Assembly (NCBI RefSeq): GCF_041449215.1
Contig: NZ_JBGNFV010000001.1
Location: forward strand, 2,083,001 to 2,147,000
Length of the DNA: 64,000 nucleotides
DNA from: Roseivirga sp. BDSF3-8
GTDB lineage: Bacteria > Bacteroidota > Bacteroidia > Cytophagales > Cyclobacteriaceae
Reading direction: 5' to 3'
Shown here: piece by piece, positions 1 to 64,000 of the stretch
Layout of the letters: every line of letters starts with the position of its first letter
How positions within the stretch are numbered: position 1 is the first letter of the stretch
Translations under genes and position numbers: made by a program
The notes under the pieces: model-generated
What the model was told of the DNA's origin: nothing
Databases searched by the model: none
What the model saw: only the letters and a program-made list of their open reading frames with translations

Positions 1-1266
1 ATACCTGATCGGATCTGCAAAACCGGGCTCTGTATTCAGGAGATTGTCATTACCTTCAAAGATTTCTCCCTGTGCCTTAATCAGGTTATGCGATAGTCTG
101 AAGCTTTTTGGTTCTCCCGCAGTGCTGTCAATTACCACCTCATCACCATTAAAGCCGCGGCCCCATACGATTGAGTTTTCTAATACGACATTGAGGGGGT
201 TAACAATATTTTCTCCGCTATTTGCTAGACCATTGTCACTAAATACAACAGCTGGCACTTCTCTACTAAAAAGATAGTTATAATTAGCAAAGGTGCAGTG
301 ATAGTATTGGTAATTACCACCACCCAGATTTGCTATTAAAAACTCACCACAGGTGTTGACAAGGGTATTTTCTGCATATACATCAGAATCGAGAGTAAGA
401 ATACCGGACAGGCTTATGTTTTCAATAACTACCTGTCTCATGATTAGGTCAGGTATCGTATCCTCATCATAAGTGGTTAGGTTCACCCCTACCACACTAT
501 TTCGAATACTGGCATATTCGATATGATTATCTCTGCTTCCTTCAAGAAAAATGAGACCACCCCACTGGCCGGGAGCATTATCAAAGCCCTCGTCCAGCCT
601 GCTGTTCCTAAAAACTACCGTATTTGCAGAGTCTCCCTGAACGCGAAGGTTCCCCTGAATAAAAAGAGCTGCTCCATTATCTGCATAAATTTGGGCACCC
701 TTTTCGATAGTGAGGGTGCAAAGAGAATCTACCAGAACAGGACCAAATAATACGTAGGGCTTTTGAGCAGTCCACGTATCATTACAGGTAAGAATTTCAT
801 TACCCAAGAATATGGCGTCTTGTCCGAATGCTTCGAGCTTCACATCCTGCAAGTTCTTGTTAGTGGTGAACACTACAGAATCCTTTACCAGGAAAGGAAG
901 GGTTTCGTCCCGGGGATCTATGGTGATATCTACTAATATAAGCAGGCTATCGTTACCAAATAAAAGCTGATCCTCAAAGCTATATCCCCTCTCTCCATTT
1001 ACAGAAATGCGATACGGTGAATCCTGCCCTTTTCCCAACGCGATCTGGGCAATGCTTACAGCATTTTCGTTGGGATTATAGACCTTAAATCGTCTGCTTA
1101 TACTACCCACACTAGTAAAAAGCGTATCGAACCTTACAGAATCCTGACTAAAATTCAGCCGGGCATCACCCGAGGTAATAATTTGCTCATCAAATGGCTC
1201 ACAAGCCCAGCAAATTGCCAGAATAGTCAGGAATATTAACCCCTTAACTTTACCCTTCAGCGCCAT
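1..1266 (-). CDS. Exported lipoprotein with beta-helix region (3' end outside window)
   Basis: The frame is open from an ATG at 1266 to the window edge, 422 codons without a stop, so the C-terminus is missing. The N-terminus has basic residues, a hydrophobic stretch and a Cys at about residue 22 (AICWAC) that could be lipidated, followed by acidic residues. Residues of about 150-400 alternate short hydrophobic strands with Asn/Gly turns, as in right-handed parallel beta-helix proteins; wording such as IEKGAQIY and GNLRVQG is typical of Bacteroidota surface beta-helix lipoproteins. The start overlaps the 3' end of prfA by 17 bases in another frame, so the two are probably co-transcribed. No catalytic residues can be assigned. 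The lipobox is imperfect. Confidence 0.82.
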
Positions 1267-2323
1267 CTTTTAATTTTTCCGTATTCTCAGCAAGACGAAG
1301 CTGTTCGATTATATCTCCCACTTCTCCATCCATAATAGCTCCCAGATTATGTACAGTGTATCCAATACGATGATCAGTTACCCGGCTTTGAGGGAAATTA
1401 TACGTGCGGATCTTTTCAGACCTGTCTCCGCTTTTTACCATGGATCTTCTTTGAGCTCCTATGGCTTCATCCTGCTTAGCCTTTTCAATGTCATATAAAC
1501 GGCTTCGGAGTACCTTTAGTGCTTTTTCAAAGTTCTTGATCTGCGACTTCTCATCCTGGCAGGAGACTACCATACCAGTAGGCAGGTGAGTAAGCCTGAC
1601 GGCCGAATACGTAGTGTTTACTGATTGACCACCGGGACCGGAGCTACAAAAGGTATCCTTTCGTACTTCGTTCATATCTATCTGAACGTCTACTTCTTCC
1701 ACTTCAGGTAGTACAGCCACGCTGGCAGCAGAGGTATGCACACGCCCCTGGGTTTCGGTTGCAGGTACACGCTGGACCCGGTGAACTCCGGATTCAAATT
1801 TGAGCATGCCAAATACGTCTTCTCCACTCAGGGTACTTATAATTTCCTTATAACCACCGGCAGTACCCTCCGTAAGGTCCAGTACATTCATGCTCCAGCC
1901 TTGTTTCTCTGCAAAGCGCTGGTACATACGATGCAGGTCACCTGCAAAAAGGGCAGCTTCATCCCCTCCGGTACCAGCTCGTATTTCCAGAATGGCGTTT
2001 TTAGAGTCGTTAGGGTCTTTAGGAATAAGCATGTATTTCAGCTCCTCTTCCATTTGCTCTTTTTCCGGCTCCAGTGTTTCTATTTCGCCTTTTGCCATTT
2101 CTCTGAACTCCGGATCCTTTTCATTTTTAAGAATGTTCCGGGCGTTTTTGAGATTATCCATTACCAGGCGATAGTCGTCGTATTTTTTAACGATCTTTTC
2201 AAGGTCTTTATATTCCTTACTCAGTTTCGAGTACCGGCTCATATCAGACACTATATCAGGTTGTACGATAAGCTGCCCTACCTCTTCGAACCTGTGCTTT
2301 ATCTCTTCAAGTTTTTCAATCAT
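1250..2323 (-). CDS. prfA: Peptide chain release factor 1
   Basis: RF1 reads UAA and UAG in the ribosomal A site and triggers hydrolysis of peptidyl-tRNA. The 357-residue length is normal for the family. The GGQ catalytic motif lies in [20 protein letters not shown] near residue 230, and the stop-codon recognition tripeptide is PAT in [10 protein letters not shown], which is the RF1 rather than the RF2 form. The N-terminal third is the expected helical domain. The gene ends inside the start of the downstream lipoprotein gene. Nothing is odd apart from that overlap. Confidence 0.98.
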
Positions 2324-2547
2324 TGCTCAGTCTATTGACTATCAAAAGTAATAAAGTAGTCGGACTTCCTTACCCAAATTCCGGTTGGCATGATATTAGC
2401 CACTCAATCCGGACAAAAAGAGGCGGGTATCTTGAATATGTAATAAACAGACAGAAATGCATCCAAATCAGTGCATTAAGTACAGTATGTTTGTATTACG
2501 AATATTGTCAGCCCGCTATATGTTTATAGTAAAACTCTGAAAACACC

Positions 2548-3060
2548 ATGATCAGACAATTGAAAAAACTCTGGCTGATTGCTTTTTTGCTAGCTGTCCC
2601 CGCTTTGTCCCAGGCACAGGATTACAAGTTTCATTCTGTGTTCATTTACAATTTTACCAAGTATATCCAGTGGCCTGAAAACTACAGATCTGGTGATTTT
2701 GTCATTGGCGTACTTGGAAACTCCCCGATTTCTGAAAGCCTGGAGAAGATGGCAGCTAATAAAACGGTTGGCCAGCAGAAATTTAAAATCGTGAAGTTCA
2801 ACTCACTTGACGAAGTAAGCAAGTGCCACATTCTCTTCATTCCCAATGACAAAAGCCACCTGCTGGATAAAACCTTGCAAAAAACTCAAGGGCAATCCAC
2901 TCTTGTAATTACCGAAAGGCCAGGCCTTGGCGAGAAGGGAAGTAGTATAAACTTTATTCTTGACGATGGGCGCTGGAAGTTTGAATTAAACCAACAGGCC
3001 ACTACCCGCTCAAAGCTTAAAGTTTCAGGTGAACTGGTAAAGTTCGCGATCCTTATTTGA
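2548..3060 (+). CDS. YfiR family (DUF4154) periplasmic protein
   Basis: A 170-residue protein with a clear signal peptide (about residues 1-23, ending SQAQ) followed by the YfiR-type pattern FHSVFIYNFTKYIQWP and IGVLG. In Pseudomonas, YfiR is a periplasmic regulator that restrains the diguanylate cyclase YfiN. In Bacteroidota, such proteins usually sit next to membrane sensors, and here a HAMP/GAF protein follows after about 100 bases. I infer that it is the periplasmic partner of that sensor. No GGDEF protein is visible in the window. Confidence 0.88.
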   Translation: MIRQLKKLWLIAFLLAVPALSQAQDYKFHSVFIYNFTKYIQWPENYRSGDFVIGVLGNSPISESLEKMAANKTVGQQKFKIVKFNSLDEVSKCHILFIPNDKSHLLDKTLQKTQGQSTLVITERPGLGEKGSSINFILDDGRWKFELNQQATTRSKLKVSGELVKFAILI

Positions 3061-3158
3061 TCCGACCGATTTAAATCTAAAAATACAAAAAACCAGCCTA
3101 TTTACGCTTCCTAATTATGTTCCGGAAGCATAATTATCATTTATCACACAGGAGGATA

Positions 3159-5081
3159 ATGAAGAAATTCAGGTTTACCATAGGTAACAAAATTCTTTTC
3201 GGGTTTCTGCTTCTGATCGGCATATTTGTGGGTAATAGTGCAATTAATTACTACACTCTTCTTAAAAATGATCAGGTTATCAGACAGTCTTCGGAGGTAG
3301 TAAACCCTTCCACACAGGCACTGGAAGATTTTCACCTTATGATTACCCGCAGTAAGATGCTGGTGACTAATTGGGTGTATCTTCAGAACAATGTTGACGA
3401 CAAGGAGGCTCTCAAGGTTTTGCATGAAGAGGAGTATCCTGAACTTCGGGATCGCCTGCTGGAGCTGTCTACCAAGTGGGAAGACAAGCAACAAAAATCA
3501 GAAGTGGATTCCATGTTCACCGATTTTGAAACCCTTCTGAACACCCAGGAATGGGTGATGAACACACTGGTTTCATTCGATGATTACGAAGACTTCACTA
3601 TAAAATGGCAGGCCGCAGACAGTATTGAGAATGCCGTCCTGCCACGTTCTCAGGCGCTTATAGATGACCTTAAGAAACTGAAAGAAACGAAGGGTGAAGA
3701 GGAACGATTAGCCAATGCCTCAATTATTAAGGCTTCTGATCAGCTACAGACTACAAACATGGTGCTGGCCCTTCTTATTCTAGGCATCGGGTTATCGGTG
3801 GCATGGCTTATGTCTCGCTCTATCACACGCCCTATCAATACGATCAAGGCGTTAATTGCTAAGCTTGGAAAAGGAGAGCTGCCCGATAAGAGAAATACCA
3901 AAGCGTCAAATGATGAGATAGGAGAAATGGCAGTGGCAGTAGATGCACTGGTAGATGGACTTCGTAGCACATCATCATTTGCGGAAAATATAGGTAAGGG
4001 TAATTATCACTCAGACTATAGCCCGTTAAGTGAAAACGACGTATTGGGTAATGCCCTCATCGAAATGCGAGATAACTTGCAGAAGGTAGCCGAAGAGGAT
4101 AAAAGACGTAACTGGGCTACAGAGGGTATGGCTAAATTCGGTGAAATATTGCGTAAGCATACCAATAACCTTGAGGAACTGAGTGATCAGGTAATTAGCA
4201 GTCTTGTAAAATATATGAACGCTAATCAGGGTGGGCTATTTATACTTAAAGAAAATAGTACTGACAACAGCGAGGAGCACCTCTCATTAGCTGCATGTTA
4301 TGCCTGGGACAAAAAGAAATACTTAGATCAGCAGGTGCTAAAAGGCGAAGGTCTTGCTGGCCAGGCATGGATGGAAAAAGATACCGTCTATGTTACCGAA
4401 ATACCTCAGGATTATATCAAAATTACCAGTGGACTGGGCGAGTCGAATCCTAGCAGTATTCTGATTGTACCACTGAAGGTCAATGACGAGGTGTATGGGG
4501 TGATTGAACTAGCTTCTTTCCATGAATTCAAAGAATTTGAGATTGAGTTTGTTGAAAAAATAGCCGAGAGTATTGCCTCCTCTATAAGCGCTGTCCGAAT
4601 CAATGAAAAAACTCAGTACCTTCTGTCGGAGTCCACAGAGCTTACTGAACAAATGCGTGCTCAGGAAGAGGAAATGCGGCAGAATATGGAAGAACTTCAG
4701 GCAACCCAGGAGGAGATGCAACGTGCTCAGCGTGACCGTGAAGAAAAGGAACGAATCATAGATCATACCCATATCAGCATTGAGACTGATGCCAGCCTTG
4801 CAATAAGAAATATGAATTCGATTGCTAAGAATTTACTTGGTAGTTCGGCAGCTGTTGGTTCAGCTCTGCAAGGCGTAGTACTAAATGGTGATGCGCTTAA
4901 TTCTGCATCATCCAAGCTCCAGGATGGAAAGGAATGGAGTGGCGTACTTACGCTTAAAACAGCCAATGGCGACCAATCTGTCGTTAACTTCGGTGCAGGA
5001 CAGGCACAAGACCCTTACACAGGGGAGACCCGCTTTCTCTTTTTTGGCATGAAAATGTCTGAAGCTAAAGTAGTTAGCTAA
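3159..5081 (+). CDS. Membrane sensor with HAMP and GAF domains, no recognisable output domain
   Basis: From the chosen start the protein has 640 residues. It has an N-terminal membrane helix (about 8-27), a periplasmic helical sensor region, a second membrane helix (about 200-218), a HAMP domain (RSITRPINTIKAL onward), and a GAF domain (about 330-490). A Glu/Gln-rich coiled coil and a degenerate PAS-like tail follow. No histidine kinase, GGDEF or MCP signalling domain is present. The ATG at 3159 is preferred over the one at 3117 because an AGGAGG lies six bases upstream and the membrane helix then starts at the usual distance. It follows the YfiR gene and probably works with it. Confidence 0.86.
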   Translation: MKKFRFTIGNKILFGFLLLIGIFVGNSAINYYTLLKNDQVIRQSSEVVNPSTQALEDFHLMITRSKMLVTNWVYLQNNVDDKEALKVLHEEEYPELRDRLLELSTKWEDKQQKSEVDSMFTDFETLLNTQEWVMNTLVSFDDYEDFTIKWQAADSIENAVLPRSQALIDDLKKLKETKGEEERLANASIIKASDQLQTTNMVLALLILGIGLSVAWLMSRSITRPINTIKALIAKLGKGELPDKRNTKASNDEIGEMAVAVDALVDGLRSTSSFAENIGKGNYHSDYSPLSENDVLGNALIEMRDNLQKVAEEDKRRNWATEGMAKFGEILRKHTNNLEELSDQVISSLVKYMNANQGGLFILKENSTDNSEEHLSLAACYAWDKKKYLDQQVLKGEGLAGQAWMEKDTVYVTEIPQDYIKITSGLGESNPSSILIVPLKVNDEVYGVIELASFHEFKEFEIEFVEKIAESIASSISAVRINEKTQYLLSESTELTEQMRAQEEEMRQNMEELQATQEEMQRAQRDREEKERIIDHTHISIETDASLAIRNMNSIAKNLLGSSAAVGSALQGVVLNGDALNSASSKLQDGKEWSGVLTLKTANGDQSVVNFGAGQAQDPYTGETRFLFFGMKMSEAKVVS

Positions 5082-5106
5082 AAGGGTAAAGGAAACAGTA
5101 TTTGTG

Positions 5107-5143
5107 AAAGCCATTCGCTCATTTGCGGATGGCTTTTATTTTT
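5107..5143 (+). terminator. Intrinsic terminator after the HAMP/GAF gene
   Basis: AAAGCCATTCGC pairs with GCGGATGGCTTT around a six-base loop, followed by TATTTTT. It lies 25 bases after the stop codon. Confidence 0.65.
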
Positions 5144-5196
5144 GCTGACATCTAATAAATTGTTAAATTAGGGCAACAAAAGTACATGGATATTAC

Positions 5197-5634
5197 ATGA
5201 AAGGTATAGCTGAACCCATATCTCTGAAGGAAAAAAAGACTCACTTTAGAAATCTGGTAGCACTGGCAAGAATAGATGGTCACTTTCACGAAGATGAGAA
5301 AGCTCTCATTTGCACCCTTGGAAAGCGCTATGCACTTCGTGAAAAACAGCTACGTGAGATACTTGATGAATCGCAGCCGGCTATCGCTACTGTGCCTACC
5401 GACAGAAGGCAGCAACTGGACCAACTCAGGGATCTGGTACTTCTTATGCTAGCAGATGGCTATGTAGTGGAAAAAGAGATGATCTTCTGCAAGGAAATAG
5501 CTTCACAATATGGATTTGGGCAGCACGTAATAGAAAAGCTTGTTCAATGGGTAGAAGAAGAGCCTGTAAGTGGTGCTACCTGGCATGAAAACCGGGAAGG
5601 TTTGCTGGAAATAAATAAATCTCTGGCTAGCTGA
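5197..5634 (+). CDS. TerB-like protein
   Basis: A soluble 145-residue all-alpha protein. The pattern LVALARIDGHFHEDEKALI near residue 20 and DLVLLMLADGYVVEKEM near residue 85 is the duplicated Asp-Gly-acidic helix pair of the TerB/DjlA-like family, which is thought to bind metal through those acidic residues. The specific role is unknown; no other tellurite-resistance genes are nearby. Its 3' end overlaps the convergent recG by eight bases. Confidence 0.82.
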   Translation: MKGIAEPISLKEKKTHFRNLVALARIDGHFHEDEKALICTLGKRYALREKQLREILDESQPAIATVPTDRRQQLDQLRDLVLLMLADGYVVEKEMIFCKEIASQYGFGQHVIEKLVQWVEEEPVSGATWHENREGLLEINKSLAS

Positions 5635-7726
5635 TCCGGCTCCAGTTTATCACATTTTTTCTAATACTATCTACTTGTTGCCGGATTTCACGGTGCTCCG
5701 GCAGACTAAGGCCGGGGTCACTGTCCAGTGTTTCCCGTGCTGCATCACGCGCAATTTTAAGTATTTCCTCATCCTTACTTAGGTCGGTAATTAGCAGGTC
5801 TGCCAGACCGCTTTGGCGTGTTCCTTCTATATCTCCGGGGCCACGGAGTTTTAGGTCGGTATCTGCTATTTCAAATCCGTCGTTAGTCCGTACCATTGTG
5901 TCTATTCTGGTACGGCTATCTTTGCTCAATTCATATTTAGTCATCAAGATGCAGTAAGACTGATCAGCGCCTCGCCCTACCCTGCCTCTAAGTTGATGAA
6001 GCTGTGCCAACCCAAAGCGTTCGGCATTTTCTATAACCATTACAGAAGCGTTGGGCACGTTAACACCTACCTCAATCACCGTAGTGGCTACCATAATATT
6101 TGTTTCCCCTTTAACAAAACGCTGCATTTCAAATTCCTTCTCTTCAGGTTTTTGCTTGCCATGCACAATGCTGACTTTATATTCCGGAAGAGGAAAAGCC
6201 CTGGCTACGCTTTCGTAGCCATCCATCAGGTCCTTAAGGTCAAGTTTTTCGCTCTCTTCAATCAAGGGGTACACAATGTATACCTGCCGGCCAAGTGCAA
6301 TTTGCTTTTTCAGAAAGCCGAATATTTTCAGCCGCTTATTGTCATAGGCATGCATCGTTTGGATAGGTTTGCGACCAGCCGGCAGTTCGTCTATTACTGA
6401 TAGGTCCAGATCTCCGTAAAGGGTCATTGCCAGCGTCCTGGGTATGGGTGTGGCTGTCATCACTAGCACATGGGGCATATACCCTGAACCCTTATTCCAA
6501 AGTTTTGCGCGTTGTGCTACGCCAAATCGGTGTTGCTCATCTATGACAGCTAGTCCGAGGTTTTCAAAACGGACCCTGTCCTCAAGGATGGCGTGGGTGC
6601 CGACCAATATTTTGAGCTCCCCTGATTCCAGCCCGGCTTCTACTTCACGCCGTGCCTTAATTTTGCTGCTACCAGTCAGTAGCGCAATCGGCATATTCAT
6701 CAGTTCAGCGTACTCCTTAAGTCCTTTGTAATGTTGCTCCGCCAGTATTTGCGTTGGAGCAATAAGAGTCGCCTGTGCCTTACTGCCTATTGCAAGGAGC
6801 ATGCAGATAAATGCCACCATGGTTTTACCACTGCCTACATCTCCCTGCAGTAACCTGTTCATCTGCCTGCCACTCTTAAAATCGCTATAAACCTCCTTTA
6901 TTACACGTTTTTGAGCACCTGTAAGGTTAAATGGAAGGTGGCTTTCATAGAAATGCTTTAAAAGGGCTGTATCCTTCAGTAGCATTCCCTTCAGCTTTTC
7001 AGTACGGCTAAGCTTTAGAGTAAGTAACCTTAACTGAACGTAGAACAGCTCTTCGAATTTAAGACTGTGCCTTGCCAGCTTCAGCCATTTTTGATCTGCA
7101 GGAAAATGAATGTGTCTAATAGCCTCAGCCTTATCCATAAGGCCGTACCGTTCACGAATATAGCCTGGCAGTGTCTCGCGAATTTTAGGAATAGCTGTAG
7201 GGAGGAGTGCTTTAACAAGCTTGCTCAGTCCTTTGCTGTCAAGGTATCGGGAGCGAAGCTTTTCGGTTGTAGGATAGACCGGTTGCAGGTATCCGCCTGC
7301 ATCGTGCCTTGTGGTGTATGCTTCCAGTTCCGGGTGGGCTATGGAGGCTTTTGCTCCAAAGAACTGAGGGCGGCCAAATACTACGTATTCTGTACCTGTA
7401 CTGATGCGTTTCATGACCCATTGGATACCCTGGAACCAGGTAAGCTCTATACTTCCTGTGTCATCCGAAAAAACTGCAACCAGACGCTTTTTTCTTCCTA
7501 TGCCGGATATCGCCAGGTTTCTGATCACTCCTTTTACCTGGACGTGGGTCATATCCCTGTTTATGTCCCGGATCTTATAAAGTCGTGTTCGGTCCTCGTA
7601 ACGAAAGGGATAATGCTGAATGAGATCACCATAGGTGAATATGTCGAGCTCCTTATTAAGAAGAGCTGATTTTTGGGGCCCTACCCCTTTTAAAAACTCT
7701 ACCCTTGTATCAAAAAAACCCGTCAT
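5627..7726 (-). CDS. recG: ATP-dependent DNA helicase RecG
   Basis: RecG remodels stalled replication forks and branch-migrates Holliday junctions. The 699 residues match the usual length. An N-terminal wedge/OB region (about 1-240) is followed by the helicase core: Walker A GDVGSGKT near 290, the DEQH box in VIDEQHRFGV, motif III VMTATPIPRTLA, and the C-terminal motifs IEVGVNVPNA and QLRGRVGRG. The gene ends across the tail of the TerB-like gene and starts five bases after gldD's stop codon, so it may be transcribed with the mutY-ssb-gldE-gldD block. Confidence 0.98.
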   Translation of the reverse strand: MTGFFDTRVEFLKGVGPQKSALLNKELDIFTYGDLIQHYPFRYEDRTRLYKIRDINRDMTHVQVKGVIRNLAISGIGRKKRLVAVFSDDTGSIELTWFQGIQWVMKRISTGTEYVVFGRPQFFGAKASIAHPELEAYTTRHDAGGYLQPVYPTTEKLRSRYLDSKGLSKLVKALLPTAIPKIRETLPGYIRERYGLMDKAEAIRHIHFPADQKWLKLARHSLKFEELFYVQLRLLTLKLSRTEKLKGMLLKDTALLKHFYESHLPFNLTGAQKRVIKEVYSDFKSGRQMNRLLQGDVGSGKTMVAFICMLLAIGSKAQATLIAPTQILAEQHYKGLKEYAELMNMPIALLTGSSKIKARREVEAGLESGELKILVGTHAILEDRVRFENLGLAVIDEQHRFGVAQRAKLWNKGSGYMPHVLVMTATPIPRTLAMTLYGDLDLSVIDELPAGRKPIQTMHAYDNKRLKIFGFLKKQIALGRQVYIVYPLIEESEKLDLKDLMDGYESVARAFPLPEYKVSIVHGKQKPEEKEFEMQRFVKGETNIMVATTVIEVGVNVPNASVMVIENAERFGLAQLHQLRGRVGRGADQSYCILMTKYELSKDSRTRIDTMVRTNDGFEIADTDLKLRGPGDIEGTRQSGLADLLITDLSKDEEILKIARDAARETLDSDPGLSLPEHREIRQQVDSIRKNVINWSRIS

Positions 7727-7730
7727 GCGG

Positions 7731-8336
7731 CTACTCTTCCTTCCACTCCAGGGAATTGAGCATGTGAATGATATCTTTTTTTACATACTCGATAACAGGT
7801 GCCAAGGAGTCGTTTTTTGTGGCAGTGGGGAAATAAAGAGCACCCCGTAAAAAGTGTTGACTGGAGTCTGTTGTAAAAAACTGAAACTGCGTGGGCACTT
7901 CTCCTTCCAGTTCAGCCACTACAGCCGTTCTGCCTTTCGGTGTTCTTATCACCGTCTCATCGATAGCATAAGCTTTGATCTGGTGCTTGGAGGTAAGTCT
8001 GGTAGCGTCGCTTACATATTCTTTCACTAGGTCGGCACTGTCCTTTACGGATTTGTAAGTGATGACTACATTTGCGCCGAGGTCTTTGTATAGAAGATCT
8101 ATCCAGTATCGCTCACTTATGTATGAGCTATCGTCTACTATCTGAGCTTCTTTGGAAAACTCGAACCAATAAGGAAAGCTATCAGGAAGTGCCTGATACC
8201 TATGTTCTGGCAGGTCAATTCTATTATACCCTTTGGGTTTAGGGGTGAATGTTTCACTTTCGCATGCACATATGCCTAATGTCATCAGGCATAGCCCGGT
8301 AACCAGAGTCAGAAAGTAATTACCTCGATATCTCAT
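7731..8336 (-). CDS. gldD: Gliding motility lipoprotein GldD
   Basis: A 201-residue lipoprotein: hydrophobic N-terminus with Cys residues at about 23 and 25 (LGICAC), then the GldD hallmark [17 protein letters not shown]. In Flavobacterium johnsoniae, GldD is needed for gliding and type IX secretion. The gene follows gldE by eight bases in the conserved mutY-ssb-gldE-gldD order, which strongly supports the name. The presence of gldD/gldE alone does not prove that this organism glides. Confidence 0.92.
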
Positions 8337-8344
8337 TTTCCGGC

Positions 8345-9682
8345 TTATATGTTCGTTTTTTTCTTTACCAGTACCCTTACTCTTTTAATGCGGCGATTGT
8401 CTACTGCCACAGCAGTGAAGACAAATTTATCGAAGGTAATTTTATCCCCTGCGCGCGGAAGCTTTGTATTCAGTTCAAGAAGTAATCCTCCGAGAGACTC
8501 ACTTTCCCCTTTGACCTCTTCAAATAATTGGGCGTCTTCATCAATGATTTTACAAAAATCATTAAGGGATGTCTTTCCTTCAAATACAAAGGTATTTTCA
8601 TCCAATTTATTGTAGGCAATATCCTCATCGTCAAACTCATCGTTAATCTCGCCTACAATTTCCTCTATTACATCCTCAAGTGTAATAAGGCCCGAAGTGC
8701 CCCCATATTCATCCACTACAATGGCCATATGAACCCGTTTCTCCTGAAAGTCTTTGAGTAAGCTATCAATTTTCTTACTCTCAGGGATAAAAAATCCAGG
8801 ACGAAGAAGTTTCTGCCAATTGTAAGTGTCCTCCCTGTCAGTATAAGGCAACAGGTCCTTTATATAGAGGATACCTTCAATCTTATCTATCGTTTCACGG
8901 TACACAGGAATTCTGCTGAAGCCAGACTTATTGATGCGGTCCATGAGCGTATGAAAGTCATCCTCGATATCTACGGCTGTAATATCCAGCCTGGACTTCA
9001 TCACCTGCTTTACTGAAATGGTACCGAAGTTAACAATCCCTTTTAAAATACCTTTCTCCTCCTCTGAGGCATCGGTATGAGTTGTGATCTCTAAGGCTGT
9101 ATTGAGCTCATCTACCGACAGACTATAGGCTTTTTTTTCCACACGCCTCTCCACCAAGTCACTGATGTGGAGCAAAGCCCAGGAGAAAGGCCGGAATACA
9201 GACCGGCTGATATCCAGAAAAGGCGCAGTTACTTTGGCAAAAGGGATGTTGTTCAGGGTAGCGTAGTTTTTGGGAATCACCTCGCCAAAAAACAATATAG
9301 CAAAGGTGATTGCCGCAGTAAGTGATGCCACCAGCAGGCCTTCCGTACTTTTTGATCCTACAATCTCCCAGGTTACGAAGGTAGCCAACGTCACAATAGC
9401 GATATTGACAAGGTTGTTAAGAATCAGGATAGTGGCGAGTAACTGCTTAGGGTGCTCCAGCAAGGTATATACTCTTTTTTCCCGTTCGTTGCTGCTCTCC
9501 CGGCATTGACGTACGTCAGCCGGTGAAAGGGAGAAGAAGGCCACTTCTGATCCTGAGATCATGGCCGAAAGAAAAAGTAAAAATAAGATGAGAAGCCCGT
9601 TAACCATATAGAAAACAGGCATCCCAAACGTATCAGCCAATAGGATGAACCACGGATACGGGTCGTCTATCGTTGATTCCAA
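8345..9682 (-). CDS. gldE: Gliding-motility associated protein GldE (CBS/CorC-type membrane protein)
   Basis: 445 residues in the order of the HlyC/CorC family: an N-terminal DUF21-like membrane domain with three to four helices (about 20-165), a CBS-domain pair (about 215-345, including [24 protein letters not shown]), and a C-terminal CorC/HlyC transporter-associated domain. In Flavobacterium, gldE sits between ssb and gldD and improves gldD function. Family relatives are linked to magnesium or cobalt efflux, but no substrate can be read from the sequence. Confidence 0.92.
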
Positions 9683-9704
9683 AATTTGTTAATTAGTTCG
9701 ACAA

Positions 9705-10175
9705 TCAGAATGGTAGATCATCTGTTTCGTCATCAAATGAAGCGATGTTCTCAGCAGGCTGGTTGCCACCTTCCTGTGATTGTGATGAAGAAGATGATGA
9801 ATAACCTCCTCCGCTGTTGCCGCCATTATAATCATCGTCTCCACGACCGCCCAACAGCGTAAGGTCCCTACCTACAACTTCAGTAACGTAGCGCTTATTT
9901 CCGTCACGGTCATCGTAAGAACGGGTAGTGAGTTTACCCTCGATATAAACCTGCTTGCCTTTGCGCAGATACTTTTCGGCAATTTCTGCCAAAGGTGACC
10001 AGAGCACCACATTATGCCACTCGGTATTAGTTACCCGCTCACCGTTGCGATTACGGTAGGATTCGCTTGTAGCAATGGAAAAATTCGCTACTGCGCGTCC
10101 ACCATCCAGGTGCCTTACTTCAGGGTCTTTGCCCAGGTTCCCTACTAGTATTACTTTATTGACTCCTCCAGCCAT
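9705..10175 (-). CDS. ssb: Single-stranded DNA-binding protein
   Basis: A 156-residue SSB. The OB fold occupies about residues 1-110 ([19 protein letters not shown], then WHNVVLW and [11 protein letters not shown]). A Gly/Ser/Gln-rich flexible linker follows, with the acidic C-terminal tip DDLPF that recruits partner proteins. It binds single-stranded DNA in replication and repair. It lies between mutY and gldE in the conserved Bacteroidota order. Confidence 0.97.
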
Positions 10176-10217
10176 AGCTAACTTTTTTTGCCCAAAACTA
10201 CGAATCTTTTCATGAAC

Positions 10218-11288
10218 TCAGCAAACGGTGAGATCTTTTAAAAAATTATCAATTAAAACGGGCTTTGGCAATTTTTCGACCTTTTCTTTCGAAAATTCCT
10301 GTAAACCAGCATTAAATAAAGTTTTGCTCAGATGCTCCTCCTTAAGCTCAATAACAAAAAAAGTAGCCTGAATGCGTTGATGAGATAGTAAATGTTTCCG
10401 GGTGGCAGATACTGATTCCAGTATACCACCTTTATTCATAACATGTCTTACAACAGGGTCTTTTTCTATTAGTTCCGGTGTGCCAGCCTCTTTCGTTTCC
10501 ACCAGATAAAAATCATATAGACCCTGCCAAATATCATTAGGACCTCTGGCATTAAGGTACAGGTTTTCGTCCTGAAAGAATACTATATAATTAAAATATC
10601 GGTTCTTTACCTTCTTTGCTTTCGACCTTACAGGTAATTCTCCCTGCAGGTTATGTTCAAAGGCAAAACAGCCAGACTGTACGGGGCACTCCCTGCATCC
10701 CGGATTGGCAGGGGTGCAGTGTAAGGCACCGAATTCCATCATAGCCTGATTAAAAACTCCGGCCCTGTCGGCAGGCATAATGCTTAGCCCCAGTTCAAAG
10801 TAGGTTCGCTGATTTTTCGGCACCTTCACATCCGAACGGATACCGAATAGCCTGCTCAGTACCCTCATTACATTTCCATCTATGGCCGGCACTTTTTCAT
10901 TATAGGCAAAGCTCGCAATCGCTGCTGCAGTATAGGGGCCGACACCCGGTAATTTCAGTAGCTCTTTATAGGTTTTTGGGAAGTTTCCGCGGAGTTCTTG
11001 TACAATAAATTGTGCGCATGCATGTAAGTTTCTGGCTCGCGAGTAATATCCAAGCCCCTGCCAGTGCCTAAGCACATCTTCCTGTGCGGCATTTGCCAGG
11101 TCTTCGATTTTTGGATAGGCTTCGATAAAGCGCTCAAAATAGGGTAGCCCCTGAGCCACCCGTGTTTGCTGTAAAATGATCTCTGAAAGCCAGATTTCGT
11201 ACGGATCACTGGTTTTTCTCCATGGTAAATCACGCTTAAAAACATGATACCAGGAGAGTAATTTTGTAATCAGATCTTCGTTTTCCAA
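10218..11288 (-). CDS. mutY: Adenine DNA glycosylase MutY
   Basis: MutY removes adenine mispaired with 8-oxoguanine. 356 residues: HhH-GPD domain with helix-hairpin-helix LPGVGPYTAAAIASFA, the catalytic Asp in PAIDGNVMRV near residue 137, and the four-cysteine iron-sulfur motif with C-X6-C-X2-C-X5-C spacing (CTPANPGCRECPVQSGC). The C-terminal NUDIX-like domain that senses 8-oxoguanine follows from about 230. It is the first gene of the minus-strand block ending in recG, and is divergent from the HU gene. Confidence 0.97.
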   Translation of the reverse strand: MENEDLITKLLSWYHVFKRDLPWRKTSDPYEIWLSEIILQQTRVAQGLPYFERFIEAYPKIEDLANAAQEDVLRHWQGLGYYSRARNLHACAQFIVQELRGNFPKTYKELLKLPGVGPYTAAAIASFAYNEKVPAIDGNVMRVLSRLFGIRSDVKVPKNQRTYFELGLSIMPADRAGVFNQAMMEFGALHCTPANPGCRECPVQSGCFAFEHNLQGELPVRSKAKKVKNRYFNYIVFFQDENLYLNARGPNDIWQGLYDFYLVETKEAGTPELIEKDPVVRHVMNKGGILESVSATRKHLLSHQRIQATFFVIELKEEHLSKTLFNAGLQEFSKEKVEKLPKPVLIDNFLKDLTVC

Positions 11289-11347
11289 GATGCTAGTAAT
11301 TAGGCACTAAGGGTTTTCTTAGTGGTGTATAATTTTTGATTATATTG

Positions 11348-11379
11348 TTTTTATTATCCGGAATCCGCCCCTAAATTTG
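11348..11379 (+). promoter_or_regulatory. Candidate Bacteroidota-type promoter for the HU gene
   Basis: TAAATTTG at 11372-11379 matches the TAnnTTTG -7 consensus of Bacteroidota, with a T-rich -33 region (TTTT near 11348) about 20 bases upstream. Transcription would begin near 11386, giving a leader of about 60 bases. Confidence 0.45.
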
Positions 11380-11443
11380 CTATTCGAAATTAGTTGGATA
11401 TTAGTTAATTAGGGAATTATTACAATTAAAAACTTAAGTTAAA

Positions 11444-11770
11444 GTGACCAAAGCAGAGGTAATTTCGCAAATTGCAGACAAGACCGGAATTGATAAAGCA
11501 GATGTCCAGACGACGGTTGAAGCATTCTTTACTGTTGTAAAAAGCAACATGGCCGAAGGTGAAAACATCTACGTCCGGGGTTTTGGCAGTTTTGTTAACA
11601 AAAAGAGGGCTAAGAAAATTGCCCGTAACATCTCGAAAAATACTGCCATAGTCATTGATGAGCACTATGTACCTACCTTTAAACCCAGCAAAGTATTTGT
11701 TGAGAAAATCAAAGGTAGTGATAAAATTCAGGAGCTTAATACGAATGGGGTTGCCGTCAACGGTAACTAA
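11444..11770 (+). CDS. HU/IHF family DNA-binding protein
   Basis: 108 residues matching the bacterial histone-like fold: the N-terminal helical dimer region (TKAEVISQIADKTGIDKADV), then GENIYVRGFGSFVNKKRAKK, and a beta-arm region rich in basic residues. The last 15-20 residues are an extension beyond the usual HU length of about 90. The start is GTG; no ATG lies upstream in frame that would give a better N-terminus. It probably helps organise the nucleoid. It precedes a TPR gene, a tiny ribosomal-type peptide and rng on the same strand. Confidence 0.93.
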   Translation: MTKAEVISQIADKTGIDKADVQTTVEAFFTVVKSNMAEGENIYVRGFGSFVNKKRAKKIARNISKNTAIVIDEHYVPTFKPSKVFVEKIKGSDKIQELNTNGVAVNGN

Positions 11771-11810
11771 TCCTTATCGAACATATAGGGAACCATTTGT
11801 ATATGATAAA

Positions 11811-11853
11811 GGCTTAATCTGTTAGCTTTGCGCTTTCGGATTAAGCTTTTTTT
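11811..11853 (+). terminator. Intrinsic terminator between HU and the TPR gene
   Basis: GCTTAATC (11812-11819) pairs with GATTAAGC (11839-11846) across a 19-base loop and is followed by seven T. It ends only a few bases before the next start codon. The loop holds TAGCTTTG (11823-11830), which also matches the TAnnTTTG promoter element. Confidence 0.6.
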
Positions 11854-11855
11854 GT

Positions 11856-12689
11856 ATGATAAGATTTCGAATAATAGTGCTTATAGCGTCACTGGTGCTG
11901 ATAGGCGCTCTTTTTGCCCTGCCAATGGTTGTGGTGGATAATGACCCAGGCAATGCGGCAAAACCGGAAACAATAGAGGAAGAAGGTGAAATTGCTGCTG
12001 ATAATGGAGTACATAGTGCTCTGGGCAGTGATGAACAGGAGGACTTTATTGCCGACCTGAAGGGAAATTGGGAGATAAATGCTGATGATAAAGAAAAAAG
12101 TGCTAAATTTGCGGATTCTTTGTCTGTGGCATACACCACGGTTAATAAGCCCGATAGTGCTGTAAAGTACGCCGAAACGGCGCTGGCTATCGAGCCTACG
12201 CTGCAGAGGTATCGTAATGCAGGAGAGGCTAACTACCTAGCTTTTGTGTACGAAATGAATCCGGCGCAGCGACAGGACTTCGCCAAAAGGGCGAGGGAAA
12301 ACTTTATGAAGGTCCTGGAAGGTGATCCTAAGGATATGGATACCAAAACAAAGGCCGCCATGACCTATCTTTCGTCAGAGAACCCCATGCAGGGAATCAT
12401 GATGCTAAGAGAGGTCCTCGAGGAAGATCCGACGCATGAAAAGGCACTTTTTAATATGGGGGCTCTTAGCATGCAGTCTAGTCAGTGGGAGAAAGCAGTA
12501 GATAGGTTTCAAACTTTGATAAAGTATCATCCTGATCACCTCGAGGGGAACTTTTACCTTGCTGTTTCCTATTATGAGACCGGTAAGGAGGAAGACGCCC
12601 GAAAGCAATTTATGAAGGTGAAGTCAATGGAAAGCAATGCTGAAGTGCAGGCTTCTGTTGATGACTACCTCAGCCGATTAAAGAACTAA
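11856..12689 (+). CDS. Membrane-anchored tetratricopeptide-repeat protein
   Basis: 277 residues. An N-terminal hydrophobic segment (about 5-26) acts as a signal anchor, followed by an acidic Glu/Asp-rich linker and TPR-like helical pairs from about residue 85: PDSAVKYAETALAIEPTLQRY, PMQGIMMLREVLEEDPTHEKALFNMG, and WEKAVDRFQTLIKYHPDHLEGNFYLA. TPR proteins bind partners, but none can be named. It lies between HU and the small basic peptide gene and upstream of rng, on the same strand. Confidence 0.9.
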   Translation: MIRFRIIVLIASLVLIGALFALPMVVVDNDPGNAAKPETIEEEGEIAADNGVHSALGSDEQEDFIADLKGNWEINADDKEKSAKFADSLSVAYTTVNKPDSAVKYAETALAIEPTLQRYRNAGEANYLAFVYEMNPAQRQDFAKRARENFMKVLEGDPKDMDTKTKAAMTYLSSENPMQGIMMLREVLEEDPTHEKALFNMGALSMQSSQWEKAVDRFQTLIKYHPDHLEGNFYLAVSYYETGKEEDARKQFMKVKSMESNAEVQASVDDYLSRLKN

Positions 12690-12719
12690 ATTATTGTTTA
12701 ACTATAAAATATTCGAATT

Positions 12720-12809
12720 ATGCCTTGTGGTAAAAAGCGTAAGAGACATAAGATCGCAACTCACAAAAGAAAAAAGAGACTCAGAAAGAACAGGCATAAG
12801 AAGAAGTAA
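12720..12809 (+). CDS. 29-residue basic AURKAIP1/COX24-like (bS22/mS38-type) ribosomal peptide
   Basis: ATG at 12720 to TAA at 12807-12809 gives 29 residues, of which roughly two thirds are Lys, Arg or His: it opens MPCGKKRKRHKIATHKRKK and ends RHKKK. This matches the short proteins annotated in Bacteroidota as AURKAIP1/COX24-domain proteins, related to mitochondrial mS38 and to the tiny bS22 of mycobacterial small subunits. I infer that it binds rRNA in the small subunit. It lies between the TPR gene and rng; a terminator hairpin starts inside its last codons. Confidence 0.78.
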   Translation: MPCGKKRKRHKIATHKRKKRLRKNRHKKK

Positions 12810-12835
12810 TCCCTTTGGGGATCTTCTTCTTTTTT
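12798..12835 (+). terminator. Terminator overlapping the end of the small basic gene
   Basis: AAGAAGAAG at the end of the gene pairs with CTTCTTCTT, with a second inner stem ATCCC/GGGAT, followed by a T run. The 5' arm is coding sequence, so Lys codons double as terminator stem. Confidence 0.7.
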
Positions 12836-12881
12836 AGGGCACCAGTTCTTTAGAATCTTTTACTATTAACTGAGAGACACT

Positions 12882-14438
12882 TTGAGTAGCGAATTAATTA
12901 TCAATTCGACTCAGAATGGTAGTCGTATTGCCCTGCTTAAAAATCGCAACCTGGTTGAGTTTCACCACGATGAAGGTGGTGACCAATTTACAGTTGGTGA
13001 TATCTACTTAGGGACCGTCAGAAAAGTAGTTCCCGGCCTTAACGCAGCCTTTATAGATATAGGCTATGAAAAGGACGGGTTTTTGCATTATCATGACTTA
13101 GGTCCCCAGGTAAAATCCCTACATAAATACACCAAGCTTGCCCAAACGAAAAAAAACGTAAATGGGAAGCTATCCGGATTTAAAAGAGAGCCGGATATCA
13201 ATAAGCTTGGTAAGATCAACCAGGTTCTGAGCCGCAACCAACAGGTTTTGGTTCAGGTCGTAAAGGAGCCTATCTCCACCAAAGGCCCCAGGCTTTCCAG
13301 TGAAATTTCTATCGCCGGACGGTATGTTATACTCGTACCGTTCTCGGATTCGATAAGCGTAAGCAAAAAAATCACTGACAGTCAGGAACGAAAAAGGCTG
13401 CAAAGATTGATGACCTCTATAAAACCCGAAGGGTTTGGTTTGATCATCAGGACTGTGGCTGAAGGCAAAGAGGTGGCTGTATTGGATAAAGACCTGCGTA
13501 ATCTTGTTCAGATTTGGAATAAAGGTATCAAGAAGCTTGCTACTGCTAAATCCAAGGACAAGGTTATAGGCGAAATGAACAGGGCGTCCTCCATGCTGAG
13601 GGACATGTTAAATGAGTCATTTGACACTATTATTTCTGATGATAAAAAAACCCACGACGAGGTAAAAACATTCATCAGATCTATTGCTCCTGAAAAGGAG
13701 AAAATTGTGAAGCTTTACAATGGTAAAGCGAAGATCTTTGAAAACTATGGTATTGAAAAGCAGCTAAAGGCGCTTTTTGGCCAGACTGTAAGTCTGCCTG
13801 GCGGCGGATACCTGATTATTGAGCATACAGAAGCTCTACACGTTATAGACGTGAACAGCGGCAATAAAAGTAATGCCGGATCTGATCAGGAAAGTACAGC
13901 GCTGAAAGTGAACATTGAAGCTGCTAAAGAAGTCAGCAGGCAACTCAGGTTGCGTGATATGGGAGGCATCATCGTAATCGATTTTATCGATATGAGACGC
14001 GCTGAAAACAAGCGCACACTCTTTTCAACGATGAAGGAAGAAATGAAAGATGATAGATCTAAATTTACCATCCTTCCCCTTTCCAAGTTCGGGCTTATGC
14101 AAATTACGCGTCAGCGGGTAAGGCCTGAACTCAACATTAAGACTAATGAAAAATGCCCTACCTGCGGAGGTACGGGTAAAGTCGATGCCACCATTCTGGT
14201 GACAGACCAGATTGAGCGCCGCCTGGAATTTGTTATGAATAAGCAGAACGAAAAGCACATTACTATTGCATTGCATCCGTTTCTGTTTGCATTCTACACG
14301 AAGGGTATCATCTCCCGGCGAATGGAGTGGTTCTTTAAGTATCACCGCTGGGTGCACCTGGTCGAGGATTCCTCGCTTGGACTCACAGAATATTCCTTCC
14401 TGAATGTGCACGGTGAAGAGATTGAAATTGCAGGCTGA
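12882..14438 (+). CDS. rng: Ribonuclease G (Rne/Rng family)
   Basis: An endoribonuclease of the RNase E/G family, 518 residues, which matches RNase G rather than the much longer RNase E. The S1 RNA-binding domain is at about 38-120 (GDIYLGTVRKVVPGLNAAFIDIG). The catalytic DNase I-like region includes HVIDVNSG with the metal-binding Asp, and RDMGGIIVIDFIDM. The zinc-link motif CPTCGGTGKV is near 425. The start is TTG at 12882, where the conserved N-terminus SSELIINSTQNGSR begins. It would process 16S rRNA and mRNA. Confidence 0.95.
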   Translation: MSSELIINSTQNGSRIALLKNRNLVEFHHDEGGDQFTVGDIYLGTVRKVVPGLNAAFIDIGYEKDGFLHYHDLGPQVKSLHKYTKLAQTKKNVNGKLSGFKREPDINKLGKINQVLSRNQQVLVQVVKEPISTKGPRLSSEISIAGRYVILVPFSDSISVSKKITDSQERKRLQRLMTSIKPEGFGLIIRTVAEGKEVAVLDKDLRNLVQIWNKGIKKLATAKSKDKVIGEMNRASSMLRDMLNESFDTIISDDKKTHDEVKTFIRSIAPEKEKIVKLYNGKAKIFENYGIEKQLKALFGQTVSLPGGGYLIIEHTEALHVIDVNSGNKSNAGSDQESTALKVNIEAAKEVSRQLRLRDMGGIIVIDFIDMRRAENKRTLFSTMKEEMKDDRSKFTILPLSKFGLMQITRQRVRPELNIKTNEKCPTCGGTGKVDATILVTDQIERRLEFVMNKQNEKHITIALHPFLFAFYTKGIISRRMEWFFKYHRWVHLVEDSSLGLTEYSFLNVHGEEIEIAG

Positions 14439-14464
14439 TCTAACCATGATACTATAAAACATCA

Positions 14465-14500
14465 GAGGCCGTCCCACTATTGAGACGGCCTCTTTCTTTT
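14465..14500 (+). terminator. Intrinsic terminator after rng
   Basis: GAGGCCGTC (14465-14473) pairs perfectly with GACGGCCTC (14484-14492) and is followed by TTTCTTTT. Confidence 0.8.
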
Positions 14501-14519
14501 AGTACTTTTTAGACTAGAC

Positions 14520-17456
14520 TTACCCATCGTCCTCTCCACCACCAAAGAGTCCTTTAAATTTACTTTTTACTTTTTCGGTAGCTTCCTCTACAGCCTGCTC
14601 TTTTTTCTCTTCAATTACTTTTGCGGCTTCTGCTTTTTTCTCTTCCACCTCACTAGTAACCTCTTCTTTTATATCCTCTTTAGCCTGCTCAACACTATTA
14701 TCAACGACTTGCTCCGGTGTACTGCCTGAACCTACCGGAGAGGCACCTTGCAACTTTATGTCAGGGCTGTTGTAATCTCCTCCTACATTGAATTTAACCA
14801 GTAGTTTAGAGCCTTGGGCTGTATTATTACCGGTAATGGCCCCCAGAGCCTGGTTTATTGTAGAGCCCACCTTTCCGGCATCTACCTTCATACTAACGTC
14901 ATAATCCAGTGAGCCATCAATACCCTGGCTGCCGGCTATCACCGTTTCATTGCCCAGGAGCTGAAAGTCGAATGGCTCTACAAATACCCTTCCTTCACGA
15001 ATACTCACATTCATGAGAAGATCTTTAAAGTTGACATTATCTGTATTATTAAGCTTAGTGAGTTTGGTAATACCAGAGATGATCTTTGAATCTTTTATCG
15101 AGGCCTCAATGATGGAGATTACCCCATTACCCGTAAGGTTGCTGAAAACCGGCATCATGTCCTGGCCCAGGGCTCCGGAAAGGTTCATATTAGTACTGAA
15201 ATTACCATTTACCTTCTTAGCGATAGGTGCCAGCGTCTGTACGGTATTGAAGTTAGAATAAGCACGGCTTACTGCCAGGTTACTGATATCCAGGTCTAAG
15301 TCAAACAATGGGTTATTAATATCCTGGGTATTATAAGACCCACCTATTTTGAAATTGCCATCCAGCGTATTGAAAGTCAGGTCATTCATATTAACAACAC
15401 CATCACGTACTACCAGGCCTCCCCTTACATTCTGTAGGGACAGGTTATCGTAGATGACATTGGCGATAGATGTGGTCAGATTAACGTTAAGGTTGCGTGG
15501 CACCTCAAAGGGTTGCAAGGCAGACGTGTCTTCAACTGCGCCTTCTTCTTCGGTCATCCACTCATTCAGGTTGACATTATTAGATGTTAGGTTCATATCC
15601 GCACTCAACGTTTCTCCCTCCTGAAAAAGGTAGCTCATGTAATTAGATACCGTACCAGTCATACTCATATCTGTTTGCCCAGTTTGAGCATCCATCTTGG
15701 ATACCACAATCCTATTAGGGGTAAGGCTACCGTTAGCTTCCTTTATAGTAAAGGGATGAGCCAAGTCATCTGAGGCATATTTAAAGTTGGAGACAGCGAA
15801 GTTTCCGCTGGAACGTAACCTATCATAGCGCTCAGCCTCCACGTCAGACATCTGTCCACTTGTATTTATATCTGCCTTTATACGGCCAGCCAGCTCCATA
15901 CCCTCGATAGGAAATATTTTGGTCATCTTATCAAGGTCTATTGCCCCATTCAGTGCCAGATCCCAACGATAGTTTTCGAGGTTTTCCAAATGAAGTTTAC
16001 CAGTGACCGGTTCACCTGCAAGAGAAAATGAGAAGGCATCTACATCTACTACTGTAGCTGCCATACTACCATCTTCATTAATCACTCTAGAAGAAACATT
16101 CAGGTTTTCAATAGGCTCCGGGAAATCGGGAGTTTTAACATATCCGTTAGCCAGTTTAAAAACACCGTCAATTTTAGGAAACTGGTTTTTCAGGCTGTCA
16201 TATACTCCATTAGCTTTAAGGTCAAGGTCAAGTTTACCTCTTAAACTCATACCTTCCATAGGTATCACGCCGCTTAGTTTTTCAAGATCCAGGTGGGCTT
16301 GTACATCTGCATCTACATCCATAGGACCGAGTCCTATTACTTTTATATCAGCAGTAGCTGGCTTGTCATTCATTTCCATACTGAAATTAGAAAGATGAAC
16401 GAGTGCACCCTCCAGATCATCTTCGGCCATTTCAAACAGTAGGTCGAGAGAGATATTACGGATAGGATCGAGATCAGGGTATTTCATCATGGCCTGATCT
16501 ACCGCTAAGTTAAAAGTGGTGGCTGGGAGTTTTTGGAGGCTATCACTGTAAACACCGGCGACTTTTCCATCAAATGTAAGTACGCCTTCTGCCTGCAAGT
16601 CATCAAAACTACTGTCGTACACTCCAGGTACTAATGACAGGAGGCTTTTAAAGGTGTTTTCAGGGCTTGAAAAAGCCAGATCCATATTGAACCCTTCCGG
16701 GATAAACCCAAGCCAGCCATCTACCTTAATGCCAAAGTCATTAATAGTGAGCAGCCCTTCTTTGAAGGTATACCGCTCTTCTTCCATATCGATGTTTAGA
16801 AGTACGTCTGCTTCAATACGCTTTCTGGTCAGATACTCTATTTCTTCCATAGTAACAGTGACACTGTCAATGACGGTGCGGGTGTCCAGGTCATACACCA
16901 CTTCTGTCAGGTTGCCGGAGCCGCTGTGATTAACACCCACCATATCCATAAGCAAGTCCAAAGACTGATCGTAGTATACCAGGTGGCCATTACTTACTTC
17001 GTATTTCTTCAGATCAATAGTGAAACCTGTTCCTGAATCCTGTGCGGTTGAGGTAGTGTCTTCCATGGCAATGTCGAAGTTTGCTGTACCATCTTCCATC
17101 ATCATTATTAGCAGCCTGGGGCTTGCCACTTTCACTTCCTCCATGCGTATGCGATCACTGAAAATCACGCTACCCAGGTCCAGCACTATCTCAAGCTCAT
17201 TGGCACTCATCAGAGTATCCCCTTCAAAAGGTGCCTTATTTACCACGCTTAGGTCATTAAGACTGGCAGTGACATCTGGAAAGTTTTTAAGAAAGCTCAC
17301 GGAAAGGTTATCGAACTTTACTTCTGCATTTACAGACTTATTAATCTCTGTCTGTACCCTTTCCTGTATTTTTCCTTTAAAGAGGATGGGCACCAATAGT
17401 AAAGCGATAAGCAAAACACCAAATATGGCACCTAATACGATTAATACCTTTTTCAT
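14520..17456 (-). CDS. AsmA-like envelope protein
   Basis: 978 residues. One N-terminal membrane helix (about 4-24) is followed by the AsmA opening: a charged region with KIQERVQTEINKSVNAEVKFDNLSVS, then a long series of beta strands with Leu/Val alternation and DLDLDISNL-type repeats. An AsmA-2-like region lies at about 700-900 (NGVISIIEASIKDSK). The last 70 residues form a Lys/Glu-rich helix. AsmA-family proteins are thought to act in lipid transport between the inner and outer membranes; the cargo cannot be read. It stands alone and converges with rng. Confidence 0.88.
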   Translation of the reverse strand: MKKVLIVLGAIFGVLLIALLLVPILFKGKIQERVQTEINKSVNAEVKFDNLSVSFLKNFPDVTASLNDLSVVNKAPFEGDTLMSANELEIVLDLGSVIFSDRIRMEEVKVASPRLLIMMMEDGTANFDIAMEDTTSTAQDSGTGFTIDLKKYEVSNGHLVYYDQSLDLLMDMVGVNHSGSGNLTEVVYDLDTRTVIDSVTVTMEEIEYLTRKRIEADVLLNIDMEEERYTFKEGLLTINDFGIKVDGWLGFIPEGFNMDLAFSSPENTFKSLLSLVPGVYDSSFDDLQAEGVLTFDGKVAGVYSDSLQKLPATTFNLAVDQAMMKYPDLDPIRNISLDLLFEMAEDDLEGALVHLSNFSMEMNDKPATADIKVIGLGPMDVDADVQAHLDLEKLSGVIPMEGMSLRGKLDLDLKANGVYDSLKNQFPKIDGVFKLANGYVKTPDFPEPIENLNVSSRVINEDGSMAATVVDVDAFSFSLAGEPVTGKLHLENLENYRWDLALNGAIDLDKMTKIFPIEGMELAGRIKADINTSGQMSDVEAERYDRLRSSGNFAVSNFKYASDDLAHPFTIKEANGSLTPNRIVVSKMDAQTGQTDMSMTGTVSNYMSYLFQEGETLSADMNLTSNNVNLNEWMTEEEGAVEDTSALQPFEVPRNLNVNLTTSIANVIYDNLSLQNVRGGLVVRDGVVNMNDLTFNTLDGNFKIGGSYNTQDINNPLFDLDLDISNLAVSRAYSNFNTVQTLAPIAKKVNGNFSTNMNLSGALGQDMMPVFSNLTGNGVISIIEASIKDSKIISGITKLTKLNNTDNVNFKDLLMNVSIREGRVFVEPFDFQLLGNETVIAGSQGIDGSLDYDVSMKVDAGKVGSTINQALGAITGNNTAQGSKLLVKFNVGGDYNSPDIKLQGASPVGSGSTPEQVVDNSVEQAKEDIKEEVTSEVEEKKAEAAKVIEEKKEQAVEEATEKVKSKFKGLFGGGEDDG

Positions 17457-17862
17457 TTTAAAGTGATATGATAAACGCCGTTGCGGCTCAGTTCAAAAAT
17501 TTTCAGCCAAATGGCAATTTATAAAAATAAAAGCCTTGCCGGAATCCGGTTTAGTTAACTGCCTATGAAATTAACGTAAAGATTTGCCTGCGGATTTAAA
17601 ATCTCAGAATAAATATATCGAAGGAGTTATTCCGGAATGCAACATTTTATTGGAATAACCTGTATATAATTATAAGAAGGTGTTGGCCTAAAAATATTAC
17701 AGGCGCCAAAAAATTTTTGGATTGGGCTAAGATAATAGCAATAGTTTTTCTTAAAAAATGTAAAACTAATCAGGTGCCAAATAGTTATAGAAATAAGTAG
17801 TGTTCTCTTCATACAAAAGCTACACGGCCATGCCGTGTAGCTTTTTCCGTGTTAGTTACATC
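17457..17862. other. Non-coding stretch between AsmA-like gene and hom
   Basis: AT-rich, with no supported gene. It contains an inverted repeat GTTATTCC (17626-17633) / GGAATAAC (17652-17659) and, at its end, the terminator described separately. It should include the promoter of the AsmA-like gene, but no clear TAnnTTTG box was found. Confidence 0.5.
17815..17846 (-). terminator. Terminator of the metY-metX-hom operon
   Basis: A 14-base perfect palindrome arm, AAAAGCTACACGGC, with a three-base loop lies just past the hom stop codon on the minus strand and has T runs on both sides, so it could work in both directions. Confidence 0.8.
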
Positions 17863-19098
17863 TCAAACCATGGCCACTGAAGACTTAAGAGCATCCGTCA
17901 GGCTTTCTTTAAGGCCACTTTCTTCTGGAATGACAGCGAGAAATAACCCCGACTCCTCTAATGTAGCCTCTGCTTCCTTAAGCCACCGGAAAGAGGCTTT
18001 GACAATGACTATCTTCTCTTCGTCTATAGTAGCTATGAAATCCGGCTTATTTTCAAGCTCAGGAATTAGTCCTGGTGTACCGCGCAGATAGACGTCAAAG
18101 ACTAAATCATCGGATAGTATTGGCTGTTTCAGCCCTGACGTTTTAGCATACCCGTATCTGTAATTATTTAGAACCCCCAATGTATCCGCAAATACAGCAG
18201 AGCCTGTGGGGTGCCCGCCTGCCCCTTTACCACGATAGAGTTGGTTCCCTGAATACTCTCCGGTTACCTGTACTGCATTATATTCGTATTCCACGCCATA
18301 CAGATCAGCTTCAGAAGATACAAAAACCGGAGCGACGATTGCGGAAAGCTCATTATTGCCCTTGATTTTAGCTTCTGCGAGTAGTTTGATCCGTGCATTC
18401 GCAGCCTCTGCTATGCTGAGGTCAACTTCAGAAAGGTTTTGAATTCCGTGCCTGAATGGTTTATCTGTGGATAAATAGATGCCATATGCCTGATTAACAA
18501 GTATGCATAATTTATTGAGGGAGTCGAATCCACCTACATCCAGTGTAGGGTCGGCTTCAGCAAAACCCAGATCTTGTGCTTCTTTAACTGCCTCATCGTA
18601 ACTTATACCTTCCACCCGCATTTTAGTTAAAATAAAGTTTGAGGAGCCGTTAAATATACCGCTCAGTTCCTGCAAAGGCTCACTACCGTAGTAATCCTCA
18701 AGCGTTCTTACGATTGGTACCGCACCGCAGCAGGAAGCTTCATAAAGCAAGGGGGATTTATGCTTTTTTTGCAGATCCAGAAGCTGGGGTAGATAAGTAG
18801 CCACCATTTTTTTATTGGCTGTCACTACTGGAATACCCTTCTCTAGCGCCTTGCTCACAATAGTAAAAGCACTTTCGTGATCAGTAATAGCCTCTACTAT
18901 CAGATCAATACTATCATCCTCCAGTATTTCATCAGGGTCATAGCTAAAAATAGATTCTGCTATGGGTCTTTTTTTCCCAGGGTGTATTACTCCGATTTTT
19001 TTAACCTCGGCATCGACATCCGAAGCCTGTAAAATATCATAAAATCCCTGCCCTACGCATCCGAAGCCGAACAGGCCAATCTGTTTCTTGTTGCTCAT
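17863..19098 (-). CDS. hom: Homoserine dehydrogenase
   Basis: It reduces aspartate semialdehyde to homoserine. 411 residues: N-terminal nucleotide-binding motif GLFGFGCVGQGFY, and the catalytic region with PLLYEASCCGAVPIVRTLE and the substrate-binding stretch GGFDSLNKLCILVNQAYG. YRGKGAGGHPTGSAVFADTL near 300 is a family hallmark. No aspartokinase domain is fused to it, and a C-terminal ACT domain is not obvious. It is the last gene of the metY-metX-hom operon, 18 bases after metX, so it supplies homoserine for the first two enzymes. It should be under the same SAM/cysteine leader control. Confidence 0.95.
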   Translation of the reverse strand: MSNKKQIGLFGFGCVGQGFYDILQASDVDAEVKKIGVIHPGKKRPIAESIFSYDPDEILEDDSIDLIVEAITDHESAFTIVSKALEKGIPVVTANKKMVATYLPQLLDLQKKHKSPLLYEASCCGAVPIVRTLEDYYGSEPLQELSGIFNGSSNFILTKMRVEGISYDEAVKEAQDLGFAEADPTLDVGGFDSLNKLCILVNQAYGIYLSTDKPFRHGIQNLSEVDLSIAEAANARIKLLAEAKIKGNNELSAIVAPVFVSSEADLYGVEYEYNAVQVTGEYSGNQLYRGKGAGGHPTGSAVFADTLGVLNNYRYGYAKTSGLKQPILSDDLVFDVYLRGTPGLIPELENKPDFIATIDEEKIVIVKASFRWLKEAEATLEESGLFLAVIPEESGLKESLTDALKSSVAMV

Positions 19099-19116
19099 AT
19101 CGATAGTTCACATCCC

Positions 19117-21563
<2,447 letters not shown>

Positions 21564-21580
21564 TTAATGGCAAAAAGCTA

Positions 21581-21724
21581 TTAACAGCAACAGGGACAAC
21601 AACAGGCTAACTCCAGTAGGATGGACCGGTTACAGGTGCAATCAAATAATTGACTATCAGCTAATTGGAAGTATCCAACGCTACGGGATTTTAATTGAAA
21701 TGGGGATAAAGAAGTAACCATCAT
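21581..21724 (-). CDS. 47-residue cysteine-rich leader peptide upstream of metY
   Basis: ATG at 21724 to TAA at 21581-21583. The peptide starts MMVTSLSPFQLKSRSV and ends LELACCCPCCC; eight of its 47 residues are Cys, six in the last seven codons, which read TGT TGT TGT CCC TGT TGC TGT. It starts six bases after the last base of the riboswitch P1 stem. Its last Cys and stop codons form one arm of a hairpin (CTGTTAAT / ATTAACAG, 21561-21587). I infer a ribosome-mediated cysteine sensor for metY-metX-hom, analogous in logic to amino-acid attenuators and to the poly-Cys upstream ORFs of actinobacterial cysteine genes. Translation is not proven. Confidence 0.68.
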   Translation of the reverse strand: MMVTSLSPFQLKSRSVGYFQLADSQLFDCTCNRSILLELACCCPCCC

Positions 21725-21730
21725 TATGGA

Positions 21731-21846
21731 ATTAATTTATATTTCCCCGGGCTTTCCGGAGTCAGGAATTAGCACCTTGACCTATTGCAGGTCAGGTTGC
21801 TAGTGCGTCATAGAGCCTGTCTCTCAGCACTTCTCTATAAATCAAT
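21731..21846 (-). promoter_or_regulatory. SAM-I (S-box) riboswitch controlling metY-metX-hom
   Basis: On the minus strand the leader holds the S-box core in order: GAGAAGTGCTGAGAGACAGG, then CTATGACGCACTAGCAACC, a short hairpin GACCTGCAATAGGTC, and the hallmark AAGGTGCTAATTCC. The closing P1 stem is ATTGATTTATA (21836-21846) with TATAAATTAAT (21731-21741), eleven pairs including one G-U. S-box RNAs bind S-adenosylmethionine and switch off methionine genes. No terminator follows P1 immediately; instead, the Cys-rich leader ORF begins six bases later. Confidence 0.9.
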
Positions 21847-21874
21847 TACTGTGGTTAGTAATTGACTGGATATA

Positions 21875-21905
21875 CAATGTTATACACTCCCGGCGAGCTT
21901 TCAAA
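21875..21905 (-). promoter_or_regulatory. Candidate promoter of the met operon leader
   Basis: On the minus strand TTTG (21902-21905) and TAACATTG (21875-21882) are separated by 19 bases, close to the Bacteroidota TTTG / TAnnTTTG pattern with one mismatch. Transcription would begin just before the riboswitch P1 stem. Confidence 0.45.
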
Positions 21906-22101
21906 ATCTTCTGCCAGGGATTTTTTCTGAACGTGATTTTGACGAAAGAGTTTCACGGCACCTCTGCTCCATGTTCTTTTACCGTTTGTAAAAACACGTC
22001 ACCTCACTCATAAAAATAAGTCTGCCATTGCTGTAAAATATAAAAATCCATTTAGGTTGGTTTCTTTAATATTGCCATCGCATCAAAATTTAATAAGAAC
22101 T

Positions 22102-22314
22102 ATGCAAAAGAAACTAAACTTGAAAGCACTTGAGGTGCAGAGCTTTATTACCACTTCAGAAGCTAAAGAGATGAAAGCAGGTAAGCAGTCTCTAAATTAT
22201 AGCGAGTGCGATAGCTGCGGAATTGCCTGTACAGTAGTAGACTGTCCGGTACCTAGTGAAAATTACACTGACTGCGGTAGCTGTGGTATTGCCTGCACCG
22301 TAGTAGAGTGCTAA
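22102..22314 (+). CDS. Pinensin-like lanthipeptide (RiPP) precursor with two Cys-rich cores
   Basis: A 70-residue peptide from the ATG at 22102; this start gives the family leader MQKKLNLKALEVQSFITT typical of Bacteroidota class I lanthipeptide precursors. A short spacer is followed by two near-copies of a core, CDSCGIACTVVDC and CGSCGIACTVVEC, each preceded by a Tyr-Ser/Thr-acidic stretch and each with four Cys and a Thr, plus Ser residues that could form lanthionine rings. No LanB, LanC, peptidase transporter or radical-SAM gene is nearby, so modification enzymes would have to be elsewhere. It is divergent from the met operon leader. The class is confident, the final product unknown. Confidence 0.8.
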   Translation: MQKKLNLKALEVQSFITTSEAKEMKAGKQSLNYSECDSCGIACTVVDCPVPSENYTDCGSCGIACTVVEC

Positions 22315-22330
22315 TCCATCATGTGAATGC

Positions 22331-22360
22331 ATGCAGGCCTTTCAACCGGGAGGCCTGCAT
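22331..22360. terminator. Hairpin between convergent RiPP and aldehyde dehydrogenase genes
   Basis: ATGCAGGCCT (22331-22340) pairs perfectly with AGGCCTGCAT (22351-22360). No T run follows on either side, so termination is likely but weaker than at other sites here. Confidence 0.55.
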
Positions 22361-22361
22361 A

Positions 22362-23810
22362 TTAAAAATACCTAAGCAGTAGATTAATCATCTTTTTCAC
22401 GCGCGGGGTGTACGGAGGGTAAAGAAGCTTAACTGATGTATGGCCAACCCGTTGTTTCAGGACCGCTTTTTCATTGCTAAGACTCAAAAAGCCAAAGTGA
22501 CCGTGACTTTTCCCTATTCCGCTGTGATTGGCTCCGCCGAAGGGTAGGTTTGGGTGCATAAAATGTACCAGCGTTTCGTTAACACATATTCCTCCGGCCG
22601 ATGTATTCTTTTCAATTGCCTGCCGATTTTCTTTACCACCACAGAACAGGTACATAGCCAGAGGTTTTGGCTTGCTGTTGATATAGGTTATCACGTCATC
22701 TACCGTATTGAAAGATAATACAGGAAGGATAGGGCCGAAAATCTCTTCATTTGATAATTTGCCATCCGGATCAACACCTGTTAGGACTGTTGGTGATATA
22801 TAGCAATCCTCACGGTGAGTTTGGCCACCGCTTACCAGCAGAGCACCGTCATCCAAGGCTTCATTTAGCATATCGTTCAGCCGGTCAAAGTGTCTCTCAT
22901 TAATAATTCTGGCATATGCTGCGGATTTCTGAATACCTTTACCATCCGGGTCAAACAAGCGTAAAATGGCTGAGCGTATTTCCTCCAGCAGAGCATTTTG
23001 AATTTTTTCATGGCACAGCACATAATCCGGTGCTATACAGGTCTGTCCTGCATTACTGAACTTCCCCCAAACCAATTTTTCTGCGGTGTCTCTGAGATTT
23101 GCTTTCTCATCTACTATAAGGGGAGACTTCCCTCCAAGCTCCAGGGTTATGCTTGAGAGGTGCCTGGAAGCGGCCTCCATTATAATTTTACCTACTTGCG
23201 GGCTTCCGGTAAAAAAAATATGATCAAATGGTCGTTCTAACAATGCTGTACTAGTCTCTTTATCTCCCAGCATAACCTGGACGATATCATCATCACCAAA
23301 GCACTCTTCCACCATGCGGTGTATGAGATCTGAAGTGGCAGGAGAGAGTTCTGAAGGTTTGATCATGACAGTATTGCCAGCAGCAAGGGCGGATACAAGC
23401 GGACCCACTGTCAGATTAAAAGGAAAATTCCAGGGAGCAATTATCAGGCAGATTCCCTTCGGTTCATAGTGAATGGCCCCATTCGTACCTAACAGGCTTA
23501 GAGGCGTACTGACCTTTTTCGGCTTCATCCATTTTTTCAAATGAGTGATGGCGTGATTCAGCTCCTGGATTACTACGTATACCTCGCTGAGGTCTACTTC
23601 TTCAGGCGGTTTTTTAAAGTCTTTAAATAGGGCCTCCTTAATGGCCGGCCGGTTGTTCATTACCCAGTCACGTAGCTTAGTAAGCCTCCTTTTACGTGAC
23701 TTATACCCTTCACTTCTTAGAGCGACACTGTTAGACTTTAAGCGCCTAAAGTGCTTGTCAACCACGTTATCCGTGGCTGTTGATGAATTATTAAGGGTTG
23801 CTTCAGGCAT
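22362..23810 (-). CDS. Aldehyde dehydrogenase (class 3-like)
   Basis: NAD(P)-dependent oxidation of aldehydes to acids. 482 residues with the full ALDH set: APWNFPFNL near 125, GNTVMIKPSELSP, FTGSPQVGK, the general base Glu in ITLELGGKSP near 225, and the catalytic Cys in NAGQTCIAPDYVL near 260. The length and the hydrophobic, basic C-terminus (RVKKMINLLLRYF) resemble the ALDH3/fatty-aldehyde group, which often touches membranes. The substrate cannot be read. It stands alone on the minus strand. Confidence 0.93.
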   Translation of the reverse strand: MPEATLNNSSTATDNVVDKHFRRLKSNSVALRSEGYKSRKRRLTKLRDWVMNNRPAIKEALFKDFKKPPEEVDLSEVYVVIQELNHAITHLKKWMKPKKVSTPLSLLGTNGAIHYEPKGICLIIAPWNFPFNLTVGPLVSALAAGNTVMIKPSELSPATSDLIHRMVEECFGDDDIVQVMLGDKETSTALLERPFDHIFFTGSPQVGKIIMEAASRHLSSITLELGGKSPLIVDEKANLRDTAEKLVWGKFSNAGQTCIAPDYVLCHEKIQNALLEEIRSAILRLFDPDGKGIQKSAAYARIINERHFDRLNDMLNEALDDGALLVSGGQTHREDCYISPTVLTGVDPDGKLSNEEIFGPILPVLSFNTVDDVITYINSKPKPLAMYLFCGGKENRQAIEKNTSAGGICVNETLVHFMHPNLPFGGANHSGIGKSHGHFGFLSLSNEKAVLKQRVGHTSVKLLYPPYTPRVKKMINLLLRYF

Positions 23811-23948
23811 ATCGGAATGGTTTTCAGAACAGTAAGTTTAAAACATTTTTCCTGAAAGTTGTTTTAATGTTACCTTTATGTTAACTTAATGTTACGGTAA
23901 AATTTATCTTTGCAATGGAATTGAATTCTGCAATTCAGCACACAGGGT

Positions 23949-24824
23949 ATGAGAAGGAGAGTTGTTTACATATTTTTAATCTTAATATTATTGTTGACCC
24001 AAGGACTTAGTGCCAGGTGTATGTTCATTTCTGAAGGCACACATTTTACCGGCCACACCTCAATTGACTCACTGGTTATTTTTTACTCCCAGAGTAAAGC
24101 ACTTGATGAGGAAGAAGTGGAAGACCACTTTTCCAGATTAGAAAATCATATTGAGAAATTACAAAAAAAACGTGGTAGTGGCCCGGCTACTGAGTTTTTT
24201 CTGAGTAAACTCTTCTATAAAACACATAAGAAATTTCTTCGGAACTATAAGGCCGTGGTAGCGTATGACCGCCTGATCCTTAGCGGTGACTATAACTGTA
24301 TCAGCGGTACGGCCCTATACGCGGTTGTATTTGATGCACTTGAGATTCCATATACGATATATGAATCCGATGATCATGTATTTCTTATGGTCCAAGCGGG
24401 GGAAGAACGTTACCTAATAGAGAGTACAGACCCTCTCAACGGGTTTATAGCTGATGAAACGATCATAGCGAGACACGTTGAAAATATCTCAAATGGCCTG
24501 GTTTCAGTATTCCCGACTAGTGTGGGTTCTTCTGAGGGTCTGGCTCAGGGTAAGCCTGGCGTACAGGAATTACCCGGACTTGCAGCATTGGCCGGATTGC
24601 AGTATTACAATGAAGCTGTCATTCATTACCGTGAAGGGAAGCTGTCAGAAGCCTACAGGCTGGCATTACGCGGATACCAGTTTTACCCTTCTAAAAGGCT
24701 AAAGCTTTGCCTTGACACGATATTGGATGCTATTGTTACCTGTGCTGATGTATCAGAGGAGACTAAACGCAGGCTATATAAGCAGTATATCACTTTTGTT
24801 AATAAGTCTTCATCTGCCTCCTAA
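23949..24824 (+). CDS. Exported transglutaminase-like protein
   Basis: 291 residues with a signal peptide (about 1-22). A papain/transglutaminase-like triad can be traced: Cys in YNCISGTALYAVVFDALEIP near 118, His in DDHVFLMV near 140, and Asp in LIESTDPLNGF near 155. The remainder is helical and may hold TPR-like pairs (GKLSEAYRLALRGYQFYPS). The activity could be peptidase, cross-linking or non-catalytic. Its 3' end overlaps the convergent next gene by four bases. Confidence 0.78.
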   Translation: MRRRVVYIFLILILLLTQGLSARCMFISEGTHFTGHTSIDSLVIFYSQSKALDEEEVEDHFSRLENHIEKLQKKRGSGPATEFFLSKLFYKTHKKFLRNYKAVVAYDRLILSGDYNCISGTALYAVVFDALEIPYTIYESDDHVFLMVQAGEERYLIESTDPLNGFIADETIIARHVENISNGLVSVFPTSVGSSEGLAQGKPGVQELPGLAALAGLQYYNEAVIHYREGKLSEAYRLALRGYQFYPSKRLKLCLDTILDAIVTCADVSEETKRRLYKQYITFVNKSSSAS

Positions 24825-25672
24825 TCCTCACCTGCCCACTCAGGTATTGGAATGTTCACTTCTATCGAGACTCCCTTTGTAACGGTAGGATCCATAGATA
24901 AATAGCCTTGATAATGGGAGGCTATATTATGCACAGCCTTATAGTTTTCCGGCCACTTATCTTTTTTTACCTGTAAGTCGAGGCCAGTCTCGCTATCATC
25001 ATTATCAAGTATATGAAGCCGTACTTGACCAGAGGTGTAGCATAGATAGTAGCAAATAGAAGTAGGGGTTCGCATGAAAGTGGATTCGACTAATAATAGG
25101 AGAGATATGGTAAACATGTCCTGTTCAAAATATTTGTTAAACCGCCTGCCTGGCTGATTGCATTCTATTTCCAGAAAGCTGAACTCATCCTCAGCTAGTT
25201 GACTAAAGTTTTCTTTGATAACGAAATACAGGCTTTTTTCGGAAAGCCCCTTGCCCTTCAGGCAATCACGAATCATATCCGATGCCAGGCCGTTTCTCAC
25301 TGTAAACCTAATAAGGTCTTCGAGGTAGCGGAGTGAGTCTGGATACCTGTTTCCCACTTTTTGGGTAATGGCAAGTACATCATCCTGCATAGCATAGTAC
25401 TTATACACAAGTTGTTGCTGAACGACTTCTGCTACAAAAGAGCGGGTGAGGCTGTTCAATCGACGCTTTTTAGCAGAGGCGGCATTCATATCAAATGGCT
25501 TTTGGCTGAGGCCTATGGCATTGGCTGATAGCATTAGAGCATTTTTATTAGCCTGATTGAGTTTGGATAGGGCAAGTGATCGCAACACGCCAAAAACAGC
25601 CGCTATAACTAATATAGTAAGGGGAATGGTAACAAGAATCTTAAGAAGCTCAAGAAATGATTGAAGATCCAT
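24821..25672 (-). CDS. Membrane-anchored protein resembling a degenerate histidine kinase
   Basis: 283 residues. One N-terminal membrane helix (about 10-32) is followed by a helical region and a C-terminal part whose end (HYQGYLSMDPTVTKGVSIEVNIPIPE) resembles the last strands of a GHKL ATPase domain. The phosphorylatable His, N box and G boxes are not visible, so ATP binding is doubtful. I do not recognise a named family. It stands alone; no response regulator is adjacent. Confidence 0.6.
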   Translation of the reverse strand: MDLQSFLELLKILVTIPLTILVIAAVFGVLRSLALSKLNQANKNALMLSANAIGLSQKPFDMNAASAKKRRLNSLTRSFVAEVVQQQLVYKYYAMQDDVLAITQKVGNRYPDSLRYLEDLIRFTVRNGLASDMIRDCLKGKGLSEKSLYFVIKENFSQLAEDEFSFLEIECNQPGRRFNKYFEQDMFTISLLLLVESTFMRTPTSICYYLCYTSGQVRLHILDNDDSETGLDLQVKKDKWPENYKAVHNIASHYQGYLSMDPTVTKGVSIEVNIPIPEWAGED

Positions 25673-25792
25673 CCTTACAAAATCTAATGCCAGGAAAGGT
25701 AAGCTAGGTACTTAATTATTAATATTCAAAAAAGAGATGTTTAATATTCTTTTAAACTTAAATGATGTTACTCATCAACAGCGAAAATGAAT

Positions 25793-25818
25793 AAAAAAAG
25801 CCCGCCGTAGCGAGCTTA
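25793..25818 (-). terminator. Terminator of the OmpA gene pair
   Basis: On the minus strand AAGCTCGC pairs with GCGGGCTT (one G-U) around a four-base loop and runs into a T-rich stretch. Confidence 0.65.
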
Positions 25819-25835
25819 ATTTTTTTCCTAAAAGG

Positions 25836-27854
25836 TTATTCACTTATTATTCTGAACTCTACCCTTCGGTTCTGCCTTCTCCCTTCTTCGGTATTATTAT
25901 CCTCAACCGGATTACTTTCTCCTTTGCCTTCTGTTGCCAGGCGATCAGGGTCCACCCCTTCACCTACCAGATAATTTTTGATGGCCCGGGCTCTTTCACG
26001 GGATAGTGTGAGGTTGTATGCATCGTCACCCACATTATCTGTATGCCCGGTAATTCTGATTCTCAGGTCTTCGTTCTTCTTTAAAAGGTCAGCCAATCTA
26101 TTCAGTCCGAGCTTACTGTCTGACTGAATCGCACTGCTGTTAAAGGCAAAAAATACATTATTGATAGTGATGGGAGCAGCGTATTCTTTACTTACCAAAT
26201 ACAGGTCTTTCTTCATTTCCCGGTAAGAGGTATCCGCCGTCAGGTCAATGTTATCGCTAATAGGTAAGAACTTATCTGCTTGTGGAGTAAATCCATATCT
26301 GTTACCCGCAGGCAGCAGAATTTCAAAAAAGCCCTCACTATTTGATTCCAGGGTATCGATAACCTCTGAACTGCTCAGGTTTTGTACTTCAATATTTGCC
26401 TGAAGGGGAATTTTTTCATTTTCTCTTTTCTCATAGACATTTCCCTGAATGAAAACCACTGCAGGAGCTTCGTAAAAGAGAGGTAAGGATACTCTGAAAA
26501 TGTCCGTATTGCCTTCTTCCTGTGATTTTACAAAATAGGCATAATTACCCTCCTTAGGCAGATTAAAGAAGAGATCATCATCCTTTGAATTGATAACGTT
26601 GCCCAGGTTTTCAGGTTCAGTCCAGTTAGTCCAAGTGCTATCCAGCCGGCGAGTAACATAAATGTCAGTGCCTCCATATCCGCTGAATCCGCGAGAGCTG
26701 TAAAACATTGTTTTTCCGTCTGAGGATAAAAAGGGACCCGCTTCTTCTCCGGCTGAGTTGACTACACTCCCCAGGTTTAGGGGAACACTATAAGAACTAT
26801 CTTCCTGTTGAAATGACACGTACAGATCACGGTCACCGTGTGAATCATCACGCTGTATAGCCATGAGAAGCACTTCCTGGTCATTGCTTACGTAGTAGTT
26901 AGCCTTGGGGGAAAGGTTGTAGTCATCCTTTATTTCTACAGGAGTGGGCTCCTGAAATTCACCATCTACTTTACGGCTGAATGAAATGCCTGGTATCATC
27001 CGGTTGCCTTCGTAAATATTTCCCAACAAGAGAACCATGGTATTACCATCACTTGAGATGGCATTGATGAAGTTAGGCTGATCATTATTAAGAGGGGGGC
27101 CTATGTTACGCGCTTCTTCCCACTGGCCGGTTTCCTCGTTAATATCTGCTACCCAGATGTCCTCCGGGTCATCTTCACCCCCTACATTGTCCGGGTGATT
27201 AAGGCGGCTGAAGTACATCTGTTTGCCATCGGGCGAAACAATGGGTCCGTATTCTGCATAGGGGCTGTTAATTGCTGGTCCTACACGCTCTACTCTTAGA
27301 GCAGGATCTAAATTTGTGGCAATGTTTATACCTGCCGTAATTGGATATTGTGTACTTGAGATGCCTATAGCGTCAATTGCATTATAGCCGGGTACAGCAT
27401 TACCATCAATTACGACCTTTATGGCATGGACCTTATATGGAGTTTTATCAACATTGATATTAAGTACTCTCCCGCTAAGTTCCAGGGGCTGGGGAGTAAG
27501 TTCGTAAAGCAGGTACTCGACTCCGGTGCTATCATAGGCAAATACCTTGGAAACCGAGCCTGGATTAAAGCTTTCCCCGATGGCTACTTGTTTTATGCGA
27601 ATAGGGTTTCGGAACCCGACTTTAATAAATTCTGATTTATTGGGTCTTCGGGGAACCCATGCATTTGGGCTTTCTCCTCCGGCGGGTAGTACATTAGGTC
27701 TGCCCAGGGTCTGAAGAGCTGAGTACTGTGGATAAGAGTATTCTGAGGAAACTTCTATTACTGTACTGGCCCATTCCACATTCTGACCTGAAGCTGCCAA
27801 AGGGGTCAGCGCCGTAATGATTAAAAGTAGTAAGGTTGATGGTTGGATAGTCAT
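25836..27854 (-). CDS. OmpA-family outer membrane protein with PD40 repeats
   Basis: 672 residues. A signal peptide (about 1-23) is followed by a discoidin-like N-terminal part and then PD40/WD40-like beta-propeller repeats (GPIVSPDGKQMYFSR, ISSDGNTMVLLLG, FLSSDGKTMFYSSRGF), a short carboxypeptidase-regulatory-like beta domain, and a C-terminal OmpA peptidoglycan-binding domain with ITGHTDNVGDDAYNLTLSRE. Such proteins are common envelope components in Bacteroidota; some support type IX secretion (PorE-like), but that role is not shown here. It lies 11 bases after a second OmpA gene, in one operon. Confidence 0.9.
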   Translation of the reverse strand: MTIQPSTLLLLIITALTPLAASGQNVEWASTVIEVSSEYSYPQYSALQTLGRPNVLPAGGESPNAWVPRRPNKSEFIKVGFRNPIRIKQVAIGESFNPGSVSKVFAYDSTGVEYLLYELTPQPLELSGRVLNINVDKTPYKVHAIKVVIDGNAVPGYNAIDAIGISSTQYPITAGINIATNLDPALRVERVGPAINSPYAEYGPIVSPDGKQMYFSRLNHPDNVGGEDDPEDIWVADINEETGQWEEARNIGPPLNNDQPNFINAISSDGNTMVLLLGNIYEGNRMIPGISFSRKVDGEFQEPTPVEIKDDYNLSPKANYYVSNDQEVLLMAIQRDDSHGDRDLYVSFQQEDSSYSVPLNLGSVVNSAGEEAGPFLSSDGKTMFYSSRGFSGYGGTDIYVTRRLDSTWTNWTEPENLGNVINSKDDDLFFNLPKEGNYAYFVKSQEEGNTDIFRVSLPLFYEAPAVVFIQGNVYEKRENEKIPLQANIEVQNLSSSEVIDTLESNSEGFFEILLPAGNRYGFTPQADKFLPISDNIDLTADTSYREMKKDLYLVSKEYAAPITINNVFFAFNSSAIQSDSKLGLNRLADLLKKNEDLRIRITGHTDNVGDDAYNLTLSRERARAIKNYLVGEGVDPDRLATEGKGESNPVEDNNTEEGRRQNRRVEFRIISE

Positions 27855-27865
27855 TTGTGGATTTA

Positions 27866-28624
27866 TTAATTTTTGATGATGCGCACCTCCACGCGCCGGT
27901 TCAGCCTCCGCGCCTCTTCTGTATTTTCCCGGGTAAGGGGCTGAGATCCTCCAAAAGCTTTCGTTTTAATCCTATTCTTGGATACTCCTTTGGATACAAG
28001 GTAATCCCTGACAGCATCTACTCTTTTTTGAGATAGTTTAAGGTTGGCTTTATGTCCGCCACGGTAGTCAGTATGGCCTTCAAGCTGTATTTCCATTTGT
28101 GGATTTTCAAGAAGGGTCTTTGCCAGTTCATCCAGTTCCTGATAGGATGGTTCGGTGATCTGATAATCTCCGACCTTAAAAATGAGCTTTTCAAGACGAA
28201 TAACGCGTCCGACACCCTGGGGTATTAGTTCAAAATGCCTGACATACACACTATCGGAATGAGTACTGTCCGTAAAGGCAATCTCGGCCATTTCATCTTT
28301 GTAGCCTGGTGCGGACACGACTACTTTATAAGCGCCATTACCAGGTACAAAAAATGCATAGTCGCCTTGCATCTGTTTTGTATTTGAAATTCCAACGATA
28401 CTTCCGTAGGGGATTTTTTCGTAGCTCACCTTTGCCAGAAGTGGCTGTTGGTTTTCACTGTCGGTTACCTGCCCCAGTATTTTTATTATGCGTACAGGTT
28501 TTTTATCAGGAGATTGAGCATGAGCCTGAAGGCCGATTGTGGTTAACAGGAAAAGCAGACAAAATCCACAAATGAGATTAAACCTCGAGTTCATACGATA
28601 GAATCTGGTAAAAAAATCATCCAT
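27866..28624 (-). CDS. OmpA-family protein with carboxypeptidase-regulatory-like domain
   Basis: 252 residues. The membrane/signal segment (about 15-36) is followed by a CarboxypepD-reg-like beta domain (KILGQVTDSENQQPLLAKVS) and a C-terminal OmpA domain (EGHTDYRGGHKANLKLSQKR, then TEEARRLNRRVEVRI). It binds peptidoglycan from the outer membrane side. It is the first gene of the OmpA pair. Start choice is uncertain: an ATG about 12 residues inside (MNSRFNLICGF) would give a more typical signal peptide. Confidence 0.88.
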   Translation of the reverse strand: MDDFFTRFYRMNSRFNLICGFCLLFLLTTIGLQAHAQSPDKKPVRIIKILGQVTDSENQQPLLAKVSYEKIPYGSIVGISNTKQMQGDYAFFVPGNGAYKVVVSAPGYKDEMAEIAFTDSTHSDSVYVRHFELIPQGVGRVIRLEKLIFKVGDYQITEPSYQELDELAKTLLENPQMEIQLEGHTDYRGGHKANLKLSQKRVDAVRDYLVSKGVSKNRIKTKAFGGSQPLTRENTEEARRLNRRVEVRIIKN

Positions 28625-28953
28625 TAAGGTACGTCATTTTGATAAACAAAATGAGAAAAATTGTACTTTATTCGATTTAATAAATAATTCTCATCTTTTT
28701 TTGTGAAAAAATCACAAAAGCCTGCGGGCGATATATTTTCAAAGCTACAACTATGAGGGGGTTTTCATAGTATTTTGATCTTTTGCCTGTAAAATATTAC
28801 ATGCCTTTCAAAACATTGTTTAAAAATTATAATGAACATTTCAGATATTTAATTTTAACATTAGCAGTTTTACCCTTTCAACCAGCTTATTTTCGAAAGA
28901 GTTAAAACAACCAAATCATGTATTAATTTGTAGTTAAGACATGATATTTCTTT
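28625..28953. other. AT-rich divergent intergenic region
   Basis: No gene. It should hold promoters for the OmpA pair and the PAS kinase. ATCATGT (28915-28921) and ACATGAT (28939-28945) form an inverted repeat directly upstream of the kinase start, and GTGAaaaaaTCAC makes a small hairpin farther left. Confidence 0.5.
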
Positions 28954-30408
28954 ATGTCATTTCCAAATAAAATAGAAGAAGACTTCTCTATTCTTCAGTC
29001 AGTAATAGAAGCCAGCAGGGAGATAGTCATATTGCTAAGCCCTGAGCAAGAGGTTAAAGCATTTAACCAGAAGGCTGCTACGGTAGTGGCTCAGTTTGAA
29101 GGGAAGAACCTGAAAACGGGGATAAATATCCAGGACTGTATTCCTGTTGATGATCCTGATGTACTTAGTAAGCTTGTCTCTAAGGCACTTTCAGGACATA
29201 AGACTCATCTAACGCATTATTATTTTGTTAGAAAGAGACAAAAAAGATGGTTTGACATCTCCTTCCAGCCACTAATGGCTGGAGAAACTATCCTTCCCTA
29301 TGTGCTGATCTATGCATCTGATGTGACATCTAGAAGAGAGGAGGCAAACAGGTTTCGAGACCTTGAGCTAAACTTTTCCTCTATTTTTCAGCAGGTTGCA
29401 GTAGGGGTGATGCTATATGATATCAATTACAATCCTATCCGTGTCAATAAGAAATTTACTCAAATTACGGGTTATGACCTGAAGGAGTACCGTTCTCAGG
29501 GGGCATGGTCTATAACCCATCCTGATTATATAGAAGAAAGTATGGATCTGGCTGCCAAGCTGCTGAATGGCGAGCTGGATCACTATGAGCTGGAAAAGAA
29601 GTACCTGCATAAAGACGGTGGGGAAGTATGGATATACCTGACGGCTACGGTAGTAAAAAATCAGCAGGGAGAACCGCGGCAACTGATCAGTGTCGTGCAG
29701 GATATAAGCACACAAAAGGAGATAGAAAAGGAACTGAAGGCTAAGAATGAGGAGCTTGACAATTTTGTTTTTAAAGCAGCACATGATCTTAAAGGTCCTA
29801 TAGCAAGCCTTTTAGGTCTGCATTCAATTGTAGAAGCGGAGGAGTTTCAGGATGAAACTGCAATGTTCTATTTCAAGCACTATAATACCAATGTGCTGAG
29901 GTTGAATTATGTACTGGAAAACCTTATCGAGCTTGCTCGTGTCAAGGAGGCTTCTCTTAAGAAAGAGCTTGTTAATACGCGGGAAATAGTTGAGCAGAGT
30001 ATGCAGGCGCTCAATCACTTACCTGAATACGAAAATATAGACTTCGACCTGAATATTTCCCAGACAGCGGACCTTAAGGCTCAAAAGAGCTTATTAACCT
30101 CAATTATTCAGAATCTTCTGGAAAATGCCATTAAGTACTCTGACCATAAGAAGACTCCCCGGGTTACGGTGAATATAGAGGAAAGAAAAGATAGCCTAAA
30201 AGTGCAGGTGCAGGATAATGGCATAGGTATGCCGACTGAAGTGCAGGAGAAAATATTTGATATGTTTTATCGGGGTACCGAGCAGAGTAAGGGAAGTGGC
30301 CTTGGTTTGTATATAGTGAAAAGTGCTGTAGACAGACTGGGGGGCACGCTCACTGTGGATAGCAAAGACAGGCAGGGAACTATATTTACTGTGTTGCTTC
30401 CTGCATGA
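28954..30408 (+). CDS. PAS-domain sensor histidine kinase (soluble)
   Basis: 484 residues without membrane helices. Two PAS regions (about 10-130 and 145-255, with a PAC end VVQDISTQKEIEKELK) lead by a short coiled coil to the HisKA domain with the phosphorylated His in FKAAHDLKGPIASLLGL. The catalytic domain has the N box LLENAIKYS, G1 DNGIGMP and G2 GSGLGLYIVKSA. It senses an intracellular signal and phosphorylates a response regulator that is not in this window. It ends at a strong terminator. Confidence 0.93.
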   Translation: MSFPNKIEEDFSILQSVIEASREIVILLSPEQEVKAFNQKAATVVAQFEGKNLKTGINIQDCIPVDDPDVLSKLVSKALSGHKTHLTHYYFVRKRQKRWFDISFQPLMAGETILPYVLIYASDVTSRREEANRFRDLELNFSSIFQQVAVGVMLYDINYNPIRVNKKFTQITGYDLKEYRSQGAWSITHPDYIEESMDLAAKLLNGELDHYELEKKYLHKDGGEVWIYLTATVVKNQQGEPRQLISVVQDISTQKEIEKELKAKNEELDNFVFKAAHDLKGPIASLLGLHSIVEAEEFQDETAMFYFKHYNTNVLRLNYVLENLIELARVKEASLKKELVNTREIVEQSMQALNHLPEYENIDFDLNISQTADLKAQKSLLTSIIQNLLENAIKYSDHKKTPRVTVNIEERKDSLKVQVQDNGIGMPTEVQEKIFDMFYRGTEQSKGSGLGLYIVKSAVDRLGGTLTVDSKDRQGTIFTVLLPA

Positions 30409-30428
30409 TAAGTCCAGGTAAGGGGATA

Positions 30429-30467
30429 AAAAAAAGGAGCTGCTCTTAGAAGAGCAGCTCCTTTTTT
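30429..30467. terminator. Strong bidirectional terminator
   Basis: A near-perfect stem built on GGAGCTGCTCTT / AGAGCAGCTCC, with an A run before and a T run after. It separates the convergent PAS kinase and M23 peptidase genes. Confidence 0.85.
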
Positions 30468-30486
30468 AATGCCTTTTTCTTACGTG

Positions 30487-31794
30487 CTACTGCACTTTAG
30501 CCAATACCTTTTCTTCTTCCTTAACAGGATAGCTGATGCTTTCCAGCTTTTGTGTCAGGCTTCTTTTTACCTCAGCGAAAGCTTCAGCATGTTCTTTACT
30601 GATAGGCTCCGAAGGGGGAAGTTCTACCCTTAGTGCATCTACCTGACGGCCATTCTTCCAAAAACGGAAGCATAAGTGGGGGCCTGTGGCCAGCCCTGTG
30701 CTGCCCACATAGCCGATTATCTGTCCCTGCTTTACCTTTACACCCGGGCGAATACCTTGGGCGCGCTTAGACATATGGAGGTACTGAGTGGTATAAACAC
30801 TGTTGTGCTTTACTTTCACATAGTTGCCATTACCGCTGTTGTAGGTAGAGGCGACTATGATGCCGTCACCGACTGACTTGATAGGGGTGCCTGTGGGGGC
30901 CGCATAATCTGTACCCAAATGTGCTTTCCACCGCTTTTGTACGGGATGGAATCGCCTGGGAGAGTAGCGGCTACTGATACGGCTGTAGTTCAGAGGTGCC
31001 TTAAGAAATGCTTTGCGAAGGCTGTTGCCCTCCTCATCAAAGTAGTCTACCCCATTGCCCTGATCATAGTAAAAGGCAAAAAACGTATTACCGAAGTGCT
31101 CAAATTCAGCTCCTATGATTCTACCCAGCCCAACAGGTTCGCCTTCTACGAGTTGCTGCTCATATATGACTTTAAAGCGATCTCCCTTTTGGATACGGAA
31201 GAAGTCGATTTGCCAGGCGAACACATCGGCCAGCTTACTTACGAGTGCGGGAGAGGCTCCTTCATCCATAAGGGTTTGGTACATGCTGCTCTCGATCACA
31301 CCGCTCATGGTCCTTTCTTCGGTGACTACCTGCCTCTGCTCCTTGTAGATTCTGATGCTATCCTGCAGGTCAAACACGACATATTCCAGCGGACTAGGTT
31401 CATAAACCATGGCCTTAGCCGTACGAGCGGAATCATTATCGCAGATGAGAGTATATTTTTTATTGGCAGCCAAACGCCTTACATCAAATACCTCTTTGCT
31501 CTTAAGAGCGATGTTGTGGATGGTGCCAAATGAAATATTGTACTCGGAAAGGATGTGTGAAAGGTTTTGGTTAGGCTTTATGACATCCTCTATAATGAGC
31601 ATAGAATCCACGACCATACCGTATAGAACCTTGGGTTCAGGTTCTGGCTTACTTACGGAATCTGCATGTAAAGTAGCCGAAGCTTCACTTACCTGAGTAG
31701 CGCTTGCAGACTGTTGTCTGTAGGGGCTCAACATATAATAGGAAGCAATAGAAAGAGCCACCAAAATTCCGATAGCAAGAATACGTTTTTTCAT
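30487..31794 (-). CDS. M23-family (LytM) peptidase, periplasmic
   Basis: 435 residues. N-terminal membrane anchor or signal (about 4-22), then an OapA/LysM-like helper region and a C-terminal M23 domain. The first zinc ligands are clear in AHLGTDYAAPTGTPI (HxxxD) and the family glycine-rich stretch is GNGNYVKVKHN. At the second site, where the family usually has HxH, the sequence is TGPHLCFRFW, so the second His is Cys. It probably cuts peptidoglycan cross-links or regulates such an enzyme. Cys could still bind zinc; activity is uncertain. Confidence 0.88.
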   Translation of the reverse strand: MKKRILAIGILVALSIASYYMLSPYRQQSASATQVSEASATLHADSVSKPEPEPKVLYGMVVDSMLIIEDVIKPNQNLSHILSEYNISFGTIHNIALKSKEVFDVRRLAANKKYTLICDNDSARTAKAMVYEPSPLEYVVFDLQDSIRIYKEQRQVVTEERTMSGVIESSMYQTLMDEGASPALVSKLADVFAWQIDFFRIQKGDRFKVIYEQQLVEGEPVGLGRIIGAEFEHFGNTFFAFYYDQGNGVDYFDEEGNSLRKAFLKAPLNYSRISSRYSPRRFHPVQKRWKAHLGTDYAAPTGTPIKSVGDGIIVASTYNSGNGNYVKVKHNSVYTTQYLHMSKRAQGIRPGVKVKQGQIIGYVGSTGLATGPHLCFRFWKNGRQVDALRVELPPSEPISKEHAEAFAEVKRSLTQKLESISYPVKEEEKVLAKVQ

Positions 31795-32255
31795 TAAGAG
31801 TCGATATTTGAGCGTTTCGAATTACTAAATAAAGGCTTTTTAGGCACAATTTAAACCTTTAAGTTGGTAACTCTCTAGCTTTCATGTAATTAAGATGTAT
31901 TTTGATAAGAAAAGCTTCAATTATTATTAAAATTTGAGGGTTATTTCTGCCCTGAAAATTAACGTTCAAGCTGCAGGCATGGTATAGCGGAGCTAGAAAG
32001 ATTGAAAACATGTGTTTATGACAATAGTATGCCAGAATATTTACATAGGTGACAGGCCTTAAAGCAGAGTCTTGATTTTTGATGACAACAGATTGTATTT
32101 TAATTCCTGTGTACGATTTTTGCCTGATTTATGCACATATCCCATGCTGACTGATTACTGATGTATAAAAAAACCCACTTTCCTTTTTACAGGAAAGTGG
32201 GTTTTCAGAAACTAAAGGGTGATTTCTTTAGTACTAACGCTAGTATAACGGTAAA
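31795..32255. other. Intergenic region without a gene
   Basis: AT-rich. The left part should hold the M23 promoter. The right end carries the dsbD-side terminator. No ORF with a credible start or family match was seen. Confidence 0.5.
32170..32205 (-). terminator. Terminator after the DsbD-like gene
   Basis: Perfect arms AACCCACTTTCCT and AGGAAAGTGGGTT, with A/T runs on both sides, lie about 50 bases past the stop codon on the minus strand. Confidence 0.8.
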
Positions 32256-34382
32256 CTATTGCACGGCGGCTACTTTATTATTTTCATGGGCCTCCAGTCC
32301 GCTTTCAAGAAAGTCTTTAAAAGCCTCTACATCTTTATTATACCCCATCGGCTCATTGGTGAGGGGTTGTCCCTGGCTATCCACCAGCACGTAAAAAGGC
32401 TGAGCGTTATTACCAAATCGTGTGATCTGGAAGTCGGCATTCTGCTTGCCGATCGTCTTTTTTACCTTACCATCGTATGCTGATTCGTACCACTCAGATT
32501 CGGGTAACTCGTAGCGTTCATCTACATAGAGAGATACGACGATATAGTCCTCCCGAAGGCTCTGGAGTACCTCAGGGTCAGACCATACGCTTTCTTCCAT
32601 TTCCCGGCAGTTGGCACAACCATGACCGGTAAAATCCAGAAAGACAGGTTTGCCGGTGGCTTTACTACAAGCCAGTGCCTGCTCATATTCAAAGTACCCA
32701 AAGAGTCCCTGAGGGATTTCCAGGAAGTCGTTGTACTTAGGTGATTCACAGGCTTCTTCTTCCACTACGGAAACCTGTTCGCCCACTGCAGATTGTTCAC
32801 GCATAAGGCGAACAATATTGAAGTCCTGGGTCGACATAGGCGGAAGGTAACCTGCGATAGCCTTAAGGGGTGCTCCAAACAGGCCGGGGATAAGGTATAG
32901 AACGAAAGCAAAGGTAATAATGGAGAGCAATAACCTGCCTACCCCGATGCCTTCATTTGGTCCGTCGGAGGCCAGGCGTATTTTACCGAGCAGGTAAAAG
33001 CCCATAAGGCTGAATATTACTATCCAGATGACAAGAAATACATCTCTGTCCAATATGCCCCAGTGATAAACCAGGTCTATCATACTGAGAAACTTGAATG
33101 CCAGGGCTAGCTCCAGGAAGCCAAATACGACTTTGACGGCGTTGAGCCAAGAGCCCGACTGGCCGCGGATAAACTTATCCACCACTCCTGGTGAAAAGGC
33201 CAGAACAGTAAGGGGCAAAGCCATGCCCAGGCCAAAGCTGAACATGCCGGCTACAGGCTGTAGTATGTCTCCGCTGGCAGAGGCTACCAAAAGACTACCT
33301 ACTATGGGACCTGTGCAGCTAAAGCTTACCACCACCAGGGTAAGGGCCATGAAGAATACCCCGATCAGACCTCCTTTATCCGCCTGATCATCTATTTTAT
33401 TAACCAGGCCGCTGGGTAAGGTGATCTCAAAAAGTCCGAAAAAGCTGAGGGCAAATATGAGAAAGGTCAGGAAGAAAATAGTGTTGGGCAGCCAGTGGGT
33501 GCTTATTTCATTATTAGCATCCGCTCCCAGCAGGCCTGCCACAAGTGTACCGGCTACTGTATAAATGACTACTATACTAAGCCCATAAAAAAGTGCCTTT
33601 GTATGACCACCCTTCTTATCACCTGAAAACATACTCAGGGTCATAGGGAGGATGGGAAAAACACAGGGGGTAATGAGTACAGCCATTCCGGCAAGGAAGG
33701 CGATGAGAAGAAAGCTCCATAGGCTTTCTTTTTTTTCAGCCTCGTTTTTTTCCGGCTGTCCGGTGGCTATGACACTTTTTTCAGGGTTTTCGGTGTCATT
33801 TGCCGGGGTGGTACTGTCGTTGTTCATAGCGCTAAACACGCTGCCGGAAGACTCAGAGCTTGTTTGTGCGTTGCCCTTTTCAGGATTAGTGGTTCCTGCC
33901 AGTAAGGTGTTTTCGCCGGTTAGGGCTACACTGAACTCATATTCTTTAGGAATACACTGTCCTGTAATATCACTACAGGTTTGATATTCGATTATTCCCG
34001 TGGCTACAGGATCATCTTTTCCTGTAAGCTTTACAGGCTGACGAAAAACCCCTGTTTGCTTAAAGTAGGTGACATTCCCTTCAAATATTTCATCAAACTT
34101 CTCTTTAGGGTCTACGGGAATTACTTCGCCGGAAAGCTGGTACCCTTCTTCATCTTCATAGATAAAGGTGGTAACCTGGGGGCCCAGATCGGGGTCAAAG
34201 TCACTGCTGTAAAGGTACCAATCGGGATCGATGGTTGCTTTGAATACGATGATCCGTTCATCAGGTGAACTACCTTCTTCCACTGTGGTTTGCCACTGAA
34301 CCGGATCCAGGATCTGGGCAGCAGAAGGGGTGATCGTTCCTAATGTCAGTAATAGAGTTAGGAGTAAAAGGAGATACCTCAT
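32256..34382 (-). CDS. Protein-disulfide reductase of the DsbD family
   Basis: 708 residues. Signal peptide, then an N-terminal periplasmic domain with a Cys pair (YQTCSDITGQCIP near 135-142), a Ser/Glu-rich linker, and eight predicted membrane helices including TPCVFPILPMT and SFSCTGPIVGS, whose Cys are the DsbD beta-domain pair. The C-terminal thioredoxin domain has GHGCANCREME. It moves electrons from cytoplasmic thioredoxin to periplasmic thiol proteins, for example in cytochrome c maturation. I leave the symbol blank because Bacteroidota homologues have varied partners. Confidence 0.93.
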   Translation of the reverse strand: MRYLLLLLTLLLTLGTITPSAAQILDPVQWQTTVEEGSSPDERIIVFKATIDPDWYLYSSDFDPDLGPQVTTFIYEDEEGYQLSGEVIPVDPKEKFDEIFEGNVTYFKQTGVFRQPVKLTGKDDPVATGIIEYQTCSDITGQCIPKEYEFSVALTGENTLLAGTTNPEKGNAQTSSESSGSVFSAMNNDSTTPANDTENPEKSVIATGQPEKNEAEKKESLWSFLLIAFLAGMAVLITPCVFPILPMTLSMFSGDKKGGHTKALFYGLSIVVIYTVAGTLVAGLLGADANNEISTHWLPNTIFFLTFLIFALSFFGLFEITLPSGLVNKIDDQADKGGLIGVFFMALTLVVVSFSCTGPIVGSLLVASASGDILQPVAGMFSFGLGMALPLTVLAFSPGVVDKFIRGQSGSWLNAVKVVFGFLELALAFKFLSMIDLVYHWGILDRDVFLVIWIVIFSLMGFYLLGKIRLASDGPNEGIGVGRLLLSIITFAFVLYLIPGLFGAPLKAIAGYLPPMSTQDFNIVRLMREQSAVGEQVSVVEEEACESPKYNDFLEIPQGLFGYFEYEQALACSKATGKPVFLDFTGHGCANCREMEESVWSDPEVLQSLREDYIVVSLYVDERYELPESEWYESAYDGKVKKTIGKQNADFQITRFGNNAQPFYVLVDSQGQPLTNEPMGYNKDVEAFKDFLESGLEAHENNKVAAVQ

Positions 34383-34457
34383 CGGGCGATTAGTGAATGT
34401 TTATTTCCTTATTCAATACGGTTGCCTGCAATCAAAGTTCCTTAGGAGGCCAAAAGA

Positions 34458-34487
34458 CGAAAAGCGGAGTAAATACCCCGCTTTTCG
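34458..34487 (-). terminator. Hairpin after the M20 dipeptidase gene
   Basis: CGAAAAGCGG (34458-34467) pairs with CCGCTTTTCG (34478-34487). Only a weak T run follows on the minus strand. Confidence 0.6.
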
Positions 34488-34505
34488 TAATAAGTTAATG
34501 ATGGA

Positions 34506-35894
34506 TTACTTTCCATGAACTTCACCAAAGTGCTTATGGAATAAGCTAATGGTTTCTATTCCTTTGATAAAGTTGAATATGCCGTAGCTTTCATTAGGCG
34601 AGTGAATGGCATCACTGTTAAGGCCAAACCCAAGGAGTATGCTATCAAGGCCCAGTTCCTTTTGGAAAAGTGCTACGATAGGGATACTTCCTCCGTCACG
34701 GGTAGGTACAGGGCGCTTGTTCCATGCTTCCTCAAAGGCGCGGCTGGCAGCTTCAAAGCCTGGTGAGTCGGTAGGCACCACCGCAGGCTGGCCGCCATGG
34801 TGAGGTTTTACCTTCACTTTCACCCCCTCAGGAGCAATAGACATGAAGTGCTTTTCAAAAAGCGCTGTGATTTCGTGGTGGTCCTGGTCCGGTACTAACC
34901 TCATGCTTATTTTAGCATAGGCTTTAGAGGGCAATACTGTTTTGGCTCCTTCACCAGTATATCCTCCCCATATCCCATTTACATCAAGAGTAGGCCGGAT
35001 GCCCAGCTGCTCGAGTATGGTATAGCCCTTCTCACCAGCAAGGCCATCCACACCGAGTTCTTTTTTATATGCCTCTTCATCAAACGGGGCTTTTGCCAGT
35101 TCTTTCCTTTCCTCAAGAGTCAGCTCGGCTACCTTATCGTAGAAGCCTGGGATAGTAATCCGGTTATTTTCATCCTGCAGGCTGGCGATCATGCGGCATA
35201 GCGTATTGATAGGGTTTGCCACGGCACCACCGTATGTGCCACTATGCAGGTCGCGGTTAGGTCCGGTTACTTCTACCTCCAGGTAGCTCAGCCCCTTGAG
35301 GCCTACCGTAACGCTGGGATGCTCATTGCTTATCATGCTGGTGTCAGATACTACGATCACATCAGCTTTTAGCAGCTCTTTATTATTCTTTACAAAGATA
35401 TCGAGGTTCTCTGAGCCTACTTCTTCCTCACCTTCAATCATCATTTTGACGTTGCAAGGGAGGCCTGTGGTATTATTAAGTACCTCCAGGGCTTTAATAT
35501 GCATGTAAAACTGGCCTTTATCATCGGCTGCACCTCTCGCAAATATTTTTTGGTCTTTTACGACAGGCTCGAAAGGGGGTGAGTCCCAAAGCTCGTACGG
35601 ATCAGCAGGCTGCACATCGTAGTGGCCATAGATAAGGATAGTAGGAAGTGAAGGATCTACGATCTTTTCGCCATATACAATGGGGTGGCCCTTCGTTTCA
35701 TGAAGCTCCGCTGAATCGGCACCAGCTTCAAGTATTTTCTCACGTACCCACTCGGCCGCCCGGCGTACGTCGGCTTTAAACTTACTGTCTGCACTTACCG
35801 AAGGGATCCGAAGCAGATCAAACAGTTCGTCTATGAATCGCTGCCGGTTACTTTCGATGTAGCTTTTGGTATCTGTACCTTTCGTTTGGTTCAT
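34506..35894 (-). CDS. M20 family dipeptidase
   Basis: From the ATG at 35894 it has 462 residues; a longer frame adds a Cys-rich N-terminus with no family support. Metal-binding motifs of the M20 di-zinc peptidases are present: GHYDVQPADPYELW (His), GAADDKGQFYMH (bridging Asp), EGEEEVGS (Glu pair, catalytic and ligand), and a C-terminal His in DAIHSPNE. A lid/dimerisation domain is inserted at about 190-360 (DLHSGTYGGAVANP). It hydrolyses dipeptides or similar small peptides in the cytoplasm. Confidence 0.92.
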   Translation of the reverse strand: MNQTKGTDTKSYIESNRQRFIDELFDLLRIPSVSADSKFKADVRRAAEWVREKILEAGADSAELHETKGHPIVYGEKIVDPSLPTILIYGHYDVQPADPYELWDSPPFEPVVKDQKIFARGAADDKGQFYMHIKALEVLNNTTGLPCNVKMMIEGEEEVGSENLDIFVKNNKELLKADVIVVSDTSMISNEHPSVTVGLKGLSYLEVEVTGPNRDLHSGTYGGAVANPINTLCRMIASLQDENNRITIPGFYDKVAELTLEERKELAKAPFDEEAYKKELGVDGLAGEKGYTILEQLGIRPTLDVNGIWGGYTGEGAKTVLPSKAYAKISMRLVPDQDHHEITALFEKHFMSIAPEGVKVKVKPHHGGQPAVVPTDSPGFEAASRAFEEAWNKRPVPTRDGGSIPIVALFQKELGLDSILLGFGLNSDAIHSPNESYGIFNFIKGIETISLFHKHFGEVHGK

Positions 35895-36020
35895 ATTGCT
35901 TATTTCAATCAGCTTAAGGAGTTTATTTTTTCGGCATTCTGCCCTTGAAAAGGGGCAAAGGTACAATAGTTAGACGAATTTTGGGAAAATTACAAGCATA
36001 AACCACCTTTCTGAAATGCA

Positions 36021-36045
36021 AAAACCCGGCGCAGGCCGGGTTTTT
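36021..36045 (-). terminator. Terminator after the 1596-residue protein gene
   Basis: CCCGGC / GCCGGG stem with a four-base loop, flanked by A and T runs, 20 bases beyond the stop codon; usable in both directions. Confidence 0.75.
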
Positions 36046-36064
36046 CATGGTTTTACTTTATAAA

Positions 36065-39000
36065 TCAGAAGCCTTCATCCTCCTCTTCCTCTTCACCCTC
36101 TTCGGGAGCTGGCAGGCCAAAGCCATCGTCAGGTGTGGCCAGCGGATCTACCACCGGATCGGTGGGCAGGTCGAGGTTATATGGCTCTTCTATGCCAAAG
36201 TATGTTTTTCTAAAGCGGTTAATGAAGCCGAGTACATCGCTCATTTCACCCTGGAAGAAGACGAACTCTCCCAGCTTGGCTTTATCTACATTGGTCTTTT
36301 CATTTACGAGGTTATTAAACTGGTCATTGGAACTGTACATGAGTAAACGCCCCTGTTCGTACTGGAAGAAATACCAGCTTACATTACTCATTTGCATGAA
36401 GATGTTGACCTGTTCGCCCTCCATGGTTTTGCGAATTTCCACGAAGCCGTCTGTCATGGCGTTTATGTCCTGGTTACCGATGTTTGACACACCGATTTTA
36501 CCTTCACTATACCATGCGGTATTACCTTCACTCCACTTCAAGTCCAGCGTACTTAATGAGATGGTTTTTTGTAACTCACCTCCCATGCTCAAAAGAGGTA
36601 CGTATTCCTCCAGGCTTTTCTCTTCATAGGCACGGGCACTTCTTTCGCCTATGATCTCACTGACTTTATACAGGAGGCCTGTAAGGTCCTGGTGAGCCTC
36701 GGGCAGGCCTAATCTGTCAATCACATCCTTCATGTCCATGGCCATGATGTCAGTGATCTGTGAAGAAATATCCCACTCGAATACGCTGAAGGTATTAAAA
36801 CTCAGGTCACTGGTGGTCATGTTACCACTACCCTTACCGGCACTCACAACTGAAATATTAGGGTCTCCGCTAATGAAGTTAAATGGCCCTTCAAACTGGA
36901 TGTCACTGGTCTCTACATTATAGGCCAGGTAACTGCCGCTATAAGATTCTCCACTGGCTTTTTTCTCCTCCTCTACCTTATACTGGTCATTTTCCTGGTC
37001 ATAGTATAGTGTACCGCTGGGAATAAAGAAGTCCTCATCGGAAGGGGTACGCTTCTCAGTCACGAATGTACTGTAGAGCTGGTTGGTCCCTTCCTGAATG
37101 TGAATACCTGCACTAATGGGCTCACCCTTTTCGGTAATAGCCTCCTCATAGCGAAATCTTATTTCCTGCTGTTCAGCGTCGGACTTATATACGATCCAGG
37201 TATCATAACCGGGAATATCGAGATTAAGCTTAACATGTCCGTCCAGTTCCAGTGCGGGCTTATTCGCGATCATTTTTACTGTACCACGGAATACCATACC
37301 AGGAGAGATGATGAACTCGTTACGTTCCCAAACATCGCCGCTGGATACGGTAGCGAGTTTGGTGCGGCGGCCATCCTTTACTTCCTGCAGATCGAATCTT
37401 TCGAAAGGAATGGAGAAGGTGTCGGCGTCTGCATTCACATAGCGATAGATTGCACTCCCTTCAAATGCCGTACGAGAAAGAATCTTGATATCTCCATCGT
37501 AGAGGTTATGATAGCCGTCCAACGTGTCTATTACCAGGGTGGCTTTTTTTAGCCTGTCCAGTTCCGCATTCTGCAAAATGGTCATTTCCCCTTCATTAGG
37601 GGTAACCTTGGCATCTGCTACTTTGATAAAAGGGATACCGCTCACGTGCAGCTGGAGGGTCTCGATGTCATATACCGCTCCGCTGGCATTGAAGGCAAGG
37701 CTATCGAGGTCTTTACGTGTGGTGTAGAAGTATGAGTTTTCTATGGATACATCCTTTGGCTTGGTCATATAGACCTTCTTCTCGTCCAGCTTCCAGGTGG
37801 CCGTAGGTATGGATGTTTTGTACCGGGCGTAAGGAAATTCCATAGCGGCCACGCCCTCCTCTTCAGGATTAATGGTCGCGATGTCATTCACCAGGTCGAA
37901 CTGTAGTCTGATATCCCGTCCTGTAATCGTTGGCTTTTTGGGATCCGATGACTTTACCTCGAAGTTGGCGTTTCTGGCTCCGAAGCTGCTCTCACCAAAT
38001 ACCATCTTGCGGGACCTGGCTTCTGATCCTCTGGTAAGTAGTTTGCCATCGGCAAACATGCCTGTGCTGGTAAGGGTAGCTGTACCATACAGGTTGGCGG
38101 TATTTTTATAAAGCTCAAAAGGAACCTCCTCAAGGTTTGTGATATGCATGCTGTCCTGCTGGGGCAGCCACTTCATTTCATATTTCTGTACGCTGGCAGC
38201 AGGGTAGGAGGCGCCTCCCAGCGAACCGGGCCGAATGATAGCTTTTGAACCTACAGCCGTTACACTGTCTTTGTAAAATATGAATTCGTCGGAATAAGCA
38301 GTGGCTGTAAGGTGATCTATCTTTTCATTTGCACGAAGTCCATTATTATCGAGGGTAATGGTACCGTATAGCCTTGCGTCCCCTTCATAAAGAGGATATC
38401 CCTCCTGGGGTACCTCATGTACAAAACCGAGGCTGTTGTCCTCCTTTACGGATAGCTGAGCACTGAAATCCGGAAATATACCACCGGATGAAAAGACCCC
38501 TTCAAAGGTAATGGCCTTTTTGTCGTGTGCATTTATACTATCAAGGTCAAAGGGAGGTATCTGAAACTGAAGGTTATCATCGTACGCTCCGCCCAGGATT
38601 TCTTTACCTGAAAAGAATACAGTGGCACCTTTTTCGGCACTGAATTTAGGAAACTCGGGATAGCGCTTGAGAGCGGATTTGTTATTGGGCTTATTGATAT
38701 ATAGCACACCAGCTGTTTCTACAAGCTGGTTTTTCATCCTGTTCTTCATGTTTTTACTATAGCGATCCTTTTCCTCCCTTTCTAGATTAAGTTTAATACT
38801 GTCTATCTGGGGCAAGGCAATAAGGAAGCTATCGTAGTCAAAGAGAAACTCCTTACCGATGTATTCGAAGTTACCGGCATTTAGCTTTCCGTCGAATACA
38901 AAGTCGCGGTTATTCAGCAGGGTGATTTGATTGTCATTCGGTTCTATACTCACATCCAGCTCTTCACTGAGGTAAAACTCCTTTATACCTCTGACAGTGA

Positions 39001-40855
39001 GTTCCTGGCTTTTCAGGTTGAGTGTTCCATTAGGCCCGCCGGGGGAAAGGCTGGGGATGATCATGTTGTCATAATCCTTCTTTTTACCCTTACTCATCAC
39101 ATAGTGAAACCCTTTGCGGCGAATCTTAACGTAGCCCGTTTGCGGCTGGTAATCGATGTAACCGTTCTGCATGAGCTCTACCATTGCATTTCGAAGGGTT
39201 TTAGGGTCCTTCTTAAAGGCTTCAGCCATATCATCTGAATAGAACTCAGAGCTACGGTTTTTACGTGCGTAGCTTACTGCCATAAGGAGCGGATGATATC
39301 CGTAAAGCCCGCTCAGGCGGTTAAATCGCTGCTCATTGTAATATTCCTGCGACTCGAAAATGGCGGGAATTTCATTCCTCGCATTCAATATGGATATATC
39401 CAGGCTATCCAGGTCGGTCTGCCACCTGATCATATCAGCATAGATGTCCATATTGTAGTAAGAGGCGAAGAATGGAGTGTTCTTAAACCCGCCGTCAGAG
39501 GTAAGCACAGTAAGCTCCTTCTGTGGAATGGAGTAGCTAAAGTTTACGGCGGGGTGGTACAGGCTGTCTGCCTGGTGAAATATGGTGATTATGGCCTTAT
39601 TAGCGGTAATAAGGGAGTCACCAAGTGTGAAGCGTCTTGCCAGGGCTCTGAACTTATCTTTGTGCTCGATACTACTCATGCTTTCCAGCACGCTGGAGCT
39701 ATAGATTTTAGGGCCGGACATCGAGAAGCCTCCGCGATAGACAAGGTCTTCTCCTGCGATACCTTCTACACGAATATTGCCATCATAGCTTTTGAAACGT
39801 GGATGTGTGGCATTTTCTGGGGCATAGGCGCGATTACTGTCCCATTCGAAAACTCCCTCTACGGGTGAGGACAGCCTGCCTACATAGGTGAGCTTTACCT
39901 TATCGGCACTAAAGTCTACTTTGTTAGGGCTTACGACAAACTGATCCATCTCTGCAAAAACAGAATCGGCGCTCAGTCCGGCATTTTCCCAGGAAAAAGT
40001 ACCTCCCTCTCCAACAAATTTATTGTCAATAGGCATCCAGCTACCGGAGGTTTCATAAAGCGTAACGCTGTCATATGGGGTGACAAAGCCTAAGTTTGTG
40101 CGTGTAAACTTAACGACTGGTCCTTGAATTTCAGGGATGATTATTTCAGTAAGGGCATAAGCGGTGGTAATGGGGTCCTCTTCTACACTTTCTTCTTCTT
40201 CTTCCTGCTCGTCCCAGGAGGTACCCCAGTCATCCTCAGAACCAGAATCTTCCGTTTCCCAGTCACTAAACCATCCATCGTCCTCCTGTTCTTCCTGCCC
40301 GGCCTCTTCCTCCAAAGGTGATTTTTGGGCAGGGGCGGGCTCTGGTACGGTGTTTTCTATAAAGTCAAAAGTAAATGTGCCGCCCCGGGCATACAGGCTA
40401 TTGTAGTTATTATGGTGCATAGCCTGGTAGCGAAACAGGGTACTTAGCTGCCTGTAAAAAGAGGTAATCTCTTTGTTTTCATAGGTATCCAGCACCTTTT
40501 CGGTTACGTTCAGTAGGTTGGACAGCTCAGCAGCGTTTACGGCGTTGCTATCTACTGCATAGGCCAGCATGGTAAAATAGTCCTGAAAGACTGGCCTTGG
40601 CCGCAGGTTTTTTTCCTCCATCCTGGTGGCTATCTTCTCTATTCGCTCCTTTTGGGAAGCGGTAAACGCTCCGCTTTGCCACTTTTGTGCGAAAAGGTTG
40701 CCTATTTCAATGGCTTGTTCCTGTTTGGTCCTGGTCATCATTTCCAGGGCTTTCTCCCCAAATCCGCCTTCCTGTGGCTGATCTGATTGCGCCCAGGCGA
40801 TTGCTCCATAGACCATAAATGAAAAGAACAGAATAAGTCCTTTAAAGTATTTCAT
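36065..40855 (-). CDS. Very large exported protein of unknown function
   Basis: 1596 residues with a signal peptide (about 1-22). An N-terminal helical part (to about 170) is followed by an acidic low-complexity segment (about 180-235, rich in Glu, Asp, Trp and Ser) and more than 1200 residues of beta-rich sequence with repeated short strands (Y.G...L.., F.A..V.L.Y.G). A helical, possibly winged-helix-like insert lies near 525-600. The tail ends in a run of Glu/Asp. There are no catalytic motifs and no type IX secretion signal that I can see. The fold suggests an envelope structural or lipid-handling protein, but I do not recognise the family. It is a single-gene unit. Confidence 0.85.
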   Translation of the reverse strand: MKYFKGLILFFSFMVYGAIAWAQSDQPQEGGFGEKALEMMTRTKQEQAIEIGNLFAQKWQSGAFTASQKERIEKIATRMEEKNLRPRPVFQDYFTMLAYAVDSNAVNAAELSNLLNVTEKVLDTYENKEITSFYRQLSTLFRYQAMHHNNYNSLYARGGTFTFDFIENTVPEPAPAQKSPLEEEAGQEEQEDDGWFSDWETEDSGSEDDWGTSWDEQEEEEESVEEDPITTAYALTEIIIPEIQGPVVKFTRTNLGFVTPYDSVTLYETSGSWMPIDNKFVGEGGTFSWENAGLSADSVFAEMDQFVVSPNKVDFSADKVKLTYVGRLSSPVEGVFEWDSNRAYAPENATHPRFKSYDGNIRVEGIAGEDLVYRGGFSMSGPKIYSSSVLESMSSIEHKDKFRALARRFTLGDSLITANKAIITIFHQADSLYHPAVNFSYSIPQKELTVLTSDGGFKNTPFFASYYNMDIYADMIRWQTDLDSLDISILNARNEIPAIFESQEYYNEQRFNRLSGLYGYHPLLMAVSYARKNRSSEFYSDDMAEAFKKDPKTLRNAMVELMQNGYIDYQPQTGYVKIRRKGFHYVMSKGKKKDYDNMIIPSLSPGGPNGTLNLKSQELTVRGIKEFYLSEELDVSIEPNDNQITLLNNRDFVFDGKLNAGNFEYIGKEFLFDYDSFLIALPQIDSIKLNLEREEKDRYSKNMKNRMKNQLVETAGVLYINKPNNKSALKRYPEFPKFSAEKGATVFFSGKEILGGAYDDNLQFQIPPFDLDSINAHDKKAITFEGVFSSGGIFPDFSAQLSVKEDNSLGFVHEVPQEGYPLYEGDARLYGTITLDNNGLRANEKIDHLTATAYSDEFIFYKDSVTAVGSKAIIRPGSLGGASYPAASVQKYEMKWLPQQDSMHITNLEEVPFELYKNTANLYGTATLTSTGMFADGKLLTRGSEARSRKMVFGESSFGARNANFEVKSSDPKKPTITGRDIRLQFDLVNDIATINPEEEGVAAMEFPYARYKTSIPTATWKLDEKKVYMTKPKDVSIENSYFYTTRKDLDSLAFNASGAVYDIETLQLHVSGIPFIKVADAKVTPNEGEMTILQNAELDRLKKATLVIDTLDGYHNLYDGDIKILSRTAFEGSAIYRYVNADADTFSIPFERFDLQEVKDGRRTKLATVSSGDVWERNEFIISPGMVFRGTVKMIANKPALELDGHVKLNLDIPGYDTWIVYKSDAEQQEIRFRYEEAITEKGEPISAGIHIQEGTNQLYSTFVTEKRTPSDEDFFIPSGTLYYDQENDQYKVEEEKKASGESYSGSYLAYNVETSDIQFEGPFNFISGDPNISVVSAGKGSGNMTTSDLSFNTFSVFEWDISSQITDIMAMDMKDVIDRLGLPEAHQDLTGLLYKVSEIIGERSARAYEEKSLEEYVPLLSMGGELQKTISLSTLDLKWSEGNTAWYSEGKIGVSNIGNQDINAMTDGFVEIRKTMEGEQVNIFMQMSNVSWYFFQYEQGRLLMYSSNDQFNNLVNEKTNVDKAKLGEFVFFQGEMSDVLGFINRFRKTYFGIEEPYNLDLPTDPVVDPLATPDDGFGLPAPEEGEEEEEDEGF

Positions 40856-41184
40856 ACACCTCGTTTATTCATATCCTGTGCCGCAATACCCAGTAGGCCT
40901 GGACCCGGCTTCAGTACACCAACTTTAAAAATACCAAATTGAGAGGCTCCATGGGCGATCTTGTAAGGTATGGGTGGATATTCAATCAATTAACGGTAAA
41001 GCACGTCTTGTCAGTGTGCCATTTGGTATGCGAAAAGAACGGTAGTTTGGAAAATTAGGTTCTCTACCGCCGGGCCTGGGGGAAAGTTGAGGCAATAGAA
41101 AATGAGGCTGTCTCAAAAGTAGAGGGGCCTTATTTCATGCCAACCAATATTTGGTTAATTACTATTTGCATTCTGCATGGCGAA

Positions 41185-41216
41185 GTCGGACGTGACCCGG
41201 TCGGACGCGACCCGGT
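41185..41216. repeat. Two-copy 15-bp tandem repeat
   Basis: GTCGGACGTGACCCG followed at once by GTCGGACGCGACCCG, one base different, inside the candidate mobile element and much richer in GC than its surroundings. Confidence 0.8.
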
Positions 41217-41261
41217 ACCACCTCGCGGTAGTTACGAAGGATGAAAAATTATATTTTGAAC

Positions 41262-41294
41262 AAAAAGAAAGAGGCTGCCTTTTGAGACAGCCTC
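41262..41294 (-). terminator. Terminator of polA
   Basis: On the minus strand GAGGCTG pairs with CAGCCTC around a ten-base loop and is followed by TTTCTTTTT. Its 5' half is the right inverted repeat of the candidate element. Confidence 0.75.
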
Positions 41295-41317
41295 TAATAG
41301 TTGGGTGAGGAAGGTGA

Positions 41318-44152
41318 TTAGTGGGCCTCCAGCCAGTTACTGCCAAAGCCAACACCAATCTCCATGGGTACGGATAATGGATGAGCGTTTTTCATGAGCT
41401 CTACGACTTGTTTTTCCATGAGCTCCTTTTCTTCCAGATGAACATCAAAAACAAGTTCATCATGTACCTGCATGATCATTTTGCTTTTCAGCTTCTCTTT
41501 TTTCATCCAATCATAGATGTTGATCATGGCGATCTTGATGATATCAGCGGCGCTGCCCTGAATAGGGGCATTGATGGCGTTTCGCTCAGCATAGCCTCTG
41601 ATGGTGGCATTTCTCGAGTTGATGTCTCTCAGGTAGCGTCTGCGATTGAGTATGGTTTCCACATACTCCTGGCTACGGGCATCATTTACCACGCGGTCCA
41701 TGTATTCTTTTACTGCGGGAAACTCTTCGAAGTAAGCGTTGATAATATCACTGGCCTCACCCCTTGGTATATCGAGCCGTTGAGAGAGGCCAAAGGCGGA
41801 TATCCCGTAGATTATGCCAAAATTGGCTGTTTTTGCTTTGCGCCGCATATCACTATCCACTTCCTCCAGGGGTACTTTGTATATCTTGCTGGCAGTGGTG
41901 GCATGGATATCACGCCCGTTTTTAAACGCATCAATCATACTCTCGTCTTCCGAGAAGGCGGCCATGATGCGTAACTCAATCTGGCTATAGTCTGCAGCCA
42001 TTAGGGTATATTCTTCACTACGGGGTACGAACGCACGCCTTATTTCCCGGCCGCGGTCTGTACGGATAGGAATATTCTGCAGGTTGGGGTTAGTGGAGCT
42101 AAGCCTGCCTGTAGCCGCTACAGCCTGGTTATAGTTAGTATGAATGAGCCCTGTACGGGGGGATATGAGTAGAGGTAAGGCATCTACATAGGTAGACTTG
42201 AGTTTATTGAGTTCGCGGTAATCCTGAATAAGCCTTACGATTTCGTGCTCATTCGCATATTTTACCAAAACCTCTTCACCGGTAGCGTACAGGCCGGTCT
42301 TTGTTTTCTTAGGCTTAGTATCTATCTGCAGCTTTTCAAACAGTATAGGACCGAGTTGCTTGGTTGAGGCTATATTAAATTCCTCTCCAGCTAACTCGTA
42401 GATACGCTTTTCGATCTCCACACTCTCCTTTTCGAGGGCCTTGCTATAGGACTGAAGGGTTTCGGTGTCAATTTTGACGCCTTCTGCTTCCATATCTGCA
42501 AGGACACGGGTTAGTGGGGATTCGACCTTCAGCAGCAGGTCGTCCAGATTGTGTTTTTTAATGTCTTTTTCCAGAGACAGTTTAAGCTGGAGGGTTATGT
42601 CGGCGTCTTCTCCTGCGTATTCGGCTACCTTTTCTACCTCAGCGTCGCGCATACTTCCCTGTTTTTTGCCTTTCTTCCCAATCAGGGTTTCAATGGAAAC
42701 TGGGGTGTAGTTGAGGATGGACTCGGCAAGCACATCCATATTATGGCGCATATCAGGCTCCAGCAGGTAGTGGGCTATCATGGTGTCGAATAAGGTGCCT
42801 TTCACCTCTACACCGTACCGCTTGAGCACGAGCATATCATACTTAAGGTTTTGCCCTATTTTGATAACGTCAGGATTTTCCAGCACTTCTCTGAAGAAAG
42901 CCACTATAGAGAGGCACCCGTCACGATCGTCGGGTACAGGTACGTAGTAAGCCTCTCCGGCCACATAACTGAATGACAGCCCTACAAGCTCAGCTTCATG
43001 GGCATCAAGACTGTCAGTCTCTGTGTCAAAGCAAAATTCTTTTTGCCTGCCCAGGTATACCGCCAGTTCTTTAAGCTTTTCCTCTTCCTCTACCAGGTGG
43101 TAATGGTGTGGCGTATTATAGATAGTGTTCCGGCTACTGATGGCCACAGCCGTTTCGGGTGCTGCTTCGGAGGCTGGTTTATCCTCTTCCTCTTCCTTTT
43201 CTTCGCTGCCAAAAAGCCCCATTTGTGCTGTGTCTTTCTTCACCTTTCGGGTGGATTTGGACTTCGGGATCTCTTGCCCAAGGACGCGGCGGGCGAGTGT
43301 ACGGAACTCTAACTCTTCAAACAGCCTGTTAATTTCCTTCTCATCAGGCTCACTGCACTTGCAGGAGTCAGGATCGAAATGGACGGGAACTTCTGTGTTA
43401 ATGGTGGCCAGCTCTTTAGAAAGGATGGCCTGATCAGCGTATTTTTCTACGTTTTCTTTTTGCTTGCCCTTAAGGTCCTGGTAGTTTTTGACCAGCTCCT
43501 CTACTGTGCCATATTTCTTTAGGAGCTTGGCGGCAGTCTTAGGCCCTATACCTGGTATACCGGGGATATTATCCACACTATCTCCCTGCAATCCCAGCAT
43601 ATCGGCGACCTGGTCCACCCGCTCAATATCCCATTTCTGTAGTACTTCTGGTATACCGAGTACATCTACCCCGTTGCCCATGAAGCTGGGTTTGTACAGG
43701 TAAACATGTTCGCGTACAAGCTGGCCGTAGTCCTTGTCAGGGGTCATCATAAATACCTCAAAACCAGCATCACCCGCTTTGTGGGCTATGGTGCCGATGA
43801 GGTCGTCTGCCTCAAAGCCGTCCTTTTCGATTACGGGGATATTGAAGGCCCTTACGATGTCTTTTACCACAGGGATGGCTACTCTGATATCTTCGGGCTG
43901 CTCTTCACGCTGGGCCTTGTACTCCGGAAAGCGCTCGTGGCGGAAGGTGGGAGCACTGGTATCAAAGGCTACAGCTATGTGGGTAGGCTTTTCTTTATTA
44001 AGTATTTCTACAAGGGTGTTTGTAAAACCGAGGGCAGCACCGGTATTTACCCCTTTAGAATTTATTCGTGGATTTTTGCTGAAGGCAAAGTGGGCGCGGT
44101 AGATCAGGGCCATGGCGTCCAGCAAAAACATTTTATTTTCAGGCTTGCTCAT
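41318..44152 (-). CDS. polA: DNA polymerase I
   Basis: From the ATG at 44152 (MSKPENKMFLLDAMALIYRAHFAF) it has 944 residues. The 5'-3' flap nuclease is N-terminal (about 1-290, with FEADDLIGTIA and GDSVDNIPGIPGIGPKTA). A 3'-5' exonuclease domain follows with intact DTE (FCFDTETDSL), so proofreading is probably active. The polymerase domain has motif A DYSQIELRIMA, the O-helix RRKAKTANFGIIYG and motif C QVHDELVFDV. It fills gaps and removes primers. The longer frame at 44197 adds residues with no family support. Confidence 0.97.
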   Translation of the reverse strand: MSKPENKMFLLDAMALIYRAHFAFSKNPRINSKGVNTGAALGFTNTLVEILNKEKPTHIAVAFDTSAPTFRHERFPEYKAQREEQPEDIRVAIPVVKDIVRAFNIPVIEKDGFEADDLIGTIAHKAGDAGFEVFMMTPDKDYGQLVREHVYLYKPSFMGNGVDVLGIPEVLQKWDIERVDQVADMLGLQGDSVDNIPGIPGIGPKTAAKLLKKYGTVEELVKNYQDLKGKQKENVEKYADQAILSKELATINTEVPVHFDPDSCKCSEPDEKEINRLFEELEFRTLARRVLGQEIPKSKSTRKVKKDTAQMGLFGSEEKEEEEDKPASEAAPETAVAISSRNTIYNTPHHYHLVEEEEKLKELAVYLGRQKEFCFDTETDSLDAHEAELVGLSFSYVAGEAYYVPVPDDRDGCLSIVAFFREVLENPDVIKIGQNLKYDMLVLKRYGVEVKGTLFDTMIAHYLLEPDMRHNMDVLAESILNYTPVSIETLIGKKGKKQGSMRDAEVEKVAEYAGEDADITLQLKLSLEKDIKKHNLDDLLLKVESPLTRVLADMEAEGVKIDTETLQSYSKALEKESVEIEKRIYELAGEEFNIASTKQLGPILFEKLQIDTKPKKTKTGLYATGEEVLVKYANEHEIVRLIQDYRELNKLKSTYVDALPLLISPRTGLIHTNYNQAVAATGRLSSTNPNLQNIPIRTDRGREIRRAFVPRSEEYTLMAADYSQIELRIMAAFSEDESMIDAFKNGRDIHATTASKIYKVPLEEVDSDMRRKAKTANFGIIYGISAFGLSQRLDIPRGEASDIINAYFEEFPAVKEYMDRVVNDARSQEYVETILNRRRYLRDINSRNATIRGYAERNAINAPIQGSAADIIKIAMINIYDWMKKEKLKSKMIMQVHDELVFDVHLEEKELMEKQVVELMKNAHPLSVPMEIGVGFGSNWLEAH

Positions 44153-44200
44153 ACGGTAAAAATATAAAATATCTGACAGGGCTGTGTTTTGCTGCAAGGC

Positions 44201-44230
44201 AAAAAAAAGAGAAGCTATTGGCTTCTCTTA
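44201..44230 (-). terminator. Terminator after the cysteine desulfurase gene
   Basis: On the minus strand AAGAGAAGCC / GGCTTCTCTT-type stem with a short loop, followed by eight T. Confidence 0.8.
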
Positions 44231-44257
44231 AAATCTTTTTGTTAAAGCAATAGCATG

Positions 44258-45403
44258 CTATACGGAGACTTTAACTGTTTCGGACAGTTTGTTTACTACA
44301 TAGTCCAGTTCTTCCTTAGTATTTCGTTTACTGAAGCTAAAGCGGATGGCGCCGCGGTTCTCTTTGTTTTTTACTACTTCAGCCAAGACATGTGAGCCTA
44401 TGCTGGAACCGCTGCTACAGGCACTGCCCCCGGAGGCTGATATCTGCTGTATGTTGAGGTTAAAGAGAAGCATAGCATTATCTTCCACATTAGGCACGCT
44501 CACATTGAGTACAGTGTAAAGGCTCCGGCTAGCATTAGCGCTGTCTCCATGAAAACCGACTTCAGGGATTTCGGTTTTAAGGCGATCGATCATGTAATCT
44601 TTGAGGCCCTGAATATGTGCCTGGTGGTCATCCATATCCCGGTAGGCTATTTCTAATGCCTTGGCGAGGCCGATGATGCCATATACATTTTCTGTTCCAC
44701 CGCGCATATTACGCTCCTGGGCCCCTCCGGTTATGAGAGGGTGTATTTTATGGTTGGCGCTAACATACAAAAAGCCCACTCCTTTGGGCCCATGAAACTT
44801 GTGCGCAGATCCAACAATGCTACAACAATCGAGTGCCTGCAGGTCATGACGGTAATGTCCCATAGTTTGAACAGTGTCTGAGTGATAGACAGCGCCAAAT
44901 TCTTTGCAGAGCCCCGATACGGAGGCAATATCAGTCAGGTTACCGATCTCATTATTTCCATGCATCAATGAAACGAAGCACTTTTCCCCCGCTTTTTCCA
45001 GCAGTGAACGCAGGCTATCCATATCGATATGGCCTCTTTCATCAAGAGATACGTAATGCAATTTGACCTTGCCTTCTTTCTCTACTGCCTGCAGGGTATG
45101 CAGCACGGCATGATGCTCGATCCGGGAGGTAATGGCATGTTTGATGCCATATGTGTCAATAGTACAGCGAATGGCTGTATTGTCTGCTTCTGTGCCTCCT
45201 GAGGTAAAGAAAATCTCCGCAGGAGCTGCATTAAGCAGATCAGCTACTTTTTTCCGGGCTTTTTCCAGGCCTGATTTGACTTGGTTACCGTGAGTGTGGA
45301 TAGATGACGGGTTGCCGTAGTATTCAAGCATATAAGGCTTCATGGCCTCAAATACTTCCTCATCCAAAGGGGTGGTAGCGGCATTGTCCAGGTAAACCCT
45401 CAT
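44258..45403 (-). CDS. Cysteine desulfurase (NifS/IscS-like)
   Basis: A PLP enzyme that takes sulfur from cysteine as a persulfide for iron-sulfur clusters and other thio-cofactors. 381 residues: YLDNAATTPLDEEV at the N-terminus, HGNNEIGNL, the PLP lysine in GSAHKFHGPKGVGFLYV near 203, and the sulfur-carrying Cys in SGGSACSSGSSIGS near 325. The loop type is that of group I (NifS/IscS). No isc or suf genes are adjacent, so the specific acceptor is unknown. It starts 11 bases after the phosphohexomutase gene and is likely co-transcribed with it. Confidence 0.94.
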   Translation of the reverse strand: MRVYLDNAATTPLDEEVFEAMKPYMLEYYGNPSSIHTHGNQVKSGLEKARKKVADLLNAAPAEIFFTSGGTEADNTAIRCTIDTYGIKHAITSRIEHHAVLHTLQAVEKEGKVKLHYVSLDERGHIDMDSLRSLLEKAGEKCFVSLMHGNNEIGNLTDIASVSGLCKEFGAVYHSDTVQTMGHYRHDLQALDCCSIVGSAHKFHGPKGVGFLYVSANHKIHPLITGGAQERNMRGGTENVYGIIGLAKALEIAYRDMDDHQAHIQGLKDYMIDRLKTEIPEVGFHGDSANASRSLYTVLNVSVPNVEDNAMLLFNLNIQQISASGGSACSSGSSIGSHVLAEVVKNKENRGAIRFSFSKRNTKEELDYVVNKLSETVKVSV

Positions 45404-45414
45404 GTTGTTTAATC

Positions 45415-46806
45415 TTATGCGTTAGTAGAAATTATCTCCTTAATGTCAGAGATAATCTTATTAGCCAGGTGTTCAGCGGTTGCCTGCGATTCACTTTCGC
45501 TATAAATACGGATAATGGGCTCCGTATTAGACTTTCGCAAATGTACCCATTCTTTATCAAATTCCACCTTTACGCCGTCGATGGTATTGATTGGCTGATT
45601 GTGATACTTATCCTGAATTTCACTCAGGATCTGGTCTACATCTATATTAGGCGTAAGCTCAATCTTATTTTTAGAGATATAATAATTAGGGTAGCTGGCC
45701 CTGAGCATCTTAGTTGACTTACCAAAGTGAGCCAGGTGGCTAAGAAATAATGCTATACCTACCATGGCATCCCGTCCATAATGAAGTTCGGGATAGATAA
45801 TACCCCCGTTACCTTCGCCACCGATGACGGCTCCTGTTTCTTTCATCATGGTGACTACATTCACCTCGCCTACCGCAGACGCTTTATAGGTACCACCATG
45901 TTTTTCGGTTACATCCCTCAGGGCGCGTGTAGAGCTCAGGTTGCTTACGGTATTTCCTTTACTGTGCTTTAAAACATAATCAGCGACAGCTACCAGTGTG
46001 TATTCCTCTCCAAATGGCGTCCCGTCCTCACAAATTAAGGCGAGACGGTCTACATCAGGGTCTACCACGATGCCCAGATCATACTGCCCGTGCTCTACTT
46101 CGTGGCTTATCGCATTTAAGTGCTCAGGCAATGGCTCGGGGTTGTGAGGAAAAAGGCCGTTGGCGTCACAATACATCTCATTTACATGCTCTACTCCCAA
46201 TGCAGCCAGTAACTTGGGTAGTGCTATCCCTCCGGAACTGTTGACACAGTCTATTACAATACGGAAGCCACGCTTACGTATAGCTTCCACATCGACAAGG
46301 TCAAGAGCAAGGATTTGATCTATGTGCTTATCTATATAGGTAGTATCCTGACGGTACCCCCCAAGCTTTTTTACATCAGCGAAGAGGATTTTGCCGCTTT
46401 CGGCAATTTCAAGTACTTTTTTGCCGTCTTCTGCGGAAATGAACTCGCCTCGTTCATTCAGAAGCTTAAGGGCATTCCAGGGAGCAGGGTTATGGCTTGC
46501 CGTAAGGATAATTCCGCCGGCAGCCTGTTCCATAGTTACGGCCATTTCCACTGTAGGGGTAGTGGAGAGATCTAAATCTATTACTGTAAAGCCTAACCCC
46601 TGCAATGAACCGGTAACCAAGTGGCTGAGCATCTCGCCTGAGAGGCGGGCATCCCTGCCAATTATTACCTTGTCCCTGGTACTGTTTTGTTTCAGCCAGT
46701 AGCCGTAGGCTGAGGTAAATTTTACAATATCAATAGGGGTGAGAGCATCACCTTCCAGTCCACCGATGGTACCCCGGATACCGGAAATAGATTTAATTAA
46801 AGCCAC
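45415..46806 (-). CDS. glmM: Phosphoglucosamine mutase family enzyme (GlmM-like)
   Basis: 463 residues of the alpha-D-phosphohexomutase family: the phosphoserine loop ILTASHNPAPWNALK near 100, the Mg-binding loop DPDVDRLALI near 240, the sugar-binding loop GEGNGGIIYPELHYGRDA near 320, and the C-terminal phosphate loop RKSNTEPIIRIY. GlmM makes glucosamine-1-phosphate for peptidoglycan and LPS. The start SISGIRGTIGG is the form found in Bacteroidota GlmM. A phosphomannomutase specificity cannot be excluded. Confidence 0.88.
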   Translation of the reverse strand: MALIKSISGIRGTIGGLEGDALTPIDIVKFTSAYGYWLKQNSTRDKVIIGRDARLSGEMLSHLVTGSLQGLGFTVIDLDLSTTPTVEMAVTMEQAAGGIILTASHNPAPWNALKLLNERGEFISAEDGKKVLEIAESGKILFADVKKLGGYRQDTTYIDKHIDQILALDLVDVEAIRKRGFRIVIDCVNSSGGIALPKLLAALGVEHVNEMYCDANGLFPHNPEPLPEHLNAISHEVEHGQYDLGIVVDPDVDRLALICEDGTPFGEEYTLVAVADYVLKHSKGNTVSNLSSTRALRDVTEKHGGTYKASAVGEVNVVTMMKETGAVIGGEGNGGIIYPELHYGRDAMVGIALFLSHLAHFGKSTKMLRASYPNYYISKNKIELTPNIDVDQILSEIQDKYHNQPINTIDGVKVEFDKEWVHLRKSNTEPIIRIYSESESQATAEHLANKIISDIKEIISTNA

Positions 46807-46873
46807 GAATTGAAATACTTTTTTGTGAAGGTAAAACTAAGAAAAGTATGGTGATGGCGACACCACAGGAGGG

Positions 46874-47116
46874 TCAATTAAATTTTTCCAGGACCTTCTC
46901 CACTTCGGATTTATTGTTTTCTTCCTCTTTACCGCAGGCTTCTCCGGCTTCAATATCACGGCCGCAAAATCCACAGGTGCCTCCTTCTTTATTGAGAAAA
47001 GGACTCTGGGAGGCGCATGTTCCTTTAAACTCGCCGTTCTTTAAAAAGAGAAGACGAACAGACATAAGGATAAAGAAAAGTGCTAAAAAGCCGATGCCCA
47101 GCAATACAGTTGTCAT
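46874..47116 (-). CDS. Small Cys-rich membrane protein, NqrM-like
   Basis: 80 residues: one membrane helix (about 4-24), then LKNGEFKGTCASQSPFLNKEGGTCGFCGRD, with four Cys in total including a CxxC, and an acidic C-terminal tail. The order helix, basic residues, Lys-Gly-x-Cys and then CxxC resembles NqrM, the maturation factor of the Na+-pumping NADH:quinone reductase, but no nqr genes are here. Bacteroidota genomes carry this family widely without a known function. Metal or iron-sulfur binding by the Cys is an inference. Confidence 0.72.
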   Translation of the reverse strand: MTTVLLGIGFLALFFILMSVRLLFLKNGEFKGTCASQSPFLNKEGGTCGFCGRDIEAGEACGKEEENNKSEVEKVLEKFN

Positions 47117-47202
47117 AACTTCTTAATTTTGTGCAAAGTTATTTGTTCTGACTGATTAACGCACTTATTCAGGGCAAAGTTTCTAACCGGAAAGCACATC
47201 AC

Positions 47203-48018
47203 ATGAAAAGACCAGAAACAAAACCTGATCTTAAAAGAAAGGACAAGCTCGAAGCCTTTGACAGGTTACTCACGATCATGGACGAATTGCGTGAGAATTG
47301 CCCCTGGGATAAAAAGCAAACCCTGGAAAGCCTGCGTCACCTGACCATTGAAGAAACCTTTGAGTTATCTGATGCTATCCTTGAGGGTGATCTGGACGAG
47401 ATACGCGCAGAGTTAGGTGATATCATGCTGCACATGGTGTTCTATTCGAGAATTGGTAGCGAAAAGAAGGCGTTCGATATAGCTGATGTGCTCAATGGGG
47501 TATGTGATAAGCTAATAAGGCGGCATCCGCATATATATAGCGATACTGAAGCGAACGATGAAGCAACAGTAAAAGCTAATTGGGAGAAGATCAAGCTACA
47601 GGAAAAAGGGAACAAGTCCGTACTTGGGGGTGTACCCAGGTCACTTCCGGCCTTGGTCAAAGCCATGCGGATACAGGAAAAAGCGCGCGGGGTAGGGTTT
47701 GACTGGGACAGTCCTCACCAGGTGTGGGAAAAGGTGGAAGAAGAGATGGGTGAGTTTCGGGGGGAATTTGACGTAGCTTCCGGTGAGGTGGCTGATAAGC
47801 AGAAAGCCAGCGATGAGTTCGGCGATCTTATGTTTAGCCTGATAAATTATGCCCGCTTCCTGGACATCAATCCCGAAGAGGCGCTTGAACGCACCAATAA
47901 AAAATTCATTAAGCGCTTTCAGTACCTGGAGAAGGCCTCCGCTCAAGACGGTAAAAAGCTTGGTGAGATGACTTTACCAGAAATGGATAAATATTGGAAT
48001 GAGGCTAAAAAGCTATAA
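47203..48018 (+). CDS. mazG: Nucleoside triphosphate pyrophosphohydrolase MazG
   Basis: 271 residues with two MazG repeats. The first has NCPWDKKQTLESLRHLTIEETFELSDAI and GDIMLHMVFYS, the EExxE/ExxD metal site; the second, at about 175-235, has EKVEEEMGEFRGEF and DEFGDLMFSLINYARF. It removes non-canonical or excess NTPs and can lower ppGpp. Length and layout match the E. coli protein. It is convergent with the AAA+ ATPase gene, with two bases between the stop codons. Confidence 0.96.
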   Translation: MKRPETKPDLKRKDKLEAFDRLLTIMDELRENCPWDKKQTLESLRHLTIEETFELSDAILEGDLDEIRAELGDIMLHMVFYSRIGSEKKAFDIADVLNGVCDKLIRRHPHIYSDTEANDEATVKANWEKIKLQEKGNKSVLGGVPRSLPALVKAMRIQEKARGVGFDWDSPHQVWEKVEEEMGEFRGEFDVASGEVADKQKASDEFGDLMFSLINYARFLDINPEEALERTNKKFIKRFQYLEKASAQDGKKLGEMTLPEMDKYWNEAKKL

Positions 48019-48020
48019 GT

Positions 48021-49337
48021 CTACCCTGTTTTGCCTTCTTTCTGAAGCTCGCGCCGTATGCCTTCCTGCAGGTCTTCCATAGATATTACTCTTTCATTTC
48101 GGGAAAGGCTCATGAGTGCACAGTAGCGGATTACGTTACTGATAGCTCCTCCGGACAATTCATGCGTTTTGGCTATTTGCCTGAGGTCTACATCTTCTGC
48201 AAGTGCCATATCTTCGCCGAAAGCCTTTTTCCAAAGCGTAAGCCTGAGGCTGGCGTCCGGAACCGGAAAGTATATCACGCTTTGAAAACGGCGGGTAAAA
48301 GCCTCGTCCATATTACCTTTCAGGTTACTGGCGAGGATGATAAGCCCGGGGTAGTCTTCTATCCGCTGCAGCAGGTAGCTTATTTCCTGGTTGGCGTACC
48401 TGTCATTGGCGCTGCTTGTATTGACGCGTTTGCCAAATAGGGAGTCGGCTTCGTCAAAGAAGAGTACCCACTTTTTGTTTTCTGCCTGGTCAAATACGTT
48501 TTTCAGGTTTTTCTCAGTTTCACCGATGTACTTTGATACGACCATACTGAGGTCCACACGGTATACATCCAGCCCAAAGCCTTTTCCGAGGAGGCTTGCG
48601 GTCAATGTTTTACCGGTACCGGGCGGGCCATAAAAGAGGCAGCGGTATCCACGGCGAATCTTTCTACCGATGGTAGGCAGGCTAAGGAGGTCCTGGCCAT
48701 GTGCAAGCCATGCTTTTAACTCTTCCAGGCTTTCCCAGGTATCATAACTAAGCACAAGATCCTCCCACTCCAGCGGAGTGTTAATGACCTGCGCGGGGAA
48801 CCGGCTGCTGTACTTGGGGCGAATAGGCTCACCCGTACGCACCATACGCAGGGCTTCGTTTGAGATAAAAAGCTGCCCTGATAACTCAGGTTCGCCAGCC
48901 TCGCTTTCCGTGAACTGGATAAGCGCCGAACTGAATAGTGGGTTAGTGATATTAAAAAAGTCCAGATAAGCGATACGGCGGGTAGTATCAGCCCCTGCCA
49001 GAAGAAAGAGGGCTGTTTCGCCAGTAGGGAGTACACCTCCGTGGCTTTTACCCACCAGTCCTCCGAATATCGTGTAAGGCCGGGTCGTGCCCGATGGGGT
49101 AAGCCTGAGCATATCAAGGACCTCAGGCTGCAGGTGTGGGGCTAGGGCAAGCGCAAGTACCAGCCGCTGCTCCTCCGTCAGGTTAAGGGTTTTGACTATG
49201 TTTTCATAGGCACTACCATTTTCTGGCATTACGGGGGCTTCAGGCAGTTCTGCTTCCTGATTCGTAAGGTAGGCATCTATACGGGCCCTTACGGCTTCGG
49301 CCAGCCAGTCAAGTTCTAATGCTAGCGTCTGATACAA
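48021..49337 (-). CDS. AAA+ ATPase of the contractile-injection-system-associated type
   Basis: 438 residues. An N-terminal helical/winged-helix region (about 1-200) is followed by a single AAA+ module: Walker A YGPPGTGKTLTA near 240, Walker B WVLFFDEADSLFG, sensor 1 LIILASNLKGNMD, an arginine finger in RRFQ, and sensor 2 SGGAISNVIRY. This layout is that of the ATPase found in extracellular contractile injection loci (Afp15-like) and in many orphan Bacteroidota copies. No sheath, tube or baseplate genes are in the window. It lies just beyond the toxin locus; a link is only a possibility. Confidence 0.82.
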   Translation of the reverse strand: MYQTLALELDWLAEAVRARIDAYLTNQEAELPEAPVMPENGSAYENIVKTLNLTEEQRLVLALALAPHLQPEVLDMLRLTPSGTTRPYTIFGGLVGKSHGGVLPTGETALFLLAGADTTRRIAYLDFFNITNPLFSSALIQFTESEAGEPELSGQLFISNEALRMVRTGEPIRPKYSSRFPAQVINTPLEWEDLVLSYDTWESLEELKAWLAHGQDLLSLPTIGRKIRRGYRCLFYGPPGTGKTLTASLLGKGFGLDVYRVDLSMVVSKYIGETEKNLKNVFDQAENKKWVLFFDEADSLFGKRVNTSSANDRYANQEISYLLQRIEDYPGLIILASNLKGNMDEAFTRRFQSVIYFPVPDASLRLTLWKKAFGEDMALAEDVDLRQIAKTHELSGGAISNVIRYCALMSLSRNERVISMEDLQEGIRRELQKEGKTG

Positions 49338-50078
49338 GGTGTGGGTTTGTTTAGCTTTAACAATGGGCGAAAATACAATGGCAGGATTTGATGCACCTGG
49401 TCAAGCTGCTTTTTTTTATTACGTAGGGGCTTTTGAGTAAGCATATAAATAAAAACAGGACCGGGGGGAGAGTTTAATATAGTAATTGACTCCTGGAATG
49501 AGTTGGTGCGGTTAGGACTGGGTGATGAGTAATAGTTAAAACCTACTATTTGAGATATATACAAACAGTCCAACGCCACTCCCGGAAGCTATGTCTGAGG
49601 ATTAAATGGACCTATCCGGCTGAGTCGATGGCGACCAGGCTCCCGAGGGTATTCTACTTTTGTGCAATGCCTGGCTTGGGGTGGGCAGTGGCTCTATGGG
49701 GAATGGACTCTGGCTGGGGGTCATCTTCATTACCTCTGAACAGGAAGCCGCTGCTTAGTGTACCAGTATATTTATACGAATAGAATGAATATTGGAAAAG
49801 TTTAATATTGACTCTTTGCAGGCAGTGGGTCGAAGGAGGGATAAACGTATGCCGAAGGCAAGTAAGACTCATAGCGAAGGAGAAGCGAAGCAGAACCGTA
49901 TTAATAGCGAACCAGAAGCGAAAGATGAGAAGGGGAAAGGAGGCGGATTCTTTTGGAAAGAGGGGGGAGGAGGGGTTCTTATGGTATTGTAAAAGTACAA
50001 AAAATGGAGATGGTTTGCAATAGACTGCTTCTAAAGGAAGGCTACGCCATTATTGAAGCAAAGGCGATATTTTGTCGG
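49338..50078. other. Gene-poor scar region next to the IS256 remnant
   Basis: About 740 bases with only short ORFs of odd composition (Lys/Glu/Gly-rich or frameless) and no family match. No terminal repeats of an insertion sequence were found. It looks like decayed or inserted sequence between the AAA+ gene and the toxin locus. Confidence 0.5.
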
Positions 50079-50348
50079 TTACACAGCTGATCGTTGTAAA
50101 GGCCTCCAGGCCATTTTGCCCAGGCTGGTTTTCACCTTCTTTTTACCGCGGCCGTTCTTGCGATTACTTTCTTTGACCTGCTGGTCTAAGTGCTCGTCAA
50201 GCTCACTCAAAAGGCTCTCTTCTAAAAAATCCTTGAGAAGGGGAGTCAGGGCACCGTCACTACCCAACAGATCGCCACCGCCTAGCAGCTTCTCGCGAGC
50301 TTGTTGTTTGAATGACTCGTAATCGAATTCTTCTTTCTTATCCTTCAT
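50079..50348 (-). pseudogene. IS256-family transposase, N-terminal remnant
   Basis: 89 residues match only the start of IS256 (mutator-type) transposases: MKDKKEEFDYESFKQQAREK, a Gly-rich turn, LTPLLKDFLEESLLSELDEHL and NRKNGRGKKKVKTSLG. In the intact family this is followed by the PRDR region and a DDE domain of about 300 more residues; here the frame changes to unrelated sequence and stops. It is a dead fragment. It sits at the far end of the toxin locus, where mobile elements are often found. Confidence 0.8.
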
Positions 50349-50485
50349 CGTGTCTTTAAGATAGTTACTGTACTACTTAGTGACACACTTTATGTAATAG
50401 TCTCTTTTCATTGGAGATGATCGACAAAATATCTTCTCTGTGATCGATGCTTTTATCGCCAAAAGAAAAATTCAGTCAATAATGT

Positions 50486-50514
50486 AAAAAGCCCGATCTA
50501 TCCGATCAGGCTTT
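50486..50514 (-). terminator. Terminator after the Imm52-like gene
   Basis: On the minus strand AAGCCTGATC pairs with GATCGGGCTT (one G-U) around a five-base loop and is followed by five T. Confidence 0.75.
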
Positions 50515-50522
50515 CTAAATCT

Positions 50523-51272
50523 TTATCTACTGTATTCAGGCACTCTCTCTTTTATTTCGCCCATTAAGTTTATAAGTTTTTCCTTATTGGTTTCTATTGT
50601 TTCAGGAGCAATAGGATTTTCCCTTGTCAAGATTAAGTACTTCCCATTGTCCGTATGTTCGTACTCAATGCCTTCCAGATCATCAGGGATGGGGATTTCA
50701 AAATCATTTGAAAAATAGGTGACCCAGCCTAACGGAGCTTTGTAACCTCTTGCAACCTTATTGAGGTCTCTGTCAGAAATTTTAATCACTGAATAATCAA
50801 CTGAAAAAGATGCTTTAGCTGTGTCCAAAAAGAACTTGGCTTTTCCCAAAGCATCAAAACATACTTCATCTACTGATATACTAGCTATTTTCGACCTGAA
50901 ACTGTTTGAATTTTGGAAACTGAAATTTAAGGTCATCAAAGAAGTATTTTGGCTTTTTACTTCTAAGCCAATAGATATAATAGATTCACTCATGACAAAA
51001 TCAAGAGTTGGATTTTCTACTTTATCCATTTTCTGGATTTCCTTAATGTTTTTATGTAGGACTTCTTCTGCTAACTGTTGTTTAGCATCATCAGCATTAA
51101 CATTAATACTTTGATATAAAGGCTTCTTTTCTGACACAACACTTATTTGATTATAGTCTGCATCGGATAAGGACAATTTCACATAAAAATTAATAATCTG
51201 TTCTGCAATCTGAGCAATAGATAACTTCTCTCTTTTTAAAGTTACCAGTGGAACTAACTTTGCTCTTATCAT
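50523..51272 (-). CDS. Candidate immunity protein, Imm52-like
   Basis: 249 residues, soluble, no signal peptide. The stretch YKAPLGWVTYFSNDFEIPIPDD near 175-200 and the preceding Asp/Arg-rich region resemble Imm52 proteins. It starts two bases after the stop of the cassette toxin, whose C-terminal domain is of the Tox-REase-5 type; Tox-REase-5 with Imm52 is a known pairing in Pseudomonas type VI effectors. Context and pairing therefore agree. It should bind and block the nuclease in the cytoplasm. The family match by eye is moderate. Confidence 0.7.
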   Translation of the reverse strand: MIRAKLVPLVTLKREKLSIAQIAEQIINFYVKLSLSDADYNQISVVSEKKPLYQSINVNADDAKQQLAEEVLHKNIKEIQKMDKVENPTLDFVMSESIISIGLEVKSQNTSLMTLNFSFQNSNSFRSKIASISVDEVCFDALGKAKFFLDTAKASFSVDYSVIKISDRDLNKVARGYKAPLGWVTYFSNDFEIPIPDDLEGIEYEHTDNGKYLILTRENPIAPETIETNKEKLINLMGEIKERVPEYSR

Positions 51273-51274
51273 AT

Positions 51275-53344
51275 CTAATTTATAATCGTTTGTTGAACAA
51301 CATGAATCACCTCAATATCAATTCCTGCATCATCAAATAGTTGTTGTATTCCATCAGCTCCTAATTCAGTAGACACTTCCCATTTAACAGGTGCACCATT
51401 TGCAGCACGAACTTGGGCGTCACCTTGATCTAAAATACTCTGAGCTCTAGTGTTGTTTTTCACTGTGCCATCAGCATTGAAAACACTACTACCATGTCCG
51501 TATTTCCTGTCAATTAAGTTTCCATCTGAATCAATATTATCAAAGCTTCTTCCGCCTTTATCAAAACTTAAAGCAGCATCTCCACTAGCTTCTTTTTGGT
51601 ACTGTTTAGCATTTTTCAGCACGAAGGATTCGTTACCTTCTGCTGGTTCTGGAAACTTCTTGTGGCTAATACTTAAACCATCAATATTGGCATCCGATCC
51701 TCGCTTCACTGCATCTAAAACAGCGTCTGGGCTATCCCAAGCTTGACCCTTGAGTTTAGGAGAGCTTAACAGGTCACCAATACCATCTGCGTCTAATCCG
51801 AGATTGTTGTTTTTGGCTACATCATCAAATTTGCTCAGGAAATTCGGGTCTTTTCGGAAGGCATCTGGAATGACATCCGTACCTAAATCATCTAACCGCT
51901 TCCACGCCTCAACCAACCCCGGTTCGGCTTCAAATTTAGCCAAAAGGCTGGCATCTGAAAGGGTTTCGTCCAGTTTAGACAAGGTCGTGCCATCAAGGTT
52001 CAGACCCTTGATTTTGGCTATCAGTTCCTGGCTACGAATGCCGTTCAGGTGCGGATAGCCGGCAAAAAGGGCCTCAGGAATCATGGATTCCCCCCTCACT
52101 CTCTTCGCCTCTTCAGCCTGTTCGATGATGTCATCCAGCTTGTCCGCGGCCTGGGTCTCTCCCTGCGCGCGCAGGGTCTTGCTGGCCTTACGGCCATTCG
52201 TCACTAAATCAGTCAGCACATCCGCACTGAAAACGGTCAGGTCTACGGTGATACTGATCCAGTAGTAATTATCGACAAACCACTCGCCTCCTTCATCTCG
52301 AATGGCTTGCTGAATGTCAGGCCGCTCCATGGCCTGGTCCAGGGCCAGCTTTCCTATCTCTATGACGGCGAGCATACGTAAAAGGGCCGGCGCCCCGCGG
52401 GTGAGCAGTATTTTAGAAGCAGCGCCAAGGCCCAACAGGTTAGAGCCGGTGCTGATCACGTCCATCAGGTGCTCCCGGTTGCTTTGGGTGCCATGGTAGT
52501 AGACGAACAGGGCGGGAACCAGTAGTACTTCTTCCTGGCTACCGGTATGCAGTTTCACCAGGTCGAGGGGGTTTACATCGGCGATGCCGGGCTGCTCTTT
52601 CGAGCATTGGACGCTGGTGCCGAAGTTACGCCTGCCCAGGCAGGCGTACAGGCCGAGGTGGTCCTTGCTGTTAAACCGGCTGCCTTCTACCAATACATAG
52701 GCGAGGCCTCTGTGGGCAGGGTTTACTTCATATATCTCCGCAGGCACTTCGCCTAAGCGGATAAAGTGCTCAGTCTGCCCAGGGCCAAAGCGATTGGTTA
52801 GCTCCCAAAGGATGTTGACGAAGGTGCTGAGGTCTTCCCCATCCAGGCCGGCATAAAGATCATGGACCAGGCCGGGGTGGTCATACAGGGTCTGGTAGAG
52901 GGACTGCTTGTCACTATAGGCCTTAAGAATGTTTATGACGGCTATCTCTTCATTGGTGCCGTTTACATAGAGGCCGTCGTCCATTATACAGCCTGATAAA
53001 GAGATTAATGCCTGGTAAAGGCTTTCATCCGGTAATTCGGAGGCGACGAAAGGGGGAATGGTTTCGTAGATGACATCAAGCTTGTCACAGTCGCCATCCG
53101 CATTGGTTATTGCTTGCTTGTAGATGTCCAGGTAATATGGATGAGCGATAGAGGGAATGTGAAACCCTATCCTGTGGAGCAGCTTTTCAAAATCTTCAAA
53201 AGTGTAAGCCCACAGGCGAATGGCGGTGCCTTCTTTATCCGCATAGGGTATGTCGAGGTAAAAGCCGGTGTGGGTATGGCGTTCGGGGTCAACGGAAAGG
53301 CCTGTTTTGAGGTAAATATCATCCGGATAGGCCAGGTCAAGCAC
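51275..53344 (-). CDS. Displaced polymorphic-toxin cassette with Tox-REase-5-like C-terminus (5'-truncated)
   Basis: 689 codons are open from GTG 53344, but this GTG is an internal Val codon of the constant region (NGVLDLA), so it is probably not a real start; signal peptide and N-terminal domains are missing. Residues 1 to about 419 nearly equal the constant region of the main toxin and end with the junction EEAKRVRG. After it comes a new variable part of about 270 residues; its last 100 (SFDNIDSDGNLIDRKYGHG, then NGAPVKWEV and FDDAGIDIEVIHV) match the Tox-REase-5 nuclease pattern. It is followed by the Imm52-like gene. I infer a silent donor cassette. Confidence 0.8.
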   Translation of the reverse strand: MLDLAYPDDIYLKTGLSVDPERHTHTGFYLDIPYADKEGTAIRLWAYTFEDFEKLLHRIGFHIPSIAHPYYLDIYKQAITNADGDCDKLDVIYETIPPFVASELPDESLYQALISLSGCIMDDGLYVNGTNEEIAVINILKAYSDKQSLYQTLYDHPGLVHDLYAGLDGEDLSTFVNILWELTNRFGPGQTEHFIRLGEVPAEIYEVNPAHRGLAYVLVEGSRFNSKDHLGLYACLGRRNFGTSVQCSKEQPGIADVNPLDLVKLHTGSQEEVLLVPALFVYYHGTQSNREHLMDVISTGSNLLGLGAASKILLTRGAPALLRMLAVIEIGKLALDQAMERPDIQQAIRDEGGEWFVDNYYWISITVDLTVFSADVLTDLVTNGRKASKTLRAQGETQAADKLDDIIEQAEEAKRVRGESMIPEALFAGYPHLNGIRSQELIAKIKGLNLDGTTLSKLDETLSDASLLAKFEAEPGLVEAWKRLDDLGTDVIPDAFRKDPNFLSKFDDVAKNNNLGLDADGIGDLLSSPKLKGQAWDSPDAVLDAVKRGSDANIDGLSISHKKFPEPAEGNESFVLKNAKQYQKEASGDAALSFDKGGRSFDNIDSDGNLIDRKYGHGSSVFNADGTVKNNTRAQSILDQGDAQVRAANGAPVKWEVSTELGADGIQQLFDDAGIDIEVIHVVQQTIIN

Positions 53345-53375
53345 GCCATTACCGGACAGCTCGAGGTACAGGCGG
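52088..53375 (-). repeat. Duplicated toxin constant region, copy in the displaced cassette
   Basis: About 1288 bases align without net indels, at an offset of 4078 bases, to 56166-57453 in the main toxin gene. Only about 15-20 of roughly 425 encoded residues differ. The left edge is at the change to the variable toxin domain; the right edge is where the sequence turns abruptly to AT-richer, unrelated DNA. Confidence 0.93.
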
Positions 53376-53584
53376 CCATAATGTACAATCTGTTCGGCAC
53401 ATGCAAGCTCAATGACATTAACCCGCTGGAATGGCTCACTGAGACCCTCAGAAAACCACCAGATTACAAAGTCAACCGCATGAATTACTACCTATTAAAC
53501 ATTAGGATGCAATACGCTCAGGGCCGAAGGGATACGAAAAGAAATTTAATAAGGCAAAGAGTATAAATTTAAAGCTTTTTATTT

Positions 53585-54601
53585 TTACTCTCGCTCATAA
53601 ACATGAAGAGCATTAAAGCTATCCTTAATATAGAGCTTTCCTTTATGATATATCGGTAGATCAGCTTTTACACCCTCTACAACATCTAATTCCTGAATAA
53701 ATTCTATCTCGTGCTTTTCGATATTGATTTTACCGAATTTGCTAATGAACATGCCCATATTGGTATGAGTACCGCCAACAAAATATAAACCGCCATCTCC
53801 GATAGAATTCATATGTTGGGACACCCAGAGGTCATCTATTAGCTTTTTATGAACCAATTTTTCTCCCGACTTTATATCAGTAACTTCATAAAGTCCATGC
53901 GCAAAACCATATAAAAGACCTGAACTTTCCACTAACTGATAGTACTGAAAACTTCCATTTCTTTTCCACAGCAATTCACCAGATTCAACATTTATACCGC
54001 ATAAATAATCCTTATTATCTGGTGCTTGCCCTGCCATTGATGGAATCACCAATACACCCTCATACAAGAAAATATTTCCTGTTACCTTTTCGCCTTCTGG
54101 AAAAGAATAAGTCCACGATTCTTTTCCGGTTTCTGGATTCAAACAAATTAAGTAAGTAAAGTTAATATCTGTTATAAACAACCTTCCTTTAATATTTCTG
54201 GCGAATCTGTGACCGTGGAAATCTTCCTTCCAGAGTTCTTTACCATCATATCTGTCATACACTCCTAACTGTACTATTTTATTTTTCCGTTCATACACCT
54301 GCTCGTAGATATGATTCTTATCCAATATGGCCGGCCGACCGAATTTAGCCTTCCAGACTTGATCTAAATCCAATTTTATTGGGTCTAGGTTATTGATTGA
54401 ATCATCCAGATAGACAAAAATAGCTTCAGCCTTTACGTTAAGGATAAAACTCTTTTCAAAGTGTTTCTTCTGCACCTCAGACAATCTTTTCACATCGTAA
54501 GAGATAAGATTATTCTCCTTGTCAAAAAAAAACAACCTATCATCAACGAGTGTTAGAGGCGACTGCACTCCTTTAATTTCCATCGATTTGTACCAACTCA
54601 T
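53585..54601 (-). CDS. PQQ-like beta-propeller protein, candidate immunity protein
   Basis: 338 residues without signal peptide. Repeats of the type YDRYDGKELWKEDF, LNPETGKESWTYSF, INVESGELLWKRNG and TDIKSGEKLVHKK mark a PQQ/WD40-like propeller of about six or seven blades. Its start overlaps the stop of the toxin-fragment ORF upstream by four bases, the usual arrangement for toxin and immunity. I infer a cytoplasmic immunity protein for that toxin; a propeller in this role is uncommon. The cassette has no terminator; the gene ends just before the duplicated region. Confidence 0.72.
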   Translation of the reverse strand: MSWYKSMEIKGVQSPLTLVDDRLFFFDKENNLISYDVKRLSEVQKKHFEKSFILNVKAEAIFVYLDDSINNLDPIKLDLDQVWKAKFGRPAILDKNHIYEQVYERKNKIVQLGVYDRYDGKELWKEDFHGHRFARNIKGRLFITDINFTYLICLNPETGKESWTYSFPEGEKVTGNIFLYEGVLVIPSMAGQAPDNKDYLCGINVESGELLWKRNGSFQYYQLVESSGLLYGFAHGLYEVTDIKSGEKLVHKKLIDDLWVSQHMNSIGDGGLYFVGGTHTNMGMFISKFGKINIEKHEIEFIQELDVVEGVKADLPIYHKGKLYIKDSFNALHVYERE

Positions 54602-55020
54602 TTTACCTGAAAAATTTCGTCAAAATTTGCTTCAATCAAGTCCAAAAGATCATCTGCTGTGGGGTTATCTATGTTTTTAACCAGCTTCCTAGCTTCCTCG
54701 TCAGAAATATTTGCATTCTCCAAAACTTCCATAAAATCAGATTTGGTCAGACTGCTAACCTTCTTCCCATCAAAAACCCATTTGAGTTGATCAAGAGAGG
54801 TTACATCTGTCAACTTTAAGTCCTTTACAAATTGATCAGCAAATCCCTTTGGTGGTAATGGCGGTTGTACAGTTTTAAACTCAAAGAAGAAGTCCTTTAC
54901 TCCCTTTGTGGTTTTGACATCTATCCTCCTTATTACTGAACCTGTAACATCATCAATTTTTTCCACCGATTCAAAAACGATCTTATCAAACTGCTTGAAT
55001 GAATCAGCATTCTTACCCAT
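54598..55020 (-). CDS. Toxin fragment, PD-(D/E)xK-like nuclease C-terminus
   Basis: 140 residues from the ATG at 55020. VIRRIDVKTTKGVKDFFFEFK contains an Asp and an E-x-K spaced as in PD-(D/E)xK nucleases. The ATG lies four codons after a TGA in the same frame as the preceding 66-codon ORF, so this is probably the second half of one toxin domain split by a nonsense mutation. No secretion signal or constant region remains. It overlaps the propeller gene by four bases. It may still be translated by itself, but as a truncated domain. Confidence 0.66.
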   Translation of the reverse strand: MGKNADSFKQFDKIVFESVEKIDDVTGSVIRRIDVKTTKGVKDFFFEFKTVQPPLPPKGFADQFVKDLKLTDVTSLDQLKWVFDGKKVSSLTKSDFMEVLENANISDEEARKLVKNIDNPTADDLLDLIEANFDEIFQVK

Positions 55021-55032
55021 ATATTCCAGCGT

Positions 55033-55233
55033 TCAGTTGGATGCTATCATCTTTCCATAATCTGTTCGCTTTAGTTCATTCTTCAACAAGTCGAGGCCCT
55101 CTACCTTGGTAAGATCAAGGGTTTTGAAAGCACTTTCAATATTATCAAATAGGATCCTCATTGCAGGAACTGAACCATTACCAGCAGTCTTTTGTGCGTC
55201 TGACATAGCCTTTAAAAAGTCATCATCAAACAC
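55033..55233 (-). pseudogene. 5' part of the split toxin domain (ends at in-frame TGA)
   Basis: 66 codons from a GTG at 55233, ending KMIASN and then TGA. The next codons read TLEYMGKNADSFKQF in the same frame and run into the nuclease-like fragment. A TGG (Trp) in place of TGA would give SNWTLEYM, which fits a toxin domain better than two separate proteins. Upstream, the frame is closed by the stop codon of the first immunity gene, so the fragment has no N-terminal delivery part. Confidence 0.66.
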
Positions 55234-55266
55234 ACCTTTTAACTTATCTGAATCTGTTAAAATTTT

Positions 55267-55677
55267 TTAATTATCGAGTTGATATATTACCTTTTTTAAG
55301 GTATCCTTATAATAATGGTATACTTCCTGTTTTGGCAGTTCATCATCTCTAATTTCAAAAAATGTATCAATCGAAGCTTCTTTTATATAAGAAAAAAATT
55401 GCACTATTGACTTAGATTCCATTTCTTTCAAAGCTTTATTTAAAGTTTCTATCAAATACTTTTTCCTGCTTGGGAATGGCTCGATCATTTCTTCATCAAA
55501 GAAAAATTTTGGTACTGGTAATTGACTATTGCCTTTAATGTCCTCTATTATAGGACTCATCCAAATAGGATGACCTTTCTTTAACATAAAAAGGTATAAA
55601 AAACACTGAACTCTGCTAATAATTACAGAGTTCTCACAAAATGACTCATCTAAATAGTTTACGCGCTCTATGCTCAT
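55267..55677 (-). CDS. Candidate immunity protein of the main toxin
   Basis: 136 residues, soluble, mainly helical, AT-rich. No named immunity family is recognised. Position is the evidence: its ATG overlaps the stop codon of the main toxin by one base (TAATG), which couples their translation. I infer that it neutralises the C-terminal nuclease-like domain in the producing cell. Confidence 0.7.
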   Translation of the reverse strand: MSIERVNYLDESFCENSVIISRVQCFLYLFMLKKGHPIWMSPIIEDIKGNSQLPVPKFFFDEEMIEPFPSRKKYLIETLNKALKEMESKSIVQFFSYIKEASIDTFFEIRDDELPKQEVYHYYKDTLKKVIYQLDN

Positions 55678-58600
55678 TATTTAGTAATATCAATAAGCTT
55701 GTTGATTTCAAAATTGGTTCTTATATATTCCATTGTTTCATTGAACAAGTTAAGATTATGCCTCTTCAGGTTGGTTAAGTTTAAAACAACATAATCACTT
55801 TTAGCAAAATGTTCATCCAATGACTCAAAAAACAATCTTTTACTTTTGGCTTTCCTAGTTATTTCACCTACAGCATAGGGGTTATCTGGAATGCTACCGC
55901 CAAACTCGTCAAAAGTTTTGTCTTTACCTTTTCCACTCAATCCAATCCAATCTCCTTTACGCCCAGATCCTGGCTTGGCTTGGAAGCGTTCAAAATAGCC
56001 CCATTCTTCTTCAATCTTATAAGCAGCTTCTGCCTCTGCGTGAGAATAAATGTTTCTATCAGGATCAGTGCCTAATTGCTTAAGGCGTTCATTTTTATTT
56101 ATTTTTCTTAATTCTACTATAATATCAATTTTTTCAGATACGGCTTGATCGATGAACGAAATCTCATTCCCCCTCACTCTCTTCGCCTCTTCAGCCTGTT
56201 CGATGATGTCATCCAGCTTGTCCGCAGCTTCGGTCTCTCCCTGCGCGCGCAGGGCCTTGCTGGCCTTACGGCCATTCGTCACTAAATCAGTCAGCACATC
56301 CGCACTGAAAACGGTCAGGTCTACAGTGATACTGATCCAGTAGTAATTATCCACAAACCACTCACCCCCTTCATCTCGAATGGCCTGCCGGACATCAGAC
56401 CGCTCCATCGCTTCGTCCAGGGCCAGCTTTCCTATCTCCATGACGGCGAGCATGCGTAAGAGAGCCGGCGCTCCGCGGGTGAGCAGTATTTTAGAAGCGG
56501 CGCCAAGGCCTAACAGGTTAGAGCCGGTGCTGATCACGTCCATCAGGTGCTCCCGGTTGCTTTGGGTGCCATGGTAGTACACGAACAGGGCGGGGACCAG
56601 TAGTACCTCTTCCTGGCTGCCGGTATGCAGCTTCACCAGGTCGAGGGGGTTTACATCGGTTATGCCGGGCTGCTCTTTCGAGCATTGGACGCTGGTACCG
56701 AAGTTACGCCTGCCCAGGCAGGCGTACAGGCCCAGGTGGTTCCGGCTGTTAAACCGGCTGCCTTCTACCAGTACATAGGCGAGGCCTCTGTGGGCAGGGT
56801 TTACTTCATAAACCTCCGCAGGCACTTCACCTAAGCGGATAAAGTGCTCAGTCTGCCCAGGGCCAAAGCGATTGGACAACTCCCAAAGGATGTTGACGAA
56901 GGTGCTGAGGTCTTCGCCATCCAGGCCGGCATAAAGGTCATGGACCAGGCCGGGGTGGTCATGCAGGGTCTGGTATAACGCCTGCTTGTCACTATAGGCC
57001 TTAAGGATGTTAATGACGGCTATCTCTTCATTGGTGCCGTTTACATAGAGGCCATCGTCCATTATGCAGCCTGATAAAGAGATTAATGCCTGATACAGGC
57101 TTTCATCCGGTAATTCGGAGGCGACGAAAGGGGGAATGGTTTCGTAGATGACATCAAGCTTGTCACAGTCGCCATCCGCATTGGTTATTGCTTGCTTGTA
57201 GATGTCCAGATAATATGGATGAGCGATAGAGGGAATGTGAAACCCTATCCTGTGAAGTAGCTTTTCAAAATCTTCAAAAGTGTAAGCCCACAGGCGAATG
57301 GCGGTGCCTTCTTTATCCGCATAGGGTATGTCGAGGTAAAAGCCGGTGTGGGTCTGGCGTTCGGGGTAAACGGAAAGGCCTGTTTTGAGGTAAATGTCAT
57401 CCGGATGGGCCAGGTCAAGCACGCCATTATCGGACAGCTCGACGTATAGGCGGAGCTGTTCTCCCTCGTAGTCGGCAAGTTGTACGACATCGCTCCACGA
57501 GTGACCGGTATAAAAATCAAGCTTTTTATAAGGGGTGGCGTTTCCTTTATTCTCTCTGATAAAGTCAAGCAGGGCGTTGATACGGGCATAGTCACTCATC
57601 GCCACCTCCTCATCCCCGGTCAGTAGCCCCCATACGGGTCGGGGGTTGTGGATGAGGTCCCACTGGTGTTTGTGCAGCTCGGTACCGAAAAAGGTGTAGT
57701 CCATCAGGTTTTTGGTGGCCCACTCCTCCAGGGCGGGAGCCTCCACGAAGGTGTGCGGGAGCCGGAAGGCGCCGTGGCCGAGCTCGTGGGCGATGGTCTT
57801 GTCGAAGTGGTCGGGGTTACCGATGCGGGAGGTGAAGATGAAGCCGAACTGGCGCTTGTAGGGCATAAAGCCGGCCCTGGCGTTGTGCGTTCCGTCTTCG
57901 TCTATGGCGCTTTTGGGGGTGTGGACCAGGAAGAGGTAGTAGGTGCCTTCTGCTGTCTTATGCGCCTGCTCATAGCGCCTGATGAGCTTTCTCATCTCAG
58001 GGGTGTAGTTGGAGAGCATGCCGGTATTCCCGTCGTCCAGGGCGCCGTCTCCATCGGTGTCGTAGTCGGCGGTAAAGGCTTTCTCGTAAGTGACGGTCCA
58101 GTTGACTACGGCGGGGCCATAGGTGGCTTTCAGGGCTTTTAAGATGTCTGTCCCACGGCCGGGCTTCATGTAGCCGGCCCCGTTGACGGGCACTACCTTC
58201 AGGGTGAAGTGCTCGGGGGCGTAGCTTACCGTATTGAGTTTCCCACTGAGGCTCTCAGTGCTGTCTTCAGCATTGGTGCGTATGGCCTGCAGGTAGCCTT
58301 CTTCTTTATCGCCCTGGCCGGTGAGTAGCAGGGTGTAGTGCTCATCATCGGTCTTTTCGAGGATGGGTACGGGCTGGCCTGTTTCTGTGTAGAGCTTCAG
58401 GCCGGTGGTATCGCCCTGCAGAGTGACCCTGTCGGTCTGACCGGTGGCCAGGGCTTTCCAGGCGATGGGGTATTCGCTGTTTTCTCCGGCTTCGCCTGCC
58501 TCTACTGCCAGGCTTTCATAGTGCTCCGTGTAAGCTTCGTGCAATTGGGTATCGAAGCCGTAGCGCTGGCCTTCGTAGGCGGTGAAGTATACGGGCTGGC

Positions 58601-60410
58601 TGATGCGGTAGCCAGTGGCGAGTACAGGCGTGTCTGCCTCCGGCTCGAGGATGGGGCCTACACGGCCTTCCTCATCGATGACGATGGTGCGGCCCTGGCT
58701 GTCAGTCACGGCTACGCTCTGGCCGGGGGGCTGCTGGATCTCGAGGGTCTCCCCACTGGCGAGGGTGACCACGTAGGTGCGGGGGCCTTCTGTAATTTCT
58801 TCCTCTGCGTCCTCCTGGCCTTCCTGTTTCTTGATGGTGACGGCTTCAAGGTAGCCGGAGACGGTGATGGTGGTATCGGCCAGTTGTTGCCGGTCTTCCC
58901 AGAAATCTTCTATGCCTTCCCGCCACTCATCGAGGGGCTTGCTGAGGGCATGGACGAGCCCGTCGGTCATCCGGTAGTCGGTGTTGATGGCGATGCGGTC
59001 AAACTGTACGGGAAGGGTAAGGCCCATCCAGGGGACGTAGATGGTGCCTCTTCCGCTGAACACACCATCACCACCGCGGACCTCCTGCAGGCGCATGGTG
59101 AACTTGCCCACGGCGATCTGGTCACCGACCAGGGCATTGGGCAGGGGCTCCCGGTTGGTGATTTCGGGCAGGGGGCCTTCATCATCATAGCAGGCCTGCT
59201 CAGGCGGGGCCTGGGTGGTAAAGGCGGTGACCGGGCTCCATTGGCTGGCGATACCGTTGCGCACCACGCCGGCCTTTACTTCGTAGGGGGTGCCGGGAGC
59301 CAGATCCCGGGCGATGTAGACGGTGTCGGTGATATCAACGCTGCGCCAGGGCCAGTCGGGCTGGTGGGTGGGGCGGTACTGCAGCCGGTAGGTGGTAGCC
59401 TGGCGGCGGCGGTTGTCTCTGCTGTATCCGGCAAAGGAGAACCTGGCGTGGACGTGGCTGAGGGCCTCGGCAGTAAGGTCGCTTAGGGGAGGCAGGTCGG
59501 CCACGGGGGTGCCGGGCACGAAGGCGCATACCCGGCTGAAGCCCTGATTTTTGAAGGTCTCTTCGGGGGAACCGGTAAGCTGAGGGCCGCTTTCATTTAC
59601 CTGCGCCCGCACGCGCCAGGCGTAAGTAAGGCCTTCCTGCAGGGGCGGTAGCTCGAGGCCGTAGGGGAGGCTGGTCTGGCGGATGACGGTCTGGTAGAGG
59701 GGTGGCAGGGTACGCATGGCTTCGTCGGCCTGCAGGCCGCCGCGCACTTCTACCAGGGTGAACTCATAGGCGATCCCGCTAAGGCCTGAGCCCCGGTGCA
59801 TAGGGGTCCACTGGAAAAGCAAAGGCTGGCCGGGCTGCCAGGTGACCTGGCTGTGGCAGGCGGGTAGGTTGAGCAGGGGCGGATCGGCCAGGACGAGCCA
59901 GGCGGTGGCAGTAGCAGGAGCAGAAAGGGGGACGTCGGGCCGGCGGAAGTCGTAGGCTTGTACGGTTAAGCGGTAGAAGCCTTCGGGGAGCTGGCCGCCG
60001 CTTTGGAGGAAGCGACTGCGGTCGTAGCCGCTGAAGTCGAGGGCGTCGGCAGAGAGGCCACCAGCGAGCTCGGGGGCGGAGAGCAGGCGGGGCATGCCAC
60101 CCTGCAGGGTGATGACATTGCCCTGGTAGCCCTGTCGGGTGCTGAGCCGTATGCCGGGGCCTTCGATGGTCCAGCGGAGCTGCACGGGGTAGCTGGGCTC
60201 GCTGAGGTCACGCAGCAGGAGCTGTACCTGCAGGCTGCCGGGCTGGCCGTAGTGGCTCAGGTAGACGCTGTTGGGCGGAAAGATTTGCAGGCTGGCCTGT
60301 ACGGCGGACTGGGCAGCGGCTTGCCCAAATACCCCCAGCAGGCAGAGCATACACACCCATACCTTCACCCAAAGCCGTAGAAACGACCTCCCTTTCATCA
60401 TAGCTCTCAT
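55677..60410 (-). CDS. Secreted polymorphic toxin with metzincin-like protease motif and nuclease-like C-terminus
   Basis: From the ATG at 60410 it has 1577 residues (the ATG at 60398 is an alternative). Signal peptide to about residue 35 ending AAAQS, beta-sandwich regions, a fibronectin type III-like domain at about 330-420, then beta-rich sequence. Near 875 lies TIAHELGHGAFRLPHTF, followed by NLMDY, a zinc-protease signature with a Met-turn, possibly used for self-release. The constant region (about 987-1415) contains a hydrophobic stretch (LLGLGAASKILL) and ends EEAKRVRG. The last 160 residues are variable and AT-rich; GDWIGLSGKGKDKTFDEFG and FFESLDEHFAKSDYVVLNLT resemble CdiA/Rhs-type tRNase domains. 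The export route is unknown. Confidence 0.82.
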   Translation of the reverse strand: MRAMMKGRSFLRLWVKVWVCMLCLLGVFGQAAAQSAVQASLQIFPPNSVYLSHYGQPGSLQVQLLLRDLSEPSYPVQLRWTIEGPGIRLSTRQGYQGNVITLQGGMPRLLSAPELAGGLSADALDFSGYDRSRFLQSGGQLPEGFYRLTVQAYDFRRPDVPLSAPATATAWLVLADPPLLNLPACHSQVTWQPGQPLLFQWTPMHRGSGLSGIAYEFTLVEVRGGLQADEAMRTLPPLYQTVIRQTSLPYGLELPPLQEGLTYAWRVRAQVNESGPQLTGSPEETFKNQGFSRVCAFVPGTPVADLPPLSDLTAEALSHVHARFSFAGYSRDNRRRQATTYRLQYRPTHQPDWPWRSVDITDTVYIARDLAPGTPYEVKAGVVRNGIASQWSPVTAFTTQAPPEQACYDDEGPLPEITNREPLPNALVGDQIAVGKFTMRLQEVRGGDGVFSGRGTIYVPWMGLTLPVQFDRIAINTDYRMTDGLVHALSKPLDEWREGIEDFWEDRQQLADTTITVSGYLEAVTIKKQEGQEDAEEEITEGPRTYVVTLASGETLEIQQPPGQSVAVTDSQGRTIVIDEEGRVGPILEPEADTPVLATGYRISQPVYFTAYEGQRYGFDTQLHEAYTEHYESLAVEAGEAGENSEYPIAWKALATGQTDRVTLQGDTTGLKLYTETGQPVPILEKTDDEHYTLLLTGQGDKEEGYLQAIRTNAEDSTESLSGKLNTVSYAPEHFTLKVVPVNGAGYMKPGRGTDILKALKATYGPAVVNWTVTYEKAFTADYDTDGDGALDDGNTGMLSNYTPEMRKLIRRYEQAHKTAEGTYYLFLVHTPKSAIDEDGTHNARAGFMPYKRQFGFIFTSRIGNPDHFDKTIAHELGHGAFRLPHTFVEAPALEEWATKNLMDYTFFGTELHKHQWDLIHNPRPVWGLLTGDEEVAMSDYARINALLDFIRENKGNATPYKKLDFYTGHSWSDVVQLADYEGEQLRLYVELSDNGVLDLAHPDDIYLKTGLSVYPERQTHTGFYLDIPYADKEGTAIRLWAYTFEDFEKLLHRIGFHIPSIAHPYYLDIYKQAITNADGDCDKLDVIYETIPPFVASELPDESLYQALISLSGCIMDDGLYVNGTNEEIAVINILKAYSDKQALYQTLHDHPGLVHDLYAGLDGEDLSTFVNILWELSNRFGPGQTEHFIRLGEVPAEVYEVNPAHRGLAYVLVEGSRFNSRNHLGLYACLGRRNFGTSVQCSKEQPGITDVNPLDLVKLHTGSQEEVLLVPALFVYYHGTQSNREHLMDVISTGSNLLGLGAASKILLTRGAPALLRMLAVMEIGKLALDEAMERSDVRQAIRDEGGEWFVDNYYWISITVDLTVFSADVLTDLVTNGRKASKALRAQGETEAADKLDDIIEQAEEAKRVRGNEISFIDQAVSEKIDIIVELRKINKNERLKQLGTDPDRNIYSHAEAEAAYKIEEEWGYFERFQAKPGSGRKGDWIGLSGKGKDKTFDEFGGSIPDNPYAVGEITRKAKSKRLFFESLDEHFAKSDYVVLNLTNLKRHNLNLFNETMEYIRTNFEINKLIDITK
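56166..57453 (-). repeat. Duplicated toxin constant region, copy in the main toxin gene
   Basis: Partner of 52088-53375. It contains the pre-toxin segment up to EEAKRVRG and stops exactly where the toxin domain begins, so it can serve as a homology arm for swapping toxin tips. Confidence 0.93.
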
Positions 60411-60760
60411 GGTACTGTCACCGGATAATTTTGCACAAAAAAACAGTACGCAAATAGGAGACATCAGTACACTAATGCACGACAATATGAGTGGGTTACT
60501 TACCTGGATGGGGATGAGGAGGGAAAGGAACAGGAATAAATGAGGGGTGGTGGGAGATATTCCCTGCAGGGATCTATAAAGCGTTTGTACTTATTCAGAA
60601 GGCGGGGGGAGCGTGATAGTAATAAAGACGAGTGGGGTAGAGTAGGTTGCTGGCGGATTCTCCAGATGCGCGCACGCATATTCTCCCATAGGGATAGCTG
60701 CCTGTTGATAATGACTGGATATTGGTGTTATTTTGCGGTCATACGTATAATTATGGCAAC
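60411..60760. other. Upstream region of the main toxin
   Basis: About 350 bases that should hold the toxin promoter. No clear TAnnTTTG box on the minus strand and no credible gene were found. Confidence 0.4.
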
Positions 60761-60783
60761 AAAAAAGGGCCCGTAGGGCCCTC
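60761..60783 (-). terminator. Terminator of the GG-leader peptide gene
   Basis: On the minus strand GGGCCC TAC GGGCCC is followed by six T; it separates the peptide gene from the toxin downstream. Confidence 0.75.
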
Positions 60784-60806
60784 ATCATAAGAAGTTGAAT
60801 CAATTG

Positions 60807-60995
60807 TTATCCTACAAGGAAAGAAGAAATTGACATATAAACACTTTCTTCTGTTATTTCCTTTGGTTTCTCAATACGACGCTTATCTGAGAAATTGGGG
60901 TCGAATGGATCTCCACCACCAGAAATGGTCGCCATTTCTTTTAGGTTGAGTGTGGCAAAGGACTTCTTACTGAAACTGGTTTTTTTAACTGACAT
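60807..60995 (-). CDS. GG-leader peptide, RiPP/bacteriocin-like precursor
   Basis: 62 residues. The first 28 have the Bacteroidota natural-product-precursor look: basic start, SFATLNLKEMATISGGG with a double-glycine cleavage motif. The remainder (DPFDPNFSDKRRIEKPK and a hydrophobic end SISSFLVG) has no Cys, so lanthionine rings are not possible, but Ser/Thr could be modified or the peptide may be linear. No transporter or modification genes adjoin. It has its own terminator. It lies upstream of the toxin gene on the same strand. Confidence 0.68.
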   Translation of the reverse strand: MSVKKTSFSKKSFATLNLKEMATISGGGDPFDPNFSDKRRIEKPKEITEESVYMSISSFLVG

Positions 60996-61522
60996 TATAA
61001 CACAATTTGATCAATGAACGCCTACTCTTTAAAGGTTTTCAGCTTCCCCTCTATATCACGGTCTAATTTTAATCAATTTTTTCGACTATACCCTATGTTT
61101 AACAAGAAAACTAAAATATCTCTCACTAAAAGTGCATAATTCGAAGATACATTACAGGTTTTAATTGAATTATTCGGATGGTGGTATGTGATTATTTTTA
61201 CACCGTAATGTCATTAAATTCTTTATTTAAACCATTGACTTACACGATATAACAGCCTATTAATTAGTGTGTTATCACGTATACTTACTTCTGTAGCCCA
61301 CACTAAAAGCGAATAATCCACTATAAAAGGCGCGTTTTTAATAAAAAAGTTCACATTTGGGGTGGTAAAATTCATTAAACGTCTGCTCCAACTTAGTATG
61401 GCAGAATAATAATTGGATTTAAGGAATTACTAAAAATGATAAAATGAGAAAAAACTTACATAAGTATGTTCCTGTTAGTGTGTTAATTTGCTCACCTTAC
61501 GTAAATCCCGGTCCTTGTTTAT
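60996..61522. other. AT-rich intergenic region with a spaced direct repeat
   Basis: No gene seen. CACTAAAAGTGCATAAT (61124-61140) and CACTAAAAGCGAATAAT (61301-61317) agree at 15 of 17 positions, 177 bases apart, and could be protein-binding sites. Promoters for the flanking divergent genes should be here. Confidence 0.5.
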
Positions 61523-62194
61523 ATGTCTAAGCGTTTAATACAATTAGTCTTTGTGTTGCTGGTAGTCCTGGCCATACTGATTTTCTTTCAGTATGATCTC
61601 AACCAGTATTTCTCTGAAGAGAACATTATTACAGTCAAGGAAAGGCTGCGTAGTTTTGGCTACTACACCCCCCTCATTATCATATTTTTATATATAGTCT
61701 TTAATGTCGCAGGCCTGCCAACGTTCTTTTTCACACTGCTTAGTGGCTACCTGTATGGCGTGGCTTACGGACTGCCTCTGGCCTGGCTGGGGATGACAAT
61801 AGGCCTTTGTGCTTCATTTTTATGCAGCAGGTTCCTGTTCCGGGGAGACTTTATCAGCCGGTTTGGCGGGCTGGGAATGGTCAAAAAACTGGAGTTTTAT
61901 GTGGAAAAATACCACATGTGGTCAGTATTGATTTTTCGTGTGATCTCTGTATTTCCCTACAATGTGATGAACTACGCCTACGGGCTTACATCTATCTCTT
62001 TCAGAGACTACGTCATAGGATCAGCCATAGGACTTATACCTGTTACAGCCATCATCGTTTGGTTAGGCCACCTGGCGGCATCAGGGCAGGAAGCGAGTAT
62101 TACCACTGAACAGTGGGTCGGGTTTATGGCCGCAGTCCTGACATTTATTATCCTTGGGGTAATTTTGAAAAAGCGATTTAAGCAAATGGCATAA
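61523..62194 (+). CDS. TVP38/TMEM64 family membrane protein (VTT/DedA-like)
   Basis: 223 residues with about five to six membrane segments. The VTT core is clear: YIVFNVAGLPTFFFTLLSGYLYG and, later, FRVISVFPYNVMNYAYGLTSISFRDY with the conserved Arg, Pro and Asn. Family members are thought to move or scramble lipids or to help envelope energetics; no substrate is known. It stands alone and converges with the superoxide dismutase gene. Confidence 0.92.
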   Translation: MSKRLIQLVFVLLVVLAILIFFQYDLNQYFSEENIITVKERLRSFGYYTPLIIIFLYIVFNVAGLPTFFFTLLSGYLYGVAYGLPLAWLGMTIGLCASFLCSRFLFRGDFISRFGGLGMVKKLEFYVEKYHMWSVLIFRVISVFPYNVMNYAYGLTSISFRDYVIGSAIGLIPVTAIIVWLGHLAASGQEASITTEQWVGFMAAVLTFIILGVILKKRFKQMA

Positions 62195-62223
62195 AAAAAG
62201 AGGCTGTAAATTAATACAGCCTC
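62193..62223 (-). terminator. Terminator between TVP38-like gene and sod
   Basis: GAGGCTGTA / TACAGCCTC stem with a six-base loop; seven T follow on the minus strand, so it mainly serves sod. Confidence 0.8.
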
Positions 62224-62244
62224 CTGAATCTATAAGTTAATGCC

Positions 62245-62859
62245 TTAGCCTTTAGCGCTTGAGTAGCGTTTGTTAACCTCTTCCCAGTTTACTACCATAA
62301 ACCAGTGATTGATGTATTCAGGGCGCTTATTCTGATACTTCAGGTAATAAGCATGTTCCCATACATCAAGTCCGAGAATAGGAGTGCCTCTTTCATCAGC
62401 TACATCCATCAGGGGGTTGTCCTGGTTAGGAGTAGAGGTGATAAACAGTTCCCCTTTATCATCTACACAAAGCCAGGCCCAGCCAGACCCGAAGCGGGTA
62501 GCTGCCGCATTGGCAAACTCTTCTTTAAATTTATCGAACGTACCCCATTTAGCCTTAATAGCCTCTGCCACATCACCTGAAGGCTCATGGTTGCCACTTG
62601 CAGGGCTCATGATGCTCCAGAAAAGCGAGTGGTTGTAGTGGCCTCCGCCATTATTCCGTACCGCGCCACCATGCTTTCCCGCATTGCTGATGATTTCTTC
62701 GATAGATTTACCAGCAAGGTCAGTGCCTTCGATAGCATTATTAAGTTTGCTTACGTAGCCGGCGTGGTGTTTTCCATGGTGAATTTCCATGGTTTGTGCG
62801 TCAATATGAGGTTCAAGGCTATCTTTAGGATAGGGCAGGTCTGGAAGTTCAAATGCCAT
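62245..62859 (-). CDS. Superoxide dismutase (Fe/Mn)
   Basis: 204 residues, cytoplasmic. Metal ligands can be placed: His in [12 protein letters not shown] near 27, His in [11 protein letters not shown] near 77, and Asp and His in [20 protein letters not shown] near 160-165. It turns superoxide into peroxide and oxygen. Whether iron or manganese is used cannot be decided by eye, so sodA or sodB is not assigned. Confidence 0.96.
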
Positions 62860-62910
62860 AGTAAAAAAAATTTATTTGGTTTGACAATTTAATGTGACGA
62901 TCAAATATAG

Positions 62911-63348
62911 CTATTTTCTTAGCTGCCTGAAGAAATCGTCGATCAGGCTTTTACATTCATTGGCTAACACGCCATGATGAATTTCTGTCTTCGGATGAAG
63001 GACAGGATCATGTAATCTTTCGAAACCTCTCTGGATATCACTGGCCCCGTAAACCACTCGTTGGTATTGGGCCCAGTGACAGGCTCCGGCACACATAACA
63101 CATGGCTCAAGGGTCACGTATAGCGTGCACTCTTTGAGGTAACGCGAGTTGAGTGCGTGTGAGGCAGACGTAGTCGCAATCATTTCAGCATGCGCCGTAG
63201 CGTCATTTAGCCTCTCTGTCTGGTTATACGCTTTAGCGATAATCTTGTTCCGGCAAACTACTACGGCTCCTACCGGAATTTCCCCTTCTTCATAAGCGTA
63301 CCCCGCTTGCTTGAGGGCTTCGCGCATAAAATGCTCGTCTGTCAGCAA
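62911..63348 (-). CDS. tadA: tRNA-specific adenosine deaminase
   Basis: 145 residues of the cytidine/deoxycytidylate deaminase fold. The catalytic HAE is in ATAHAEMIATTSA near 53, and the zinc Cys pair in TLEPCVMCAGACHWAQ near 83-86. The opening FMREALKQAGYAYEEGEIPVGAVVV is typical of TadA, which converts A34 of tRNA-Arg to inosine. A guanine deaminase-like role is less likely given the length and motifs. Confidence 0.92.
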   Translation of the reverse strand: MLTDEHFMREALKQAGYAYEEGEIPVGAVVVCRNKIIAKAYNQTERLNDATAHAEMIATTSASHALNSRYLKECTLYVTLEPCVMCAGACHWAQYQRVVYGASDIQRGFERLHDPVLHPKTEIHHGVLANECKSLIDDFFRQLRK

Positions 63349-63383
63349 TGTATTATCTGTTAAACTGATTTTGTATACAGGAG

Positions 63384-63953
63384 TTATTTCTTCTTGTCCC
63401 TGATTTTGACTTTCTCCATAGAGGCTTCCACCCTATCTCCCCATATTTCAGCCTGAGATTCCGGGGCAATAAAAAAGAACATGAGTACCTGGTAGTCCCG
63501 GATAGTGTACATCAGGTATTGATACTTCTTAAGTACTGATTGCTGAGTGAGGGTGTTTTCTTCAGGATTCAGGGTGCCTACAAACTCTAATATGATATAG
63601 TCCCTGCCGTCACGATTGACGATGGTGTCCTTCATAAAGGTTACATCATCATATAGATTCTGCAGGTTAGATTTATAGATGTCTTTAAGCAAATCGAGGT
63701 CGCCCGCGGCCCATGGGGTGGGGGCTGTGTTTACACCCAGGTCCGCCTGCCTGTCCTGTGATGTATACAGGATAAGAGGAGGGTGAGATGAAACGTACTT
63801 TTGCCTGAGGTCTTCGGCAGTAGCGGGATTCATGCTTTCGGGCATATACAGGGTTATACGTTGATCTTCGACCTCTACGGGGGTGAATTTCTGTGCAAAC
63901 CCTGCCACACCTGTCAGGCAAAAAAGGTACGTAAGAGCAATTCGATATATCAT
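63384..63953 (-). CDS. Exported protein of unknown function
   Basis: 189 residues with a signal peptide (about 1-20, ending GFAQK). The rest alternates strands and helices (QRITLYMPESMNPATAEDLRQ, then DYIILEFVGTL and YTIRDYQVLMFFFIAPE), an arrangement like PsbP/DcrB-type periplasmic domains, but the match is only by pattern. It lies 35 bases upstream of tadA on the same strand and may share its transcript. Confidence 0.78.
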   Translation of the reverse strand: MIYRIALTYLFCLTGVAGFAQKFTPVEVEDQRITLYMPESMNPATAEDLRQKYVSSHPPLILYTSQDRQADLGVNTAPTPWAAGDLDLLKDIYKSNLQNLYDDVTFMKDTIVNRDGRDYIILEFVGTLNPEENTLTQQSVLKKYQYLMYTIRDYQVLMFFFIAPESQAEIWGDRVEASMEKVKIRDKKK

Positions 63954-64000
63954 TTTATTACTGTTGGCTATAGAACTCCTGGAAAAACAAAAATCCTGCC

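Follow-up and report, generated by a model that had tools for sequence, protein, structure and literature searches.

The leader of the metY operon in Roseivirga sp. BDSF3-8 raises the question of whether a SAM riboswitch and a cysteine-rich open reading frame lying directly behind it are chance neighbours or the two halves of one regulator. The window, the whole stretch of DNA that was analysed, comprises 64,000 nucleotides of this genome. An earlier note on this DNA had placed a SAM-I (S-box) aptamer upstream of metY, and this is borne out by a full-length match to RF00162 at 21734–21843 (−), which scores 83.7 bits against a gathering score of 44.4. According to excerpts of one paper, SAM-I was already reported in the Bacteroidetes/Chlorobi in 2007 (PMC2211319). 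The operon downstream begins with metY, which encodes an O-acetylhomoserine sulfhydrylase (20163–21482 (−); TIGR01326, 689.4 bits, above cut-off), and continues with a metX-like homoserine acyltransferase gene (19117–20166 (−)) and hom, encoding a homoserine dehydrogenase (17863–19098 (−); NF004976, 304.8 bits, above cut-off). The order metY-metX-hom that had been proposed holds, with the middle gene best described as MetX-like, its best NCBIfam matches being MetX models whose curated cut-offs it does not reach (344 of 500 and 319.7 of 331).

Between aptamer and operon lies an upstream ORF (uORF; 21581–21724 (−)) of 47 codons plus stop, which opens with two tandem ATGs and whose arrangement is conserved in relatives. 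Its 47-residue product, MMVTSLSPFQLKSRSVGYFQLADSQLFDCTCNRSILLELACCCPCCC, contains eight Cys, six of them among the last seven codons, as the earlier note had described, and ends in CCCPCCC. The predicted regulatory tail, Cys-Cys-Cys-Pro-Cys-Cys-Cys, occupies 21584–21604 (−) and adjoins the stop codon. The gap of six bases that had been given between P1 and the ATG did not stand; it is 9 nt by the Rfam P1, and 5 nt once a predicted 4-bp extension of P1 is counted, whose 5′ side (21844–21847 (−)) pairs with 21733–21730 and whose 3′ side (21730–21733 (−)) ends 5 nt upstream of the uORF start codon. On the 5′ flank of the aptamer, a predicted hairpin of 11 bp with a 6-nt loop (P0; 21840–21867 (−)) takes up the 5′ arm of P1 and is proposed as an anti-P1 helix; its predicted energy, with a second small hairpin counted in, is −10.2 kcal/mol (z −4.3). 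On the 3′ side, metY starts 98 nt past the stop of the uORF; this stretch contains predicted hairpins, of which H1 (21561–21587 (−)) overlaps the end of the uORF, and a U7 tract before metY (21504–21510 (−)) for which a scan returned no adjacent stable stem. Upstream of P0, the sequence TAACATTG (21875–21882 (−)) is a possible, weak promoter −7 element with one mismatch to TAnnTTTG, the Bacteroidetes consensus in excerpts of PMC9723704. The exact consensus occurs in 15 of the 29 poly-Cys leaders, as defined below, that have at least 75 nt of upstream sequence, against 1.2 expected.

The comparison with other genomes draws on three sets of SAM-I leaders. The census set holds 121 SAM-I matches from 59 genomes of the organism's own family and order; the named set holds 53 SAM-I aptamers in 53 of 80 MetY loci with record titles, with L122 dropped as a duplicate of L060; and the class set holds 107 SAM-I matches from a class-wide draw of 119 genomes, after removal of seven G000 and G048 matches that the census already contained and of two that scored under the cut-off. 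A leader qualified as poly-Cys when an ATG lay within −3 to +27 of the aptamer end and at least three Cys stood among the last 12 codons of the uORF. Three leaders with an in-frame Cys run are missed by this criterion and counted as negative, namely L078 (GTG at +9), L121 and L124 (both with an ATG at +62). Tail statistics and part of the structure statistics are based on the 64 poly-Cys leaders of the census and named sets, and the later ones on 74.

Across all three sets, 74 of 280 SAM-I leaders carry a poly-Cys uORF. Conservation of the ORF and its Cys codons among relatives had been chosen beforehand as the test on which the idea was to be refuted, and at least one poly-Cys leader was found in 33 of the 52 SAM-I-bearing genomes of the census and in 10 of 81 further SAM-I-bearing genomes of the class sample, where the carriers fall into 7 of 40 families. 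By record title, carriers include Pedobacter, Mucilaginibacter, Hymenobacter, Psychroflexus, Lewinella, Saprospiraceae and Cyclobacteriaceae. One of three Sphingobacterium leaders qualifies (L134, and not L127 or L140) and that of a Cyclobacterium (L141) does not. SAM-I-metY loci that lack the poly-Cys uORF were found in Chitinophagaceae (L144, L148, L149, L154, L157), Ignavibacteria (L175, L178, L189), Balneola-type bacteria (L171, L186, L194) and Aneurinibacillus (L201). The sole case outside Bacteroidia is an Acidimicrobiia contig (L191), where SAM-I precedes metY and a uORF at +11 contains LCCSMPC. Separately, a Saprospiraceae metY leader (L173) has a Cys/Met-rich uORF from about 250 to 130 nt before metY without a SAM aptamer, even at a relaxed threshold.

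A chance origin of this arrangement is ruled out by three observations. First, when leaders of the census and named sets are sorted by the last pair of P1, 63 of 104 in the A-U class qualify and 0 of 65 in the C-G class, while dinucleotide shuffles yield a mean of 0.31 and a maximum of 3 in 100 rounds; the sorting is our own imperfect scheme, and poly-Cys uORFs are also seen in 4 of 145 C-G leaders and 1 of 15 others. Second, at least four TGY triplets in a row occur in 50 leaders; an ATG lies near the aptamer in 47 of them, and its frame is open and includes the run in 46 of the 47. Third, the metH leaders serve as an internal control, as no poly-Cys uORF precedes metH in any of 106 SAM-I leaders. 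Within the 6.1-Mb genome of the Roseivirga itself, the pattern Cys3-x-Cys3-stop occurs once, in the metY leader, and five consecutive TGY triplets occur three times. One of these three is the tail (...GTCCCCCYC) of a second SAM-I/poly-Cys uORF (L002), another falls inside a 737-codon open frame of a different phase, and the last has no preceding ATG in the Cys frame. A megablast search against plasmids returned no plasmid homologues of the metY leader region. It is near certain that the Cys- or Cys-Met-tailed uORF and the SAM-I aptamer form an evolutionary unit.

What has been kept within the uORF is its position, its frame and its tail. The ATG stands 7–11 nt past the aptamer in 59 of the 74 poly-Cys leaders, and the codons after the AUG are mostly A-rich. 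Cysteine accounts for 44% of the last 12 codons and for 1.8% of the uORF body (n = 64), is encoded in the tails by 230 TGT and 139 TGC codons, and is the very last codon in 43 of 64 uORFs. The body shows no conservation, with a local score of 14.9 compared with 14.7 for shuffled sequences, so it is from frame and tail that we infer coding. Retention of position, frame and tail would be expected if the uORF encodes a leader peptide, and would not if it encodes a working protein. Accordingly, there is only a very slim chance that the uORF makes a functional small Cys-rich protein, metal-binding or redox-active, whose synthesis is repressed by SAM: a Cys run could bind metal, and the range of lengths (22–64 residues) is suited to such a product, but no sequence outside the tail is conserved, and it is instead the position relative to aptamer and gene that persists. 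In some relatives the tail itself is missing. Leaders L009, L043, L052, L059, L075, L076, L080, L084 and L085 have an A-U-type P1, an ATG 6–9 nt past it and uORFs without Cys tails; in such relatives the start site outlives the Cys run.

Methionine is the sole other residue clearly enriched in the poly-Cys tails, at 7.4% against 1.5% in the body, and ATG accounts for 72 of 495 non-Cys tail codons where 8.9 would be expected from base composition. A Met stands within the last 12 codons of 46 of 72 uORFs but within residues 2–13 of only 8 of 72, and Cys adjoins Met in 41 of 72. Because ATG is not one base away from TGY, this enrichment does not reflect decay of Cys codons. The tail in the window has no Met of its own, and in uORFs without poly-Cys tails Met, Cys and Arg are all raised near the end.

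The genes behind these leaders provide the strongest functional hint. In the counts that follow, each leader is assigned the first long ORF, possibly not the first real gene; labels outside the window are BLAST clusters, with one Pfam-checked member each for OsmC, sulfite reductase, TonB receptor, RimK-like ATP-grasp and the Cys/Met PLP enzyme, and the metH label was checked over 60 residues of one metH. A poly-Cys leader precedes MetY/MetB-like genes in 60 of 132 SAM-I leaders, a count in which every aptamer of the named set is taken as a metY leader; five of those 53 (L146, L172, L175, L182, L196) lie more than 1 kb upstream and are all negative, and without them the share is 60 of 127. For MetY alone, as recognized by the TLQxH motif, the shares are 24 of 35 in the census, 9 of 11 in the class set and 18 of 45 in the named set, which leaves 11 of 35 census MetY leaders without a poly-Cys tail. 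Other genes preceded by poly-Cys leaders are OsmC-like (4/4), sulfite-reductase-like (3/3), TonB/SusC-like (3/4) and ATP-grasp (1/2), along with other genes (2/8) and unassigned ones (1/12). None was found before metX (0/7) or hom (0/2), nor, as noted above, before metH. The Roseivirga genome repeats this pattern among its three SAM-I aptamers. Those of metY and L002 are followed by poly-Cys uORFs, L002 standing before a Cys/Met PLP enzyme of the MetB/MetZ kind (PF01053), and that of L003, before metH, is not. The dual leader thus sits mostly on genes that assimilate or handle sulfur, while metH, which only carries a methyl group to homocysteine, is under SAM control alone. At the level of sequence, then, the arrangement is conserved, in frame, held in position and specific to certain genes.

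Turning to the SAM input, the usual SAM-I expression platform lies 3′ of the aptamer and competes with P1. No such platform was found in the poly-Cys leaders, where the 5′ arm of P1 has a predicted partner upstream (z −0.95, SE 0.14) and none downstream (z +0.22); this marks a difference in platform and not a failure of the aptamer, and these z-scores, like the others given here, overstate independence because the leaders are related by descent. In the metH leaders, by contrast, the partner of the same arm lies downstream (z −0.66, SE 0.14) and not upstream (z −0.01), an arrangement that resembles the usual 3′ one. On predicted pairing, therefore, one aptamer family carries two different platforms. 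Bacteroidia metH SAM-I leaders (e.g. L003, L014, L081) also have a second GAUAAG-like copy of the P1 3′ arm downstream (CUUUCUGAUAAG or similar), which is likely a 3′ decoy platform.

In the poly-Cys leaders the predicted competitor is P0, which is more stable than in shuffled sequences (mean z −2.17, compared with −0.30 in the C-G class). At least six P0 pairs, of varied types, are present in 64 of 74 poly-Cys leaders, and 10 of 74 fall short; since predicted folds favour pairing and so bias the pair types drawn from them, it is the comparison with shuffles that properly tests this helix. Pairing of the P1 flanks over four positions reaches 0.656 for true flanks against 0.544 for swapped ones (z 4.5) and is not above swapped flanks in the C-G class (z 1.0), although a contiguous extension is absent from 20 of the 74 poly-Cys leaders. 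Both features are also seen in A-U-class leaders without poly-Cys tails (P0 z −1.62; P1 extension z 6.3), and thus accompany the early ATG irrespective of the Cys run. Constrained folds predict the AUG region to be open at 0.62 in the P0 state against 0.37 in the P1 state, with the higher value in the P0 state in 65 of 74 leaders. The ligand-free RNA is predicted to favour P0 by 2.8 kcal/mol on average (sd 3.6), a preference that ligand binding could plausibly overturn. P0/P1 exchange with occlusion of the AUG is supported by these modelled folds. Since P1 tends to extend towards the ATG and its 5′ arm is also the target of P0, the expected effect of SAM is to shut off uORF translation and not to act on the gene directly. 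Unlike in the usual SAM-I riboswitch, whose aptamer and downstream sulfur and methionine genes the metY leader shares, the predicted target here is a uORF start and the competing helix is 5′ of the aptamer. Bacteroidia mRNAs are without Shine-Dalgarno sequences. In Flavobacterium, initiation is tuned by secondary structure near the start and by A at −3, −6, −12 and −13, according to excerpts of PMC6847099. It is likely, as far as the models go, that SAM acts through the uORF start by exchange between P0 and P1.

The same leaders could instead hold two independent controls in series, with SAM-I acting on the transcript itself and the poly-Cys uORF serving as a separate cysteine attenuator with no gating by SAM. 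Actinobacterial poly-Cys uORFs do occur without SAM switches (in excerpts of PMC1262725), the L173 leader has a Cys/Met-tailed uORF with no detectable aptamer, and some poly-Cys leaders lack a contiguous P1 extension. This reading is nevertheless unlikely, as the spacing between P1 and the ATG hardly varies, the 5′ arm of P1 has a predicted partner upstream and none downstream, and the uORF body is unstructured, which leaves P1 and the tail with no visible second platform between them.

The cysteine input would be exerted on the RNA between the tail and the gene. Relative to shuffles, the RNA after the uORF is structured (z −1.25) and the uORF body is not (z +0.13), compared with −1.86 for metH leaders after the aptamer; taken from tail to gene, the mean z is −1.38, with values below 0 in 54 of 64 poly-Cys leaders. 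No single conserved structure was found downstream of the uORF among the leaders listed, and the shapes vary from one to the next. In the window, the final Cys codon and the stop codon both fall within the 5′ arm of H1, so that this hairpin would be unable to form while a ribosome stood on the tail. That the region is structured, and that the UGY repeat can pair with downstream RCA-rich sequence, would also suit a repeat needed as RNA, for pairing or protein binding, with the ORF incidental. Such a role is very improbable, given that the tail pairs with downstream RNA only slightly better than shuffled sequences do (duplex z −0.73, below 0 in 39 of 64), that 46 of 47 leaders have the run in the frame of the ATG, that the stop follows the run directly in 43 of 64, and that Met codons, which are not one base from Cys codons, are enriched as well. 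We infer instead that the uORF is translated and senses cysteine through its codons, and on this sequence evidence attenuation by the uORF in response to cysteine is likely.

A classical intrinsic terminator immediately after the uORF was considered for the window and rejected, as a scan found no hairpin with a U-run there. Hairpins with U-runs follow the uORF in 5 of 64 poly-Cys leaders, the window's not among them, and occur in 22 of the 65 C-G-class leaders scanned. Two leaders of sulfite-reductase-like genes (L070, L079) have a second Cys-run ORF after the first poly-Cys uORF and then a clear hairpin with a U-run, possibly representing tandem Cys sensing with intrinsic termination. Predicted openness is 0.61 at the gene start and 0.44 in the region preceding it (n = 52), a difference that speaks for control of transcription, or control before metY translation, and against masking of the gene start. 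The uORF body is richer in C (0.247) than in G (0.145), which, as a suggestion, would suit a Rho-loading site. Mycobacterial cys leaders, too, are described as being without conserved terminators, and Rho has been suggested for them, in excerpts of PMC1262725. The preferred candidate for the last step is premature termination, intrinsic or Rho-dependent, ahead of occlusion of the metY start.

Together, these features are best accommodated by a composite leader in which the SAM-I riboswitch governs initiation of a leader peptide that in turn governs the metY operon, a reading to which we give a probability of about 0.7. The suggestion of the earlier note that one leader could read both SAM and cysteine is upheld as the best fit to this anatomy, as judged from sequence and modelled structure. 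The Met codons in the tails of relatives, the P1 extension, P0, the second copy in the genome and the clear divide from metH leaders add to what that note had described. At low SAM, the 5′ arm of P1 would be held in P0, leaving its 3′ arm and the AUG open so that ribosomes could start on the uORF. At high SAM, P1 would form, in many leaders extended towards the AUG, and the uORF start would be blocked. Where charged tRNA-Cys (or tRNA-Met) is scarce, a ribosome that had started would stall on the Cys codons before the stop, or on Cys and Met codons in many relatives, and would keep the structure after the uORF from forming, such that the operon is expressed. If cysteine suffices, or if high SAM keeps ribosomes off the uORF, that structure would form and expression would fall. 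The inducing state would then be low SAM and low cysteine together. In classical attenuators, expression is low without translation as well as with full translation, and high only when the ribosome stalls. It is by analogy with these that induction is presumed to require both shortages.

Each half of this leader has counterparts elsewhere. Poly-Cys leaders of mycobacteria and other actinobacteria are reportedly leaderless, going by the title of work by Canestrari and colleagues from 2020, as cited in PMC13236596. As in the metY leader, the Cys run of such leaders lies by the stop codon upstream of sulfur genes, and no conserved terminator hairpin is reported for them in the excerpted text of PMC1262725. 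The same excerpts mention no riboswitch, whereas the run described here stands behind a SAM aptamer, in Bacteroidia, and often includes Met codons. The uORFC-8-2 motif before cysS in Rhodobacterales likewise combines a uORF with Cys codons, for which ribosome-mediated attenuation is proposed, but in the excerpts of PMC8632094 it has two tandem Cys codons, a stem with a U-run consistent with an intrinsic terminator and no riboswitch. Closest in principle is the Mycobacterium tuberculosis ppe2 B12 riboswitch, whose ligand-bound state is predicted to mask a uORF initiation region, making the uORF the first target (PMC11260477, in excerpts). The ppe2 uORF, according to the same excerpts, overlaps the gene and works mainly by termination-reinitiation, with no amino-acid-sensing codon run described; an overlap of this type (AUGA) is absent at metY, where uORF and gene are 98 nt apart. 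The tandem attenuators of Salmonella mgtCBR, unlike the metY leader, have no SAM aptamer in the excerpted account (PMC3641672). Excerpts of a Flavobacterium transcriptome study offer strong clues for leader-peptide attenuation before amino-acid operons, in which cysteine is not named (PMC9723704). No description of a SAM riboswitch joined to a Cys leader peptide, or of poly-Cys leaders in Bacteroidota, was found in the literature searched, a body of work with most subscription papers outside its scope, and excerpts of a riboswitch regulon survey (PMC3766115) and an attenuator survey (PMC2965389) make no mention of the former combination.

Riboswitches and leader-peptide attenuators are normally treated as alternatives, and here they appear joined in a fixed order dozens of times across a large bacterial class. 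The signals read by mgtCBR, namely Mg2+, ATP and proline, differ from those proposed for the metY leader, and the mgtA/mgtL leader offers a related comparison. There is perhaps an even chance that the Bacteroidia use a portable two-stage RNA device, in which a SAM-I aptamer with a 5′ platform, of a type that the literature searched does not describe, would gate a leader peptide that reads the charging of Cys and Met tRNAs, so that one leader would integrate SAM, cysteine and methionine, on sulfur-assimilating and sulfur-handling genes and never, in 106 leaders, on metH. If true, this would constitute a natural logic gate that separates sulfur-bringing genes, under dual control, from methyl-moving genes under SAM control only. 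The system also gives a direct test of riboswitch regulation through a uORF, and it illustrates that half of the regulator stays hidden behind an Rfam annotation alone, here a SAM riboswitch upstream of metY.

Two minor features of the window may be added. Divergent from metY, at 22103–22314 (+), lies a 70-residue ORF from an ATG (MQKKLNLKALEVQSF...) with two CDSCGIACTVVDC-like repeats, which we take to resemble a Cys-rich precursor of a ribosomally made peptide of the lanthipeptide type. At 61052–61019 (−), a DUF805b RNA (RF02914) scores 37.9 bits, barely over its gathering score of 35.6.
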